Source of the DNA: Halocafeteria seosinensis
Lineage: Eukaryota > Sar > Bigyra > Bicosoecida
DNA length: 64,000 bases
NCBI GenBank assembly: GCA_001687465.1
Contig: LVLI01000003.1
Coordinates: forward strand, 27,304-91,303
Reading direction: 5' to 3'
The translations under genes were made by a program, and so were the position numbers. Shown piece by piece: positions 1-64,000 of the stretch. The notes under the pieces are model-generated. The model searched no databases, was not told the origin of the DNA, and saw only the letters and a program-made list of their open reading frames with translations. The number at the start of each line of letters is the position of its first letter. Position 1 is the stretch's first letter.

Positions 1-172
1 GATTTTGAAATACTTAAAGAAAAGATACAACTGCAACGGAAGTATCATTAAGGACAAGGAACTGGGCGAAGTTATTCAGCTGCAGGGTGATCAGAGACAA
101 AACGTGAGAGAGTTTTTACTGGGCGAGGAAATTTACGACAAGCCTGAGCGAATTGTTATACATGGTTTCTAA
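1..172 (+). CDS. SUI1: Translation initiation factor eIF1 (SUI1), 3' end only
   Basis: An open frame runs from base 2 to a TAA at 170-172 and encodes the C-terminal 56 residues of an SUI1-domain protein. Visible hallmarks are CNGSII, the strongly conserved stretch ELGEVIQLQGDQRQNV and the terminal IHGF. eIF1 binds the 40S subunit near the P site and enforces start-codon selection in the 43S complex. The 5' part lies outside the window. The gene is convergent with the GFAT gene, which ends at 399; the 226 bp between them hold no other ORF. Confidence 0.93.
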   Translation, partial: ILKYLKKRYNCNGSIIKDKELGEVIQLQGDQRQNVREFLLGEEIYDKPERIVIHGF

Positions 173-398
173 GGCTGATTCTGCCCCAAGCTTCGCGTTT
201 GAAGTAATCGTTTGCAGCTGAGTCCCAACATAGCTACGTTCTGGTAAAGAATGTTGTTGGGTGAAGGTATTGTGTACCAAGAATACACTCATGGATGTAA
301 AATTAATCGCGTATCTACCAGTAGATGTCGTAATACGGCCCGATATTCAAGCCCAATCCAATAGAGCTATTTTCTTTACCTGAAGTGATGTTCTTCCA

Positions 399-2603
399 CT
401 ACTCGACAGTGACAGACTTCGCAAGGTTGCGAGGCTGATCTACTTCGCACTTCCTCATATCGGCAATGTAGTAACTCATCAGTTGAAGTGGGATCACAGA
501 GAGCAAAGGAATAAATAACTCGCTTGTATCCTGTGGAAAACGTAGCACACATTCTGCTTTCTCGTCTAAATCTGTGTTATCCTCTTCTGTGATGGCAATA
601 ACGCATCCACCTCGTGCCAAAACCTCTTCCATATTGGACTTCAGTTTATCATAGGTGGAGTCGCCTTTGGGGGCGATAATAACTACAGGCATGAAGCGGT
701 CGATCAACGCGATCGGACCGTGCTTCATCTCTGCAGCGGGGTACCCTTCAGCATGGATATATGAAATCTCCTTCAGTTTCAAGGCTCCTTCCAACGCAAC
801 CGGGAAATTCAAGCCACGTCCCAGATAAAGGAAAGATTGCGCAAACCTAAAAGATTTGCATATATCAAACACAGCCTTATTTTGACTCAAGACACGCGCC
901 ATCTTTTCCGGAATCCCGCTTTTGGACGAATAACGGGCAGCGGTTCCGCTCTGCCCGTTCTCGGGACCACCTGCAAGCTCCCGCACATAGGCCGCCAACT
1001 GTTCATCTGTGATTTGCTTCCCTCGATGAGCAAGAACCAATGCTAGCATCGTTAATACAACGAGTTGTCCGGTAAACGCCTTGGTGGATGCTACACCAAT
1101 TTCAGGACCGATATGTAGATATATGCCACAGTCAGTTTCTCTGGCAATGCTTGAGCCTACCACGTTGACAATACCGAGAGTGAGGCATCCCAGTCTCTTA
1201 GCCTCGCGGATCGCAGCTAGTGTGTCCGCAGTTTCTCCAGATTGTGAAATCGCAATCAACACATCGTCAGGATAGAGAACTGGATTGCGATACCTGAACT
1301 CGGAAGCGTATTCCACTTCCACGTTAATCCGAGCAACGCTCTCGATCAGATATTCCGCAACCAAGCCACTGTGGAACGAAGTACCACATGCACAAATTAT
1401 GAGCCTTCGGGCAGATAAAATCCGCTCCATGTGTTCTTCGATGCCGCCTAAACGGAGTGTCCCAGCTTCAGGATTTGCTCTTCCAGCCATGCAATCTCTC
1501 AATACTTTCGGTTGCTCCATAATCTCCTTCAGCATAACTGGAACGGAACAAGAATCCCAATAGATATCATGCGGTTACCAAGGATGCTGACTAACAGAAA
1601 CGTACAATGTTTGTATCCTCCCTTTTCTATCGTCTCCAGATCGAAGTCTAATTTTGCCAAACTATGTTCACGAGTAATGGGTGTTTCCGTGCTCAGACTA
1701 CTAATCACGTAGCCCTCAGGAGAGAATTCGACCATTTCTTGATCTTTGAGATACTCAACAGTCTTGGTGTGTTCGACAATGGCTGAACCATCGCTGGCCA
1801 GGTAGTATTCGCCATTGTCCATGACACCCAGTATCATGGGTGAGCCTCTTCGGGCTCCGATCACAGTGTCAGGAGTGTCCGCAAAGAGGAAGCAGCAGCC
1901 AAATGCGCCATCCACCTGCAATAATTGGAAGCATGTTACCCGCTAATCAGTACAACCATCCCCAAATATTCATCTTCACATACCAGACTGAGAGTTTTTC
2001 TTACGACCTCACTAGCCGCCAACCGGGGATATTGTTGACGAATATCGGCAGCAAGTTGAGCTAGCACTTCAGTGTCGGTTTCGCTCTTGAAAGTGAGTCT
2101 GTATAGCCAGCTTGAACCGGTGATATCAGAAAAACTGCTTCTTTTTCTTCCGGTAGACGTACCCTTTCTGTTGTAAAGCTGTCTTCAAGCTGTAGTAGTT
2201 TTCCACAATACCATTGTGTACTACAGCTACGTTGCCATCTTCGGACAAGTGGGGATGCGCGTTCAAGTCCGTCGGTGCGCCGTGTGTGGCCCAGCGCGTA
2301 TGCGCAATCCCACATGTTCCCGGGAGACTCTGGTTCTCACAGGTGTCCTCGAGGTTCTGAACTTTACCCTTGGCCTTTACAACGTTGATCTTGTAAGTGT
2401 CCTTGCCTTGATCATCCTTGCCATTGCCGGAGAGGATACCCACCCCTGCAGAATCGTAGCCTCGATATTCAAGGCGGTGTAGCCCACGAATGAGGAGTTT
2501 GACGGCTTGTTGATGCCCTCTGCATATAGATCAAATGTGTGAAACACTGTGGGGTAACACGTAGACCATATATAACGTACACAAACGCTGTAATCCCACA
2601 CAT
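399..2603 (-). CDS. GFPT: Glutamine--fructose-6-phosphate aminotransferase (isomerising), 5 exons
   Basis: Makes glucosamine-6-phosphate from fructose-6-phosphate and glutamine, the first committed step to UDP-GlcNAc (cytosolic). Exons, read on the minus strand, are 2603-2581, 2519-2163, 2098-1984, 1915-1606 and 1537-399, giving 647 aa. The start is fixed by MCGITAFV, in which Cys2 is the N-terminal nucleophile of the class-II glutamine amidotransferase. Family motifs include HRLEYRGYDSAG, GIAHTRWATHG, HNGIVENY and KSETDTEV across the second intron, and FMLKEIMEQP across the last. Two SIS sugar-isomerase domains fill the C-terminal exon (CGTSFHSG, ISQSGETADT, GRGLNFPVALEGALKLKEIS) and the protein ends DQPRNLAKSVTVE, the family terminus. 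The four introns are 61-68 bp. Length is typical of eukaryotic GFAT. It lies head-to-head with the AAA-ATPase gene, 152 bp apart. Confidence 0.95.
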
Positions 2604-2755
2604 ATCTTGCTAGGGATGAAGAAGGAAGATCGACACTCCTATACTCAGTTATTCCGCCACGTTGCAGAAATCAAAGCACACAGACTGAAAGAGAAGACAA
2701 AGAGGTGTTGAATAAGCAGTATACGGTGTGTACACGGGCTATCAAACACTTGTAA

Positions 2756-5713
2756 ATGACCTTTGTATATGGTGGTTTCTCACCCTGGAAGGCGCGGCTC
2801 GACCCGCCCCTCGGACTGTTGGGGCGGCAAGTTGTCCGTGCCATAGCCCGTAACGTCCCGCCGCACCCGGCAGTTGCTGCCAACGGACGGAGTGAATCTT
2901 CAACTTACCCAGTGGAAGTTTGTGAAACTGGACCACCAGCTTCACAAGTCAGTGACTCGGCTTGTAGAGAGCCCGTTTATAGGCGATTTGAAAGGGATAC
3001 AGGGGTCTATTTGGGTTTTGAGACGAATAGCGCGACGTGGAAACCAAAGGGGAAGATGATTGTGCGAGGAAAACCTGCTGAGAAAGCGGATATAGGATCG
3101 GGAAGAGCCCGGCTCCCTCCGGCTATTGTGCAGAATTCTGCTATTGGCATGGATGATCCTCTGATGTTTCTTCCCGCTACGGAAGTGGCCGAATTTCAAA
3201 GTGCTGCGGGAAGTGAGCTGGAGGAAAGTCGGCCGTCGGAACGACCTATCTACCTGTGCAAAGGTTCAGTAAACCCACCTCACCTCTGGTCCAAGGAACG
3301 TAAACAAGTTCCAGAAGTGGCTATCGACCATACAGTGAGTATATTGGACGACAGATCAGCGAAAGCAAAGTGGATGAATGCTTTGTCGAAGCACTGTAAA
3401 CCTTCGGAGAACAGCGACGTTGATGTCGATCAGTACTTCTTACTACATCTCGGAACGGCAGCAAACATACCTACAGCCACTTCAGTGTTTTTTACGTGCC
3501 CGGAGGCTTTGCAGGAAGAAACCCTCAAACCTTTGATGGAGGATATATTCATTACGCGGGGAGCAGAGTTTCGAATAGACGGCTTCGCACCGGTACGTAT
3601 TCGGTAGTGTTCGACATGCCTAGAGGTCTGGGAAAAGGAATGTGACAAATCGTTTGCAGCTTACTGTTCACAACTTTCAACCTGAGGCTCCTGTGTGTCG
3701 CATCGACCCTTCAACGACTATTCAATGTCAATGTTCAAATTGGAATAATAATGATGCTCAAGCAGATGAGCAAAGTGCCCCGGCAAAGTTGGAGGCGGGG
3801 ACTACGTTGCGGGCTCCTCTTGCTAACTTGTGCCCCGGGTTTGAAGCTGCCCACGCATCGTTACGCAATGCGGTTCTTACGAAATTTCTATACAGTGAAT
3901 ATGCTCAGAGGTTTAATGTGGGGATACCGAAAGGGATTCTTCTCTCGTCTAGTACAGTAGATGATTGCGACGTTCTGATTGACTGTCTCGTTGGCGATCT
4001 GCAGATACTAACCAGCTGTGCTAAGAGGGTCATGACACCAGAAGATGCTGCCACTGACTCGCTATCTCCCAATAACCTGGACGTATACGAATTAATTCGG
4101 CACTCCCAGTCTAAGAGTGATCTTGCCGTCGTGCATCTTAAAGACCTGCACCGGTGGCATCAGAGCGCATCCAATGAACGCAGAGACCAAGGTCGAGTGG
4201 CTAGACTTCTAAGTTTAATGGACGAAAGTGCCAAATCACACGTGGGAGGTAAGGTACTCCTCGTTGCATCAGTTTCATCTTTTCAAGAAGTCGACAGTGC
4301 GTTACGACGACCTGGAGGCTTCGAATATGAGATAGCTGTGGAGAGCCCGGACGCTGGCTCACGGTTCCGGATACTCAATCAGCTGATACGTCCGCACCGT
4401 TTATCCCCGTCCCTTCAAGACGCTTTTGGGCATATTGACGCACGGGTACCCCAGTGTGGACAGTTGGATACTAGTGTTGTGGATACAGAGCAGGTTCAGT
4501 CTTGGCTAAAGGAGTATCTCATTGCTATTCACAGCTTCCATGATAATAGCTCATTTGCATCTGAGCATAACTCTGTCCACCGGTTAATCCGGCTAATTCA
4601 TCGATTGGCTGGAGCTTCTTACACTAAATTGAAAGCCTTGATCAGGGACTCCGTCTTTACTTCAATCAACGGGGGGCGCAAAGAAATCAGCTTTGCGGAT
4701 TTAGAGCAGTCTCTTCCTGCTACAATGGGGCATAGCCGGAAGGAATTCAAGCCAGTAGACTGGGATTCTATTGGAGGGATTGCTCAAGCCAAGAAACGGC
4801 TAAGGGAAGCCGTTGAGTGGCCCATGAAGTATGGCTCTTATTACGAAATGCTGGGTCTAGCTCCACCTAAGGGAGTTTTGCTGTTCGGTCCACCAGGATG
4901 CTCGAAAACAATGCTAGTCAGGGCAGCAGCGACGTCACTAAAAGCGACTTTCATTAGTTTGTCCGGAGCGGATGTTCTTTCCCCCTACGTAGGAGAAGCT
5001 GAACGGAAATTGAGGTAAGCGGCGACACTTACATCCTTGAACAGTATCAAAGTCAGTATTTGTAGCGCTGCACAACACACAGGGACTGTTTCGAGAGAGC
5101 AAGGAAGGCCCAACCCGCGATCGTTTTCATTGACGAAATTGAATCTTTGGTGGGATCCCGAAGCGACAGTGGCGAAGGATCTGGAGGTGCAACATCCGGG
5201 ATTCTAACCACATTACTGACGGAAATGGATGGTGTTTCTTCCACCGGAAACGTAATATTGATCGGAGCAACCAACATGCCGGAGAACCTGGACGCTGCGC
5301 TTCTCCGTCCCGGGAGGTTTGATGTGAGATTGCTCGTCCCTCCACCAGATGAGGAGGGAAGACGCGACATACTGAATATCTACTGTCGAGAACTTCCAAT
5401 GGGCGACGATGTAGACCTCGCCAGCATAGCACTCAAAACAAAATGGTTTACCGGTGCTGAGTTAGAAGCTTTGTGTCGCGAAGCAGCATTCGCCGCTCTT
5501 CGGCGTGGGGTTCAGCAGAAGGAAGCAATCCTCTACCACGCTGATTTCGAAAATGCGTTACACGACGCCCGGGCTATCTGCTTAAGGGGCGTTGGGTCCG
5601 GGAGTCTCTTTACTCCAACAGAATCTGAAGCCTTGGCATCGGAACCAAACCCAATGTCTAGGGAAGTTGAACGTCTAAAGCGGTTCCAATCTTCGTTTAA
5701 CAACAAACTCTGA
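2756..5713 (+). CDS. AFG2B: AFG2B/SPATA5L1-like AAA+ ATPase, 3 exons
   Basis: Exons 2756-3592, 3660-5014 and 5083-5713 give 940 aa; introns are 67 and 68 bp. The C-terminal AAA (D2) domain is intact: DWDSIGGIAQAKKRL, Walker A GPPGCSKT, the loop LSGADVLSPYVGEAE, Walker B IVFIDEIESL created by joining exons 2 and 3, and sensor/SRH sequence GATNMPENLDAALLRPGRFD. GPPGCSKT followed by VRAAATS and SGADVLSPYVG is closest, in my memory, to SPATA5L1 (AFG2B) rather than PEX6 or Cdc48. The first AAA domain (roughly residues 400-550) has no recognisable Walker A, so D1 is probably a dead scaffold. AFG2-type ATPases act in 60S ribosome maturation. The N-terminal about 270 residues are low in recognisable motifs and the start codon is uncertain. 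Confidence 0.8.
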
Positions 5714-5977
5714 TCATTGCTTTCCTAGATGCATGTGCGAGAAAATTCAGGGTGCGCCGCGGTGAATGATTGTCTCAATAGTCAGAAGGAAAACATTGCA
5801 GCTTTAACGGCTAGTAGAAGGGTGTATGCGTAGCGGTGAAGCGTAGTAGTAGTCCAATCGCAAGTAGGTACAAGAACCACAAGACTCGTTGGGAGCACTA
5901 CGTATCGCTGATACAACTCAGCAGTGGATCAAGCTATGCCAACATGTACATTTTCGGTTTGGCCTCCTTCCATCGGC

Positions 5978-6754
5978 TTACGATTTAATGGCAGCCCCTT
6001 TAGTTTCTTTTTCTAGTTTATCCATTTCCGTCACCGACGTCAAGATCTCGGAGCTGTTGGTTTCCACAACCATCCCACCCATTACAATCTCGTCCAAAAT
6101 ATAATGTACCTGTTACAGAAATACGTATTCCATAACAACGCTAATGATACAGTTGAATCTCTTTCCATTTTGTTACAGCGGCTCTACCTACTTTGTCTGT
6201 GTGAAAGATCAGATGCAGTTCGCAGACGTGGCCAAAGTACTTGTCCAACGACTCCACAAAAACTGTAGTAACCGATAGTAGAGGGTTAATGAAATTATTT
6301 TGAAACAACCAATTTGCTGATTGATCAAATAGTGGAGAACTAACCTTGTATGAGATCCACAATACCTAATTCACTTTCCTGTTGGTCCACCACAAACACG
6401 AAATAGAGCGTTGCATAGTGTCTGTAGACGACTTTCACTTCTTCATTCCATTCTGATAAGCTGTATTTTCACCGAAATTATCTCTTATGGGGTGCATACA
6501 GCCAGTATAAAGCCTAAACAACGCACCATCCGCCTTCCAGAAAATTGCACACTCCATCGGGACGCTTGCTCAAGAGCGAGAAGAGCTCCCGCACTACTCT
6601 CTGTTGTTGCTCCTCTTTCTGCAACATCAACAGTCAAGAGTACACGCACTAGAATAGAATGAAAGAGCTCCAAACAGCCACATACAAGAGGTTCATAGCA
6701 TCGGAGAAGCCGCACTTCCCCCGTGGTGTTGAAGATGAAGACTCCACGAATCAT
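5978..6754 (-). CDS. AP3S1: AP-3 complex sigma subunit, 5 exons
   Basis: Small (sigma) chain of the AP-3 clathrin-adaptor-type coat, which sorts cargo from endosome/Golgi to lysosome-like organelles. Exons on the minus strand are 6754-6686, 6618-6527, 6460-6345, 6262-6192 and 6109-5978, giving 159 aa, normal for sigma chains. The start MIRGVFIFNTTGEVRLLRCY, the segment VCNFLEGG, YRHYATLYFVFVV, SELGIVDLIQVFVESLDKYF, VCELHLIFHTDKVHYILDE and MGGMVVETNSSEI follow the AP-3 sigma pattern in order; the MGGMVVETN ending distinguishes it from AP-1/AP-2 sigma. No single exon is longer than 44 codons, so simple ORF scans miss the gene. It is convergent with AFG2B. Confidence 0.92.
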
Positions 6755-6933
6755 GGCGAGCTAGATAGATCCCAACCAACAACTATACCTACAACAACAA
6801 ACCATACTTAATCTCATCTACCTAGTACGTGGGGGCAACGGCACGCTGTCCCGCCATCAATCAATGGGAGTGAATCAAGCTAAGGCAACGAAAAGTTTGT
6901 CGTCTCCTTACGAAGTGTATCTATCTTGCGTGC

Positions 6934-9900
6934 ATGAAGGGGTATACCGTACTGAAATATACAGAGTTGGTATGGATACTAGCTAGTCGATGTTTCCTCA
7001 AAGATAGTAGCTTCGAACTTTCCCTCCAAAAAATGTCGTTACCGTCGCGTGACATGGACAAAAAATCCCGTGTGGAACGATGTCATCGTGATTACGCTGA
7101 CTTAGTGGATGCACTTCCTCCATCGATTACCGGGGGCTGGATACGTGCAGGGAGAAGTGGTTCCGATTTGAATGTCACGTTGCTCAAGAGTCACTTGAAT
7201 TACCGCGAAAATGAGTCAAGGAAGTTTGTCTCACAGTATCCGGTAAAAGTGTCGAAAGATCGTGTTGAGGAATGGTTAGCCCCAGGACTGCCTCATCAAA
7301 TCGAGAACTCGGCCTACATGAAGCCTTCGCCTTCCGGGGATCTGCTGGCAGTCATTCGACCGAAGACTAAGAATTCATCCACCACCTATCGCTTGGAAGT
7401 TTGGACACAGGAATCCCTACTCAGAACGATTGACTTGAGTCAAGCCCATGGGGACGTGCTTCTGGATGATTGGTTTGGATGCTTGAACTGGTCCCCAGAT
7501 GAATCCTACCTTACGTATGTTGCAAAACCTAAGCCTAAAACCTCTTCCACTGGCAAGACGTGGTGGGAAAAAGACCCTGAGAATGTCAAGTTGAAAAGAC
7601 AAGAAGAAAGTGGTGACAAGCAGCAGGAGCAGTCTGATAAAAACAAATCTGAGTCCGAAGAAAGCAAAAACGACGGAAACAAAGACTCGGAACAAAGCAA
7701 ATCTGCAATAGGAGATCGTTTCCATTTTAAGGAAGACTGGGGTGAACGATTCACAGATGTGGCGGAAACTCGTTTGTTCCTGGCCTCAATCGTTTCTGGC
7801 CGTGTTGTTGAAGTTCCTCTACCAACAGAGAGTACACAGGGAAACAGTCACAATAAAGATCAATACAGCCTTCCGGAAGCTTCCGAGGAACCGTTAGAAC
7901 CTACTGTCGGACAGCCTTGTTTTTCCGCGTGTGGCAACTGGCTATTCTATACCCTGTGGTGGCCAGTCCCCCAAAGGCTTGGCATGATTTACTGTTTTCA
8001 CCGTCCATGTTCGGTATACGCTGTGGACACTTCCGGTCTATTACAGGAATTACAATACGAAAACTTTACTGAAAGCGAAGGAAGCAACAAAGAAAGCGAG
8101 TCGACTTCGTCTGCTTCACACTACTGCCTCACTCCTCGGTTTAGCAATTCTCGCTGCCCACGGCCAAGCCCGTGTGGGACGTATCTCGCCTTCTTGACTA
8201 ATGGATCACCCAAGCAAGTGGAGACTCATAATTCGACGACTTCGTTACATCTCATTGAATGGCAAAAGTGGATTGACCGTGGGAGACCCGTTTTGCATAC
8301 GCTAGAAGAGAATGCACAAGAATGGCCGCTGCACGCACGCTACACGTTTGAGATGGGTGTAACCTTGATAGATTTGGATACGCAGGTATTATGCCCCTTG
8401 ATACCCAGTCCGGTCGAGCATAATGACGATTATGTAGAGCTTACAAAGGCTTATAACGACGCTCCGGCTAAAGTGACGAGGGACCTTATTGACCGGATCG
8501 CTCCAGGCTTTCCAGGTATCTATACTACCTCTCTTCCTTCCAGATGCTGGAATTCTGGGAGTAATCAAATTATCTTAACGTCTGATTGGGGATCCAAGTC
8601 CTGTATGATAAGGGTGTCTATACAAGGACCATCGCTCGAACAGCTAACTGTTGAGAATCAAGTAAATGGTGTGTTGGATACGTTCCGCGAAGAGAGGCTG
8701 CCAGAGGGTAACTCTACTAACAATGGGACGACTTCTTTTAAATGGAATGATCCTTCGTTAGCATCTGTATCTGTCGTTGATGTTCATTCGTCTTGGGTTT
8801 TGTTTGTGGCTTCTTCTCCGTCTGTGCCGCCTCTGGCGGGAATGTTCCATATTGGGGAAAGGGAGAATAAATCGCCTGGTATTAATAGTCTGTGCAGCCC
8901 GTTGCTGCAGGACTACAAGGATAAGGAGAGAATCCCTCGCTTTCGAAACCTGTTGTCGAACGTGCTCCAAACCCGTTGGACATGCTTTTCTATTACTCCT
9001 ACTACTTTCGCCGAGAGCACCGGCGGAAAGAATGCATTTGAAGCCGTTCTCGTTATTCCATCCGAACGAGTACGGAGGGAATTGAGCTCGCCCAAGCTGC
9101 CACTCTTAGTATTTCCCCATGGAGGCCCTCATGGTGTCATTCCTGCCTCCTTTTCCATCAATTTAAGCTTTCTTGTCAACCTTGGTTTTGCAGTACTACT
9201 CGTGAACTACCGGGGTTCTACTGGTTTCGGAGAAGAGTGCGTCCGTTTCCTTCCCGGTAAATGCGGCTCTGCAGATGTGAACGATTGTATGGACGCTTTG
9301 ACTAAGGCCCTAGAGATCTCAGAAAAAGACTTGGAGAACAGCCAAGAAATCAGTAGTACAGAACGGGTGTTTTCTGAAAATGCTGTTTCTGTGTGCGGTG
9401 GAAGCCACGGAGGATTCCTCGGAGCTCACCTCACAGCGCAGTTTCCATCATCGTTTAAAAGCACGGCGCTTCGAAATCCTGTCGTTAACATAGCTGGGGA
9501 AGCTACCGTCACTGATATTCCTGACTGGTACGTACCCGATCGGTGGACTGAACACTGAGAGTTGCTGCTAACTCTTCCTTTTCTTTCAGGTGCTTCGTTG
9601 AAAGTGGGCTACCGTTCGACTGGGAGAATGGAAGCACCCCTAGTGGAAAAGAACTAGCTCGAATGTGGGATGTATCTCCTATCGCCCGGGTAGGTAGCGT
9701 GACGTGCCCCACGCTCCTTGCCCTTGGAGGGAAAGACAGGAGGGTTCCTTGGAGTCAAGGAAGAGAATGGCATGAAGCATTGAAGCGGAATCGCGTTACC
9801 ACCCAGTAAGTTCCAGTATCATGTGACTTCGTGGAAAGGTTTGCGTCAGCAACTTTGCACTTTCTTCTCAGCGTCCAATTTTATCCCGAGGATTGCCATG

Positions 9901-9980
9901 ACCTTGGATCTCCTGGAACATTAGCTGATCAATTTGTTTCGATTGCAAGATGGTTCATACAATTCGGAACCGAGGACTGA
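6934..9980 (+). CDS. APEH: Acylaminoacyl-peptidase-like prolyl oligopeptidase, 3 exons
   Basis: Serine peptidase of family S9 that releases N-acylated amino acids from peptides; cytosolic. Exons are 6934-9527, 9590-9805 and 9872-9980 (972 aa; 939 aa from the in-frame Met at 7033, which has the better context and is my preferred start). The N-terminal part is a beta-propeller with repeated W-S-P-D-like blades (GCLNWSPDESYLTYV). The alpha/beta hydrolase domain shows VFPHGGPHG, the nucleophile elbow GGSHGGF, the acid in LGGKDRRVPW and the His in DCHDLGSPG, the last two supplied by exons 2 and 3. It is longer than the usual about 730 aa, partly because of a Lys/Glu/Ser-rich insert near bases 7560-7710 and other acidic loops. 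Confidence 0.88.
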
Positions 9981-10037
9981 TAATGCTAGATATTTCGCGT
10001 GTACTGCGTAACTTGCAGTGAAACACTTATGGCATCA

Positions 10038-12219
10038 CTATGGTTCGGGTTGCGCTACGTGTCTATCTGCAAGCAGAAATAAGACATTGAAGGATGCGTG
10101 CCCTAGCAACATTAACTAGTAACTTACAGACAGCGACGATCCCACGAGGCGTATAGTTACAAGATACTTCGACCGTGGTTGCTGTCCCTGATTTTGTAAT
10201 CATCCGAAAAAGCATAGATTCCTCCGCGGACCATGAACTAGATATTTTACATCCATCTACTTGCTGATTTAGGTCCTCTGCTGAAGCACTAGACAAGGAT
10301 TCCATATCACTTCCTCGGGATCCTTGGCTCTGTTGGCTCGCGCGTAGTTTATTCCGTAAAGACGGGGACGCTTCTCCGTCGCTCGAGTAGCAATGCAAAA
10401 CTCCTGGAGCTAATTTAAAATCTTCATCGCATCCCGAAGTTGAATGAGATGCTACTGGCGACGACCTAGTCACCGGTTCCTGGCCGTCACCATCTTCGAT
10501 CGAGAGCCCATGGTCCCCAACACGAGGAGCATTAGCTGAGTTACTCGGTAGGTTCGACCAGCTAGTCTTGACAGGTACTACTGCTTGCTTAGAAAACTTC
10601 TCTTGGAGGTAGAAGTAGTCGAAACCACAGTTTGTAACGGTTGGAGACAAAAACAAACGCGCAAATTTGTTATGATACGTCGCTGCCCTTGACCACGCTT
10701 CCTGCTGAGGATCTTCAGGTGCTCTGATTACGACCGGTAGACGATCAGTTTCCGTGTCCGGAGATGCGTCTTGAGCGGTCCCACTTTCCGTGTTTTCTAC
10801 AAACTGTCCCAAGACTTCTGAGAATCTGTGTTGAATCCGACGTAACTTGCGGGCGTACGAATCACTCCATTCCCGTCGGGATTCTTCCGCAGCACCAGTT
10901 TCGGCGTCCACCCTTGATACCAAAGCGAACATATCTTCTATATTCTGTCGATCTTTGTCATGAACGAAATCGACCACTCTTCTACCTATTAGATTTTCAG
11001 GAGTCCATCCCGTGAAGGCCTCTATCGAGGAACTGCAAGAGACGACTTTGAATCTACTATCCTCTGGAACGAACGCTTCTGAGACTTACCTAACAAATTT
11101 AAAGCAGTGATAACCTTGGTTGTCCACGCTGTGCAAGGCAATTACATCACGACTATGATGGGCTACGAACTCATGTACAGCTGCAAGCTCGTTGGAGACC
11201 TGCCTCTCCATCGACGAAACGATTTCACGTTGAAAGTTTCTTCGCTCCCGTTGCATTAACAGGAAGTATTGAAGCTGGAAGAACAGAAACACAATCAACT
11301 CCCATTGGAAAACGTGTTGAGGTGAGAATTCTCGCAGTCCATAGTGGAGAGACAAGTTAACCACCGCACTCGCAATGTTCACCACGGTAAAGCCTGAGAG
11401 CCTAAGGTCCACGCATAGAAAAATTAACATTCGAAATAAAACTCCCCAAATCGCTGCGTCAAAAGCATATATCTCTTGAGAAGAAGAAATTCAGTCATGC
11501 TGGATACACTCTTCTACTTACCCATAGAGCGCATATAAAGGACTTCATCGGCCTCGTAGTATATCCTAGAGAAATGCAACGAGAGAATCACGAGGATTCC
11601 CGCAACTCTGATTCTCTGCTGTACAACAAGCTCCTTGCCGGAACGCTGCATGTTCACTCCCCCACAATAGCGTCGCATCAGGATCAGAAACAACAATTGC
11701 AAGCCTCGAGTGATCAAGCGGTGCGCTTGGTGTTCTGGATCCTCGGGGTCCAACCAATCGGTGATCCAGTAGTACCTGCAGCGCACAGCACTCTGCTGTG
11801 TTCCCCCGAACGTTGAACAAGCTCCAGTTCATGGCTTCGAGTCCACTCACATAACAACTGCCACAGAGCAGTAAAGCCCAGGAAGCTCCCAAAATAAATC
11901 TCCAACTGCAATTAAAGCATCGGAAACATGCCCACTGTGCCACACTACCAGCACCGCGGCGTGCTGAGCAGTACGACTTACCAACGCGAGATTCGGCGAA
12001 TAGTTCCTCCAGAAACTGAGGCGAAAACCAAAGCGCAACTAGAAATATTCTCTCAAGGCGAGGTACGTTGCCTGTCTGGTAACATCCAGCGGCGGCGTGT
12101 CTCAGCTTTTCCTGCATGGCTTTGGCTCGTGCCACATTGGCGTCCTCCAGTTTCTTCCTCAGCCATTTCCGCGGGTGGCACAGAGGATGACACCTATGAG
12201 AATCGGAACTGTTTTCCAT
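10038..12219 (-). CDS. Multi-pass membrane PAS-domain protein, copy A, 6 exons
   Basis: Exons on the minus strand are 12219-11982, 11905-11851, 11775-11522, 11453-11090, 11032-10128 and 10066-10038 (614 aa). A cytosolic basic N-terminus (PRKWLRKKLE) is followed by about five hydrophobic segments (for example LFWELPGLYCSVAVV, VAGILVILSLHFSR, WELIVFLFFQLQYFLL). A PAS-like domain then begins at HEFVAHHSRDVIALHS and continues with EAFTGWTPENLIGRRVVDFVH. The end of the PAS fold (FRMITKSGTATTVEVS, then GIVAVYRHV made by the last splice) comes only after a Ser-rich insert of about 200 residues. It has no kinase, cyclase or DNA-binding domain, so its output is unknown. Probably a membrane-bound sensor. 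It has a tandem paralogue immediately upstream with the same exon plan. Confidence 0.75.
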
Positions 12220-12534
12220 AATTGCACTACTCAAACTAGCAAATTTATTAATCGGAAAATTATCCTCACAATGAACAACGACTGTGCTTGTTCATGTAGT
12301 ACTAGCAAGGTACTAGTCTGGCGTTACAGGAAGTCAAGGAGAGAATCTACTAGAGATGGCATCAACATTAATTATTTTTACTACTACCAGGTAGTACAAG
12401 GGTGTCTAGTGGTGCGCTGTTATCCAAAATCACCAGCAAACACCACCAGCGCTGCTCCCACGGAGCAACCGGCAGGCTGGAAGTTCCTTATATCGGTCCT
12501 CCCGCCATTGCCACATAAATATATGCACAAACAA
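12220..12534. other. Intergenic spacer between the PAS paralogues
   Basis: This 315-bp gap separates the start of copy A from the stop of copy B. I see no conserved ORF; it presumably holds the promoter of copy A and the 3' end of copy B. Confidence 0.5.
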
Positions 12535-14762
12535 CTAGAGTGGTGTCACAGACCTTGAAGAGGCTGGATTAAGCTTCCTATCTGCAGAAATATAGGGTGA
12601 GGGGTCCTCTTTAAATAAGGCAACGATTCTGCAACACCAAGCAAAGATGACTTACACACAGTGACTACGCCCTGGGGCGTGTTGTTACAGGAGGCTTGTA
12701 CGAGCACTGGTGCGCCCGATTTTGATATAATGCGAAATGTCAGAGATTCTTCAACAGATATACTGCCGGAATCTTCGTTGATGTCAAGTTCGCTAACTGG
12801 CAAACTTGGTAAAGAGCTGAGCGCACTCGCTGTCTCATCTTGACCTCTTTCCTCTCCCAAACCTCGGACACATTCATCTTCAGCATCCGATTGTGTTCCA
12901 TCACTAGCTACATTGGGCGAGGAAAAATATTTCAAACTCTTTGGAAGTCTAGGGCTTGCCGATGACTCCTCTGATCGTTCTTCGCTGATCTCTGCGACAC
13001 TTTCCGCCGCAAACGTTCTCTGCCTATAGAAATGATCAAAGCTGTTACTCAAGTTCCTGGACGGGGAAAACAGTTTCGCGAACAATTCGTGCGATGTCAC
13101 AGCCTTGGACCATGTTGATTCTCCCGGTAGCTGCAGACTCTGTTTCGTCGGCAATCTCCGCGATTCCGGTAGCTTGTTTGTGTTTTCCGTCATTCCTGAT
13201 GGCACAATCTGCGCAGATGAGCTTGTCACTGTGTCAATCCTTATGGAATGATCGTCGAAATCTGTCAAAACCTTGGAGAACTTCTGTTGTATACCCTGCA
13301 ACCTGTTAGAATATGACTGGTTCATCGAAAAATCATCAGCATCAGTTGGTTCATCAGAATATGCCTTCAGGAATATGTTTTCCACTATCTCCTTTTCTTT
13401 ATCATGAACGAAATCTGTAACTCTTCTTCCTACCAATTCCTCGGGAGACCAACCAGTCATCGCTTCAATGGCGGAGCTGCGTCCTCTCACAAACAGTCGA
13501 AGAATCGAATAATATGCTACAAACATCAAGTGAAATGAACCATTCAGACTAATTACCTGACGAACTTAAAACAATGGTAGCCCTGTTTGTCTACGCTATG
13601 CAACGCAATCGCATCGCGACTGTGGTGGGCGACAAATTCATGGACTGCTGCTAACTCATTTGAAACTTGTCTTTCCATGCAGTGGACTATTTGTCTGCGG
13701 AAGTCCTCTCTTTCTTTCTGTTTCATGATAAAATAATGTACTTGCAAGAAAATGAATACCACTAACTCCCACTGGAAAACGTGCTGATCGGAAAACTGAC
13801 GGAACGCGTAGTGCCACGTCAAGTCTATCACAGCGTTTAACGCATTAATCACAAGGAAATGGCTGACGTAGCAACCGCTTGCGAAAATAATAATAACTCG
13901 AAACAAAATACCCCAAATCCCTGTTTACAGAAAGAAGTAGTGAAATTCATGAGACAGGAGGAGACATGCAACTGCAAGAGGACTTACCCATGGAGCGAAC
14001 ATACAAAATGGTGTTCACTTCAAACAGTACCCTCGAAAACTTGAGAACAAGAATTATAGTTAAACCAAACAACTTATAGCGCTGTTGCCACAAGGCTGCT
14101 TTTCCCACTCGAGGGCGAACCAAGCCACTAAGGGAGAGAATCATTGCTAGCACAGAGCCACGTATCCAAAGCCTGTAAGGCTTATGCTCGGGGTCTTCCT
14201 CCTCGATCCAATCAGTTGTCCAGTAATAGCTGCTTCTTGAGAGCAAATTCATACGTTGAATACTCCAGTTGACGGGCCAAGATAGTTTCTACTTATACGT
14301 ACACAGCGATGAGCACTACAAGCACAAGTGCAGGAACCTCCCAAAGTCGATCTCCCACTGAGTATCAGGCCATGAGTCTCCAATACCACTACGATCTAGT
14401 ACCCAGCATAGTTGCTCACAAAAGCACGTACCTGACCTCCACTCTATAAACATCTGCTCTACAATAGGTGGCGAAAACTCCAAAGAAACTGGAAACACTT
14501 TATGTAGCTTGGGAGGAGTCCCTCCACATTGATAGCATCCTACTGCAGCTTTGAACAGTTTTTCCGAAAGAGCTTTCGAGTCCTCAGCGTTGACCTGCTC
14601 AATTTTCTTCTTGACCCATCTCTGTGGACGACACTGGCATCCTTGTCTTCGCCTTCCCCTTCTGGGGTGACCATTTTCCGGTCTATATCTCCTTATATGC
14701 GTCGGCCGACGCGTGGAGTGCCTCTGGTCCGTGTCCGTCATGCTCAATGGACTCGTTCCCAT
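12535..14762 (-). CDS. Multi-pass membrane PAS-domain protein, copy B, 6 exons
   Basis: Exons on the minus strand are 14762-14432, 14357-14303, 14229-13988, 13920-13557, 13476-12656 and 12581-12535 (619 aa; a Met at 14741 is an alternative start). Exons 2 and 4 are exactly as long as in copy A (55 and 364 nt) and all intron phases match, so the pair arose by tandem duplication. Shared blocks include YYWTTDWIEEEDPEHKPYRL, IWGILFR, HVFQWELVVFIFLQ and SNELAAVHEFVAHHSRDAIA. The PAS core AIEAMTGWSPEELVGRRVTD is again split from its final strands (FRIISKSGAPVLVQAS, then VVTVYRKL) by a long polar Ser-rich insert whose sequence has diverged strongly between the copies. Function unknown; a membrane sensor is likely. 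Confidence 0.75.
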
Positions 14763-15812
14763 TGCGTCACCAGCTTGAAAACGTTCGGTATACGAGCACG
14801 GTAGGCTTTTCTATTTTGCGTTTCAACCAAGGAGCAATAGGGAACCAATAAAGGGGAATAATGGCCAAATTGGAAGTCTGGTTGAAGACTCGTGCGGAGT
14901 TTACCAGCTACACCATGAGCATCCCCGATTATCTTGTACAACACCCGACGAAAGAAATACGACCAAGTTGGATGCAGACAATCGCAAGAAGGAATACTGA
15001 TATGCGTAGCTAGGCTTGGTTAACCCAGAACGCCCAAATTCCGATCATCGGAATCCGATGCGACCGACCCAACACCGTTATCCCACCGAGCCTTACAGTA
15101 CATACATGTACACCGTATGATACACGTATGTGTCTCGTTGTCGTTTTGAGAACAAGTAGGTAATAAGAAGAATGCTAGTCTATACTCGAATAGAGCGTCC
15201 GCCAGTTAGTGCGCAGCCATGGGACCGGAGCTGCAGCAACATAATGCCTTGGCTCTGCCTCGTTGACAAATCGCTGTTTATACGGAATGGAGGACTACCA
15301 GCACTCTGTGTCTCGAGGTGTCGAAGAGTAGTAGCGAGACAGGGGTTGCTTATTCGGGATATCGGGTGCACTACTGACGGTAAACTCGAGCTCTTCCTAC
15401 ATGGCGACCGACGGAAATTACATGGAACAGTTGCATGTGTTCATCCTTAGAGTATCACCACTGCACGCTCAAGCGGTTTCGTATTGGGGTAAATGCCATA
15501 CTGAATGGCCAGACTTTCTGCACGACACCAACTGTCGACGACAGGAGCGTTGCCGCAACCCTTAACACTTTGGAATGGCGGCCAATGGACTTTCCGAATA
15601 ACCTGACAATCTTTTCTGCCACTAATTCATGCAAGTTCATTAACTCACTTTTTACAGTTCCCAGAACCTATTGATTTCCACCCATGAAAAAGTATGATCA
15701 TTGTTTGACTGCTGCGGCCTGAGTGCTTGAAATTTTAGTGCGCGAGAAGGAAAACAAAGGGCGCTTGAACATTGTTGCCCCTGGAGGTTGAAGCCGCTGT
15801 GGACGACAGATA
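14763..15812. other. Intergenic region upstream of the USP gene
   Basis: Divergent spacer of about 1.05 kb between PAS copy B and the USP gene. It carries only short ORFs without recognisable domains. The best of them is a 61-codon minus-strand ORF at 15455-15640 with a helical look (LHELVAEKIVRLFGKS), which could be an exon of a small gene. I cannot support a gene here. Confidence 0.4.
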
Positions 15813-18800
15813 ATGGCGGATAAGAGAGCACATGACGACGAAAAGGCAGAATTTCGACGCAAAGAGAACCCCTCGTGGGAATACAACCATACGTCTGTAG
15901 ATTCCGGCTCCCAGGTCGTTTTGGAGGAGTATGAGAATGCAGACGATGACCTAGCATCGGTAGCCAAGCAGAGGGACCAACACCTACGAAAGCCTTATTC
16001 TTCATCGATTCACCATCAACGCAATGGGAGTGATCCGAATCAATGTGTGGACAGGGATTCACGCGAGGTCGAGGCTCCGTCGCCTCCCAAAGGCCAGCAT
16101 ATTGAGGAGGAAACCATGGAGGCGGATGAACCCTTGGGACACACAAACGGTACTGAGCAACGGACCAATCCAGCTGCCTGGGCTCTCAAACGCGGTACAT
16201 TCAACATTCGCCATGATGTCGAAGAGCCCCCTCCGTCGCAAGATCGCCCTGCATCCGAATCTCTGCGTGAAGAAATGAATGACAGTGCCCCAAGACAACT
16301 GCATCAAACTGTTTCCAACAAGTCTGACAACGACAGTTCTTCCGATAATCATCCCGTGGCCGAAGCTGGAGACGATAAAGATAGTACATTTGCTAAAGAA
16401 AATCCTTATTTGGATGTCCACCAAGGACAGAAAGCTGAAGAGAATTTGGAGGATAGCGACGACAGCAGCGAGAGACATGGTACAAATAGAGATGGGGAAT
16501 ATGGAAACAAAGTGAAGGAGGAAGACCCTCGTGACTCTAGTAGTCAAGAAAAGACTAACCATGCTTACTTTCACCGGGAAGCAAGATGGGTGGAAAGTGC
16601 CGCAGTCGAAATTCAAACCGAAGAAGCAAGTGCAGAAGAAGAGGAGGAGGAAGGGCAATACGAGAGTCCTGAGGAAATATTGTTGAAGATGCAGCGCGAA
16701 CTTGTAGAAAGCTGCCATGAATACTCAGCACCTGCGGGGATTGTTGGTTTACGTAATTTAGGGAACACATGTTTCTTTAATAGTGTGCTGCAAGCACTGT
16801 CTCATATTTCCCCACTGCGTCGGTATTTCCTCGAAGTGCCTTTCTCCTCAGAGCGTGCGGTTCTTGCCGAAGGACACATGGCGGACGTATTCCGACAGTT
16901 TTTGGCAAAGATGTGGTGTGGACGGTAAGTTTACTGCCCTTGTTTGCTATTCTCTGAAGGTGCTCTTGTATTCGCGTGTTTTGAAATGCAGGTTCTCGTG
17001 TGTATCTCCCTCAGGAATGTTGCGCAACCTTAGGGCTAGAAACCCGATGTTTGAGGGATTCAACCAGCATGATGCCCAGGAAGCACTCAGATTCCTTTTG
17101 GATCATTTGCATGACCTGCTGGCGATCAATACGCCGCATCCGTACGCTAGGCTCGCAACACCACCGATTTTGGGCGGAAGTAATTGTACTGAAGTCACAT
17201 ATTCGGACGAAATGGCGAAACTGCACAATAAGTACCGGCAATATCTTCCTGCAAGCATTCTGAAAGCTTCGATTCGTGAGAAAAACGGTCCTTCTGCGGA
17301 AAAGGAGGAAGAGGGTGAGGGAGGAAACGATGATAGAACTGTTCCCGTGCCAGGTTGGCTTAGCAATGGGCCACATGTTGATGTTGCGACACAGAAGCGT
17401 AGCTTCATCTCCGATTTATTTCAAGGAACATTGGCTAATCGAATCCGCTGTCACGAATGTGAACAAGAATCGGTCACTTTTGACCATTTTTGGGATCTAA
17501 GCTTGCCGATTGCGGGCAGCAGCAACCGGCATCATCTGGCGCGGATGGCAGATACAGCTTTGCGATCACGAGGTAGATCTCTCGGTGATGTTGGGAGTTC
17601 GCCGGAGCATCAGCAGCAAGCAATTATCGACAACATTTTGTGCGAAGCCTTGCGCGAGGAACCAAGTGACTGTGATTTACCATTTCTTCTGCCTAAGGCT
17701 GCTGGAGCGGAGTCTTCGCGCCCAAGTGGCAACTTGTCGTCGGGTGTCTCGATGGTGACTAACAAACTATTCAAGAATGGCGCTAGTCCAGTGGCTCCCC
17801 CTTCTAAAGATGAAGCCGGTGAGCAGGAAGGAAGGTTTGCAAGTGACCAAGAAGAGCTGCATGAAGAGGGTCTAGAGAGTACCACGAGCGGGCCTAGTGT
17901 TGCCTCAAGTGACTCTGTTTGGAAGCAAGTGATGTCAAAACTCACTTGTCCATCTCGTAGAATGGGTAAATTCTTGGGATTAGGGAGCTGTGATCTGTCG
18001 CTTTACGACTTGTTTTATAAGTATTGTGATAGGGAGGTCCTCTCTGATACAGACGCCTATCACTGCAACCGCTGCGAGAAAAAAGTTACAGCTACCAAGA
18101 TGTTTAGCCTTGTGGAGCCTCCTCCTGTTTTGTGTTTACACTTAAAACGGTTTAGTTATTCCCCGAGAAGCTTTTGGGGAGGGTCCAAAATCGACACAGG
18201 CGTTCGCTTTCCACTCAAGGGATTGGACGTCTGGCCCTTTGTGTGGCAGGGTGCGGTTCCCGCTGCGAAACAGCAACTCCGGGAAGCGTCCAGTCGACAA
18301 GATAAACAGGTAAGGGAAGGAGATATTCGCCTGCCTCACAAAGAAAGTGGGGGTCCTCAAGGCCAGCAAAGAACGTTCACGAAAGCGCCGTTTAGCTGTC
18401 CTAGTGCTTTCTTTCCTTCCACTTCTGATGCACACACTAGTGAAGCAATAGCTCACAATATAGTATCACAGAAGGTTATCCAAAACCGCGTGCAAGAGAA
18501 AAAAAGAGGATTGGCAGTCCAAACTGGCGAAGGAAAGCAGACTTCTGAAGAGTCCTCCGCGCTTGGGGACACTGGTGGTCATGAAAAGCGGCATCTGACG
18601 TTGGGATACAATACTGCGAATGCTTACCGCAGTGATTATCAATATGACCTGGTGGCTCTGGTTCAGCATTTAGGTGGATTCGGAGGAGGTCATTACATCT
18701 CTTTCACTAAGCATTCGGAAACTGGGAAATGGCATTTATACGATGACGAAAGCGTAAGGGAAGTTTCTGAAGAGACAGTCGCCTCGGCCCAAGCTTATTT

Positions 18801-19848
18801 ACTCTTCTATGTGCGGCGCGACGTGGCTTCGTGCATGACCAATCTTCTGCGAGCGTTCAACCATGGAGGCTCGCCTCTTCAGGAGTTATTTGTGACAGAT
18901 AACCAAAAGCGATGTATTATTCCAAGTGCTTCTTCCTTGGAACAATTTTTCTTCCAACGGGCGAGGCGAAGGGTTTGTGAGAGAATGAATGAGGATGTGG
19001 ACAAATTATCGTTGGATTCAGATATTGTGAAGAAGGTACTGCTTCTGGAGACTGTGCCCTTCATGGAACAGTATATTCTCCAAAAATTAAATTTGAATAC
19101 TTCGATAATTTCCCTTGAGCGCTTGAAGGAGATTGAACTTCCTCAATTCTGCTTTGTATCCAGAGATTGGTGGCTAAAATGGCAAACTGTTCCCAACCCC
19201 GGACCTGTTACCTCCTGGGACATCATTTCCGCCCACGGTTACTTGAAGAGAACGCTAGCTGAGGCATGGACTCGTCGTGACCAACTACTTGGGGCAGTAG
19301 TACCTGTTCCAGTTGAAGTATATGCTTGGTGGGTGGTGCAATTTGGAGCTTCGGGTCCACCCATTTGGGAATTAGAAGCCTGCCCGCATTCGACCGAAGA
19401 GATCCGCCTTTTACAGGAAAGGAGAGATAGAGAGTATGCCACTATCCGAGCTATAGATAGTACAAAGGAAACGACAGACTCTGAGGAATACGAATTGAGA
19501 GATGATGCGACAGATGCTGTGGACTACAAGCGTTGCTGGTTTCTACTCTCTTCCTCATGGTTGCAACGTTGGAGAGAGTTTGTATTCAACAAAGGGTACT
19601 CTGATGCTACCGGGCGTGGAGTGTTACCACCGGGACCGGTGGACAACGCAAAGCTGTTGCACCCGAATGGAAAGCCTCATAGTAATCTTAAGCTGCAAAC
19701 TCATTACCGTGGGGTGAACTATAAGGTCTGGGAGTACTTTATGCAGGCGTATGGCGGAGGGCCTACGATTTGCCGGCGCAACGTAGATATTTACGATACC
19801 TCTCCATTGCCTCGTTCAGATGAAGAGCTAAGTGACGATTCGGAATAG
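15813..19848 (+). CDS. Ubiquitin-specific protease with two C-terminal DUSP-like domains, 2 exons
   Basis: Deubiquitinase of the USP (C19) family. Exons 15813-16924 and 16992-19848 give 1322 aa; the intron is 67 bp. About 300 disordered acidic residues precede the catalytic core. The Cys box is GLRNLGNTCFFNS with the nucleophile near residue 319, followed by FNQHDAQEALRFLLDHL. Zinc-finger CxxC pairs appear in RCHECEQ and YHCNRCEKK, and the His box is GGFGGGHYISFTKH ending in WHLYDDESV. After the catalytic domain lie two DUSP-like domains (about FCFVSRDWWLKWQ and RCWFLLSSSWLQRWREFVF). The core-plus-two-DUSP order recalls USP20/USP33, although I do not see their N-terminal ZnF-UBP. It is convergent with the IQ-motif gene, only 7 bp apart. 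Confidence 0.9.
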
Positions 19849-19855
19849 GATGGCA

Positions 19856-22488
19856 CTATTTGAAACTAGTGACACGCACGACGTCGGCCAGTGCATCCCC
19901 TTCTAACGAGTCTGTCGATATGTCTGAGTGCGAGTTGTCGTCGTTGCTGTTGTATTCGTAGATACCGACAGAATGTTCAGAATCCTGGAGGGTCCTCTCT
20001 AACCTGGGATATAGATCGGCTTGGTATAATAGCATCTGATGAACTGAGGACGGGAAATTCCGCTGCTGAGCAATAGAAGACACGTAATATTCCCTTCCTT
20101 CAGTACTCGATGTTTCACTTCTATTTTGTTCGGGTCTGCTAGGATAATACTTCCGCAAGTACTGTGGAAGCGACATTAAAGAGCAATCATTATACATCGC
20201 GCGCAGCCAAGCAAAGAAGTACTCCTCTTCCAACGCAAACGTTCCTTCGACAAATTTCTGTTGAGAAATGGGCTCTACGAGCCCTGTCTTTTCGATTGCA
20301 TCTCGTTGAACATCGGAGTCGACCGCTAGGTCGCTTTCAACTGAGCTCTGCTGGAAGAGGGCCATCACATCCTCTGTAGATAGTTGTCCATTGCCCTCAA
20401 CATCCGCCATACGGAACAAGGTAACAAGTCTCGATTTCATGTTGCGATACCACGATCTTATCAAACGTAGTTGCTTTTGCTTATATAGCCTTAGATTGTG
20501 GTACGTCGTGGTAGCTTCCGATGTCGGCAATGTGACACAGCGTTTTTTTTGTAAAGCGGTGCTACGCACCCATCTTTGAAAAGGAAAAATGTAATGCGTT
20601 ATAAGATCCTCCAAATAGGAGTCGCCTCGATCCAAGTCATTGTCTGCACTGCCACTGCACACCCAGTCAACAACCTCTCTTTCTTGCTGGCAATTGTGCG
20701 GAACGATGGGGTGTTTTCGTTCACGGAGCACCCGAAAAAATTTCTGTATTTTCCTGGCAGCTGCGTTTACTCCGGCATAGCCAAAGTATCCATATACCTC
20801 CAGAGTAGGGGCGTCATCTCTATTACCTTGTTCTATGTATCCACGGTTGCTTCGATTCCATTCCTCTTGTTCTTCAACAGTGGATCCACGCTCAAATGAT
20901 TCCAGAGTCTGCTGCTGAGATTCCTGCCGTTGTTGTGCAACAATAGAGGCAGTATAGCGGGCGGCTCGTTCTCGCTCTTCTTCAATACACCTTCTTTCAA
21001 AGAGTCTTCGAGCTCGATCCCGCATAACCTGGGCCTCCCGTTCCTTATCTTCGTCTATCTTTCGCCGTATATGTTCTTTAGTATCCCGTAAACTCCGGTA
21101 TTCCTTAAGGGCCCGGTATTGTTGCCATACGCGCTGTACCATTGATGCGGCCCGGTTGTACCATTGTTTTCGGAAGGCATTATGCTGCAACGCTGGTAAG
21201 CGATCCCTTACCCTGCAATTAGACATACTTATTTTAAGGAAGAATACTATCGTCGAGCAAACGCGGCAACCTTTACTTACCGTTTGCCGCGGAACAGGGA
21301 CTGAATCTTGGTTGCAGCAGCCTCCTCTGGCCGTACCTGGGAAGAAAACTGCGTACCATCTTCAATGCTAACGGAAGATATGATGGAATTCCGATTGTAC
21401 CCTGACGACTTGTCAACGAATATAGAATTGAAATCGAAGCTGGAGTGAACGCTGTCATCACTGCGGCCGGTAAGCAAGGCAGGGTCAGTATGTACTCCAT
21501 CAACTGCCCACGCCGTGCCAATACGTTGATATGCTTGTCGCAGTTTGCCGTAGTCATAATTTTTCCGCCTTGAGAGATCCATACTCTCGCGCTCTTCTTT
21601 TTCAGGACCTTCATCCACAGAACAAGGGAGTAAATCATCGCCTATATTGAATCCAAGCCAAGTGTAATCAGAGTGAGTACGAGCAGGCACTTCCAGTTGG
21701 TCTCGAAGATAGCTTACAGCCAACACATCTAACTGTTTTTGTAAATGCTCCAAAGAGTTTTCCGGAGGGACATCGGCATTGTTGCCCAGTAGGAAAGGGT
21801 AAAAGACTTCTTCCATTAGTTCCTTAACAGCAAATTTGCTGTCTCGAAACTTCCGTGCTTCGCGTTCGCATTTTTCCCGGGACCATTGAAGTGGATCCTC
21901 ACTTTCCTCCTCCACGGACTCAGTGTGGATTGAGCTATTAAGCTCGCCATCCTCTGCTCCCTGTCCTCCACCCAAATGCTTGCTCTTGTAGAAGCGCTTC
22001 AGAGACTGGGGCGAGTGGGAATTCGGTGACGAGGACGAGAGCTGTGAGTCCTGACTTCGATTCCTCACCCAGTGGTATCCGTGCTCGTTGAAGTGGACAC
22101 TCTCGTTGGTGGTAGAAACCCCTCCTTTTCCACTTTGTGAAGGCCTGTAGTCCTCATGATCCTCTTCATTATCGTAGGGAAAGCTCCTTGTGCGCTGATT
22201 CCGGAGGCTTTCTTTCAGAGCCTCTTCCTCCTCTTCTTTGGTGTATGGGACCAACTCAATGTCCCCTGTGGCTTTGTTATAGTATAATTTCGATCGAGTG
22301 CTTCCAGTATGCCCATTGGAACCTCTATTGAAGGCGCTATTACGGCTGTTTGTATCCCCCAACAGCACCCAGAACCCGCCCTTTTCGGTCCTATTATGAC
22401 CACTATTCAGACTATTTTGATGAGATTGTTGAGATGAAGGAGAATAACTACTAACACTCGCAATATGAGGGGGTGTAGAGGAGTCCAT
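19856..22488 (-). CDS. IQ-motif and EF-hand protein, 2 exons
   Basis: Exons 22488-21281 and 21212-19856 give 854 aa. The N-terminal about 350 residues are polar and probably disordered. An IQ motif (ATKIQSLFRGKRVRDR) is completed exactly at the splice, followed by further IQ-like helices (SMVQRVWQQYRALKEYRSLR and AARKIQKFFRVLRER) separated by a charged coiled coil rich in Arg and Glu. An EF-hand-like loop DVEGNGQLSTED follows, flanked by LVTLFRMA and VMALFQ. IQ motifs bind calmodulin or myosin-type light chains, so a Ca2+/calmodulin-linked scaffold is inferred. I do not recognise a named orthologue. Confidence 0.7.
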
Positions 22489-22589
22489 TTGGATTCATTA
22501 TAGAGCCGTACAACGTAACCCCGGAGAAAAAAACTATAACAAACCAGCTCTTATTCAGCTCAATACCCGGTTGAATAAGCAATCTCACG

Positions 22590-24759
22590 ATGGCGGATGA
22601 TAGTGATACAGAAAGTATACCTGATTATCTACCACGCGTAGTATTTGAGCATTCGCCACTCTATAATCGCCTCCGAACCAGCGTAAGCACAGGCGCCTCG
22701 TCTCCTGTAATATACACTCCACATATCCATATGGGTATTTTGTGTATGATTCTTGCAGGATACTGATGGGCAATGTCTCAAGGAGATATGCGAGGAATTG
22801 GAGCAGAAAGAGACATGTGGAATGGCCAAACGGAAAATTTTGAGACTTCCCATCACTTGCGTGGAATTATTACAAAGTGTCGTGGATATTCTGTTCCAGG
22901 CCTGTTTGACGCACACAGAGATACAGGACACCTTTGTCGTGGTTATAGAGCGATTCATCAGAATCGACAAACAAATTGTCGACAAATTGACGACGGTGCA
23001 GGCTCGGCCACGTGGGGGTTGGATGTATGAAATTGAACGAGCAACTGGAACTGCGGCGGAAGGCGTCTTCTTTCCCAAAGCGGCGGCAGAAGAAGCAGCA
23101 TATAAGCGAACCTCATTCAAGCATTTGTTCATGGTCAAGTGCGACGAGGAATTCCGGAAGGCATTTCTGAGCGATGGCCAAGCGCTACGGCAGCAAAGTC
23201 TAACGAAGCTGATGGGCCGGTTGTATAACCGTGGTATTTTGGATAAAGATAAGCTTTTTGTGTGCACCAAAGTGATCAAAGAACACTGCGAAAAGTGTGG
23301 AGATGATCGCGTACTGCGGGAACTGATACAGGACACTGAGAGAACAGTAGATTGGATGCAGGATTTCCCATCCCTAGCGACCACATTTGATTCTTGCAAG
23401 GAAACGCCAAAGGAGAATATGGAGGACTACAGTCCACGTGTATTTGACATTTACACGTCATGGCTCTCAAGAATAGCTTGTGGGGGGTTAACTGAAACAG
23501 TGAACTACTGGATGCAGGTAGAAAATCCTGCGGTGCCAAAAGTGGTATACCTCGATGACCTGAGTGAAAATCAGCGGAAAGGTTCCAATGTCTGTCTGCT
23601 TCCGTGGCCACGGCTACAACTCAGGGCTTGTCATCCTTGGGAACATCTACTTGCTCGCTGCGCTGTTTGCAACTATACAGGTGGTATGGAGCTTATCGAG
23701 CATGAATATGTCATGGCAGTACGATATGAGATTCTAATGTATGAGGAGGATATGCTGCCGACAACAAGCATATCTTCTTTGTCCTTGAATATCCAAAACG
23801 ATTTCGCAGATAGCGCATTCGCCTATCTGCAAAATCTCACAAGCCTAGCGATCCCTAATCAGGCCCGTACTCTCGTTACAGACCAGCTCTTTAAACATAT
23901 GCGTAACCTAAAAGTATTGGATATTTCTCGGTGTTGCCAGAGTACAATAACGGATTTTGGATTCCAGTTTTTTCAAAATGTGACAAGGCTACGCATGGAT
24001 GGTTGTTGTCAACCTCAGATCACTGATGCGGCGTTTAGGCATCTTTCTGGTCTTCGCTCGCTATCCATGGTGCAATGCTGTCAGAAGACGATTACTGACG
24101 CTGCATTCAGCCATCTAGCCAACTTGAAAGAGTTGGATATTGGGCAATGCACTCAAAGACGACTGACGGATGCAGCGTTCCGCCATCTCTCCGAGTTGAC
24201 GAAGCTGAAGATGGTAGCGACTTGCCGGACCACGATCACAGACGCGGCTTTCCAGCATCTGGTGAACGTGAAAGACCTGAATATCGCTCTCTGCGCTCAA
24301 GAGACAATCAGTGACGAAGCATTCCGTCACCTGTCACAGGTGACTAGGCTCGATATGTCTGAGTGTTTCGGTACCACTATCACTGATGAAGCTTTCCGGC
24401 ACCTTGCCAGTTTGAAACACTTGGATATGCACTTGTGCGACCAGAGTACTATAACCGACGCAGCGCTTGCGCATTTGTCCAATGTTGTCGACCTGAGAAT
24501 GTCCGATTGCACTCAGGAGGAGATTAGTGATGCCGGTTTATTGCACCTTCGCAACGTAACAGCGCTGGACATTAGCGGTTGTCGGCAAAGTACTATCACG
24601 GACGCCTATACGAAGCTGTCGAATTTAAAGTCCTTAAAAGCTCCGCAGGATGATGAAATTACAGTGAATCGGGAGGAGTATTATGCCAATCCTAGAAAGT
24701 ACGACGGGTACGCCACGATAAACTTTCTTGATGCTGAAGACTCTGACGCTGGTGGGTGA
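22590..24759 (+). CDS. Leucine-rich-repeat protein with a helical (MIF4G-like?) N-terminal domain, 2 exons
   Basis: Exons 22590-22682 and 22759-24759 give 697 aa; the intron is 76 bp and is needed to reach the ATG of MADDSDTESIPDYLPR. Residues 35-250 are helical and end in a stretch (ALRQQSLTKLMGRLYNRGIL) that resembles the middle of MIF4G/HEAT domains of translation factors; this is tentative. From about residue 365 to 655 there are eleven or so LRRs of about 24-25 residues with the consensus L..LDIS.C.Q.TITDAAFRHL, a Cys-containing type related to the F-box/AMN1 and GALA-like LRRs. The repeats are unusually regular. A calpain- or F-box-type domain is not visible. Function unknown. Confidence 0.75.
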
Positions 24760-25844
24760 TTCCATCTATGAAATGGTAGCTCGTGTTCATTTCAGCTGTA
24801 CTCCACTCGTTCTTAACATAACGGTTGCGCTTTTACTTCCCTGGAACAACTAGAGGGTCTCCTACAAACGGTACATGCATCGAACCCCAGTGTCCCATTT
24901 GTATATCAGTGCTTCCCCTTGGCAAAGAGAGAGTCTCCTACACACGGTTGATGCATAGAACTTCCGTGGGGCAGTTTCATATGAGCGCTGGACTTCGGTG
25001 CAGTAACTTAGTCGTGTAACCAGAAAGACTTATGGACGATCAATACCCGCATCCACTTTTTGCATACTTTAATGCTTCGCTAAATATTTATTGCAATTTC
25101 CTATTTTGTACTCACCATCATCGTGAAGACTTCCTCTTAGCACAAGCATTGGCGATCATTCGCCACACGGTGGCCCACACCCCGAGCGCGCCCAACGGCC
25201 ACGCCACCGCCCCGCCGGCCCCGCCCATAACCGATCTCAGTCCTGGGGATCTAATTCGCGCATTACACGTAAATGAGACATATGGGTTGACGATACCTAA
25301 AGGATGAGAGTCAGCTCCTTATCAATGTGCACATGCGAATGCCCGGTGAAAGTCTGGTAAGTGGAGAAAATCTGATGCATCCAAACTCCCGGTGGGGTGG
25401 CGAAAGAAAGGCCCCAGTTGGTGGTTTTTTTTTTAGCTCCATTTGGTGTCAGCGAGGGTGTCCCATCGATGGTGCATACGCCTTTGCATTTCCGTGCCCC
25501 TGTAGCCGGTGTATGAAAGGCAATGATAGAGAAAAGAAACGGCAACGAGAATCTACGTCAGCCGTGCGGTTGGGTGGGGAGACTGTGGTGGGAGGGGGGC
25601 GCACGCAGAGGATCCAGCTGGTACACAAACGGGTGACCAAGATAATCCGGGAGACGCGAAACCTACTCAAATAGTGGTCCTTTGCTTAGGGTTGTTTGAT
25701 TTCGTTTTAACCAGATCGGGATCTGCCATTTTGTCTCCCGACTTGTCCCCCGATGTGCCACTCAGGCGTTTGGTGACTTCTCTGTTCAAATGCAGCGAGT
25801 TGTAGCTATCATAACGGCAGCAGCGTAGATGTCGTTGGCCAAAA
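24760..25844. other. Gene-poor spacer, with a possible small gene
   Basis: Between the LRR gene and NCKX. It contains a two-unit 76-bp repeat (listed separately) and two adjacent plus-strand ORFs, 25032-25307 (91 codons) and 25327-25674 (115 codons). The first includes a polar segment (DLSPGDLIRALHVNETYG) that could be coding; the second is Arg/Lys-rich. They may be exons of one small gene, but I recognise no family and cannot place the splice. Confidence 0.3.
24852..25003. repeat. Two-copy direct repeat, period 76 bp
   Basis: Two degenerate units start with AGAGGGTCTCCTAC at 24852 and AGAGAGTCTCCTAC at 24928. They remain alignable through the ACGGT..ATGCAT.GAAC and TCATATGAGCGCTGG / TGTATATCAGTGCTTC segments. 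Confidence 0.6.
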
Positions 25845-28800
25845 ATGAAGGCATCTGCATGGAGAAGAGCTACGATAACCACACACAAGTATCGCTCCAA
25901 GGGGAGACTCGCTGGACGAGTAGCTATTTGGAGCTTGTTGGTGTTGTTCGGTCTGCTAGCATACTTGCGAAGCGTATACCATGGTGAGGAGGGCATAGTA
26001 CGGGACAAAGCGGCCAACTGGTAAGGATACAAATGGATGCAATCACTTAACGATATCATTGTATTTAATTAGGGCCCTGATGTATTACTTATTCTCAGGG
26101 CTGAATCTTGGTACAAGCGGCATCCTCCAACCCGTGGAAGAGCTTTGGATGAAGACTCAGGAGAGTTTCCTGAAGAAGTGTTTACTTCCACGCAACGAGA
26201 AAATGGCGCTATTATTCTTCATGCCATAGGGATGGTTTACATGTTTATCGGGCTTGCAATTGGTATGCTAATTTGACCTGGCAATCCTGCCACAGGCGCT
26301 CACACATAGTTTCCGACGATGCAGTTTGCGACTCGTTCTTCTGTGCGGCACTAGATACAATTTGCTACAAACTTGATCTCACACCAGATGTAGCCGGTAC
26401 GTGAACGGGAGTGAATATTTGACTTGAGGATCTGAAGTATATGAATTGGTCTTTCTTGTGCAGGTGCCACGTTTATGGCTGCGGGAGGAAGCGCTCCTGA
26501 GTTGTTCACGAATGTCGTCGGTGTATTCATTGCTCGAAACAATGTCGGGTTTGGCACCGTTGTTGGTTCAGCAGTATTTAACGTGCTTTTCGTTATTGCA
26601 GCGGTAGGTGCAAGGTGACCGTGACCTTGTATGTCTTCATTTTCACAAAGTGGGATACCGTGTGCACAGGTAGCCATCCTTTCTAAGAACCCTGATAACC
26701 CCAGTGACAGTGTTCTAGTTGTTACCGCCTGGCCCTTTTACAGGGATGCTCTCTGGTATACATTTACGATAGCCACCCTTGCTATATTCTTTTTCGACGA
26801 GGAAATACGGTGGTGGGAGGCTTTGTTACAGATGGCTATTTATGGACTGTATGTCTTCATGATGAAGTACAACAGCTGGTGGCAAGTCCGAATTACCGCT
26901 AATCGCTTGTGCACTTGGGCCCTCTGGCCCTCAACTTCCCCAGTAGTACGAGAAGAAGTTATACAGAGAAATGAGGCAAAGAGAAAACATGGCTGGTTAA
27001 AGCAGTATGCACCTGATCGGACGCACGCGGAATACCGGAAACCCGCCTCGCCACTCACCGCCACTGTTCATCCTGACCCTCAGGCGACCGCAATTACGGC
27101 TTCAACAGCATGGACCCAAAGCTCGTTGAAACAATCTGAAGAGAAAGTTGCAGCATCAAGTGGAAAAGCAGAAAGAGCTGTTGTTAACCCAGAGGCTTCG
27201 AAACCCGTCCACAGGACACCTATTGCTGTCAATTCTTTTATGATCCGCCACATAGCCCACAAAATGCATGACAAGCAACGAGCCCAGCGAAGATTGAAGG
27301 CGAGTGCGACTATGAATCACCATGAAACGCGCACTAAGTTTAAGGAGGATTACCAAACGAGAATTCTTCAGGCACATGCGAGAAGAAAGTTTAGTCACGC
27401 TTATCGCGTTGCAGGGAGAATGATGCACAAACGAAGTCAAATGCCGAAAGTTGGGGATCCTGTCAAGACCCCCAGTGGCAATGGATGTGTTTTAAAAGTG
27501 ACAACCGATCCGATTACCTCCATTAGACTCTATCGTGTGAAGCTTGGAATACCTTCAACGAGTTTCAGACAGCAGTTTACTGACCTTGCCCAGGAAGTAA
27601 GCTCTGACGAGGACTCTGAAGAAGAAACAGAGAGCTCGCGAAACTATCTGCCAACACATGCAACGTTCAAAGAGGATGAAATTGCTGGGTTGAATGAAGA
27701 GCTTCCTTCGGAAATGGATTTTGCGATGATCCAGCAACGGGAAGTAGGCCGGAGAAATTCAACGCCTGATGGGGATTCTAGTGTTACTGGTGTATACCAA
27801 GTGAACAGGAGACATAGCGATATCCCGGTTAGTATCCTTCGCAATATCATTGCCGATGCCGAAAAGAACCTCGCGGCCAAGGAAAGGAAAGACTTCACAG
27901 AGCTTTCGGGAACGCACACGCTTTCCATGACGGACTATCTTCGAGGTACTCACTCGACGCAGCAACCTCATCATAGTTTGCACTCCAGCAAGCATGAAAT
28001 CTCGGATGGTCACCCGGAGAGCAGAGAAAATGAAATAGAGAAGCGGGAAGAGGGCGAGAAAGAGGAGCAGGAAGACATGGACGAGATACCATGTGGTATC
28101 GAAGAAGATTTGCTGGAGTGGCCCAGTCGTTATATGGAGTTGGGAGACGTCAAAAGCGAAAGTGAGGCGATGGATGTAGAAAATGGTTTGGAAAATGAAG
28201 AGGAGGCTGAGTTGAAGCCACTTTGGTTTTACCGGTTCGAAGTGGTATATCATGTTATGAGCCTCCCGGTAAAGTATCTGCTATTCTACTCCATTCCCGA
28301 CCCGCGTCCGTACTCGCAAGAGGACTTGAAGAAGCCTTTAAGTGAGCGCATGTTCCGCCCACATTTCATGATGACGTTCTTTTTGAGCATTTGCTGGATA
28401 GCGTTTTTTTCGTATTTCATGGTTTGGTGGGCGTCAGTGCTTGGAGAGGCAATTGGTATATCGGACGAAGTAATGGGAGTGACTTTCCTCGCAGCCGGGA
28501 CGTCGGTTCCAGACTTGGTATCCTCCGTCGTTGTAGCGCGAAAGGGTCTTGGCGACATGGCCATTTCCTCATCTATCGGAAGCAATATTTTCGATGTTTG
28601 TGTAGGACTACCGCTTCCGTGGTTTATAGGGGTATTTGCATTTGGTGAACCTATTGATGTTCGATCTAACAGTTTATTTACCTCAACCGTCGTTCTATTG
28701 ATTATGTTGGTTTCAGTGGGGATAACGATTATTCTGAACAAATGGCGACTTACAAGGAGTCTTGGGGCGGTGATGCTATTACTTTACGCACTGTTCGTCG

Positions 28801-28847
28801 TGCATAACCTATTGACAGCTCAAGGATTGATACCAGGCATACGGTGA
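25845..28847 (+). CDS. K+-dependent Na+/Ca2+ exchanger (SLC24/NCKX type), 5 exons
   Basis: Plasma-membrane or endomembrane cation/Ca2+ exchanger. Exons 25845-26020, 26099-26262, 26325-26396, 26464-26603 and 26670-28847 give 909 aa. An N-terminal hydrophobic segment ([16 protein letters not shown]) may be a signal anchor. The alpha-1 repeat is [20 protein letters not shown] near residue 138 and alpha-2 is [20 protein letters not shown] near residue 785, each with the acidic or polar ion-site residues of the family. Exon joins restore the family sequence LAIVCDSFF at the second intron. Between the two membrane bundles lies a hydrophilic loop of over 400 residues rich in Glu and Ser, typical of NCKX though long. 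Exons 1-4 are too short to appear in ORF scans. Confidence 0.9.
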
Positions 28848-28917
28848 TAACCTCATTTGTAAAACAAACTAATAAACCGACATGTAAAGATTACCCTTCA
28901 AGCTAGTACGCCTTTGT

Positions 28918-30109
28918 TTATTTCGATTTCGCTAGACCTTCGGCACATTTCACCATCGCATCTGTTTCACCATGCTCAGGGAGACCATGCGCTCTGCGTT
29001 CCGAGGAACCATTCCGAGGAATTCGTAAATATTAACATGTATGGAGTCTGAAGATAGAACCGCTTTCAACTCACCTCCATCGTATCTTCCCCTCTTGATC
29101 TACTAAGTAGACAAACCCATACGCCCGGTTATGGATTGAAGCCAACTCGGTAAAAAGCTGGAGAAAAACAACGGTAAGAACTAGTCAGATGCATTCATCA
29201 AGTCTGAAAGTACTCTGTACTTACTGTTATGTTGTAGTGATAAGGCTCAAAGACGACGTAACTTGAGCTCTCTAAACCGGACGGAACCGATGATTGGTTG
29301 AGACGCCTAAAGACGGACGGGGCAAAATAGTACTCGAATCCATCCATGTACTTCAGATGGCACATATTGAATTTATCTGTATCGTTTGCACAATGCTTTA
29401 AAAACGCATCGTGCCACTGGCTCAAATCTTGGTTCTTCAGGCCGATGCCAGAAAACGCCACCGTGACCAAGGAGACTTTCCCCTTAACTTTCGACTGCAG
29501 TTCCTTGTTGACGTCGCAGGGCGAATCATCCGAAAGCCTTCGGCTTTCAATATTGGGTACTTCAAAGAGAGGAACGACATCTTTTCCTTGCAGCGGTTCC
29601 GCACTTGCCGTAAATAGCTGCAGAGTTCCCAAAACAGAGCCCGTTGTGAAGTCGTCGAAGGTGCCACAAATACCAAAAAGCAGCGCTCGATTTCGTCTCC
29701 CCTATAGCAGGGGGAGAAGAAAATAGCAAAAAAGGCCCAGGACGCACACGCGTGCCCCTGTACGCGCTCTCAAACTTACCTTTCCGTCTCCTTGGAAATG
29801 ATCTGTATATCGTCGAACATGGGGTCGTTCGAAAAAAGCGCCGCTAAGATGCCAGCCGTAATCCCTCATGGGATCTGTGTACTCGTATGGCCGTGCACCA
29901 GGTTGGCTCGGGTGGCTGTAGTCCAGCATCGGATGCTGGTTCTGTTCAGATTTGCTAGATGTAGAGGACTCGTTAGCAGCTGTCGAAGCGGATGCTGACG
30001 GAAGCTTAACTCCATGACACCCTAATCGAGCCTGTATCGAGGACAAGCTGCTTAATGAGCTTGTCCAGAGCCTCTGTGGACCACGGGAAAGGTTCTTCAC
30101 AGCATGCAT
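28918..30109 (-). CDS. ATP10: Mitochondrial ATP synthase assembly factor ATP10, 4 exons
   Basis: Assembly factor for the F0 sector of mitochondrial ATP synthase, acting at the inner membrane. Exons on the minus strand are 30109-29780, 29701-29225, 29157-29075 and 28993-28918 (321 aa). The N-terminus MHAVKNLSRGPQRLWTSSL is Arg/Ser-rich with no acidic residue, as for a mitochondrial presequence. Family landmarks are VPLFEVPNIESRRL, KGKVSLVTVAFSGIGLKNQD with a following Trp, and YGFVYLVDQEGKIRWRAHG, where the last intron is removed to place HGLPEHGE after the IRW motif. Assignment rests on this C-terminal VYLVD..G.IRW pattern. It is convergent with NCKX, 70 bp apart. Confidence 0.8.
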
Positions 30110-30915
30110 TCTGGCTCCTTATACACCATGCAATTCCTAAGATCAATAAATACCTCCGCACGGATCCAATGTTAATGTTCTATTATCAAACTTTTCTCTA
30201 TACGGTGTACACTTGGAATTTGTAAAGCACATTCGCCTCCAGACCGCGGGACCGGGGCCCCGGGGCCAGAGTGGCTGGCAAGCACGGTGCTTGAAGCACC
30301 TGGTTCACCGGGTGTACCCAGTATTTTCGTCAGTGGACCAAAATAAAACTAATGGTAGTGGTGCTTGATTCCACTCCTTTTGCGGTCGGGTAGCCGCAGT
30401 AATGACGCCTATGGGGTCGCGTCTCGAGCCAACTATTGCGACATAGAAACAGGAACATATAGTGGTGTAGCGTGCTTTCCCATGGAGTCCTTAATGAAAC
30501 CCTCAAAACAATCGTCGGCATGCTTCGAGGATGGATGCCTCGTCGACTTTAGGAGTGGAGAGAAATTCATATGCTTCAAGTTACATGCTACATAGTGCAA
30601 CATCCAGTTTCCGGCGGGATTTCCCGGCTACGCAAAGTACCTCGGCGATTGACCTTCGAATCTATCGCTTTGGCCTTGTGTACCGACTTCGTCATCATCA
30701 TGTTTCATAGACTGAGTGCCAGAGCCCCAGCACTTACCCATGCTAATGGCGAAGTGTTCGTCTCGAAATATGATCACTATTCTTCGAACGACGATTCCCG
30801 CCACCATATGTGGCAAGCGTCCACATTGTAGCCTTACTACCATGGGATGAAGTCATGGTAGAGAACACGATGGTTCTCTGAGCTTGCGTCATTTGCGGAG
30901 GGGAATAGCCCGACA
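30110..30915. other. Intergenic region with a GC-rich patch
   Basis: Spacer between ATP10 and GT8. A patch at about 30240-30310 is far more GC-rich than its surroundings and contains short perfect palindromes (CCGGGGCCCCGG and AAGCAC-G-GTGCTT). Minus-strand ORFs at 30628-30843 and about 30424-30561 have plausible splice signals but no family I recognise, so a small spliced gene is possible. Confidence 0.3.
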
Positions 30916-32070
30916 TCACCTACCGCGTTGGTACGTGGACTCTAGGTTCGATAGTCTCTCTAATCCTCTACGAAAACGCCGATGGAGACAAGCTTCACAA
31001 TGATAGGGTTTCCATTGGTGCTTGTAGAAGCCATTTTCCTCCCAGGGTTTGCTTGGGCCTGTCCAATGAAGAATTCGGCCTTCATCTAGGGCCTTTTGAG
31101 TAATCTTGGTTTTATACCCTAGGGCGGAAGTACTCCATTTCCGGTCTAAAGGCTCAACACGATTTAGGAGTCCAAGCAAGTAAGGCGGGTTAAAACTGTG
31201 GCTAAACAGCTGCTCTCTCAGGTTCGCTTTAATCCAGAAGTCAATGGATCTTGTTATATTGTAGTCTTGCCATCGTTGCAAATGCTGGATGCATATTCCG
31301 TTGTTGTAAGCCGTCCATCCCCTTTTGATTTCCTTACTGGTTCCCTTATTCCTTCGATTCCATTCAGCTAAGATCGGATGTTCGAACCGTATGGTATATT
31401 TATTGAGTCGGTATGCGCGAGATGGCATGGCGACAGGATACTCTGTATGGACCAGTGACGACTGTAGCAGCTCTCCCACATCGGCTTGTACGATGATATC
31501 GGTGTCCAAGCAAAGAACCTTATTCGGTAAGGGATACCCAACTAACTCCGGTCTTCTGAGCATCTGATGGAGGTATAACCTGGCATAATTATTTGGTGAA
31601 GACCGATCGTTAAGGTTGCTCGCTTCTCTGTAGGCAATCTGGAAGCTCGGGTCGTATTCCGTGATGTTAAATTCGATGACTCTGTACGAGTGAATGGACT
31701 CTCCTAGAGAAATGTTCCGCAGGTTAGGGTTTGTGTACTTGTTGAACATACATTCCAAGGCACTTCGCATTTGAGTTCCTTCATGCATTTTGGCAATAAA
31801 GTAAAATCGAAGGAGCAGCGACCGCTTCGTGTTCACGATGACCGAGCGCACAGCTGCTAACAATCCAGGTAGAGTGCGATTGTCCGTACTAAACACAATG
31901 TGCAGGAGATTATCATACACATCCGTGCCCGGGGGAGGTTCACTTAGACGAAGTTTAGTAGTGCTTGGCCTGATGGAATCCGCCAGTGTCGCATTCCAAG
32001 TCAGCCATGTCAATGCTCCCAACAGCCACAGAGATGACCACCACTGCACTCTCATCCTAGACGAAAACAT
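30916..32070 (-). CDS. Type II membrane glycosyltransferase, family GT8
   Basis: A single-exon gene encoding 384 aa. A short cytosolic N-terminus is followed by one signal-anchor helix (WWSSLWLLGALTWLTW), so it is a Golgi or ER lumenal enzyme. The GT8 fold is indicated by LLHIVFSTDNRTLPGLLAAV at the nucleotide-binding strand, the metal-binding DxD in LCLDTDIIVQ around residue 190, NNYARLYLHQM before it, NNGICI and the C-terminal HWTGPSKPW. GT8 enzymes transfer sugars from UDP- or GDP-like donors with retention of configuration. The acceptor cannot be told from sequence; the best comparison is with GAUT/GLT8D-like proteins. Confidence 0.88.
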   Translation of the reverse strand: MFSSRMRVQWWSSLWLLGALTWLTWNATLADSIRPSTTKLRLSEPPPGTDVYDNLLHIVFSTDNRTLPGLLAAVRSVIVNTKRSLLLRFYFIAKMHEGTQMRSALECMFNKYTNPNLRNISLGESIHSYRVIEFNITEYDPSFQIAYREASNLNDRSSPNNYARLYLHQMLRRPELVGYPLPNKVLCLDTDIIVQADVGELLQSSLVHTEYPVAMPSRAYRLNKYTIRFEHPILAEWNRRNKGTSKEIKRGWTAYNNGICIQHLQRWQDYNITRSIDFWIKANLREQLFSHSFNPPYLLGLLNRVEPLDRKWSTSALGYKTKITQKALDEGRILHWTGPSKPWEENGFYKHQWKPYHCEACLHRRFRRGLERLSNLESTYQRGR

Positions 32071-33065
32071 CAGCTGAGACAGAATCCCATCTTTAGTTTC
32101 TAATCAATACGTTCTTTGCATTATTCCTACGGTAAAGCAAATATACGCCTTGTCGAGTCACTCAACGTCCGACATTCACAGCCTTTGTCCAACGAAGCAG
32201 AGTTGTGCCAAAAACTAGTCACCTCGCCGAACTTGCCCTGTGGATTTATGAATAGCTGTATGCGCACTGCGCCATCGCCTGTAATTTGTTTTCTGTTAAC
32301 ACATTCGTTGCTGGAATCCGATCCCCGCCCCCACTTGTATCATGTTGTACAATGTATGCCATAGGCTCTTTCTCTTATTGATACTATCGAATGGATAGAG
32401 TTGAACGATTCTCACCTCTATCTTACTCAGAAATGTTTTTATGCCCCTAGCATAGTTCGGAAGGCCCAGGTCCACGTACTAACTTCCTGTTGCGTTGTGG
32501 CTTCGCACGTGCAGGTCACATCAACGTGGTCGTGAGCAAAGTCAGCTGCTGACGAGCAACAGGTATTCCGTGTCCTCGTTAAAGTATTTCGTCTCAGATA
32601 TTTCGTCTCAGTTAGATAAGTGCATACAGTATTGACCTCGCAGTTCCTTGGCTAACGACTTGATCAAGATTGACAAAGTCACACCGATCATATATGCCTA
32701 ATATGCACTTTAACTTACTTAAACGATAAAACGAACTAAATATCTCCTTGCTTTAAAATGAAAGCGCAGCATCTCTCAGATTGTCCCGAGTCGGACTCCG
32801 ACTAACCGTCAGTAGCAGGATCCTCTCCCGGCAGTACCGGCACATCCGTTGCGGCAATACATTGCCCCAGACTTCATGGCCGTTGACAGAAGAGCGTGAA
32901 ATATTGTATTTGTTACTCGCACTATAGCTTAATGGAGGGTAGATAAACTTATAGGATCTATTTGCATTGCATGAAAGTTGAAAGGAAAGAGACGTTGATT
33001 GTAATTTAAACAATTTTTAGTAATAGGTCTGAGCTGTTCTATATATGAATGAATAGAAGTGCAAT
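32071..33065. other. Intergenic region
   Basis: About 1 kb between divergent genes. I see no convincing ORF; the 86-codon minus-strand ORF at 32753-33013 lacks recognisable features. A short direct repeat (ATTTCGTCTCAG) occurs twice near 32587-32611. Confidence 0.4.
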
Positions 33066-34150
33066 ATGAGCAAGTCTCCTAAAAGGCAGACAAAAGGAAG
33101 GGGTGGAAGCAGCCCCGGTGCCACTGGAGCAGCTGCTAGTGGCTCTTCTGTAGCGGTCACACAGTCCAACGGGACTCATTCCAAGTCTGAAGAGGAATCT
33201 GCCGTACAGGTAAGACCCTCCCTGGTGCTCTCTAACGGTGATTAGCACCACTGCATTGTACTTGAAGTATTGCAGGATTTCATTTACATTCTAGAGCAGC
33301 ATGCCACAAATTGTGAGCGCCAGGGGAAGTATATAGAGGCTGAAGTGGCCCGAAATCGTTTGGATGAGCTCAAAATCCACGAAGAAACACGAAAAAAGGA
33401 AGAGTTACGGGCTAGACAACTTGCTGAAAGGCTCGGAGTAGAAGAGGCTCATATGCAAGAGTTCCAGCAATTCAACATGGTATGGGATAAGAAAATGTCA
33501 GCATATGAAGAGAACGCTGCCGAGTTGATAATGGAGATGAAGGTAAGGCTTTGCTGTGAGTAGGGTTCGCATGGGACATGACGACCACTGAGTTGGAGGT
33601 GAATGTTGTCTAACAGGAACGACATGCGGCAGAGCTAAAAGATTTCCAGCAGCGCATGATAGCGTCCGCTACCGTTCAGCGACACTCCAAAGAACTGCTG
33701 AACCTTCGGAAGATTCAGAATACTCTAGCGAAGAACAAGAGATACGAAGACGCAGCTAAGCTAAAGGCTAAAGCTGACGAGCTCGTAAGTATCCTGTTCG
33801 AGTTCAGATGGTAGCCATTGTTGATTTTTGTATTTTTCCGGCTGTCCCGGCTTCAGATGACTTGGGAAGAGGAAAAGTGGCACAATGAACGTCAGGTTCA
33901 AATGTATCAAAAGGAGATGAGGTTTAAGGCAAAACTCAAACAGGAGTTGGTTGCCTTAAAAGATAGAATTCAACTAGGTAAAGCAGAAATGAAAAGGCAG
34001 AGACAGCGGGAGTTAGAGCAACTGCTTCAGCGGTACCAAAATGTAAAACGAGAACTTGATCGGACGCAAAGCCTGGAACGTGGAAAGTTCGAGGGCGCCT
34101 CTAAAGTAAGAATGAATAAAATCAAGGCCGCGAAGCAGAAACGAGGCTAG
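33066..34150 (+). CDS. Coiled-coil protein, 4 exons
   Basis: Exons 33066-33209, 33276-33542, 33617-33784 and 33857-34150 give 290 aa; introns are 66-74 bp. After a Gly/Ser-rich basic head of about 48 residues the protein is almost entirely charged coiled coil (LEQHATNCERQGKYIEAEVA, NKRYEDAAKLKAKADEL, KQELVALKDRIQLGKAEM), ending in a Lys-rich tail. The repeated phrase 'GKYIEAEVARNRL' / 'KRYEDAAKLKAKAD' is reminiscent of a conserved family in ciliated and algal eukaryotes, but I cannot name it. Structural or cytoskeletal role inferred only from the coil. Confidence 0.75.
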
Positions 34151-34200
34151 ACAAAGTCGTCAAAGTTGTTGGAAGCAAAAACAAAAGAAATACATATTCC

Positions 34201-35886
34201 TCAATAGTCACTATTATTTACTGATCTCTCTCGGAAGCGAGGAGTTAAGTCTGCGTCCTCAGTGTCACTGGCGTAGCCAGTTGAGCTAATGGAAGAGGTA
34301 AAGGATGGTCGCCTATAGCAACCAGTACCGGCGTTATGTTGAGTACTTCCTTCAGGTTGCGTCATCAGGCCCACCAAAGGCATATATGGGGCATGTTCGC
34401 TTGATGGATACTCAGAGAGACAAGACGCTTCGTGGAAAGTTGAGTTATGTGAATCCCACCACACTTCGTAGTGTGAAAGGGAGGAGCGCGTTAACCGGGC
34501 CCCCATGTGCCTCGAGTCCTCTCGCCGTTGTAAGCTTTCATCCTTCTTCTTGTCTGTTTCTAGAGTACTGATAGAGACATCACTTGAAAACGTGTCGTGC
34601 TTCGAACGTTGACTGCTAGGAAATCTATATCTGGATGAGGTAATTCGCTTGTCACTGGGATCGCTATACTTATCAGAAGCACCATTCTTTCGAACAGATG
34701 GGTTCCGTGTCAGCGTCGACTGACCGGATTCATTCCCACTTGTCGGACCCAGCGGTTCCGTATCTTCGAAGGACCAAGATGCACCGGTGTGCCATAATGT
34801 CCTCTTCGCGGCGTTTTCGCTTGCAACTTCTCTAGGGCTCTTCGCTTGTAAAAAGCCAGCTGCCTTTAGTTCTTCGTTGAATGTCCCTGGCTCACCATGT
34901 TTCCCAGTAGCTGCTAGAATGTCGGACTCTAAGCGTTGCTGGAATTTCTCAAGGGCCTCGTCGAAACCGGGGTCTGTAGAACCATCCTCGAAAGGCGCCA
35001 TTTCTTCCACGTACTCACGTAAGGAATCCCGCAGTTCAACAAGTCGATTGATGACGGGAGTGGTATCTGCTCCAGGCTCACTGGTGTTAGGAGGAGTTTG
35101 CTCCGTGCGCTTTGTAGTTGCACTACGCACAACGGCCGAACAACCCCTCGCAGCCTTCAGAGCATCTATATTTAGCTTTGCCATAAGCCGTCGCTCTTGT
35201 TTGAATTCACCATCGGTATTTTGGCTGGTAGCATTGTCCAATTTCTCATTAGAGTCGCTTGGAAATCCCTGATACGGGTCTGACAAGGACCAGTTCAGCT
35301 TGACTCCACTAGCTAGAAAAGCCCGGACTGAACTACTGACAGCTGCACTTTCATCGTCTACAGGGTTCCCTGCATCTTCATGTCGTTTATCATATCTAAT
35401 GATTGGGTCACCAGAATCCCATTTCGATGGCAATTCGTCGTGTCTTGGCTGTGCTCTACTTGGGACGGAATTCGTGCTCTCAGAGATGTCCCCACTCTTA
35501 TCGGCGACACGGCCATTACATTTTGCTGGTAGCCCATCCTTTTTGGAAAAGGTACGGTTCTTCGTATCGAGATGATTATACGCATACCGGTCTCCCGTTG
35601 GCTGGTTCGTGCTCGCGCTGCAGAAGGCATGTTTGTGGAGGTGGCAAACAGGCACGCCACTTTCGTTCATTCCCATAACGTCCTGGATGACCCGCGCAGC
35701 GCTGTGTTGTCCATCTTCATACTCTTGCCTCGTTTCCGAGGAAGGGGACTTATCCGGTGGGGCGAAGCAAAACGAGGCGTCAATTCCCGCGTCCTGGAAA
35801 TTCTTCACGACATTACGAGTTGCGTCTTCGTTGAAGTTTTCCCAAGCGCTCACGGCTCGCAGGGCCTGAGCCTGTTTTCCCTTCAT
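34201..35886 (-). CDS. Uncharacterised polar protein, 561 aa
   Basis: Single open frame, convergent with the coiled-coil gene 51 bp away. Composition is Ser/Asp/Glu/Arg-rich with few hydrophobic stretches, so most of it is probably disordered. The only ordered-looking parts are the N-terminus (ALRAVSAWENFNEDATRNVV) and a helical segment in the middle (INRLVELRDSLREYVEEMA). No domain recognised. Its length without stops supports coding. Confidence 0.6.
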   Translation of the reverse strand: MKGKQAQALRAVSAWENFNEDATRNVVKNFQDAGIDASFCFAPPDKSPSSETRQEYEDGQHSAARVIQDVMGMNESGVPVCHLHKHAFCSASTNQPTGDRYAYNHLDTKNRTFSKKDGLPAKCNGRVADKSGDISESTNSVPSRAQPRHDELPSKWDSGDPIIRYDKRHEDAGNPVDDESAAVSSSVRAFLASGVKLNWSLSDPYQGFPSDSNEKLDNATSQNTDGEFKQERRLMAKLNIDALKAARGCSAVVRSATTKRTEQTPPNTSEPGADTTPVINRLVELRDSLREYVEEMAPFEDGSTDPGFDEALEKFQQRLESDILAATGKHGEPGTFNEELKAAGFLQAKSPREVASENAAKRTLWHTGASWSFEDTEPLGPTSGNESGQSTLTRNPSVRKNGASDKYSDPSDKRITSSRYRFPSSQRSKHDTFSSDVSISTLETDKKKDESLQRREDSRHMGARLTRSSLSHYEVWWDSHNSTFHEASCLSEYPSSEHAPYMPLVGLMTQPEGSTQHNAGTGCYRRPSFTSSISSTGYASDTEDADLTPRFRERSVNNSDY

Positions 35887-36596
35887 TTACGACACCGTGC
35901 GTGACCACCGTATCCTACGCCGGAACGGAAGTTCAATCTTTCCGCCAATCGTGTTCTGCATGAACCGAAAACTGAAGTGGGAACCCTGATACGCGCCGAC
36001 CGATTCGTTGCAGTTCAAAACCTTTTTTGTAGTTTCCACATAGGGAACTAGAAGGGGGAATCTCTGGTTGAAGTTCCCTTCCTACCTCCACTTTCTATTT
36101 TCAAAAGGCCACTTACTTATTCTGCAGCCACCATAGAGCACAGCGGATTTCGCTAGCATGTGTTTAGTTCTTGTACGAGTATACGGTTCAGCTATCGATC
36201 ATCACTCGTCCCTGGTATCTAGCAGTCGAATGGCATCTGTATACTGTACAGCCCCGCTTTTCCCACTTTTCTTGGTACGTAATGAACGTTCTCTTTTCTT
36301 CGATGAATAGAACTCTCCACTCAGTGAATCATTTGCAGGCACCATGAGTCCCAATCAGCAACAATTGGAACTGGTCTCGCTCGAGTAATACTTCACTTAA
36401 AGAAATAGAATTGAACTCCCAGCAACTGCACTCGCCGTAGGACGTCGGTCATGCCTCGTCCTACCAGTGCCGTTGGGTTGTGAAGTTGAAGTTGTGAAGT
36501 GTTCAAAATGATTGCAAGTTGAATTCCATCTGGAATTTAGAAGTGTTTTCGAAGTTTTCCTTGTCTAATGGCGGTAGAGAGGGCGTTCCGGTCAAC
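35887..36596. other. Intergenic, divergent promoter region
   Basis: About 700 bp between two divergently transcribed genes. No ORF of note. It presumably holds both promoters; I cannot pick out specific sites. Confidence 0.4.
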
Positions 36597-38874
36597 ATGG
36601 AGGAAGTACTCAATACTTCCCAGGCTCTCTGTAAGAGACTAGGGAATGACCAAGTGAGCGTGGAGGAGGCCCTATCCCGGGCGTACATGATACCGGACTT
36701 GACGAAAGAGTCCTTAGATAAATATGTGGAATGGAGTGAACGAGATAAGCGTAGATATCGCTTATCGTCTGTGGAAAATGGCAGCAAGGACACAGATGTA
36801 CTCCAAGACGACCCGTTAGCCGAATTATTCCAAACTACTGAGAGCGCTGCAGAGGAAGAGAGTCGACAGGAACGCCAGACGCGATGGTTCAGGACGATGG
36901 AGCATCCATCCCGTTTGTCCCCTTTGGTTAATTATTGCAGCTCAATTACTGCTTGTCTAAAAGGAGCGAATGAAGTGTCGACCAACTTCTGTGATAACGT
37001 GATAGATGCTCTGACTCTGCTCTTACTGGATGTACCTCCGGCTTTTGATTCCTTGCAGCAAGGCTTGCCGAGTGATATTACGGATAATTTCTCAGTCGAA
37101 TCTTTGTTTATTGCATGCTCTAAGGCTTACATCACGAGGAGTAGGGCTATAATGTCTACGTTCAAAACCTGCCTGGCTGCCAGCAATTCCTGGAAGCAAG
37201 CTGCAGGGAGGCAAACATGTATCCGTCGACTAGCAGCTGCTGCACACACACTCTTTCGACTGTATGAAGCGCTTCCTTTGGATCCCTGCAATTTAAGTCC
37301 GCACTCCAGGTTATCAAGTGATTTCTACTGTTCATGCGCTGATATCTCAAAGGTTTTGCACGTGCTCCTGGACGTTTCGGATTCAGGTTAGTACGGATTC
37401 CATGCCGTCCCAACGACTGAGTCTTATTTCGTTTGTGCGTGGTATGCAGCTCAATTTCTTAGAGGCTTGAATGGAAGGATGATGGAAAGCTCTGTTCGCT
37501 TTTTCATCAGATACCCTTCTTGCTTTGAAGTATTTGATCTTCTTCGGCACATACTAAGATCGTTAAATACTGGGACTACTCACTTTGCCATCTCAATGCT
37601 ACGAGGTATATTTGAGGATGACCGTGGACTGAGGGTATTGCATGCAAATTTGCATTCCTACGACAAGTTTCTATATGTTTTTGAGCTCTTCTCCACATCA
37701 GTTAAAGTTCATGACAGAGTACAGGTATGTTCGCGCTTTTGCCGTAAGATTGAGTATGGATGTAGATACGAACAAGCTGATTCAATTGTATTGCAGGCTG
37801 AGTTCGTTCAACTTGGTGGACTGCAGCAACTGACGACGTTAGTGGAGCGCAGTTTGGACGATATGGATCACATGGTGCAGAGCGATACTTACAGTGCTCA
37901 CAGAGCGACCACCTTCTTTTTCGAATTGTTTCACAAGTGCTGCTGGGACGAAATGCTTAGGAGCACCTTCCTGACAGACCCAGTGTTTGCCCAGCAACTG
38001 TGCTCAGTGATATCGCGGATGACTTGCTTCGGCGTGAGCCGCCTGGGAAGTAGTCCCCTCAATTCTCAGGAACTCGAGTTCATTCTTCTCAGCAGTTCGG
38101 CTCTTGGTATCCCGTTTGCATTTTCCCAGGTGCTCCCTTTCGATAATATCAAAGGCACCCATTTTATCGAAGTGGTTCATTTGCTTTGCTTTCGATACTT
38201 CGACGACATTGTGGATTCCGGAGACCCCCTTATTTTCCATGTGCTTGCTGAATTTTATGACAATTTGGCTCTCCAAGGTATTTCGGAATCAGTGCTCCTA
38301 GCGCATGTTTTTGGTTTTCATCTTGCTCTCTGTTCGTGTCTTGCTCAGCAAACTCGCACCAATACTTTGATATAGTGATGGGGTATCTCGTCTACAACAA
38401 ACTCCAGGAAGGCTCAGGAAATGATGCAGCCGCGTTAAGAGCTGGCGATGCTCTGAACAGGTTTTTGCAAAATGGTAAGAATTCCCTGGCTAGTGGATAC
38501 ATCAATAATTGCCATTGAATGTCCATTCTCTCGTGTTCCATCGTACTACAGAGAGTTGTAGGCAGTTGCTGAATTTCTCGCAACACTATTTTAACTTTAC
38601 CGAGGCGTGGGTGCGAGGGTTCATATATCTTTTCCACAGCCATATTCACACTCTATGGATTCAAGAAAAGCAACAAAGAGAGCCAAAATGGATGCAGTTT
38701 CCAGTTAGACTCTCACGGATATTATTTGATTACATGTTGTATCACCAACGGAAGGGGCTCTTGTGTTCATCTCAGCAGCGAGGCAGAACCATTCTACACA
38801 TCAAGATCACAGTCACTGCTGTGGTGGCGTGCATCTTATTATCTTATTGTTTATATAGGTTGATGCATACATAA
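36597..38874 (+). CDS. Helical repeat-like protein with a C-terminal tail anchor, 5 exons
   Basis: Exons 36597-37386, 37450-37724, 37797-38277, 38349-38474 and 38552-38874 give 664 aa starting at MEEVLNTSQ. The reading frame stays open upstream without another ATG, which fixes this start. The protein is predominantly alpha-helical with ARM/HEAT-like hydrophobic spacing (for example FVQLGGLQQLTTLVERSL, FFFELFHKCCWDEML). The last 25 residues (TVTAVVACILLSYCLYRLMHT) form a single hydrophobic helix with a very short tail, as in tail-anchored ER, mitochondrial or peroxisomal membrane proteins. No family recognised. Confidence 0.7.
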
Positions 38875-38928
38875 GTACGGATAAAGTCTATTTTGATGGA
38901 AGCAAACGAATATCTGGCCTCAGCATAC

Positions 38929-40283
38929 TTAGCTCTTCACGGGGCCGCCCTTGCCTCCAGTGGTCTTCAAGCCAACAAGCGTTTTGAAACTATCATAGAT
39001 CCACCACTGAAGACCTGTGAGAGTACCGATCATCAGAATACGAGGGACAAGACCGCTAAGGGCAAGGTTGAAGAAGCCGTGCTCTTTAATGATGGCACCA
39101 ATACCACCACCGGACTTCTGGTTCAACTTCGAGACAATGGTATCAGGTGCTTGAGATACAATGGCACACAAGACACCAGCGGTGTATCCGGAAAGGAAAG
39201 TGACAAGGAGCTGCGTGCTCTTGGTGTAGCTCTCCTTGGGGGCAGTGAAAACGAATGTATAGAATCCTTCGACCACACGCTCGAAGGCAGCGAACTTCAC
39301 CATGGTATAAGGAATCTGACGTCCCCATAGAGGTCCAAGACCCTTGAAAAATCCGTTCATTCCTTCGTTTTGCTTGATACGGCTAACAGCGTCCTTAAGG
39401 TTGAGCGGGAATTTCGCATCCTCGGGAGAGGTTTGCATCCGTACTTTCACAGATTCCATTGGGCACAAAGCAACATCAGCAATGAATTCAGCAGATGCGG
39501 AGGCACACAAGAAAATTCCAGTCCGCCACTTGAATGCGGTTTCGGGGTCAAAGAATCCAGAGTACAAGTCCTGCATTTGACCACGTCGTCAAGAATATCG
39601 GATGCGCAATAACAACCATATTAGAGCACATACCTTGAAGATCTCGTAAAATCCGAACTTGCAGAACCCTTGCATGCTATATCCAATCAAAGTGGGTGCC
39701 CAACCGATGGTGTATCCTCCTTGCTTGCCGAGCGTAGAGAAGCCGCTTATGATTCCCGGGTAGAGTTCGGGGTTGGTCTGTGAATCAAAAGAACAAAAAG
39801 GGGGTTGGTAACTCTCAAGGGCGCACAGTGGGGGAGCCCAGTAGTACAGGGACATTGAGTCTTCCCTACCAAATCGGGCTTTATACAAGAACAAATGACC
39901 ATTCTATGCTCCATGCCGTGTATAGCACACAAGCACCCTTTTCCTCATGACGTATGAGATGTCCCTCATGTCCGCGTGTTTAGCGCCATTCAGCTAATTT
40001 CGTGGAAGGACGATAAATTGCTTACCTGCATTCTGCATTTGACGATATCCAATGGAGTGATGGCTGTATGCGTGAGACCGCATGAGAGGATTCCTCCAGT
40101 CATGCACTTGGCGTAGTAGCTGGCATCATGCTCTTTATCGTGCCCTAAGAAAGCGGTCATGGGCTTTTCGCTCGTGGTGGTCGTAACATCTTTTTGTTGT
40201 TTCAGCTGAGGGGAGCTCACAGGGGCTGGGAGGAGCGACATGCTCCCTCCAAGAGCGCTTGGATCATACAGATTACGAAACAT
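38929..40283 (-). CDS. SLC25A3: Mitochondrial phosphate carrier (SLC25A3/MIR1), 3 exons
   Basis: Inner-membrane H+/phosphate symporter supplying Pi for ATP synthesis. Exons on the minus strand are 40283-40026, 39777-39634 and 39570-38929 (347 aa; introns 248 and 63 bp, the first unusually long here). Three carrier repeats are marked by [22 protein letters not shown] and [11 protein letters not shown]. Phosphate-carrier diagnostic phrases include [39 protein letters not shown] and [20 protein letters not shown]. The start [13 protein letters not shown] precedes a polar leader of about 60 residues. It is convergent with the tail-anchored protein gene, 54 bp apart. Confidence 0.95.
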
Positions 40284-40390
40284 TGTGTCTATCTAAAAAG
40301 ATAAGGATTTCGGACTCCTTTACCGTGCGAAGCAAAAGTCTAACGATGTCCCGAGGAAAAGCTAGCCAGAAACGCACTTCTGCTAACCCT

Positions 40391-40609
40391 TTACAATCCG
40401 TACGACTCTAACTTCTTGGCCCTGGCAAGGAGATTCCTCCCAGGTGCGGAAAACATGTAGGAAGGAAGCGGAACCGAAGTTCCAACTTCCAGGATTGTAT
40501 AAGTTGGTGCCTCCTCCGAACCAGTTTGCCTATAGGACCCTACACATAGAAATGTGAATCGTGCGAGAAGGAAGACAGCAGCAGCTAGCTCTGCCGCAAT
40601 CATCGGCAC
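40391..40609 (-). CDS. Possible small membrane protein, 72 aa
   Basis: Short ORF upstream of the phosphate carrier with one N-terminal hydrophobic segment (AELAAAVFLLARFTFLCVGS) and a polar tail. No family recognised and no independent evidence of expression; it could be chance. Confidence 0.25.
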   Translation of the reverse strand: MPMIAAELAAAVFLLARFTFLCVGSYRQTGSEEAPTYTILEVGTSVPLPSYMFSAPGRNLLARAKKLESYGL

Positions 40610-41022
40610 TCAGGCAGGAGATTCCTGTCCAGGTGGCTGAGGCCAGCCCAGGTCACGTTTGAAGGATTCCCAGTCCACCGAGAATTCAGACAAGGACGCA
40701 CCACTTTGAAGGGGATACCTTAATGTAACGGAGGCTCTACTACTTCAGCTGTCGCGGCCGTGAGACATTACCTGGTAGTAGACCGAGATACACCGTGGCC
40801 TACCGACTACGAGAACTACCAAGGGTAGTTACGGACCCTCACGCTCCCGATTGCCCTTCACAATTGCTCAACGCTAGCATCTGGCATGATTGGAAGGCTA
40901 ACCGAGAACTTAGAGGAAGCTTGGTGCAGCCTGAACTTTCCCGCCGGAATTCCTGTCGATTCCTAACGATAGATTCCGCATCGGTGGATCCTTTAGCGCA
41001 ACATACCATGACGTTAGCTCTG
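40610..41022. other. Left flank of the transposon
   Basis: Host-like base composition, only short ORFs. There is no trace of viral integrase sequence here, which matters because the integrase fragment on the other side of the transposon lacks its 5' part. Confidence 0.5.
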
Positions 41023-41056
41023 TATACCATAGGATGCAGAAATAAGGGCCGATTCT
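41023..41056 (+). repeat. Left terminal inverted repeat
   Basis: 34 bp; core GGATGCAGAAATAAGGGCC. It matches the reverse complement of 42863-42896 at 33 of 34 positions. Confidence 0.93.
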
Positions 41057-41281
41057 CTCGTAACTTGAAGTTGCAAATTTTCAGATGTCAATTTAAAGGG
41101 CCGATTCTACAAAACGGTCATATTTGGATTATTTGAGGGTGTTTGATGGATTGTAAACCATCAAGATATAAAGAAAATACATTTGCATTGTACTATATTT
41201 CTCTTACATGGATTATATTTCCATAGGAGTGGAGAAAATGGATGGGACAGTCTCGTGGCTCGACTGCGCGCCAAAAATTGG

Positions 41282-42130
41282 CTAAAAAGCACTAACGTGG
41301 TCCTCCTGGAGAGATGACGCATGCTTCCAGGTGTTTTCAGTGTATGTATAACCTTTCCACTTGACAAGAAGGTGCTGTTCTTCTTTGTCTTTCTGCAAGA
41401 AGCTCTCCACATCAAACTGGCTAGGTGGTAAGTCATGCGCACATGGATCCGAATCCGACTGTTCCTCTTGGTCAATGGCCTCTTGCAGCTGCTTTACAAG
41501 AAAGGATTTTCGGAACCCTAGCACCGGTAAACCCCTTGCTTTGTACATTAGCTCTAACTCAGAACGGGTCATGCAAGAGGATCTCCCAGTATGACCGCTT
41601 GACCTGGAAGAAGTCGGGCGGCCAAATGCTTCGATTCTTCAATGGCTGCGCAATGCTCCGATGGTCCGCGCTGTTGGTACGTATTATATTCCCAGTCTTT
41701 GTGTAAAATCCATGTTTCAAATGTGGGAAGCAATTTGCCGCAGACTGTTCGATCCCGAAAGTGATGGTACGCGACGAAATTCGCTAAGGGCAGAATTGCT
41801 TTGTTTAGCAAGTTTTCCAGAATGCAATTGCGCCCCATCCGTTCGCTTAGATACAGCTCTCTTGCAGCTCCCCCGAAGCCGGCCTCATCTGCGTCGTCTT
41901 GAGATTGTCTGCAGGATATCAGTTCTTAACTTGTCCGCTACAACACCGAACACGCTCAAATCGCAAGGCTGCAGTTTGCAGGTTATACGGGCCGGAATGT
42001 AGCTCAACCCAATCAGTGGATACTTAACTGATTGTGGATACTTTCCTTGCGGAATGACTTTCTGGTGTGCACGGGTGGAGCGCCTTTTGGCAATCCGGGA
42101 ATAATGGCAGGAGTCTGACCACATGCTCAT
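41282..42130 (-). pseudogene. Broken pogo-like DDE transposase with SAP and chromodomain
   Basis: Three minus-strand ORFs in different frames lie in order: 42130-41885, 41838-41569 and 41572-41282. The first contains ITCKLQPCDLSVFGVVADKL, the segment around the second/third catalytic position of DDE_1 (pogo/Tigger/CENP-B-like) endonucleases. The second (AILPLANFVAYHHFRDRTVC) looks like its continuation. The third begins with a SAP-like helix-turn-helix (MTRSELELMYKARGLPVLGF) and continues with a chromodomain (FDVESFLQKDKEEQHLLVKW, then KGYTYTENTWKHASSL). Sequence between 42131 and 42862 probably held the N-terminal part but is too decayed to read. A spliced gene is an alternative, but I could not join the frames. 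Confidence 0.65.
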
Positions 42131-42862
42131 TCAATTTGGCCACGATTTACTCTTCAGACATCCAGTGGTCGATATTACTCTCATTTATGTATGCATGAAG
42201 TATTCGTATTTCGCCGAATAGCCGTGCCATGCGGCCTTATTGGGACGAAACGGAGATAGTTTGTTTTGGTGGGAACAACAACATGGGTCAACAGCAGTTC
42301 TCCACACGCATTCACCACGGGAGTCATGGTGGTCTGTCTTTTCTCGCTTGACGCAAGAAAGGAAGCAGGTTCAGTTCCCGCATAAATCGTCGTCTTCTAC
42401 TTGCACCCGCTGCGGAGTAGAATTCTACATTCTTTCGTCCCTGGTACAAGTAGGTAAGAAGCGGCAATCTACACTCCAGGGTTATTATGGTTACTGAGGA
42501 TGAATGTGATAGGTTCTCGTGCGTCAGAGCTGCCTACGACTCCTGGAAGGCGTGTGAGATGTGTGACTAAAGCTCGGCAGTCGAACTTCACAGTGTACAT
42601 TTTTCCGCAACGGGTTCGCGAACGTTCTGGACGTTCGCAACTTCAACCATCCCAAGGGGGAGGCAAAGGGGACACACAAAATGACCCCTGGCCACTTTTT
42701 CAGCCCTCTTGAGACCAAGAAATCGGGCAATATCTTTATAACCAGAAATGCTTTGAAAGCAAAAATTTGACAGAGTACATAAAATATGATTGCCTTCCTC
42801 ATGGTATTGCTCTCTATCCAATTGAAGACCTGAATAAAGGCGGCAATAATAAGGGCACATTT

Positions 42863-42896
42863 AGAATCGGCCCTTATTTCTGCATCCTAGGGTATA
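42863..42896 (-). repeat. Right terminal inverted repeat
   Basis: 34 bp, inverted copy of 41023-41056; core GGCCCTTATTTCTGCATCC. It is immediately followed by AT-rich viral sequence. Confidence 0.93.
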
Positions 42897-42897
42897 T

Positions 42898-43305
42898 AAC
42901 CAAGAGGCAGAAGCGAAACCAGTTGAATTCTTTTGGAACAAGAATATGAACACCAAACCCAAATTTAAGGTTGGGACAAATGTAAGAATTAGCAGAGTTA
43001 AAGGGAAGTTTGAGAAAGAAGTAAGTCAAAATTGGAGTGAAGAGATTTTTCGAATAAGTGAAGTAAAAAAGACAGATCCACCCACGTATAAAATTCAGGA
43101 TATAGAAACAGGTGAAGAAATCGAAGGTATTTTCTATGAACCGGAGCTTCAGGCGACTCGAGTAGATCCACAACAATACTTAGTTGAAAAAGTTATTAAA
43201 ACAAGAAAAAGAAAGGGACAACCGAAAGAAGTATTGGTCAAATGGTTGGGATTTCCGGACTCAAGAAATACCTGGATTCCAGCTAGCGAAGTTAAAGACA
43301 TTTAG
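42898..43305 (+). pseudogene. C-terminal fragment of a retroviral-type (rve) integrase with chromodomain
   Basis: The frame is open from 42865 and becomes integrase-like at about 42898; the first Met is at 42946. The SH3-like DNA-binding region reads PKFKVGTNVRISRVKGKFEK, then NWSEEIFRISEVKKTDPPTY, and is followed by a chromodomain (QYLVEKVIKTRKRKGQPKEV, LVKWLGFPDSRNTWIP). This arrangement is characteristic of Polinton/Maverick integrases. The catalytic DDE core is absent because the frame runs into the terminal repeat of the neighbouring transposon. The fragment is unlikely to be functional. The chromodomain would tether the integration complex to modified chromatin. Confidence 0.8.
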
Positions 43306-43325
43306 AAGAATAAAAAAAACACTAT

Positions 43326-43378
43326 GGTTCTTTTTGACTCTACTTTTTCTTGGAAAGAAAAAGAGAATATTTCTTAGA
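43326..43378. terminator. Hairpin element H, copy 1
   Basis: Contains TTCTTTTTGACTCTACTTTT followed by an imperfect inverted repeat (CTACTTTTTCTT / AAGAAAAAGAG). A near copy lies at 46269-46316. Located just after the integrase fragment and before the ankyrin/RING gene; a transcription end signal is inferred. Confidence 0.5.
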
Positions 43379-43392
43379 ATAGTATATAGAAA

Positions 43393-44169
43393 ATGGAAGA
43401 TGAAAAAGATAACCTACATATTGGAATAGAACCAGGTGTTTACAAAATGATCATTTCGGTTGAAGAATTGCGAGAAGTCAAATATTTTTTGAATAAAGGA
43501 GCTGACAAAGAATTGGTTATTATTCAAAGTGTATTAAACGGAGACTTAGAAATATTTAGGTATTGTATTGAACAAGGAGCAACAATAAGCTTTATATTTC
43601 CGTTTTTGTATGCGAAAGCTATAGAAGAGAAACAAAAAGATATTTTAAGGGAACTTTTTGAGTATCATTGTCCAAAGTATAAACAAAAAGATTTTTTACT
43701 TGATGCACTTCACGGAGCGATTGAAAACTGCTTTAAAGAAGGTGTTAAGTATTTAATTGAAAAAGGGGCTTCTGTTCCAAATATCAGTGGCAGGAAAATC
43801 ACAAATTATATTAAAAAAGAAAGAGATGATTTCTTTGATTATGTTGAAATTTTTAGTTATCTGTTTTCTGCTGGTTTAGAACTAACTAAGCTTAAGAAAA
43901 AGCAAAAATTGATTTTCTTCTCTGGCTTAGTTGATTTAAGTTGGCAGAAGCATAATCACAAAAGATTTTTAGAGAATCGAGGTTTTGAAATTATAAACAA
44001 CTTTTTCTATCAAACATATCCACATTTGAAAAACAGTGACGAAAATTGTATGATTTGTTTTGATAATGAAGTTAATAGGAAAACTTTAAATTGTCATCAC
44101 ACACATGTTATATGCATAAATTGCCTAAATCATATGACAGCTTGTCCACTAGATGGGATACTCATATAA
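43393..44169 (+). CDS. Ankyrin-like repeat protein with C-terminal RING-like finger
   Basis: 258 aa, intronless. The N-terminal 180 residues show degenerate ankyrin-type units (VKYFLNKGADKELVIIQSVL, YCIEQGATISF, GVKYLIEKGASVPNISG). The C-terminus is a RING-like finger: CMIC, then NCHHTHVICINC and CPLD. It matches a C3HC4 layout except that the eighth ligand position is Asp rather than Cys, four residues from the stop. If active it would be a ubiquitin ligase that redirects host ubiquitin, as ankyrin/RING and ankyrin/F-box proteins of large DNA viruses do. Preceded by AGTATATAGAAA and the element H hairpin; followed by element R1. Confidence 0.7.
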   Translation: MEDEKDNLHIGIEPGVYKMIISVEELREVKYFLNKGADKELVIIQSVLNGDLEIFRYCIEQGATISFIFPFLYAKAIEEKQKDILRELFEYHCPKYKQKDFLLDALHGAIENCFKEGVKYLIEKGASVPNISGRKITNYIKKERDDFFDYVEIFSYLFSAGLELTKLKKKQKLIFFSGLVDLSWQKHNHKRFLENRGFEIINNFFYQTYPHLKNSDENCMICFDNEVNRKTLNCHHTHVICINCLNHMTACPLDGILI

Positions 44170-44179
44170 CATACTTTTT

Positions 44180-44246
44180 AATCTCGACGAACGTTAGTTC
44201 TAGAGATAAGAAAATTTCTTAAACCAAAGGTTTGGCGAAAGTTTTA
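44180..44246. terminator. Palindromic intergenic element R, copy 1
   Basis: About 67 bp with three nested inverted repeats: CTCGACGAAC..GTTCTAGAG, TAAGAAAATTTCTTA and AAACC-AAA-GGTTT. It lies between the ankyrin/RING and lipase genes. Copies are at 44972-45028 and, inverted, at 46184-46250. Placement after gene ends suggests a transcription terminator or RNA-processing site. Confidence 0.65.
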
Positions 44247-44259
44247 CCTAATTGTTATA

Positions 44260-44973
44260 ATGAAATTAGGTAAAAAATTAGGTTCAGCTTTTAAATTGGG
44301 CGTGAATTTTAGCGACCCCATTGGAAACCAAAGAATAGGAAGAAACATAAGTGAACTATTTAGCTTTGATAGAGGAAACGTTGACGAATTAAATACAAAT
44401 GAAAAGCTAAGTGTGTTAATGAGCTCACAAGCTTATAAAAAAGTTCAAGACCGTGAAAATGTAAGTGACTTTAGATATATAGAGCAACTAAGCAACCAAT
44501 TTACAGCAGTCTATTTTAAAGCTGAAACAAATACTTTATTTATTGCTTTCAAAGGTACAAGCACAATTGGCGACGTTTTTACAGATATTGAGTTTGCAAG
44601 TGGTGCAGAAAATATAAGTGTTAGTTTTAATAATGCTCTGGCAACTTTTGACGCTGTTGTTCAAAATATTCGACCTTCAAAAGTTTATCTATGTGGGCAT
44701 TCTCTTGGTGGTGGATTTAGTTTATTTGTAAACATGCGTAGGGAAGATATTAGCCACACTTATGCAATAAATCCAGCTTTTAACCTTACAAATATAGCAC
44801 AATCGCTTAAAAATTCACAAATCAAAAGCGTAACAATTTTAAAAACCCCAGATGATGCAGTGAGTTTTTTAAGTTTATTTTCTCGTTTCAATGTTAAAAC
44901 TATCCCAGTACCTGAGCCAAATATTATTGGAAATCATCAATTAGGAACTTTTATGGATTTGGCGAATATTTAA
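44260..44973 (+). CDS. Class-3 (triacylglycerol-type) lipase
   Basis: 237 aa alpha/beta hydrolase of the lipase-3 family. The oxyanion/substrate strand TLFIAFKGTSTIGDVFTDI and the nucleophile elbow GHSLGGG (Ser148) are clear. The Asp in KTPDDAVSF and the His in GNHQLGTF near the C-terminus complete the triad. The N-terminus is short and basic (MKLGKKLGSAFKLG) with no convincing signal peptide. Lipase-3 genes recur in Polinton-like viruses and virophages, where membrane disruption during entry or exit is the usual proposal. Its TAA stop is the first base group of element R copy 2. Confidence 0.85.
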   Translation: MKLGKKLGSAFKLGVNFSDPIGNQRIGRNISELFSFDRGNVDELNTNEKLSVLMSSQAYKKVQDRENVSDFRYIEQLSNQFTAVYFKAETNTLFIAFKGTSTIGDVFTDIEFASGAENISVSFNNALATFDAVVQNIRPSKVYLCGHSLGGGFSLFVNMRREDISHTYAINPAFNLTNIAQSLKNSQIKSVTILKTPDDAVSFLSLFSRFNVKTIPVPEPNIIGNHQLGTFMDLANI

Positions 44974-45028
44974 TCTCGTCGAACTTTAGTTCTAGAGATA
45001 AGAAAATTTCGTTTTAGCGAAAGTTTTA
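44972..45028. terminator. Palindromic intergenic element R, copy 2
   Basis: Same orientation as copy 1 but slightly shorter (the AAACC-GGTTT stem is reduced). It begins inside the lipase stop codon and separates convergent genes. Confidence 0.65.
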
Positions 45029-45063
45029 AGTAGTTTGGTTTTGAAATTACTTAAAATGATAAA

Positions 45064-45900
45064 TTAAAGACCTTTAAACAATTTTTTAAGTTGATTATTT
45101 TGGGGTTCTGGTTGAGGATTTGCAGAAGCTGGAGTTGTTCCAATATTTGAAGTTGGTCTTCGTCTTGAATTTCGACTTGGCTGTTTCATTTCAGAGTAAC
45201 CAAAACGACTAAATGGGTCACTTGGATTTGTGCTTAATGGTCTTGGATTTTCTGGAATTGTTTGAGAATATGGATTATATGGCTCATTAGTTGGTCTTTG
45301 TGGTTGTGGAATGGGATATGGTTGCGGTTGTGGTTGAGTATAATCATATAAATTTCCTTGTGGTTCTGGGTAATATTGTGGTGTTGCTGTTGGTTGCAAT
45401 TGTGGTTCATATCTTGCTCCATATAACTGATTGGGATCAACGTAATTTATTGAACTTTGGTTTTGATTTGGATTTTGATAATACGGAGAATTTGCGTAAC
45501 ATGCTGGGTGTGTCATTTGTGGGTTATATGTTTGATTATTTTGCTGTTGTTGTTTCTGTTGTCTTCTTTCTTCTGCTTTTTTTCGTCTTCCTTCTTTCAT
45601 TCTTTCAATTGCTCTTTCTCTTGCTGGTGTCATTTTCCTTTTATATTGTTTCCCATTCTCTTTTGGTTTCTCTTCTTCTGCTGGTTTTTGTGGTTGTTGC
45701 TGTGGTTGATTTTGTTGAATCATTAACCTTTGTAATTGTTGAGGAGTTAAACTTATTTTATTAGAAGTTTGGCTTGATGTTTCTGGTTGTGATACTTGTT
45801 TGGTTTCCTCATTTTCCTCACTACGTCCTTCTTGCTGTGCTAACATTCGGTTTATAGTCTCTACGTCTAATTCTACGTTTTCATCGTTTTCGTTACTCAT
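45064..45900 (-). CDS. Gln/Pro-rich, highly charged protein
   Basis: 278 aa, intronless. An acidic head (NENDENVELDVETINRML) is followed by a Gln-rich tract, a basic segment (KRKMTPARERAIERMKEGRR) and a long Pro/Gln/Tyr/Asn-rich tail. Such proteins in small dsDNA viruses are often core or scaffold components that bind DNA through the basic part; that is inference. The AT-rich box TACATATATAGTATAAC precedes its ATG. Divergent from the small ORF at 45972 across 71 bp, which must hold both promoters. Confidence 0.65.
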   Translation of the reverse strand: MSNENDENVELDVETINRMLAQQEGRSEENEETKQVSQPETSSQTSNKISLTPQQLQRLMIQQNQPQQQPQKPAEEEKPKENGKQYKRKMTPARERAIERMKEGRRKKAEERRQQKQQQQNNQTYNPQMTHPACYANSPYYQNPNQNQSSINYVDPNQLYGARYEPQLQPTATPQYYPEPQGNLYDYTQPQPQPYPIPQPQRPTNEPYNPYSQTIPENPRPLSTNPSDPFSRFGYSEMKQPSRNSRRRPTSNIGTTPASANPQPEPQNNQLKKLFKGL

Positions 45901-45971
45901 CGTTATACTATATATGTAAATTTTAATTCTATAACGTATTACGTAAAATGTAATTTTTTGTTATAAATATA
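45901..45971. promoter_or_regulatory. Bidirectional AT-rich promoter region
   Basis: 71 bp between divergent viral genes, with TACTATATATGTA on one side and TTATAAATATA directly upstream of the other ATG. It fits the TATATA pattern seen before the other viral genes. Confidence 0.5.
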
Positions 45972-46163
45972 ATGAATAGTGAACAAGAGACCCAAGAAAA
46001 AGAGAAACCTTCACCAATCACTTACGAAGAGTTACTTCAAAAATATCCACCTGAATATTTGGACCAAATTGAGGGTTTGCAACCAGTTCCAGAAGTTACA
46101 AATGAGGAGATTAATAAAATGCTTAAAAATTACGAAACTCAAAAGAAACTGGGTAATATATAA
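45972..46163 (+). CDS. Small acidic protein, 63 aa
   Basis: Intronless, helical and charged (EELLQKYPPEYLDQIEGLQ, then EINKMLKNYETQKKL). Preceded by TTATAAATATA. No family recognised. Position between two structural-type genes suggests a virion or assembly factor. Confidence 0.55.
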   Translation: MNSEQETQEKEKPSPITYEELLQKYPPEYLDQIEGLQPVPEVTNEEINKMLKNYETQKKLGNI

Positions 46164-46183
46164 ATACCTTTTTCCCAAAAAAG

Positions 46184-46250
46184 TAAAACTTTCGCTAAAC
46201 CNAAGGTTTAAGAAATTTTCTTATCTCTAGAACAAAGTTCGTCGAGATTA
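46184..46250. terminator. Palindromic intergenic element R, copy 3 (inverted)
   Basis: Reverse complement of copy 1, 21 bp after the stop of the small protein. It contains one ambiguous base (N at 46202). Confidence 0.65.
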
Positions 46251-46268
46251 AAATCAAAAAACTATAAC

Positions 46269-46316
46269 GCTTCTTTTTGACTCTACTTTTTCTACGCAAG
46301 AAAAAGAGAAAATTTA
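46269..46316. terminator. Hairpin element H, copy 2
   Basis: Repeats TTCTTTTTGACTCTACTTTT and the AAGAAAAAGAG arm of copy 1 (43326-43378). Directly upstream of the major capsid promoter. Confidence 0.5.
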
Positions 46317-46341
46317 ATTTATATATAATATATATATAATA
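46317..46341 (+). promoter_or_regulatory. TATATA box of the major capsid gene
   Basis: A run of TATATA repeats ends 3 bp before the ATG at 46342. It is the strongest example of the motif found before the viral genes; a late promoter is inferred. Confidence 0.55.
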
Positions 46342-47781
46342 ATGTCAAGTTTAGATCAACAGCCACTATCAAATGTTGGACAAGCTCAACCACAAGGAGA
46401 ATCTCAAGGCTTACAACCTGAACCACCTCAAAGAAGTGGATTAAATAGGAGAGATGTGCACTTTGATCCCAAATTGCAAAGCTCAAATTTTAAAACACTT
46501 GAAAACTTAAGTTCTCGGCAGTCTGTTCGCATAAATCCAGAAGCCGGATTGGGTGACTATAATCCTGGTTCAACTGTAGAGTGGACAATTCAAAACACTT
46601 CAGCTCTCTCGGATACTCAAAACAGTCATTTAGAATTTGATTTTGTTAATTCTAACCCTGGTGACAATATTCCATCGGATGGTTTAGATGTTTTACTTGA
46701 TAATTTAGAACTTCAAATTGGTGACCAAACAATTGAAAAAGTTTCAGATGGAGCAAGATATTACCAAATGTTATTGAGATCAACCGCACACCAAAGCTAT
46801 TACGATAATGAAGCAAATGCACTCATGAAATCTTGGAAATATTTGAGTTATCATAAAAAATATAATGTTGTTCATCCTGCTAATAGTTATGATGATAGCA
46901 GTGATGATAATAACACTAACATCATGACCGCTTATTATTCAGCTAATGGAACTATAAAATGTATTATACATTTGGATAACTTAAGTTTTTTCCGTCAAGC
47001 AAGGTTTAAACCAATGTTCACAGCTATTAAACTCAGTTGGAAATTGCCGGAAGCTCAAAAAGTAATGGAAAGAAGACGTGATAATAATGCCCAAAATGCT
47101 CCTTCATATACCGTTAGAAATCCAGTTTATATAAGTTCCCAAGTTTATCCAGATGCTTCATTATTGGAAAGTCTTCATTCTCAAATTTTTGAAAATCAAC
47201 AAGGGTTAGCAATGGCACTACCCGGAGTTGTGGAAACTTATCGAAGAAGTTTGTCGCAATCTACACAAAATAATATTACTATTCCGGCATCTTTCTCAGA
47301 TATTGAAAGTATTATATGTTTACCTGTTAGAAGAGCAACTTCAAGTACAACAGATGATATAAATGTAGGTACGTTTAGAACAGGTAATAATGTCACACTT
47401 AAAAATTTTGGTGTTAATATTCAAACCGAAGATTTAGCAATGAAAGGAGGTTATAGAAACATGGAAGAAGCTTATAGAGGTTTAAGACAAACTTTTAATT
47501 TCTTGGGAGATGTTGGCGGAAATGGTATGATTGATTGGGATACATTCAACGCAACACTTGGAAATGGTGGCTTTGCGCCTTTGGCAGTCAATACAAGTTT
47601 GTTAATGCATGCACCTCCCGAAGTTTTATCAAATGGACTGAGTACGCAAGATATGGGTAGTCAAATTAATATAAATCTTGAAACTGAAAATAATATTGGT
47701 GGTAATATGGATTTGCTTGTTTTTGTTTTGCATAAACGTATTTTGATGATGCAACAAGGTATTATTAAGATTGGTATTTAA
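46342..47781 (+). CDS. Major capsid protein, double-jelly-roll type (probable)
   Basis: 479 aa, intronless. After a polar Gln-rich leader the protein reads as alternating beta strands: GSTVEWTIQNTSALSDTQNS, HLEFDFVNSN, LEVLLDNLELQIGD-like strands (LDVLLDNLELQIGDQTIEKV), then IKCIIHLDNLSFFRQARFKP. The last is typical of the first-to-second jelly-roll region in Polinton/PLV capsid proteins. The C-terminal part ends in hydrophobic strands (NMDLLVFVLHKRILMM). Size, position next to the packaging ATPase and penton, and strand pattern support a hexon-like double jelly roll that trimerises into the capsid shell. Remote similarity only, so structure prediction would be the clean test. Confidence 0.78.
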   Translation: MSSLDQQPLSNVGQAQPQGESQGLQPEPPQRSGLNRRDVHFDPKLQSSNFKTLENLSSRQSVRINPEAGLGDYNPGSTVEWTIQNTSALSDTQNSHLEFDFVNSNPGDNIPSDGLDVLLDNLELQIGDQTIEKVSDGARYYQMLLRSTAHQSYYDNEANALMKSWKYLSYHKKYNVVHPANSYDDSSDDNNTNIMTAYYSANGTIKCIIHLDNLSFFRQARFKPMFTAIKLSWKLPEAQKVMERRRDNNAQNAPSYTVRNPVYISSQVYPDASLLESLHSQIFENQQGLAMALPGVVETYRRSLSQSTQNNITIPASFSDIESIICLPVRRATSSTTDDINVGTFRTGNNVTLKNFGVNIQTEDLAMKGGYRNMEEAYRGLRQTFNFLGDVGGNGMIDWDTFNATLGNGGFAPLAVNTSLLMHAPPEVLSNGLSTQDMGSQININLETENNIGGNMDLLVFVLHKRILMMQQGIIKIGI

Positions 47782-47820
47782 AATGTTAAGAAAATTTTGA
47801 ACTATGATATATAGATCAAA

Positions 47821-48891
47821 ATGACACATTTCTTTAAACATAATCGTGGAACATTTGACATAAAAGGTTTTCATAAAAGTGACAATTTTGAGACTGTTGA
47901 TGAGTCTCTTGCCACAGTTAATCAATCAAAAAGAGGTGGAAGAACTATTTTAGAACCTTTTTATAAAGAACGTCAAAACGGTTATGAATTTTGTGGGCAA
48001 GAAGGCTTACAACCAAGAAAAGAATTTATTCAACCACTAGAACAATCTAATTTTGTAACTCCTCCTTTAGAGTATCAAACACGATTGAGAGCTGGTAGAA
48101 ATATACCAAAATGGTATGGACATTTTCAAGGTCCTGGAATTCCTGAGCCTGAAGTTCCTATCGGCAATAAATACTTTAAAAATTATCAGCAAGACGTTCC
48201 GCTTAGTGATTTGGCTCGCGATTTCTTTCGTACTGGCATAGGTGCTTTAAATAATACTCCTCCTATGCGAGATAGACAAAGTTTAATAAACTTTTTGCAA
48301 CAATCTGGTTTATTTAGAGAAGAAGACGAAAATAAAAGTCTGGCTTCACTTGCTCAAAAAATACAAGAACAGAGCGGACGAGCTGGAGCACCTGAAAACC
48401 CTTTTAATAATGATCCTGTTTTTAGTCAAATTTTGCAACGTATTCGCAGTAATCCACAAGTTACCAATTTAACACCTCAACAACTTCAACATCGTCAGGC
48501 AGTTGCCCAACAAAATCAAGCAAATCAAGAATTTCAACAAGGAGCACAACAGCAACAAACTCAACAACAAACTCAGCAACCGGCGAGAGGTTTTAATTTT
48601 GATTCTGATCCTTCTAGCTCATCATTTCCAGCACCTAATTCTGGTGCACAGCCTCAAGAACAAGTAGCTCCAGAATCTAATCAAAGTATAGAACGAGCAC
48701 CACGATTTGGGAGAACTGAAAACGGACGCCAAGAAGTTATTACCACTCTTAATGGTCGTGAAGTTAGAGGCTGGGTCGGTGATAGAGGTGGTATATACTC
48801 CAATGCGACAAGTCGAAATACAATACCACCAGTTTCAGCACATAGGCGAGCTATTAAAAACGCTTTTGAACGATTAAGACAAAATGGTTAA
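47821..48891 (+). CDS. Uncharacterised probable virion protein, 356 aa
   Basis: Intronless, between the capsid and ATPase genes and preceded by ATGATATATAGATCAAA. The N-terminal half looks ordered (GRTILEPFYKERQNGYEFCG, IPKWYGHFQGPGIPEPEVP); the middle is strongly Gln-rich (FQQGAQQQQTQQQTQQPARG) and the C-terminus is basic. No homologue recognised. Synteny with capsid genes makes a structural or core protein the likely role. Confidence 0.6.
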   Translation: MTHFFKHNRGTFDIKGFHKSDNFETVDESLATVNQSKRGGRTILEPFYKERQNGYEFCGQEGLQPRKEFIQPLEQSNFVTPPLEYQTRLRAGRNIPKWYGHFQGPGIPEPEVPIGNKYFKNYQQDVPLSDLARDFFRTGIGALNNTPPMRDRQSLINFLQQSGLFREEDENKSLASLAQKIQEQSGRAGAPENPFNNDPVFSQILQRIRSNPQVTNLTPQQLQHRQAVAQQNQANQEFQQGAQQQQTQQQTQQPARGFNFDSDPSSSSFPAPNSGAQPQEQVAPESNQSIERAPRFGRTENGRQEVITTLNGREVRGWVGDRGGIYSNATSRNTIPPVSAHRRAIKNAFERLRQNG

Positions 48892-48912
48892 AAATTTATC
48901 TACATTATATAA

Positions 48913-49896
48913 ATGCCGAATTGGATTTCGATCTTATCGAATAAAAAAAAGAAAGAAAATAGTTTTCGTTATGTTGTTGTTGGTGGTACTCGATCCGGAA
49001 AATCCACACTTTTACATAATTTAATCTTTAAATTACATAAATCAGAAATTAAACGCGTAGTTTTATTTGGTGGTAAATCTGCTTCAAATGAGGAAATGAA
49101 AGATATCTTTAAAAAGGAAAAACCTCCTTTTGATTTGGAAATACATAAAAATTATAATGATGAAAAAGTTGGAGAAATTTTTAAACAAATTGAAACAGAC
49201 AAAACAAAAAGAAGTGGAAAACAAACAGTTTTTATATTCGAAGATTTAATGGCAGAAAACGCCAGCAACAAAACTAAAAATAATAATATCGATCGTGTAA
49301 TTAAGAACGGAGGTGAGTTAAATATTTCTTCGATTATAACAACCCAAAAATATACTGACGTTAAAACATCAACTAGAAGCGGAAATATTAGCAAACTTTT
49401 TTTATTTGAGATCCCTGATAATGAAATTACTCTCGTTCATCGAGAACAAAACTTAAAAATTGGGAAAGATGATTTTAAAAAAATAGCTAGCGAAGCAACC
49501 GAAACAAAATACGAGTTCATTATAATAGATCAAAAAGCTGAAATCAATGAAAAACTGAAAGATAGCGACTTTAACGTTATCAAACCCGAAGAAAAAGAAG
49601 ATAAAAAAGAAGATGAAGCCGAAGTTTTAAAAGGAAAATCAGCAAAAAAGGCAAAACCCACAAAAGTTAATTTGGTTAAATTTCTAAAACCTGGTAAAGA
49701 TGACAATGAAGCAAAGTTTTACGCTATCTTTCAAGTAGGAAAGGAAATTAAAAAAGTCCCAGTGGGTGACAATGTGAAAGGTAATGGAAATGTGTCAGAT
49801 CCTACAAACCCAGAAGTTTTAGTTAAAGAACTGCTAAACAGAAATAAACCTTTTAAAGAAAATTTGAAACAGTTTCGAGAAAAATTTAATGTCTAA
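48913..49896 (+). CDS. Genome-packaging ATPase (FtsK/HerA type)
   Basis: 327 aa, intronless. Walker A is GGTRSGKST at residues 24-32, preceded by strand FRYVVV; Walker B is TVFIFEDLMAE near residue 104. An arginine-containing segment follows (ISSIITTQKYTDVKTSTRSG). This is the A32/FtsK-HerA-type motor used by Polintons, PLVs, virophages and nucleocytoplasmic large DNA viruses to pump genomic DNA into the capsid. The C-terminal 120 residues are Lys/Glu-rich with no ATPase motif and may dock to the capsid vertex or DNA. The start is 17 bp after the previous stop and the AT box CATTATATAA precedes it. Confidence 0.85.
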   Translation: MPNWISILSNKKKKENSFRYVVVGGTRSGKSTLLHNLIFKLHKSEIKRVVLFGGKSASNEEMKDIFKKEKPPFDLEIHKNYNDEKVGEIFKQIETDKTKRSGKQTVFIFEDLMAENASNKTKNNNIDRVIKNGGELNISSIITTQKYTDVKTSTRSGNISKLFLFEIPDNEITLVHREQNLKIGKDDFKKIASEATETKYEFIIIDQKAEINEKLKDSDFNVIKPEEKEDKKEDEAEVLKGKSAKKAKPTKVNLVKFLKPGKDDNEAKFYAIFQVGKEIKKVPVGDNVKGNGNVSDPTNPEVLVKELLNRNKPFKENLKQFREKFNV

Positions 49897-49929
49897 ATTT
49901 TACTTTTTACCAAAAAAGTAAAAAACTAT

Positions 49930-50745
49930 TTAACTTCTTGGTATGAAGAAGTACTCAAATTCGAGCACCACATTACCCCCATTTAACTCCATTTGATTAT
50001 ACTCCTCATCAATTATAGCGAAATCAATAACTTCTAAATCATCATTCACTATACTAGAAAATGTTTGTTCGTCGCTATATTCGCGAACTAATTCATCACC
50101 AAAAGAAACATCATTAAAAATCGAAGCTATAATAGGCTGGTTTCTACTCTTAACTAATTTATAATTTTGTGTGTCTCCAAGTGTGTTTGATATTATATGA
50201 TACACAGCAGTATTTAATAATTTGGGTAATCCAGCAACATCAAATGTTTCACCTCCTGAAATTTTATGTTGGGTGCTGTCTCTTATAATCCCAATTTTAT
50301 GATGTGCCGAGTTTTCTAAAGTTACCGTTTGAAATATAGGATTTAAAAAGGTGTTAATAATATAAAAAGGCTCACTATCAGCATTTGTAAAACTAAACCT
50401 TTGTTTAGATTCATTAAAAACAGCAGTTATATTATGTCCCCTATTAGCAAAAAAATTATTCATAAAGTCTTCTAGTTCTGTCCCATCTTGATAAACTCGA
50501 TCAGTATCAAATTTTAATTCTGTTAAATTTGGACCACTATCCAATTCCCTAACATAATATAAAACATTGTTGTATTCTGAAAATGTATAGGCAGTATTTG
50601 GCAGAGCTACTTTTTTAAGTCCTATTTTTACATTTGATTTTAAAGAACTAATAGCCTCCTTCAGATAAACACTGAAATCCGAATTTGAGTCATTTGTTTG
50701 TCTATCTATTCTTGAGTTTATTGTTAATCTAAATTTATTTGACAT
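49930..50745 (-). CDS. Minor capsid / penton protein (probable single jelly roll)
   Basis: 271 aa, intronless, minus strand. The N-terminus has the pattern of Polinton/PLV pentons: FRLTINSRIDRQTNDSNSDF followed by VYLKEAISSL, VKIGLKKVALPNTAYTFSEY and NNVLYYVREL. The rest is beta-rich and ends EYFFIPRS. Pentons occupy the capsid vertices. Convergent with the ATPase gene, 33 bp apart; that gap holds a short inverted repeat (TTTTACTTTTT / AAAAAAGTAAAA), a likely shared terminator. Confidence 0.78.
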   Translation of the reverse strand: MSNKFRLTINSRIDRQTNDSNSDFSVYLKEAISSLKSNVKIGLKKVALPNTAYTFSEYNNVLYYVRELDSGPNLTELKFDTDRVYQDGTELEDFMNNFFANRGHNITAVFNESKQRFSFTNADSEPFYIINTFLNPIFQTVTLENSAHHKIGIIRDSTQHKISGGETFDVAGLPKLLNTAVYHIISNTLGDTQNYKLVKSRNQPIIASIFNDVSFGDELVREYSDEQTFSSIVNDDLEVIDFAIIDEEYNQMELNGGNVVLEFEYFFIPRS

Positions 50746-50756
50746 CTATATATTTA

Positions 50757-51413
50757 TTATAAATTTTCTGGTATATAGTTCCATCCTATTTTTTCACATA
50801 TTAATTTCCACATATAATTAGCATTCTGCAAACCCTTCATATTTACATAACAATGTTTTACATTAAGGTACTTTATTACCCATTTTTCTTCTATTAATTC
50901 TAAAAGTTTCCTTAAAATAAAATTATAATTTGGTAAGTTGTACCTTTCGTTCGGTCTGGCGTATGTCCAATTTATTTCTATTCTCTTGAACATTCTCAAT
51001 AATTTATCTTCTATATGTTTACTTATCGGTTCTGGTCTATATCCTGTTAATTTATAATAAATAACTGAAATATGTGGATAATACATTGTTTTTCGTTTAC
51101 TTTTTAAGTATTTATAAATTGTTTCATGCTTATAATTTAAATTTCTCTCTTGATGATATTTTTCAATTTCATTCATTAATCTCCTTGTNATTTGTCTGGT
51201 TTCAATTCCTTGCATTGATAAAATTATTCTATGGAAATTATGGGTTTGAATGCTGTCCACCTTTCTCATATACAATTTGGGTTGTGCCTCTATATATTGA
51301 TCTTCTATAAACGGTCTTTCTTCGCAAATTATTCCACATTTTGAATTGGTGCAACTATATGAACTTTCATCATTCAAAGCTAAACTTTTCTTTTTACATT
51401 CTGGACATTGCAT
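50757..51413 (-). CDS. VLTF3-like late transcription factor
   Basis: 218 aa, intronless, 11 bp upstream of the penton gene on the same strand. It starts with a zinc ribbon (CPEC at residues 3-6 and CTNSKC in the early 20s). The C-terminal half contains the phrase YNLPNYNFILRKLLELIE, the signature of poxvirus late transcription factor 3 (A2-like) proteins found in NCLDVs and many PLVs. It would direct the viral transcription machinery to late promoters, consistent with the TATATA boxes here. One ambiguous base (51189) leaves one residue undetermined. Confidence 0.8.
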   Translation of the reverse strand: MQCPECKKKSLALNDESSYSCTNSKCGIICEERPFIEDQYIEAQPKLYMRKVDSIQTHNFHRIILSMQGIETRQXTRRLMNEIEKYHQERNLNYKHETIYKYLKSKRKTMYYPHISVIYYKLTGYRPEPISKHIEDKLLRMFKRIEINWTYARPNERYNLPNYNFILRKLLELIEEKWVIKYLNVKHCYVNMKGLQNANYMWKLICEKIGWNYIPENL

Positions 51414-51456
51414 TATATATAGTTTTAAGAAAAAGATAATTTATATATAGTATATA
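51414..51456. promoter_or_regulatory. Bidirectional late-promoter-like spacer
   Basis: 43 bp between the divergent VLTF3 and 36-aa genes. ATATATAG lies next to the minus-strand ATG and ATATATAGTATATA directly before the plus-strand ATG. Confidence 0.55.
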
Positions 51457-51567
51457 ATGAAAGTTGGCAAAAATCCGCAAGACATCCAAAAAGCTGGTGA
51501 AAAAGCTAAAAGAATGCTTCGTTTAGGTGAATCCGCTCTAGAAGCTTTTCAAAGACTGAAATCTTAA
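51457..51567 (+). CDS. Tiny basic amphipathic protein, 36 aa
   Basis: ORF with an ideal TATATA box abutting its ATG. The product is one predicted amphipathic helix (IQKAGEKAKRMLRLGESALE). Small basic helical proteins in adintoviruses and adenoviruses (pVI/pX-like) bind DNA or lyse membranes; this comparison is by size and character only. Confidence 0.55.
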   Translation: MKVGKNPQDIQKAGEKAKRMLRLGESALEAFQRLKS

Positions 51568-51591
51568 TATGGAACTGGTTAACGTTCTATA

Positions 51592-51744
51592 TTAATCTTG
51601 TTCTTTATGCTCTTGTTCTTGTTCGCTATTTCCTATATGCATTCGACAATCACTATTAAACATATTATCCTTTAGCAACTTAGATAAAAAACCAAATACT
51701 AAACCACCTATAGCACTTAATGTAGGTACTAAAGCATCAACCAT
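51592..51744 (-). CDS. Tiny membrane protein, 50 aa
   Basis: Begins MVDALVPTLSAIGGLVFGFL: one hydrophobic Gly-containing helix, then a polar tail ending EQEQEHKEQD. ATTATAGAA lies just before the ATG. Convergent with the 36-aa gene. A virion-membrane or holin-like role is possible but unproven. Confidence 0.5.
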   Translation of the reverse strand: MVDALVPTLSAIGGLVFGFLSKLLKDNMFNSDCRMHIGNSEQEQEHKEQD

Positions 51745-51833
51745 TTCTATAATATATTACAACAATTAGTTCATTTATATTAAACTTCTTGACACTAACT
51801 AATAAAATTTAATGCACTAATATATAAAAGAAT

Positions 51834-54574
51834 ATGTCGTACATATCAACAACCAAATCAAACAATGTTAGTGTAGGAGAAGGCTTAAAAAAAGATGGGG
51901 CGAAAATTACTTTTGATAATGAATTGTTGTTCACCAAAACAGAAGTTCTACAAAAAATTGACGAACACGCTACCCAAGACGCTGATTTAAATAATTATTA
52001 TACCAAAACCGAGGTTGACAACGAATTCACCAACTTTAATAATAATATCAATACACTTTTAGATAATGAGTATTACGACCAATCACATATTGATACAAAT
52101 TTTTATACGAGTGCTCAAGTGGATACTAAATTAAACGATGAGTATTACGACAAATCACACATTGACGCAAATCATCTTACAACATCAAAAACAGTAGATA
52201 CTATTAACGCTAACTTAGAGGATTATTATGATAAGGCCGAAATAGACACAAATTTTTATAATAAAATAGAAGTTGATGATAAATTAGACCTAGCAAAATT
52301 TCAGTTCACTAGTTATGAAATAGAGGATATTCGAGATTTTTGGGCTTTTAATGATACATTCACAGAAGACTACGAAATCAATAGTGAGGTTACTGGTGGA
52401 AATCTCCTTAAAATAAAGAGTGGTTCACTCAATGTTGGAACAATAGCAAACCAGTTAAGAGCTTATTATTCATTTGATGATGTTAATAATCCTTTTGAAG
52501 ATAGTATAGGTTCTTTTAACGGTACTAATAACGGTGGAGTTATTACAAGCAATGCAAAGATAGATAAAGGTGTTTCATTTAGTAATGGTGATACATTTAT
52601 TAACGTTGGTTCAGTTCTAGGTTATACTACGGAAGATTTTACAGTTGCGTGTTGGTTTTATCCTACAACTGATAGTGATAATCAAATGTTATATAATGTT
52701 GGTAGCTCATCACAAGATGCTCAAAGTCATCTAATATACAATTTTTCACCAAATAAAATATCTTTTAGAGATGTTAATAATAATAATCAAATTGATTCAG
52801 TTACTGATATTTCATTAAATCAGTGGTATTATATTACAGTAACGAGAGTAGGAACTAGCCTTAATATATATATTAATGGTCAATTAGATAATACTGGTAC
52901 GGTTACTAGTGGTACATTATCAGACCCTTCAAACAATAGTACAATCTCTAGAGGAGCTACTGGTATACTTAATGATGGTCGTATTGATGAATTTGGTATT
53001 TTTGTTTAGAGAGCTATCAGATAGTGAAATTGATTTTTTATATAATAGCGGAAACGGTGGAAATATAAGTGAAATTGTTGGTGATTTTTTACAAAGTACT
53101 GAAGGACTACGGGTTAATGCTTTTCATCAAGTTGAGGACGTTTATTTAGAAGATGTGGATAAAACCCAAAACACTATTCAATAATATTTCCTATTTAATG
53201 TGGATTGGTGACAGTGCTGAAACAGCTATTTCAAATAAGCAATTGTTTATCAGTTATGATAAAACAGATGATTCTATCCGAATAACCGGAAATAATGCAA
53301 CAACAGCTACTAAAGAATTAACTTTAGATACTTGGGCTCACTTAGCCTTAGTAGTTGACAAAGCAAACGATAATGTTAAACTCTATGTTGATTCTGTTGA
53401 AACATTACAAATTAATGGTTTAGAAGCTTCAATCGGAACAACTCTAAGGTTAGGTGGTGGTTATTTAGATGGGAGCGGAAATCCAGTTGGAACATCTGAA
53501 ACGGTCTTTGATAAAGTTTTATTCTTCACTCGTCCTTTGAAAGAGTTTGATATAAAGAATTTGTATCAAGTAAGAGGTCAATTTAATTTAAACCAAATAC
53601 CAACCGCTCATTTTTATTATAAAAATGATGTTGATTCTAATTTTCTTAAGACAGATGGAACTAATAATATGACTAATAATTTGGACCTATCAAATAATAA
53701 AATTGTTAACTTAAATCCCCCAACAAATCCAAAAGACGCAACTAATTTAAGTTATCTTGAACAAAATTATTATAATAAAAATACAGCCGATTTTTTATAT
53801 CTTTTTAGGGATGGAGGCAATTCAATGGAGGGTGATTTAACTTTTGCTAATGGTGCTAGTATAACTTTAAATGATACTGATATGGATGCGGTAAACAATA
53901 AAATAATTAATGTTAATGACCCAACTTTTGATAGGGATGTGGTTAATTTACAATTTGCGAATAGTAATTATTTAAGTCTTGACGGTTCTAATTCTATGAC
54001 ATCAAATATAGATGCAGGTAATAATAAACTTATTAATGTAAATGATCCCACTAGTAATAAGGATGCTGTTAATTTACAATATTTTAATTCAAATCAAACT
54101 GGATCTTTACCCAAGGTTTATAAATTTACACAATCGAGCACGCCAACAATTAGCAATGGAAGTACTGAAACATTACAAAAAATTAGTGCCGGTTTACCAT
54201 TGAATTATTATTATTGTCATGTAGAACTAATAATATCAGTTGATGAAAATGAAACTGGAGTAACTGAGGAATTTACTGCAACATACAGTATAACTGATGA
54301 TGTAGGAACAAATAACGATCCCATTCAATCTTTAGCCCATTGGAATCCGGGTCTTGGTGGTTCAACTGGTGCTTATTCTCAAACGTTTTCTGGTGTAACA
54401 AATGACCCACAATATAAAAACTTTTATTTTACTTTTGATATAATAACAGATGAAACTGAAAATTTAACATTTACATTTGATGTAACAAATAACTCTGGTA
54501 GTAGTACTGATGTGAATTTTATGCAACATAAAGTTAGAGCACACGCAATAAAAACACCTTCACAATTTCCTTAA
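51834..54574 (+). pseudogene. Receptor-binding fibre with LamG domains, split by two frameshifts
   Basis: Three overlapping frames follow each other: 51834-53009, about 52990-53184 and 53153-54574. The first carries tail-fibre-type repeats (NNYYTKTEVD, EYYDQSHID, EYYDKSHID, DYYDKAEID) and a LamG/concanavalin-like lectin domain (LRAYYSFDDVNNPFEDSIGS, EDFTVACWFYP) that is cut off at the stop. The second holds its last strands. The third holds a second LamG unit (DTWAHLALVVD) and further fibre repeats (FLKTDGTNNMTNNLDLSNNK, YLSLDGSNSMTSNIDAGNNK). Repeat and lectin order argue for one original protein of about 900 aa. Both shifts lie next to homopolymer runs (T5 near 53000, A4 near 53160), so sequencing error is as likely as decay. 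Confidence 0.75.
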
Positions 54575-54822
54575 TTTATATAATACTAAAAACTAGTATT
54601 ATATTTATTCTTTCAACGTGACAACTTTTGAAATTTCCCATTGAGAAGTGTGTAAGTAATTTCGATGGAAAATTACAAACTTATAGAAGTGTAAAAGACG
54701 GGTTCAGCCACTGTTAATTAAACAGAAGTTATACACTATAGTTTTTTAAAAAATTTCCCATTGTAAAACCTGTAATGTATTTTTACCCGATGAAGTACAC
54801 TTATGATTATTTACATGTCGCT

Positions 54823-55090
54823 TTACGGTTGCACCTTGACAACGTTCTGGTTTTTAGCGTTGACAATCGTTTACCTCTCTCACTGCTATTTGTCAACTCT
54901 ATCTTCTGTTTTTGTATGGTTACACTTTCTTCTTGACAACACTTTACTTTCTTGCATTGACACCCTTGCAATCTCCCACAATGCTGTTTGTCAACTTTAA
55001 CTTCTGTACATGACAGCTTACGGTTACTTCTTGACAACGCTTTGTTTTTATGCTAATTACCCATGCAATGTTTCAATGGTGTTTGGTGGG
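54823..55090. repeat. Tandem repeat, period 97-98 bp, about 2.7 units
   Basis: Units are aligned on CTTGACAAC at 54835, 54932 and 55030. Each is preceded by a GGTT-type segment, and the first two have a second TTGACA-like element about 28 bp later and TGTTTGTCAAC/TATTTGTCAAC at the end. TTGACA/TGTCAA therefore recur in both orientations. Located at the right edge of the viral island. Confidence 0.75.
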
Positions 55091-56247
55091 CTTGGGCTTA
55101 GCTACAAAGCATTTCGTTAAGGTGTGCCATCCATAGACATTGTACTCTACTTGCCCTATCAAATAATTACCATCTACATGATACGTTGAGGTGTGAAACC
55201 TTTCGGAATGTGACGCATCAATATTATTGACTGGTTGGTCATGCAAGTACAGTACCGCCGGGGGTATTTACGCTTTGGTTCCTTCGCTTCGTTATTGCCT
55301 GAGACTTGCTAACCCACACACACACTGCTACACAACTTTACCGGTACTTCCTCTACCAAGGAAAAACGCTACCAACACTTCCACCGTGTATCGACTGCCG
55401 CTGGCACTGCTGTCATCTGGAAGCAGAGCAACGACACCGCATCTATCTGGGGTTCTCCTACCGCTCACTCGGAAGGGAAAACGGAGGAATATGACCGGTG
55501 CCTTACTTCAAGCCGCCCGCTTGTGGGTGTAGAGTGTGGTGCCTCTGTATCTACGCGGTTTAATACTGTCCGGTACAGTTTAGTCATTACATTTTAAGCT
55601 GACAGTTTGATCGCATACAATAACAAAACAAGTTTTTTCTCATCAGACCTTTACGCTTCCGAACTTCACTTCAAGTCGGGAAGCGTCTCCCGCTGGGGAT
55701 CGTCGTCCATACGCATTTTATTGCTATTGTAGCATTATATGTACTGTATAATGGTGGCAAACCATTCATATACTATCTGCATGTAGTGTAATACACTCGT
55801 CCTCGATACAGTGTCTAGGGACTTGATCAACAACTACTGTACACTGTAGACAATACGAGCGGTTGATTTAAGTCCCTTTATTTCTGTCGAAGACGCCATT
55901 GCTTGGGGATGCCTCCTCTTTGGTGCCGCATTGATGAGCATCCCCACGTTTACTTCCTTGAGCTGGCAGCTAATCGTTAAAGCACAAAATTAAATGACTG
56001 TTTTTACGAAGTTCTGTTTTTGTTTCTAACTCTGACGTCGAAACTTTCTAAGTCAGAGCTTAAGTCGTTGACTCCCCAGGAAGTCGTATCGTTTTAAACA
56101 AAGTTGTCAATGATGGCAGCCCCAGTGTATACGTATTGTTAGCTAAATAATGATGGCCAAACTGTCTACAAGCTGACCACCAGATCCATGAGAAATTGGG
56201 CGCCGATATAGATTATTACATTATCGAAAGCATTGAAAGAACAGGTC
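55091..56247. other. Non-coding region right of the viral island
   Basis: Composition returns towards host values. ORFs such as 55227-55532 show no family features. An inverted repeat of about 15 bp (55817-55831 AGGGACTTGATCAAC and 55862-55877) could be the ends of a short MITE-like remnant or an RNA hairpin. No gene supported. Confidence 0.45.
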
Positions 56248-59075
56248 TTACGGATCTAGTCTAACGCCTCTGGAGAAACCGTTATTCTCTGGTCTGGTTG
56301 AGGAAATATTGCTGGTATCTCTTTGTTTATGGCTCCCTTGAATATCATCAAGCTTAAACGTGACGACCGGAACTTGCTTCGTCTTACCAAGCTTCCTGTG
56401 TGACGTATCTTTTGGCTGAGATGGGCTTCGGTTGGGAGACGAATCCTGGAAAGAATACAAACGATGTGATTCCTCCAACTGTCCACTGCTGCCGCTGTAT
56501 GAGCTACTGTCACTGTCGCTAACTGCAAGTTCATCATTCAGCTTTGGTTCATGATGACTAGCGGTTATTGCTTTCCTCTCTCCTGTCTCAGGTGAAAATC
56601 TCTGTACCTCTCCCTCACTGCTTCGCTGAGTTTCAGATCTATGTACATATTCGTACCTATGGTTATTTTCAATTTGTTTCCCCGTTATGTCCCCAGTTGA
56701 AGCAGCCGCTTCATCTGTAAAAAATGTAGTCGAGATCACTCTATTGCCTTTAGGAGACACATCATCTATTTCGTTCGCCTCCGCAGCAGCAGCAGTAGCA
56801 CTTTCTTTAGCACCATCTTCTAATGTTGAAACAAGCATTGACTCAAGTCGATGGGTACCCGAACTACGGCTATCTTCTACCGTCTCCGTGGTGTTTCCCT
56901 GCGTATCCTCATTCTTGAGCCCATTACCCTTCCTTAGTTTTGTAGTCAATGTCGACGTGTCGCATACATTTGTTTCTGTGGCATTGCTCCCTTCTGTTCC
57001 GTTTGTCTTTGCAAATCTGCTCCGCTCTTCAGTCCATGCAGGTCGTCTGCTCCCTTTCCAAGCAAGCACTGCAGCCAGGAAGCGGTCCTCCACAGGATAA
57101 TTGTCAGGAATGAGTTGTCTCAACGCAGCTTGATGGGGTTGTTGATCGAGATCAAGAGTGAATATATCACTTTGCTTAGAGGCCTTAGTTTCGGATGTCC
57201 CACCGGTCACAGTCGTGGATTTCGCGTCTTTTGAAAACCCCTGATGTGCAGACAGCACTGCAGAGGGAGCCAGGGAACTCAATCGGAGCGAGGGTGGTTG
57301 GTCATCAAGAGAGCACCGGTCAGACTCTGCGTGGCTGGTGCTCGTTCCATATAGTTGATTTAGTTTCAAGGATGAAGTTGACTGGCTACTACTGTCAGAA
57401 TAGTTTTCGAGCTGCTGCAAAGGGGCAACTTGATCTTCGCTTCTCCTGGAATCGGCACTCCCAGACCGGGCTTCCAAACGTTTTCGTGTCATTGTAGATA
57501 CCCCTCTAACTGCATGTTGCGAAAACTCCTCTTCGATACGATTATGTTTGCCCTGAGTAGAACCGACTGTCGAATCCAGGGTTGAGGTCTTCGGTTTTTC
57601 TGGCTTTGGCTGCGGTTTAGGTACTGGCAGAGCAGCGCCATGGCTCCAGGAGGAGACAAGTTCTCCCGCGGATGGAGGCTTTTGTGGAGAAGGCGATATG
57701 TGATGACCAAACACTGACGAAGGATAAAATGGATCGCTACCCGGCTGATCACGTTCCTTATATTGCGTCAAGTAGTTTTCCCTAATAGGCGTTCCTTTCC
57801 CGGAGAGAGGCGACCGGCCGGTACTGGAGGGCGAAGTATGCTGCGTCTGTCTTGAGCCAAATTCTTCAGTTTTCCGTTGCATGTAGCTTCGTTGTTGCAG
57901 CTGCAGTGATACCGGAGATATGGATGCGGATGGGGAAAATGGGAATGTTCCTTTCGCATCATGCGATGCGACGAACGAGGTCGAATCTTTGCGAGGCTCA
58001 AGTTTCCTTCTCTGCTGATATTTGGAGGCATCCCTTGCAGACTCACGAGCCGCCTCTGCTGATGCTCTCGCAGGAGAGTTGTTCGAGACACTCCGGCCAG
58101 AATACACAGCCGAAGAAGCAGCAAACCCTGGTGAACTGACATCTAAATTTATTCGATTAGATACTTGGGGTCGATCACGGTAGGTTCGACGTTCTCGCTT
58201 GTCGGCTAGTCTAGGAGCAGCTTTATGGTCATCCGATCCTACTCTTGTAGATGCAGAAGACTCTGCAAACTCTTGACTAGGAGTGGTGGTAACATTGTCA
58301 GGTTTTATCTGGCTTAATTGACTTGGCGGGACCTCGTATCTCGATTCAACAACGCCGTCTGAAATTACTTCCTCTATATCCTCTGAACTCTTTGCGCTTC
58401 CTTCCGCCACATCTCTTTGGGATTCAGACTCACGGGAGTATGGTGAGTGAAATTCTTGAAGCGGGGAAGGGTATTTCGTATCTTTGAGCCTCTTATTTTC
58501 TTCCTTTGTCGATCGCAAAACTTCCTCCACCTGCAATTGCAGTTCCAATGTGCACATACTTAAACCTTAGTTGGACGTGGGAAAGCGCCACCAGAATGAG
58601 TTACCTTTTTTAACTTTTCCAACACTCTTCGTCGTTCTGCCTCTTCATCGTCATGAGTGGCTGTCTCACTCGTCTGATTGGAAGTGTTTGTGCTGGTGAT
58701 TGAGGGCCGAGGGGTCGTTGACTGGACGCTGGGTGCTGTCGACGTCTCATTCGATTCATGCTCTACACTCTGAGCTCCCTCCGACACAGCTGAAGCTGTG
58801 GAATGCATTGCCACACTACTTGTAAAGAAGGGTGAGTCTTCTGGCGCTTGGTTGTGGCCCTGTGGTGTTGAATAAGGATCTCCGCCATTTGCCTGAGGCT
58901 GTCCTCTACTCCTTTCTCCTAATCGCTGCCTCAATTTGCTTCCGTAGTTCATGTTGGACACGTCTGTTCTGAGATGCTGTCGGTAGCGCAATAAATACGT
59001 CGTTAGATCTTCTACTGGCTTGGAAGAATCAATGGAATACGACCTATTATGGCGGTAAACAAAGCGTGAGGACAT
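56248..59075 (-). CDS. Large Ser-rich, mostly disordered protein with coiled-coil segment, 2 exons
   Basis: Exons 59075-58605 and 58530-56248 give 917 aa; the 74-bp intron joins EEAERRRVLEKLKK to VEEVLRSTKEENKRLKD, making one continuous coiled coil. Simply reading through the donor instead gives a stop ten residues on, so the splice is preferred. The rest is rich in Ser, Thr, Gln and Glu with no recognisable domain; one ordered-looking stretch is QAALRQLIPDNYPVEDRFLA followed by VLAWKGSRRPAW. Function unknown; a cytoskeletal or centrosomal scaffold is conceivable. Confidence 0.65.
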
Positions 59076-60829
59076 CCCTCGCTCATCGTGCGGCTCTTTG
59101 GGGCAGAAGACAGGCGTTATATCTCATTTTCCCCACATTTGGGTAGTTTCTCAGTCATCGCAAAAGTGCACACAAGACACGGAATACAAACATAAGGCAT
59201 CGCACAAGGGAGTCGGAAGACTCAACGTCTAGCGACCGTTGAATCGAACTTCACGGGGCAGGAAATACAGGTTGTACAGTACCGGTCAGTGTGGTACATA
59301 TACCCCCCGTCCCCGGCACCCGAACCACTGGAATGTGACATTGGAGAGTGTGGAAAGGATAGTTTTATTTTGTTTGCTGAATAAACCCTAGTTGAGGACC
59401 CAAGAAATTCGATGTCAATACAGGTGGGGCTTCCGGGCACTACTTAGCAACATGACATGACCAGGAAATGCGACAAAGCCCATAGTAGAACTCTGGTCGG
59501 CGCAACTTAGCGGTTGTAAGCAAAAGCAACAGAAGTGGCGATGGGTGGCATTATCGAATCTTGCAATCATGCGTGTTACTGGTGTTATCTACAGTACAAG
59601 CAGTTTGTAAGGAACTCCTTTTGGAATTCAATGAAATTGCACCAACCAACTGCAACTGGTCCAATTGGCAACTGGTCAGCATTGTTGAGGTTCAACATCC
59701 CACGAATCCTGATCGCTCTGACGTTGGCTGCAAGTACAGATTGTACAGTGTATGCCCGTTGTAGCCTTCTGATGAATCAGTGATGATGATGGCCCTCCCC
59801 ACACAATGTAGGAAGGTTCAAGGTTGACAGCTTCAAGCCCGGATCGTGTCATCATGACCTCATGCCGGTACTGTATTATACCTAGCCTGTATTATACCCT
59901 ATGGTTGTACAACAATTTAGGGTAATGGTCCCTAGTACAACTTATGAGATCAGACAAGGAAGAATGGAAGGAAGAATGTTGCGCCACAGTTCTGGGACTC
60001 ATGAGACACCGTCCTGGGTGCCAATGGCCCAGTACAGGTGGGTGGCCGTACTGTATGCCAGACAATCTGTTGGTATCGCAGACGAAAACTAACAAAAGCT
60101 ATGCCGGCGAAAGTGAGGAGACTGTAGAGAAGGCGGGTGAGTCGTCGCGTACACACTGAAGCACCGGGTAGCTAGAGATACAGAAACTATTCAACTAGTT
60201 GGCACTTATGTGAAGAACAAGGGCATGTACCCCTGGCATGGAGGAATCCGTAAGATCGAGTGTCCATGGGTGGGGCCTGATGAGGTTTTGTTAGACGGCT
60301 GAACCGAACGGAATCTGTCTCGGGGTCGAAAACTTGGCTACATGCTACGATACGCCGTGTAAGGGGTAAACCGTACCCGGAACCGCTCCAACATCTTCAC
60401 GTTGTGGTGACTGAGGAACCTATTCTTCCTAGGAAAGAGTGCGATGTCTATTTCTCAGAAGCAGATGCACCGTGGATTTGGAGCATGTGGCCAAGATGTC
60501 GAGCGTGACACTCTTGCTCCTTACCAACAAGAGGTCATATCTGAGCACCTAGTTAACAAGCCGGGATAATGATCGTGACGAGTAGGGTCACATGTCAGCA
60601 GCTTGCGCGACGGGGATACTTCGTAGTTTTGTAAATACTCTCAATGCATTCAAATACTATGAGGGCTTTAGAAGCAAAATTCGACGGCAGACTCCTGCTA
60701 GGTATGCCAATCCGTTGCTATTCCTCCAGTTGCTCAACACAACTTGTCCTCCCCGTACCCGGCAGGCAAGTGCCCCTGTTAAACCCATCTATATCACGAA
60801 AATGTCAAAGTTCTGCATCTCCCTTGCTC
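59076..60829. other. Gene-poor region
   Basis: About 1.75 kb with only short, overlapping ORFs on both strands. Fragments such as EEPILPRKECDVYFSEADAP (frame near 60410-60470) look like decayed coding sequence but I cannot assign them. Confidence 0.4.
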
Positions 60830-61100
60830 CCAGCGGGAACCCGGTGCTTTCCTGGTACTTCTCTAACGAGGCCACCCGTCGCCTCTATCGCGAACGGGAT
60901 AATTTCTTTCAGATTCCCGTATTTTGTCCGCTTCAACTTCTCCCGCGATGGTGAGGGATCTTCCCGCGGTCCTGACTAGTCTGTCTCCGGTGAATGGGTT
61001 TGGCACTGTCACATCGACATAAACTGTGCTCGTTGGACCTTTTGCTACCAGGTCCATCACTGGCCTCACTTCGTTTCGCGGGTTTGTTCATGTTCATTGA
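60830..61100 (-). pseudogene. Retroelement-like nuclease-domain relic
   Basis: The minus-strand ORF 61069-60863 contains VYVDVTVPNPFTGDRLVRTA followed by GEVEADKIRESE, and a shifted frame continues as IIPFAIEATGGLVREV. The order D-V-T-V .. E-A-D-K .. P-F-A-I-E-x-x-G is that of the nuclease-like domain at the C-terminus of reverse-transcriptase ORFs of protist and fungal non-LTR-type elements. A frameshift and missing RT part mark it as dead. Assignment is from memory of the motif only. Confidence 0.4.
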
Positions 61101-61240
61101 TGAATGCCTTTATGTAGGGTTCAGCGTCTAACGACGCTGTACGATTATCGCTATACAATGACAACAACAATTTTTCTATCAATCTACATTTCCTCCCTCT
61201 TCTTTCCGTTCTCCCAGTATCCTGTCCTCTCCGCGAACTC

Positions 61241-63877
61241 TCAGGGCTTTCTCATCCCCCGAACGTTCAGGGCTCTCTCACTCGCAAGGATATCCCTAGG
61301 CTTAAACATTAAAAAGGGCTGGACTCCTGTAGGGATCCTCGCAACTCTCCTTTGGAGATCAGCCCAATCCGCGAAGGGCCTATCATTGACAATTCTGCTG
61401 GCTAACGTTTCGTCAATCCCATCCACATCTCTAAGACGCAATGCTGTATCCGAATTCACAAAGACCTTGCCATGAGGAAGAGTGGTAAAGACTCGGGAAG
61501 CAATCGAGCGTCCTAAATACTCTTCTAATCCTTCTGCACCCACTACCAAGCAATCCGGCGGAATATCGCCCTCAGTCACGTTGTTTCGGAGTGCAAACAC
61601 AACGAGAGTATTAGCAAAATCCGGTCTTGGCGAGGCGCGGTTCAGCGACACCTCGACTTTATCGACTTCTACGATTAGGTCATCCAACGTAAGAGCTTGT
61701 GTTTCTCGGTACTTCATTTGGCCGAACACTCTCAGCCAACGCTGCCCATTATTTCGTGTGACCCTTGTACTCCCAGTGTCCATGACGCGATCAAAAAAGC
61801 TGTCCGTAGGAGCACCTCCTGCATTCAGCCAAACTGTGCCTCGACATTCCTCATCCTCTGCTGCCTCTTTCTCATCTGAGTCCGCAACGTTCTTATCCGT
61901 CGGCATTCCATCCCGAATCTGGTGTTTGCATTCGTGGTACCTTACTAAAGGACTGAGGTAAACTTTTCGGTTCTTGGCGTCATCCGTACCTACACAGCCG
62001 CGAAACAAATTGCCTAGGCTGATCGAAGCGGCTTCTTGACTTTCGTTTGCATGGCTCTCACAGAGGAACATCTCACGCATGGCTTGGTATTTCGTCATGA
62101 ACACTTCAAAGCCCTGCCATGTCATTTTTTGGTGAGATATGGACTCCAAAATTTCGTCCAAGAGAATGTATTTTTGCTCCCGGCCGCTTTCCGCAACTCT
62201 GTGTACGATGACCACTAGTAACGGATACGGCAGGTCCACGTAGAGACAACCGCTCTCGGAACGAATGATGATCTCTCCGCTTCTTTCGAGCTCACTGTAT
62301 GTACTTCCTTCGGTGGGTATAACACGTGTGTTTCTGAGGATGGGCCGCCCCAACAAAGTGTCGGTAATAATCGTCTCGGCGATAGCGCCCGTAAGACCCG
62401 ACCTCTCGTGTATTTGTTTCTGTAGATTACGACGCAGACATCCGATTCGTTGCGAGTCCTCGAAGTCCCAAAGTTCATTACACCATCGAAAGAAATGTTC
62501 TGCAAGGCGTGGAATTCTACAGTACTCAAGGAACAATTCCACAAATTCCGATGTATACCAACCCTCGTCCCAACCCTTTTCTTCGGCATAATCGGAAACG
62601 AGTTCGATGAGGTCAAGATCCTCAAGGAGCGTAACTGGTACGTCGTACGAAGGAACCTGGGATTCTTTCAGCACCTGCTGAAGAGGGTCCGGCAATGTAG
62701 CCGCAATAACAGGAAATATCAACAACTGGTCATTGTCCGGTGACCTTACTGCATCCACTAAAATCATAATGTACCTTCTCAGAAAGTCAGTGGCGTACGT
62801 CGAATCCGTCTTCCTTGTCTCAATAAGAATATTGAGTTCATCCACTCCAACATATATAATACCAGGTGTAGCCTTGGAAGCGACATTCCCAGTCTTAATG
62901 TTCATGATGGTTTCAATGAGGCGAAAAGCTGCAGGCAGAGTCCACCACCGAGTTCGCGTCCAAGCTTGTGACGAATATGTGTTAAAAAACGTTTCAAATC
63001 TTTCAAACACTCGTTTTCGCGTGTCGTCCACTACCGCGAAAAACAAAATCCGTAGCGCGAGCACGTGTTCACACCAAGCGGGGTCATCACTTGCTTCGTG
63101 CGACAAGGGGCCGTGACCCTGATTATAAGTAATCACGACGGACGCAAACCAAGCGTATCTTCCTTGTCCTTGTTCGCATAATTTTCCTCCTTTGCTTACA
63201 GCAGCACGCTGTCCTCTAACCTCTTCACTTTGCTTTCCCGAACCATCGTCGGAAAAACGTGACTGCTCCCGGCGGTCAGAATTTCCTGGTTGGGAACCAA
63301 ATCTATTTTGAGGGAAAACTGGATTATCTGCGAGGTTCAGTTGTTGAAATGGCAACTCGCTAACAATGTCTCCTTCCAACAACTTTCGACAATCGTCTGA
63401 TTCTAACTCATAGTTTGACTTCTTATCATCGGATCCTGCAAATTTTCTCCCGGCAGCTTCTCCCTCAGATGGTCCTACATCTTGTTGATGTCCCTGTACT
63501 GGCATGGACCCCGTCTCGATCAGTTGTTTCAACATCTCGACAAGTTGAACAAGCATTCTCGTTTTGCCAAGGCCGGGAGCGGCTCCGACGATCCCCACAG
63601 GAAAATACTGTTTATTCTTTCCTTGTTCAAGCCTGTCGCGAATTCTTTCTCCAAATTGTTTACGAACAGTACGAATAGCTTCACGTCGCCCTACAAACTT
63701 AAAAGGGGCGATGTATTTTTCAAATTGGGTCGAGAGGTCCACGGAAAGCTGTTGTCCGTCGTTTGCTTCCTTCAGCCACCCCAAACATTTATTCTCTAAT
63801 TCTTGAACGCTGACTGCAGAGCACAAGATGAGACACTGTTTAAACAAAGAGTCGTACTGCTTTGGAGACACAACCAA
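61241..63877 (-). CDS. Crinkler/RHS (CR)-type P-loop ATPase with REase-like nuclease and helix-hairpin-helix
   Basis: 878 codons in one frame, bounded upstream by a stop; no ATG occurs before the ATPase, so the first exon probably lies beyond the window edge (TTCTAATAG/CAAG at 63877 looks like an acceptor) or a non-ATG start is used. KFVGRREAIRTVRKQFG leads into Walker A VGAAPGLGKT near residue 100; Walker B is IIYVGVDELNIL near 345. A beta-rich region near residues 690-740 contains WLRVFGQMKYRE, with a Q-x-K that fits a PD-(D/E)xK nuclease core. The C-terminus has a helix-hairpin-helix (RLRDVDGIDETLASRIVNDR). This is the ATPase-plus-nuclease plan of eukaryotic CR effectors (oomycete/fungal Crinklers, trypanosome RHS). 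Role here unknown: genome-conflict or secreted effector. Confidence 0.65.
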   Translation of the reverse strand: MVVSPKQYDSLFKQCLILCSAVSVQELENKCLGWLKEANDGQQLSVDLSTQFEKYIAPFKFVGRREAIRTVRKQFGERIRDRLEQGKNKQYFPVGIVGAAPGLGKTRMLVQLVEMLKQLIETGSMPVQGHQQDVGPSEGEAAGRKFAGSDDKKSNYELESDDCRKLLEGDIVSELPFQQLNLADNPVFPQNRFGSQPGNSDRREQSRFSDDGSGKQSEEVRGQRAAVSKGGKLCEQGQGRYAWFASVVITYNQGHGPLSHEASDDPAWCEHVLALRILFFAVVDDTRKRVFERFETFFNTYSSQAWTRTRWWTLPAAFRLIETIMNIKTGNVASKATPGIIYVGVDELNILIETRKTDSTYATDFLRRYIMILVDAVRSPDNDQLLIFPVIAATLPDPLQQVLKESQVPSYDVPVTLLEDLDLIELVSDYAEEKGWDEGWYTSEFVELFLEYCRIPRLAEHFFRWCNELWDFEDSQRIGCLRRNLQKQIHERSGLTGAIAETIITDTLLGRPILRNTRVIPTEGSTYSELERSGEIIIRSESGCLYVDLPYPLLVVIVHRVAESGREQKYILLDEILESISHQKMTWQGFEVFMTKYQAMREMFLCESHANESQEAASISLGNLFRGCVGTDDAKNRKVYLSPLVRYHECKHQIRDGMPTDKNVADSDEKEAAEDEECRGTVWLNAGGAPTDSFFDRVMDTGSTRVTRNNGQRWLRVFGQMKYRETQALTLDDLIVEVDKVEVSLNRASPRPDFANTLVVFALRNNVTEGDIPPDCLVVGAEGLEEYLGRSIASRVFTTLPHGKVFVNSDTALRLRDVDGIDETLASRIVNDRPFADWADLQRRVARIPTGVQPFLMFKPRDILASERALNVRGMRKP

Positions 63878-64000
63878 AGCTTGCTATTAGAACGCAGTCT
63901 TCCCACACAAATTGTGTCCCCTTTCAACTACCGATACAGTCTTCGGACACACACTGTGTGACGTACTTAAGAAACAAGGCCCTCAAAGCTCTACTTAGCC
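63878..64000. other. Window edge upstream of the CR-type gene
   Basis: Contains GTACGT on the minus strand (about 63960), a possible donor for an upstream exon, but the frames I tested do not join cleanly. Confidence 0.25.

What the first reader, a model, noticed from the sequence alone, without database searches (positions are those of the whole stretch)
42897..54822. A polinton-like virus with a near-complete morphogenesis module sits in the host genome
Directly seen: a sharp AT-rich island of intronless, tightly packed ORFs between intron-rich, balanced-composition host genes. Family knowledge: GGTRSGKST packaging ATPase, double-jelly-roll-like capsid, penton pattern, VLTF3 signature, lipase-3, chromodomain integrase tail and a LamG fibre together define the Polinton/PLV/adintovirus world. 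The gene complement and order are not ones I can match to a named group, so it may be a new lineage.
Basis: partly seen in the sequence, partly recalled or inferred. Interest (0 to 1): 0.88.

Follow-up and report, generated by a model that had tools for sequence, protein, structure and literature searches.

The report
Polinton-type provirus with giant-virus gene
Part of a small capsid-building virus, cut short by a jumping gene, is embedded in a microbe's genome, and its family carries a gene-switch protein that one study had reported only from giant viruses, which bears on how giant viruses arose.

Summary
The island is real: 31.5% GC between host DNA of 48% and 47%. It runs 42897-55151, about 330 bp further right than stated, to a terminal repeat whose outer part recurs beside different flanks on three other contigs. 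It encodes a double-jelly-roll capsid (all 50 listed PDB matches are from such proteins, best E 8.8e-8, on a low-confidence model), penton-like protein, A32-type ATPase, VLTF3, lipase, a LamG fibre whose frame is broken, and an integrase tail cut at a pogo-like transposon. No polymerase was matched in the window; related contigs carry polymerase B and integrase. The genome holds a family of such elements. Two points go beyond the finding. (1) VLTF3 belongs to this family: 13 matches without stops, on one 15-kb contig together with polymerase, integrase and capsid, dN/dS about 0.09; a 2024 paper calls VLTF3 undetectable outside Nucleocytoviricota (PMC11253617, passages). (2) The fibre genes are an exchanged cassette: a sharp break at 51751/51752 against a 95%-identical sister, while the fibre is 90% identical to that of a distant element. 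Known kind, new variant. The left junction may be a misjoin.

The parts
41023..42896 (.). pogo/Tigger-like DNA transposon with 34-nt inverted ends and TA target site, abutting and cutting the provirus; repeated in the genome
   Evidence: 49 matches, the window's own and partial ones included (97-99% on C20, C300, C176, the last two partial); the name rests on recalled features
42946..43305 (+). C-terminal tail (chromodomain) of an rve-type integrase, cut on its N side
   Evidence: PF00385 3.1e-11; 20 matches in the genome, own included; rve on C345 and, just under cut-off, on C429
43393..44169 (+). ankyrin-repeat + RING protein
44260..44973 (+). class-3 lipase-like protein, possible membrane-penetration enzyme
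   Evidence: PF11187 1.2e-7, PF01764 1e-4; similar in C429 and C147
45064..45900 (-). Pro/Gln-rich protein of unknown role, similar in C429
46342..47781 (+). double-jelly-roll major capsid protein
47821..48891 (+). conserved protein p356; lies between capsid and ATPase in the window, C429, C147 and C367
48913..49896 (+). A32/FtsK-type genome-packaging ATPase (GGTRSGKST)
   Evidence: PF04665 2.3e-11; 16 matches in the genome, own included
49930..50745 (-). penton / minor capsid protein (tentative)
50757..51413 (-). VLTF3-like late transcription factor with N-terminal cysteines of a zinc ribbon; one ambiguous base
   Evidence: PF04947 57.6 bits, cut-off 25; 13 matches in the genome; dN/dS about 0.09
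51752..54813 (+). exchangeable fibre module: LamG1 51834-53009 (frame broken) and LamG2 53153-54574
   Evidence: PF13385; different genes in C301, shared at 90% nt with C429; frame break
54626..55151 (+). terminal repeat region with outer end near 55151

Best explanation
The island is the right-hand part of an integrated Polinton-type virus (polymerase B, rve integrase, terminal repeats and double-jelly-roll capsid in its family) that has many relatives in this host. Most likely life cycle: the integrase inserts the linear genome; polymerase B copies it from the terminal repeats, probably protein-primed (inferred); genes with a TATATA-like element just before the start codon are transcribed late with the help of the virus's own VLTF3 (inferred), using a host or a co-infecting giant virus's RNA polymerase (open; no RNA polymerase was seen in what was read); capsid, penton and ATPase build and fill the particle; LamG fibres bind the host and the lipase helps entry (inferred). 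Fibre genes move between lineages as a cassette (shown by alignment). The copy in this window is defective as assembled: cut at a pogo-like transposon and with a broken fibre frame.
For: Gene calls; capsid fold; one 15,077-bp contig, C429, with polymerase B, rve-like integrase, penton, VLTF3, ATPase, p356, capsid, lipase and LamG fibre; shared terminal repeat with different flanks on the 4 contigs aligned, of 5 matched; 13 VLTF3 matches without stops, 12 of them on contigs that also match capsid, ATPase, integrase or polymerase; dN/dS 0.07-0.45 in 10 of 10 gene pairs; TATATA within 45 nt of the start in 22 of 51 genes, shuffles mean 8.3, maximum 15 of 300; fibre exchange; C345 polymerase matches 5 tectivirus-like phage polymerases at 22% identity, E 3e-3 to 8e-3.
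Against: Capsid and penton models are poor (pLDDT 43.8 and 47.9), so the fold rests on local similarity with low TM-scores. The rve match of C429 is just under Pfam's cut-off (31.0 against 32.6; the C345 piece, 42.6, is above). The window's fibre frame is broken, by decay or by assembly error. No maturation protease was matched in the island. Terminal repeats of C345 and the window are 83% alike and the six bases beside them differ, so the two do not look like the ends of one insertion. On C550 the last few bases of the repeat diverge, and on C301 the outside is also AT-rich. TATATA shows no clear excess in the C147 and C88/C367 groups (1 of 8, 2 of 11). In one search the strongest hit was a mycobacteriophage endonuclease VII (1e-4), not a polymerase.
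Confidence: 0.8

Rival explanations
1. It is a small relative of giant viruses (mriyavirus-like Nucleocytoviricota) that captured an integrase and polymerase, rather than a Polinton-type virus that has VLTF3.
For: VLTF3 and A32-type ATPase; giant-virus capsids are among the best fold matches.
Against: About 12 kb here and a broad gene set on one 15-kb contig, against 35-45 kb (range from the abstract in the listing); polymerase B, rve integrase and terminal repeats; no RuvC named in Pfam scans of 11 island proteins. Best PDB capsid match is Sputnik virophage, but ranking on a poor model means little.
Confidence: 0.12
2. About the left junction only, compatible with the best explanation: the window is a mis-assembly in which host sequence with one pogo copy was joined to provirus sequence beside another pogo copy, and the true provirus here is longer.
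For: The transposon is a repeat; C345 carries the same integrase tail (99.5% over 192 bp to its contig end) without the transposon; both ambiguous bases of the window lie in the island.
Against: The right junction does not depend on it; of the 11 other pogo loci fetched, none showed provirus proteins beyond short chromodomain matches.
Confidence: 0.5
3. A decayed or domesticated remnant without a viral life.
For: Truncated integrase, broken fibre frame, no replication gene in the window.
Against: Long open frames for the capsid, ATPase, penton, p356 and lipase genes; low dN/dS between family members, which speaks for the family rather than for this copy; relatives of capsid (43%) and penton (76%) in JGI and ENA data.
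Confidence: 0.15

Closest known systems
Maverick-Polintons / Polintoviricetes
   Same: polymerase B, rve integrase, DJR capsid, penton, ATPase, terminal repeats (spread over the window and related contigs)
   Different: no Ulp1-type protease matched; VLTF3 widespread in the family; capsid nearly without homologues in the collections searched
Polinton-like viruses, incl. Gossevirus (GKS1) group of oomycetes and chrysophytes
   Same: integrated in protists in many copies, often with a GC shift, lipase or LamG fibres in some (PMC10120064 parts 1-3 of 7; PMC7805220, PMC12220804, PMC4642659 passages)
   Different: PLVs mostly lack the rve integrase (PMC4642659, passages); VLTF3 has 0 occurrences in PMC7805220 and PMC4642659; relation to the Gossevirus capsid not testable here
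Mriyaviruses and Nucleocytoviricota
   Same: VLTF3, A32-like ATPase, DJR capsid
   Different: size, polymerase/integrase module; neither VLTF2 nor RuvC was named in the Pfam scans of the island
OmPLV of Oxyrrhis marina (PMC12721341, passages)
   Same: endogenous PLV without recognisable protease and with some giant-virus-type genes
   Different: tyrosine recombinase and helicase-polymerase fusion there; 'vltf' has 0 occurrences in that text

Membership tests
Polinton (pPolB + rve + MCP + mCP + ATPase) | DJR major capsid | tested here: met
   poor model, consistent matches
Polinton (pPolB + rve + MCP + mCP + ATPase) | packaging ATPase | tested here: met
   PF04665
Polinton (pPolB + rve + MCP + mCP + ATPase) | minor capsid / penton | tested here: inconclusive
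   5 BFVD matches with E up to 0.001, among them a Gaeavirus minor capsid protein and an adintovirus protein, on a pLDDT 47.9 model
Polinton (pPolB + rve + MCP + mCP + ATPase) | polymerase B and rve integrase on the same element | tested here: inconclusive
   only the integrase tail in the window; both on C429, rve just under cut-off
Polinton (pPolB + rve + MCP + mCP + ATPase) | maturation protease (most members) | tested here: not met
   none in Pfam scans of 11 island ORFs; of 20 PF02902 matches in the genome (a lower bound) only a weak one on C301 lies on a firm contig of this family, one more on C76, whose only link is a weak integrase-tail match. The left part of this element was not available
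Polinton (pPolB + rve + MCP + mCP + ATPase) | terminal inverted repeats and 6-bp target duplication | tested here: inconclusive
   terminal repeat region with a common outer part; left end missing, so neither inversion nor duplication can be shown in the window
PLV in the narrow sense (no rve integrase, no protease) | absence of rve integrase | tested here: not met
   integrase tail in the window, rve on relatives
Nucleocytoviricota / mriyavirus | VLTF3 | tested here: met
Nucleocytoviricota / mriyavirus | VLTF2 and RuvC resolvase | tested here: inconclusive
   none named in Pfam scans of 11 island proteins; the rest of the element is not in the window
Gossevirus (GKS1) group | group-specific capsid | not testable with these tools
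   no reference capsid sequences at hand

The most novel reading that the evidence does not exclude
A lineage of integrating Polinton-type viruses retains VLTF3 as an ancestral core gene, so that the late-transcription switch of giant viruses predates them, and swaps its receptor-binding fibre module between co-resident proviruses.
Probability: 0.2. Interest if true: 0.85.

Novelty: new variant of a known kind. Interest (0 to 1): 0.62.

Why it matters
VLTF3 is used as a marker gene of giant viruses (PMC12638062, passages) and has been called undetectable outside them (PMC11253617, passages). A Polinton-type family with a constrained VLTF3 weakens it as a sole marker, allows a test between capture and common ancestry, and hints at a transcription link to giant viruses. 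The fibre exchange gives a natural case of host-range module swapping among proviruses in one genome.

Tried and rejected
Scans of viral contigs with capsid, ATPase, penton and VLTF3 queries, single or as alignments, gave no relative in 7 of 7 scans, so no outside tree could be built. Protein search found 1 capsid and 2 penton homologues; the capsid alignment reached no further. PDB sequence searches with capsid and VLTF3 gave nothing credible. ATPase against phages: no match. PHROGs gave weak or fibre matches only; NCBIfam nothing over cut-off. Rfam and tRNA scans of the window: nothing. Host identity: the small-subunit rRNA search failed 7 of 7 times; no light-harvesting protein was found, so the host looks non-photosynthetic; species unknown. 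NCLDV capsid PF04451: 0 matches, but its control was silent too.

I first took C345 for the other end of the same insertion and rejected that as unproven: repeats 83% alike and flanks differ. Six motifs were tried after looking at the sequences; 51 of the 57 genes were used (6 left out by choice, some partial), and some genes are near-duplicates. A base-by-base check of the fibre breakpoint was off by one and is replaced. For this I lowered the best explanation from 0.82 to 0.80 and raised the remnant rival from 0.08 to 0.15.
Full report
Observation. The window lies on contig C2 of a 30.6-Mb, 605-contig assembly. GC is 31.5% over 42897-55151, between 48.1% on the left and 47.1% on the right.

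Boundaries. On the left, the island begins at the edge of a 1.87-kb transposon with 34-nt inverted ends. The transposon is repeated in the genome and shows a TA target site; I call it pogo/Tigger-like from recalled features. The integrase is cut at this edge to a 119-aa tail. Contig C345 carries the same tail (99.5% over 192 bp, ending at the contig end) preceded by integrase instead of the transposon. On the right, a terminal repeat region ends near 55151. One search found it on five contigs. I aligned four (C2, C301, C550, C345): the outer part is shared and each is followed by different sequence, as expected for insertion at different sites. On C550 the last few bases diverge; on C301 the outside is AT-rich too; the short match on C105 was not aligned. 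C345 and the window are not shown to be two ends of one insertion: their repeats are 83% alike and the neighbouring six bases differ.

Family. The genome has 16 ATPase, 19 capsid, 20 integrase-tail, 22 polymerase-B and 13 VLTF3 matches, the window's own included. Some are pieces of one gene or weak, so these are not counts of elements. Contig C429 (15,077 bp) carries polymerase B (PF03175 3.8e-50), an rve-like integrase (31.0 bits, cut-off 32.6), penton, VLTF3, ATPase, p356, capsid, Pro/Gln-rich protein, lipase and LamG fibre. The integrase piece of C345 scores 42.6 bits for rve. Its polymerase matches 5 tectivirus-like phage polymerases at 22% identity (E 3e-3 to 8e-3); 5 other records match by an endonuclease VII part, the strongest at 1e-4.

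Capsid and penton. Models built from two and three sequences are poor (pLDDT 43.8 and 47.9). Even so, the 50 PDB matches listed for the capsid, of 528 in all, are all from double-jelly-roll capsid or scaffold proteins: Sputnik 8.8e-8, PBCV-1 2.3e-7, mavirus 3.2e-7, then iridovirus, faustovirus, ASFV, PR772/PRD1, STIV, vaccinia D13 and an adenovirus entry (that the chains are the capsid or scaffold protein is partly recalled). TM-scores are low (by query 0.15-0.24, by target 0.09-0.26). In the viral library 37 matches have E up to 0.001, led by giant-virus capsids. The five penton matches with E up to 0.001 include a named minor capsid protein and an adintovirus protein. The capsid has one homologue in 5.8 billion proteins (43%), the penton two (76% and 35%).

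VLTF3. The window protein scores 57.6 bits (cut-off 25); 5 of 5 relatives scanned are over the cut-off (39.3-74.2). The 13 genome matches are all over it and without stops, two of them covering only the second half of the model. 12 of 13 lie on contigs that also match capsid, ATPase, integrase or polymerase (from the lists). The 13th, C301, carries the window's terminal repeat, fibre genes, a penton start and a VLTF3 94.5% identical to the window's. dN/dS is 0.09 for VLTF3 in both pairs tested (0.023/0.266 for the window against C301, my division; C88 against C367). Ten of ten pairs over six genes lie between 0.07 and 0.45, so the family diverged under selection on its proteins, as replicating viruses would.

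Literature on VLTF3. [quoted passage not shown] I searched for VLTF3 or late transcription factor together with polinton terms and read the VLTF3 passages of 8 of the 24 papers; none of these passages places VLTF3 in a PLV or Polinton. A 2017 survey (PMC5294986, passages) reports VLTF3 and other giant-virus genes in small genomic islands or alone in several eukaryotes, read there as NCLDV-derived; some of those could be relatives of this family. Unopened papers, papers not in the library and other wording remain possible.

Fibre module. Window 50608-51751 is 95.3% identical to C301 (1144 bp: penton start, VLTF3, spacer). Identity stops sharply at 51751/51752 and returns in the terminal repeat at 54814-55151 (90.8%). 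Between these points C301 has other fibre genes, on the same strand as its VLTF3, whereas in the window fibre and VLTF3 are on opposite strands. Window 51904-53146 is instead 90.2% identical to the end of C429, whose capsid, ATPase and penton are 31%, 38% and 34% identical to the window's. The simplest reading is exchange of a fibre cassette between lineages. The window's first LamG frame stops within the region where C429's protein runs on; the remainder is recognisable in another frame, so this fibre gene is broken here, by decay or assembly error. A search for papers with polinton, fiber, recombination, cassette and endogenous together gave none, a narrow search.

Promoters. TATATA occurs within 45 nt before the start in 22 of 51 genes (300 approximate dinucleotide shuffles: mean 8.3, maximum 15). 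The excess is in the window/C345 (9 of 14) and C429/C447/C294 (10 of 17) groups and not in C147 (1 of 8) and C88/C367 (2 of 11). The motif was chosen after inspection, and related genes are not independent.

Mechanism. Shown: gene content, selection within the family, shared repeat with different flanks, fibre exchange. Inferred: protein-primed replication, VLTF3-driven late transcription from the TATATA element, lipase-aided entry. Open: which RNA polymerase VLTF3 serves; a giant-virus helper would make this a virophage-like element, but nothing here tests that.

Comparison. Endogenous PLVs in many copies are well known: Bellas and colleagues report over 35,000 capsid hits in 462 protist genomes (PMC10120064; parts 1-3 of 7 read). 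LamG fibres and lipases are known in PLVs (PMC12220804, PMC4642659, passages). This is therefore a known kind; the new parts are VLTF3 as a regular gene of an rve/polymerase-B family and the fibre exchange.

Noticed in passing
window 44177-44253, 44969-45035, 46163-46253: An intergenic motif occurs twice directly and once inverted around the lipase and Pro/Gln-rich genes (81-96% alike). The lipase runs with the capsid gene in the window but against it in C429. Promoter repeats or a cassette that can invert.
   Followed up: partly
window 43309-43372 and 46252-46315; L041:3205-3274: A 64-nt element stands just before the ankyrin/RING and capsid genes and, in a relative (C88), just before a fibre gene.
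   Followed up: partly
L034:4875-5237, L036:1465-1827, L037:2411-2773: A 121-aa protein with a lysine- and glycine-rich start in the C429/C447/C294 group, not noticed in the window; perhaps a membrane-active virion peptide (guess).
   Followed up: no
L055:1600-2975: On C345 a stretch of about 43% GC with a 255-aa ORF lies between the provirus genes and the terminal repeat, perhaps another insertion.
   Followed up: no
window 46202 and 51189: Both ambiguous bases of the 64-kb window lie in the island, as expected if near-identical copies or haplotypes were collapsed.
   Followed up: partly
L057:1-1418: On C301 the DNA outside the terminal repeat is also AT-rich and repeated, with a 147-aa acidic ORF; perhaps a second adjacent element.
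   Followed up: no
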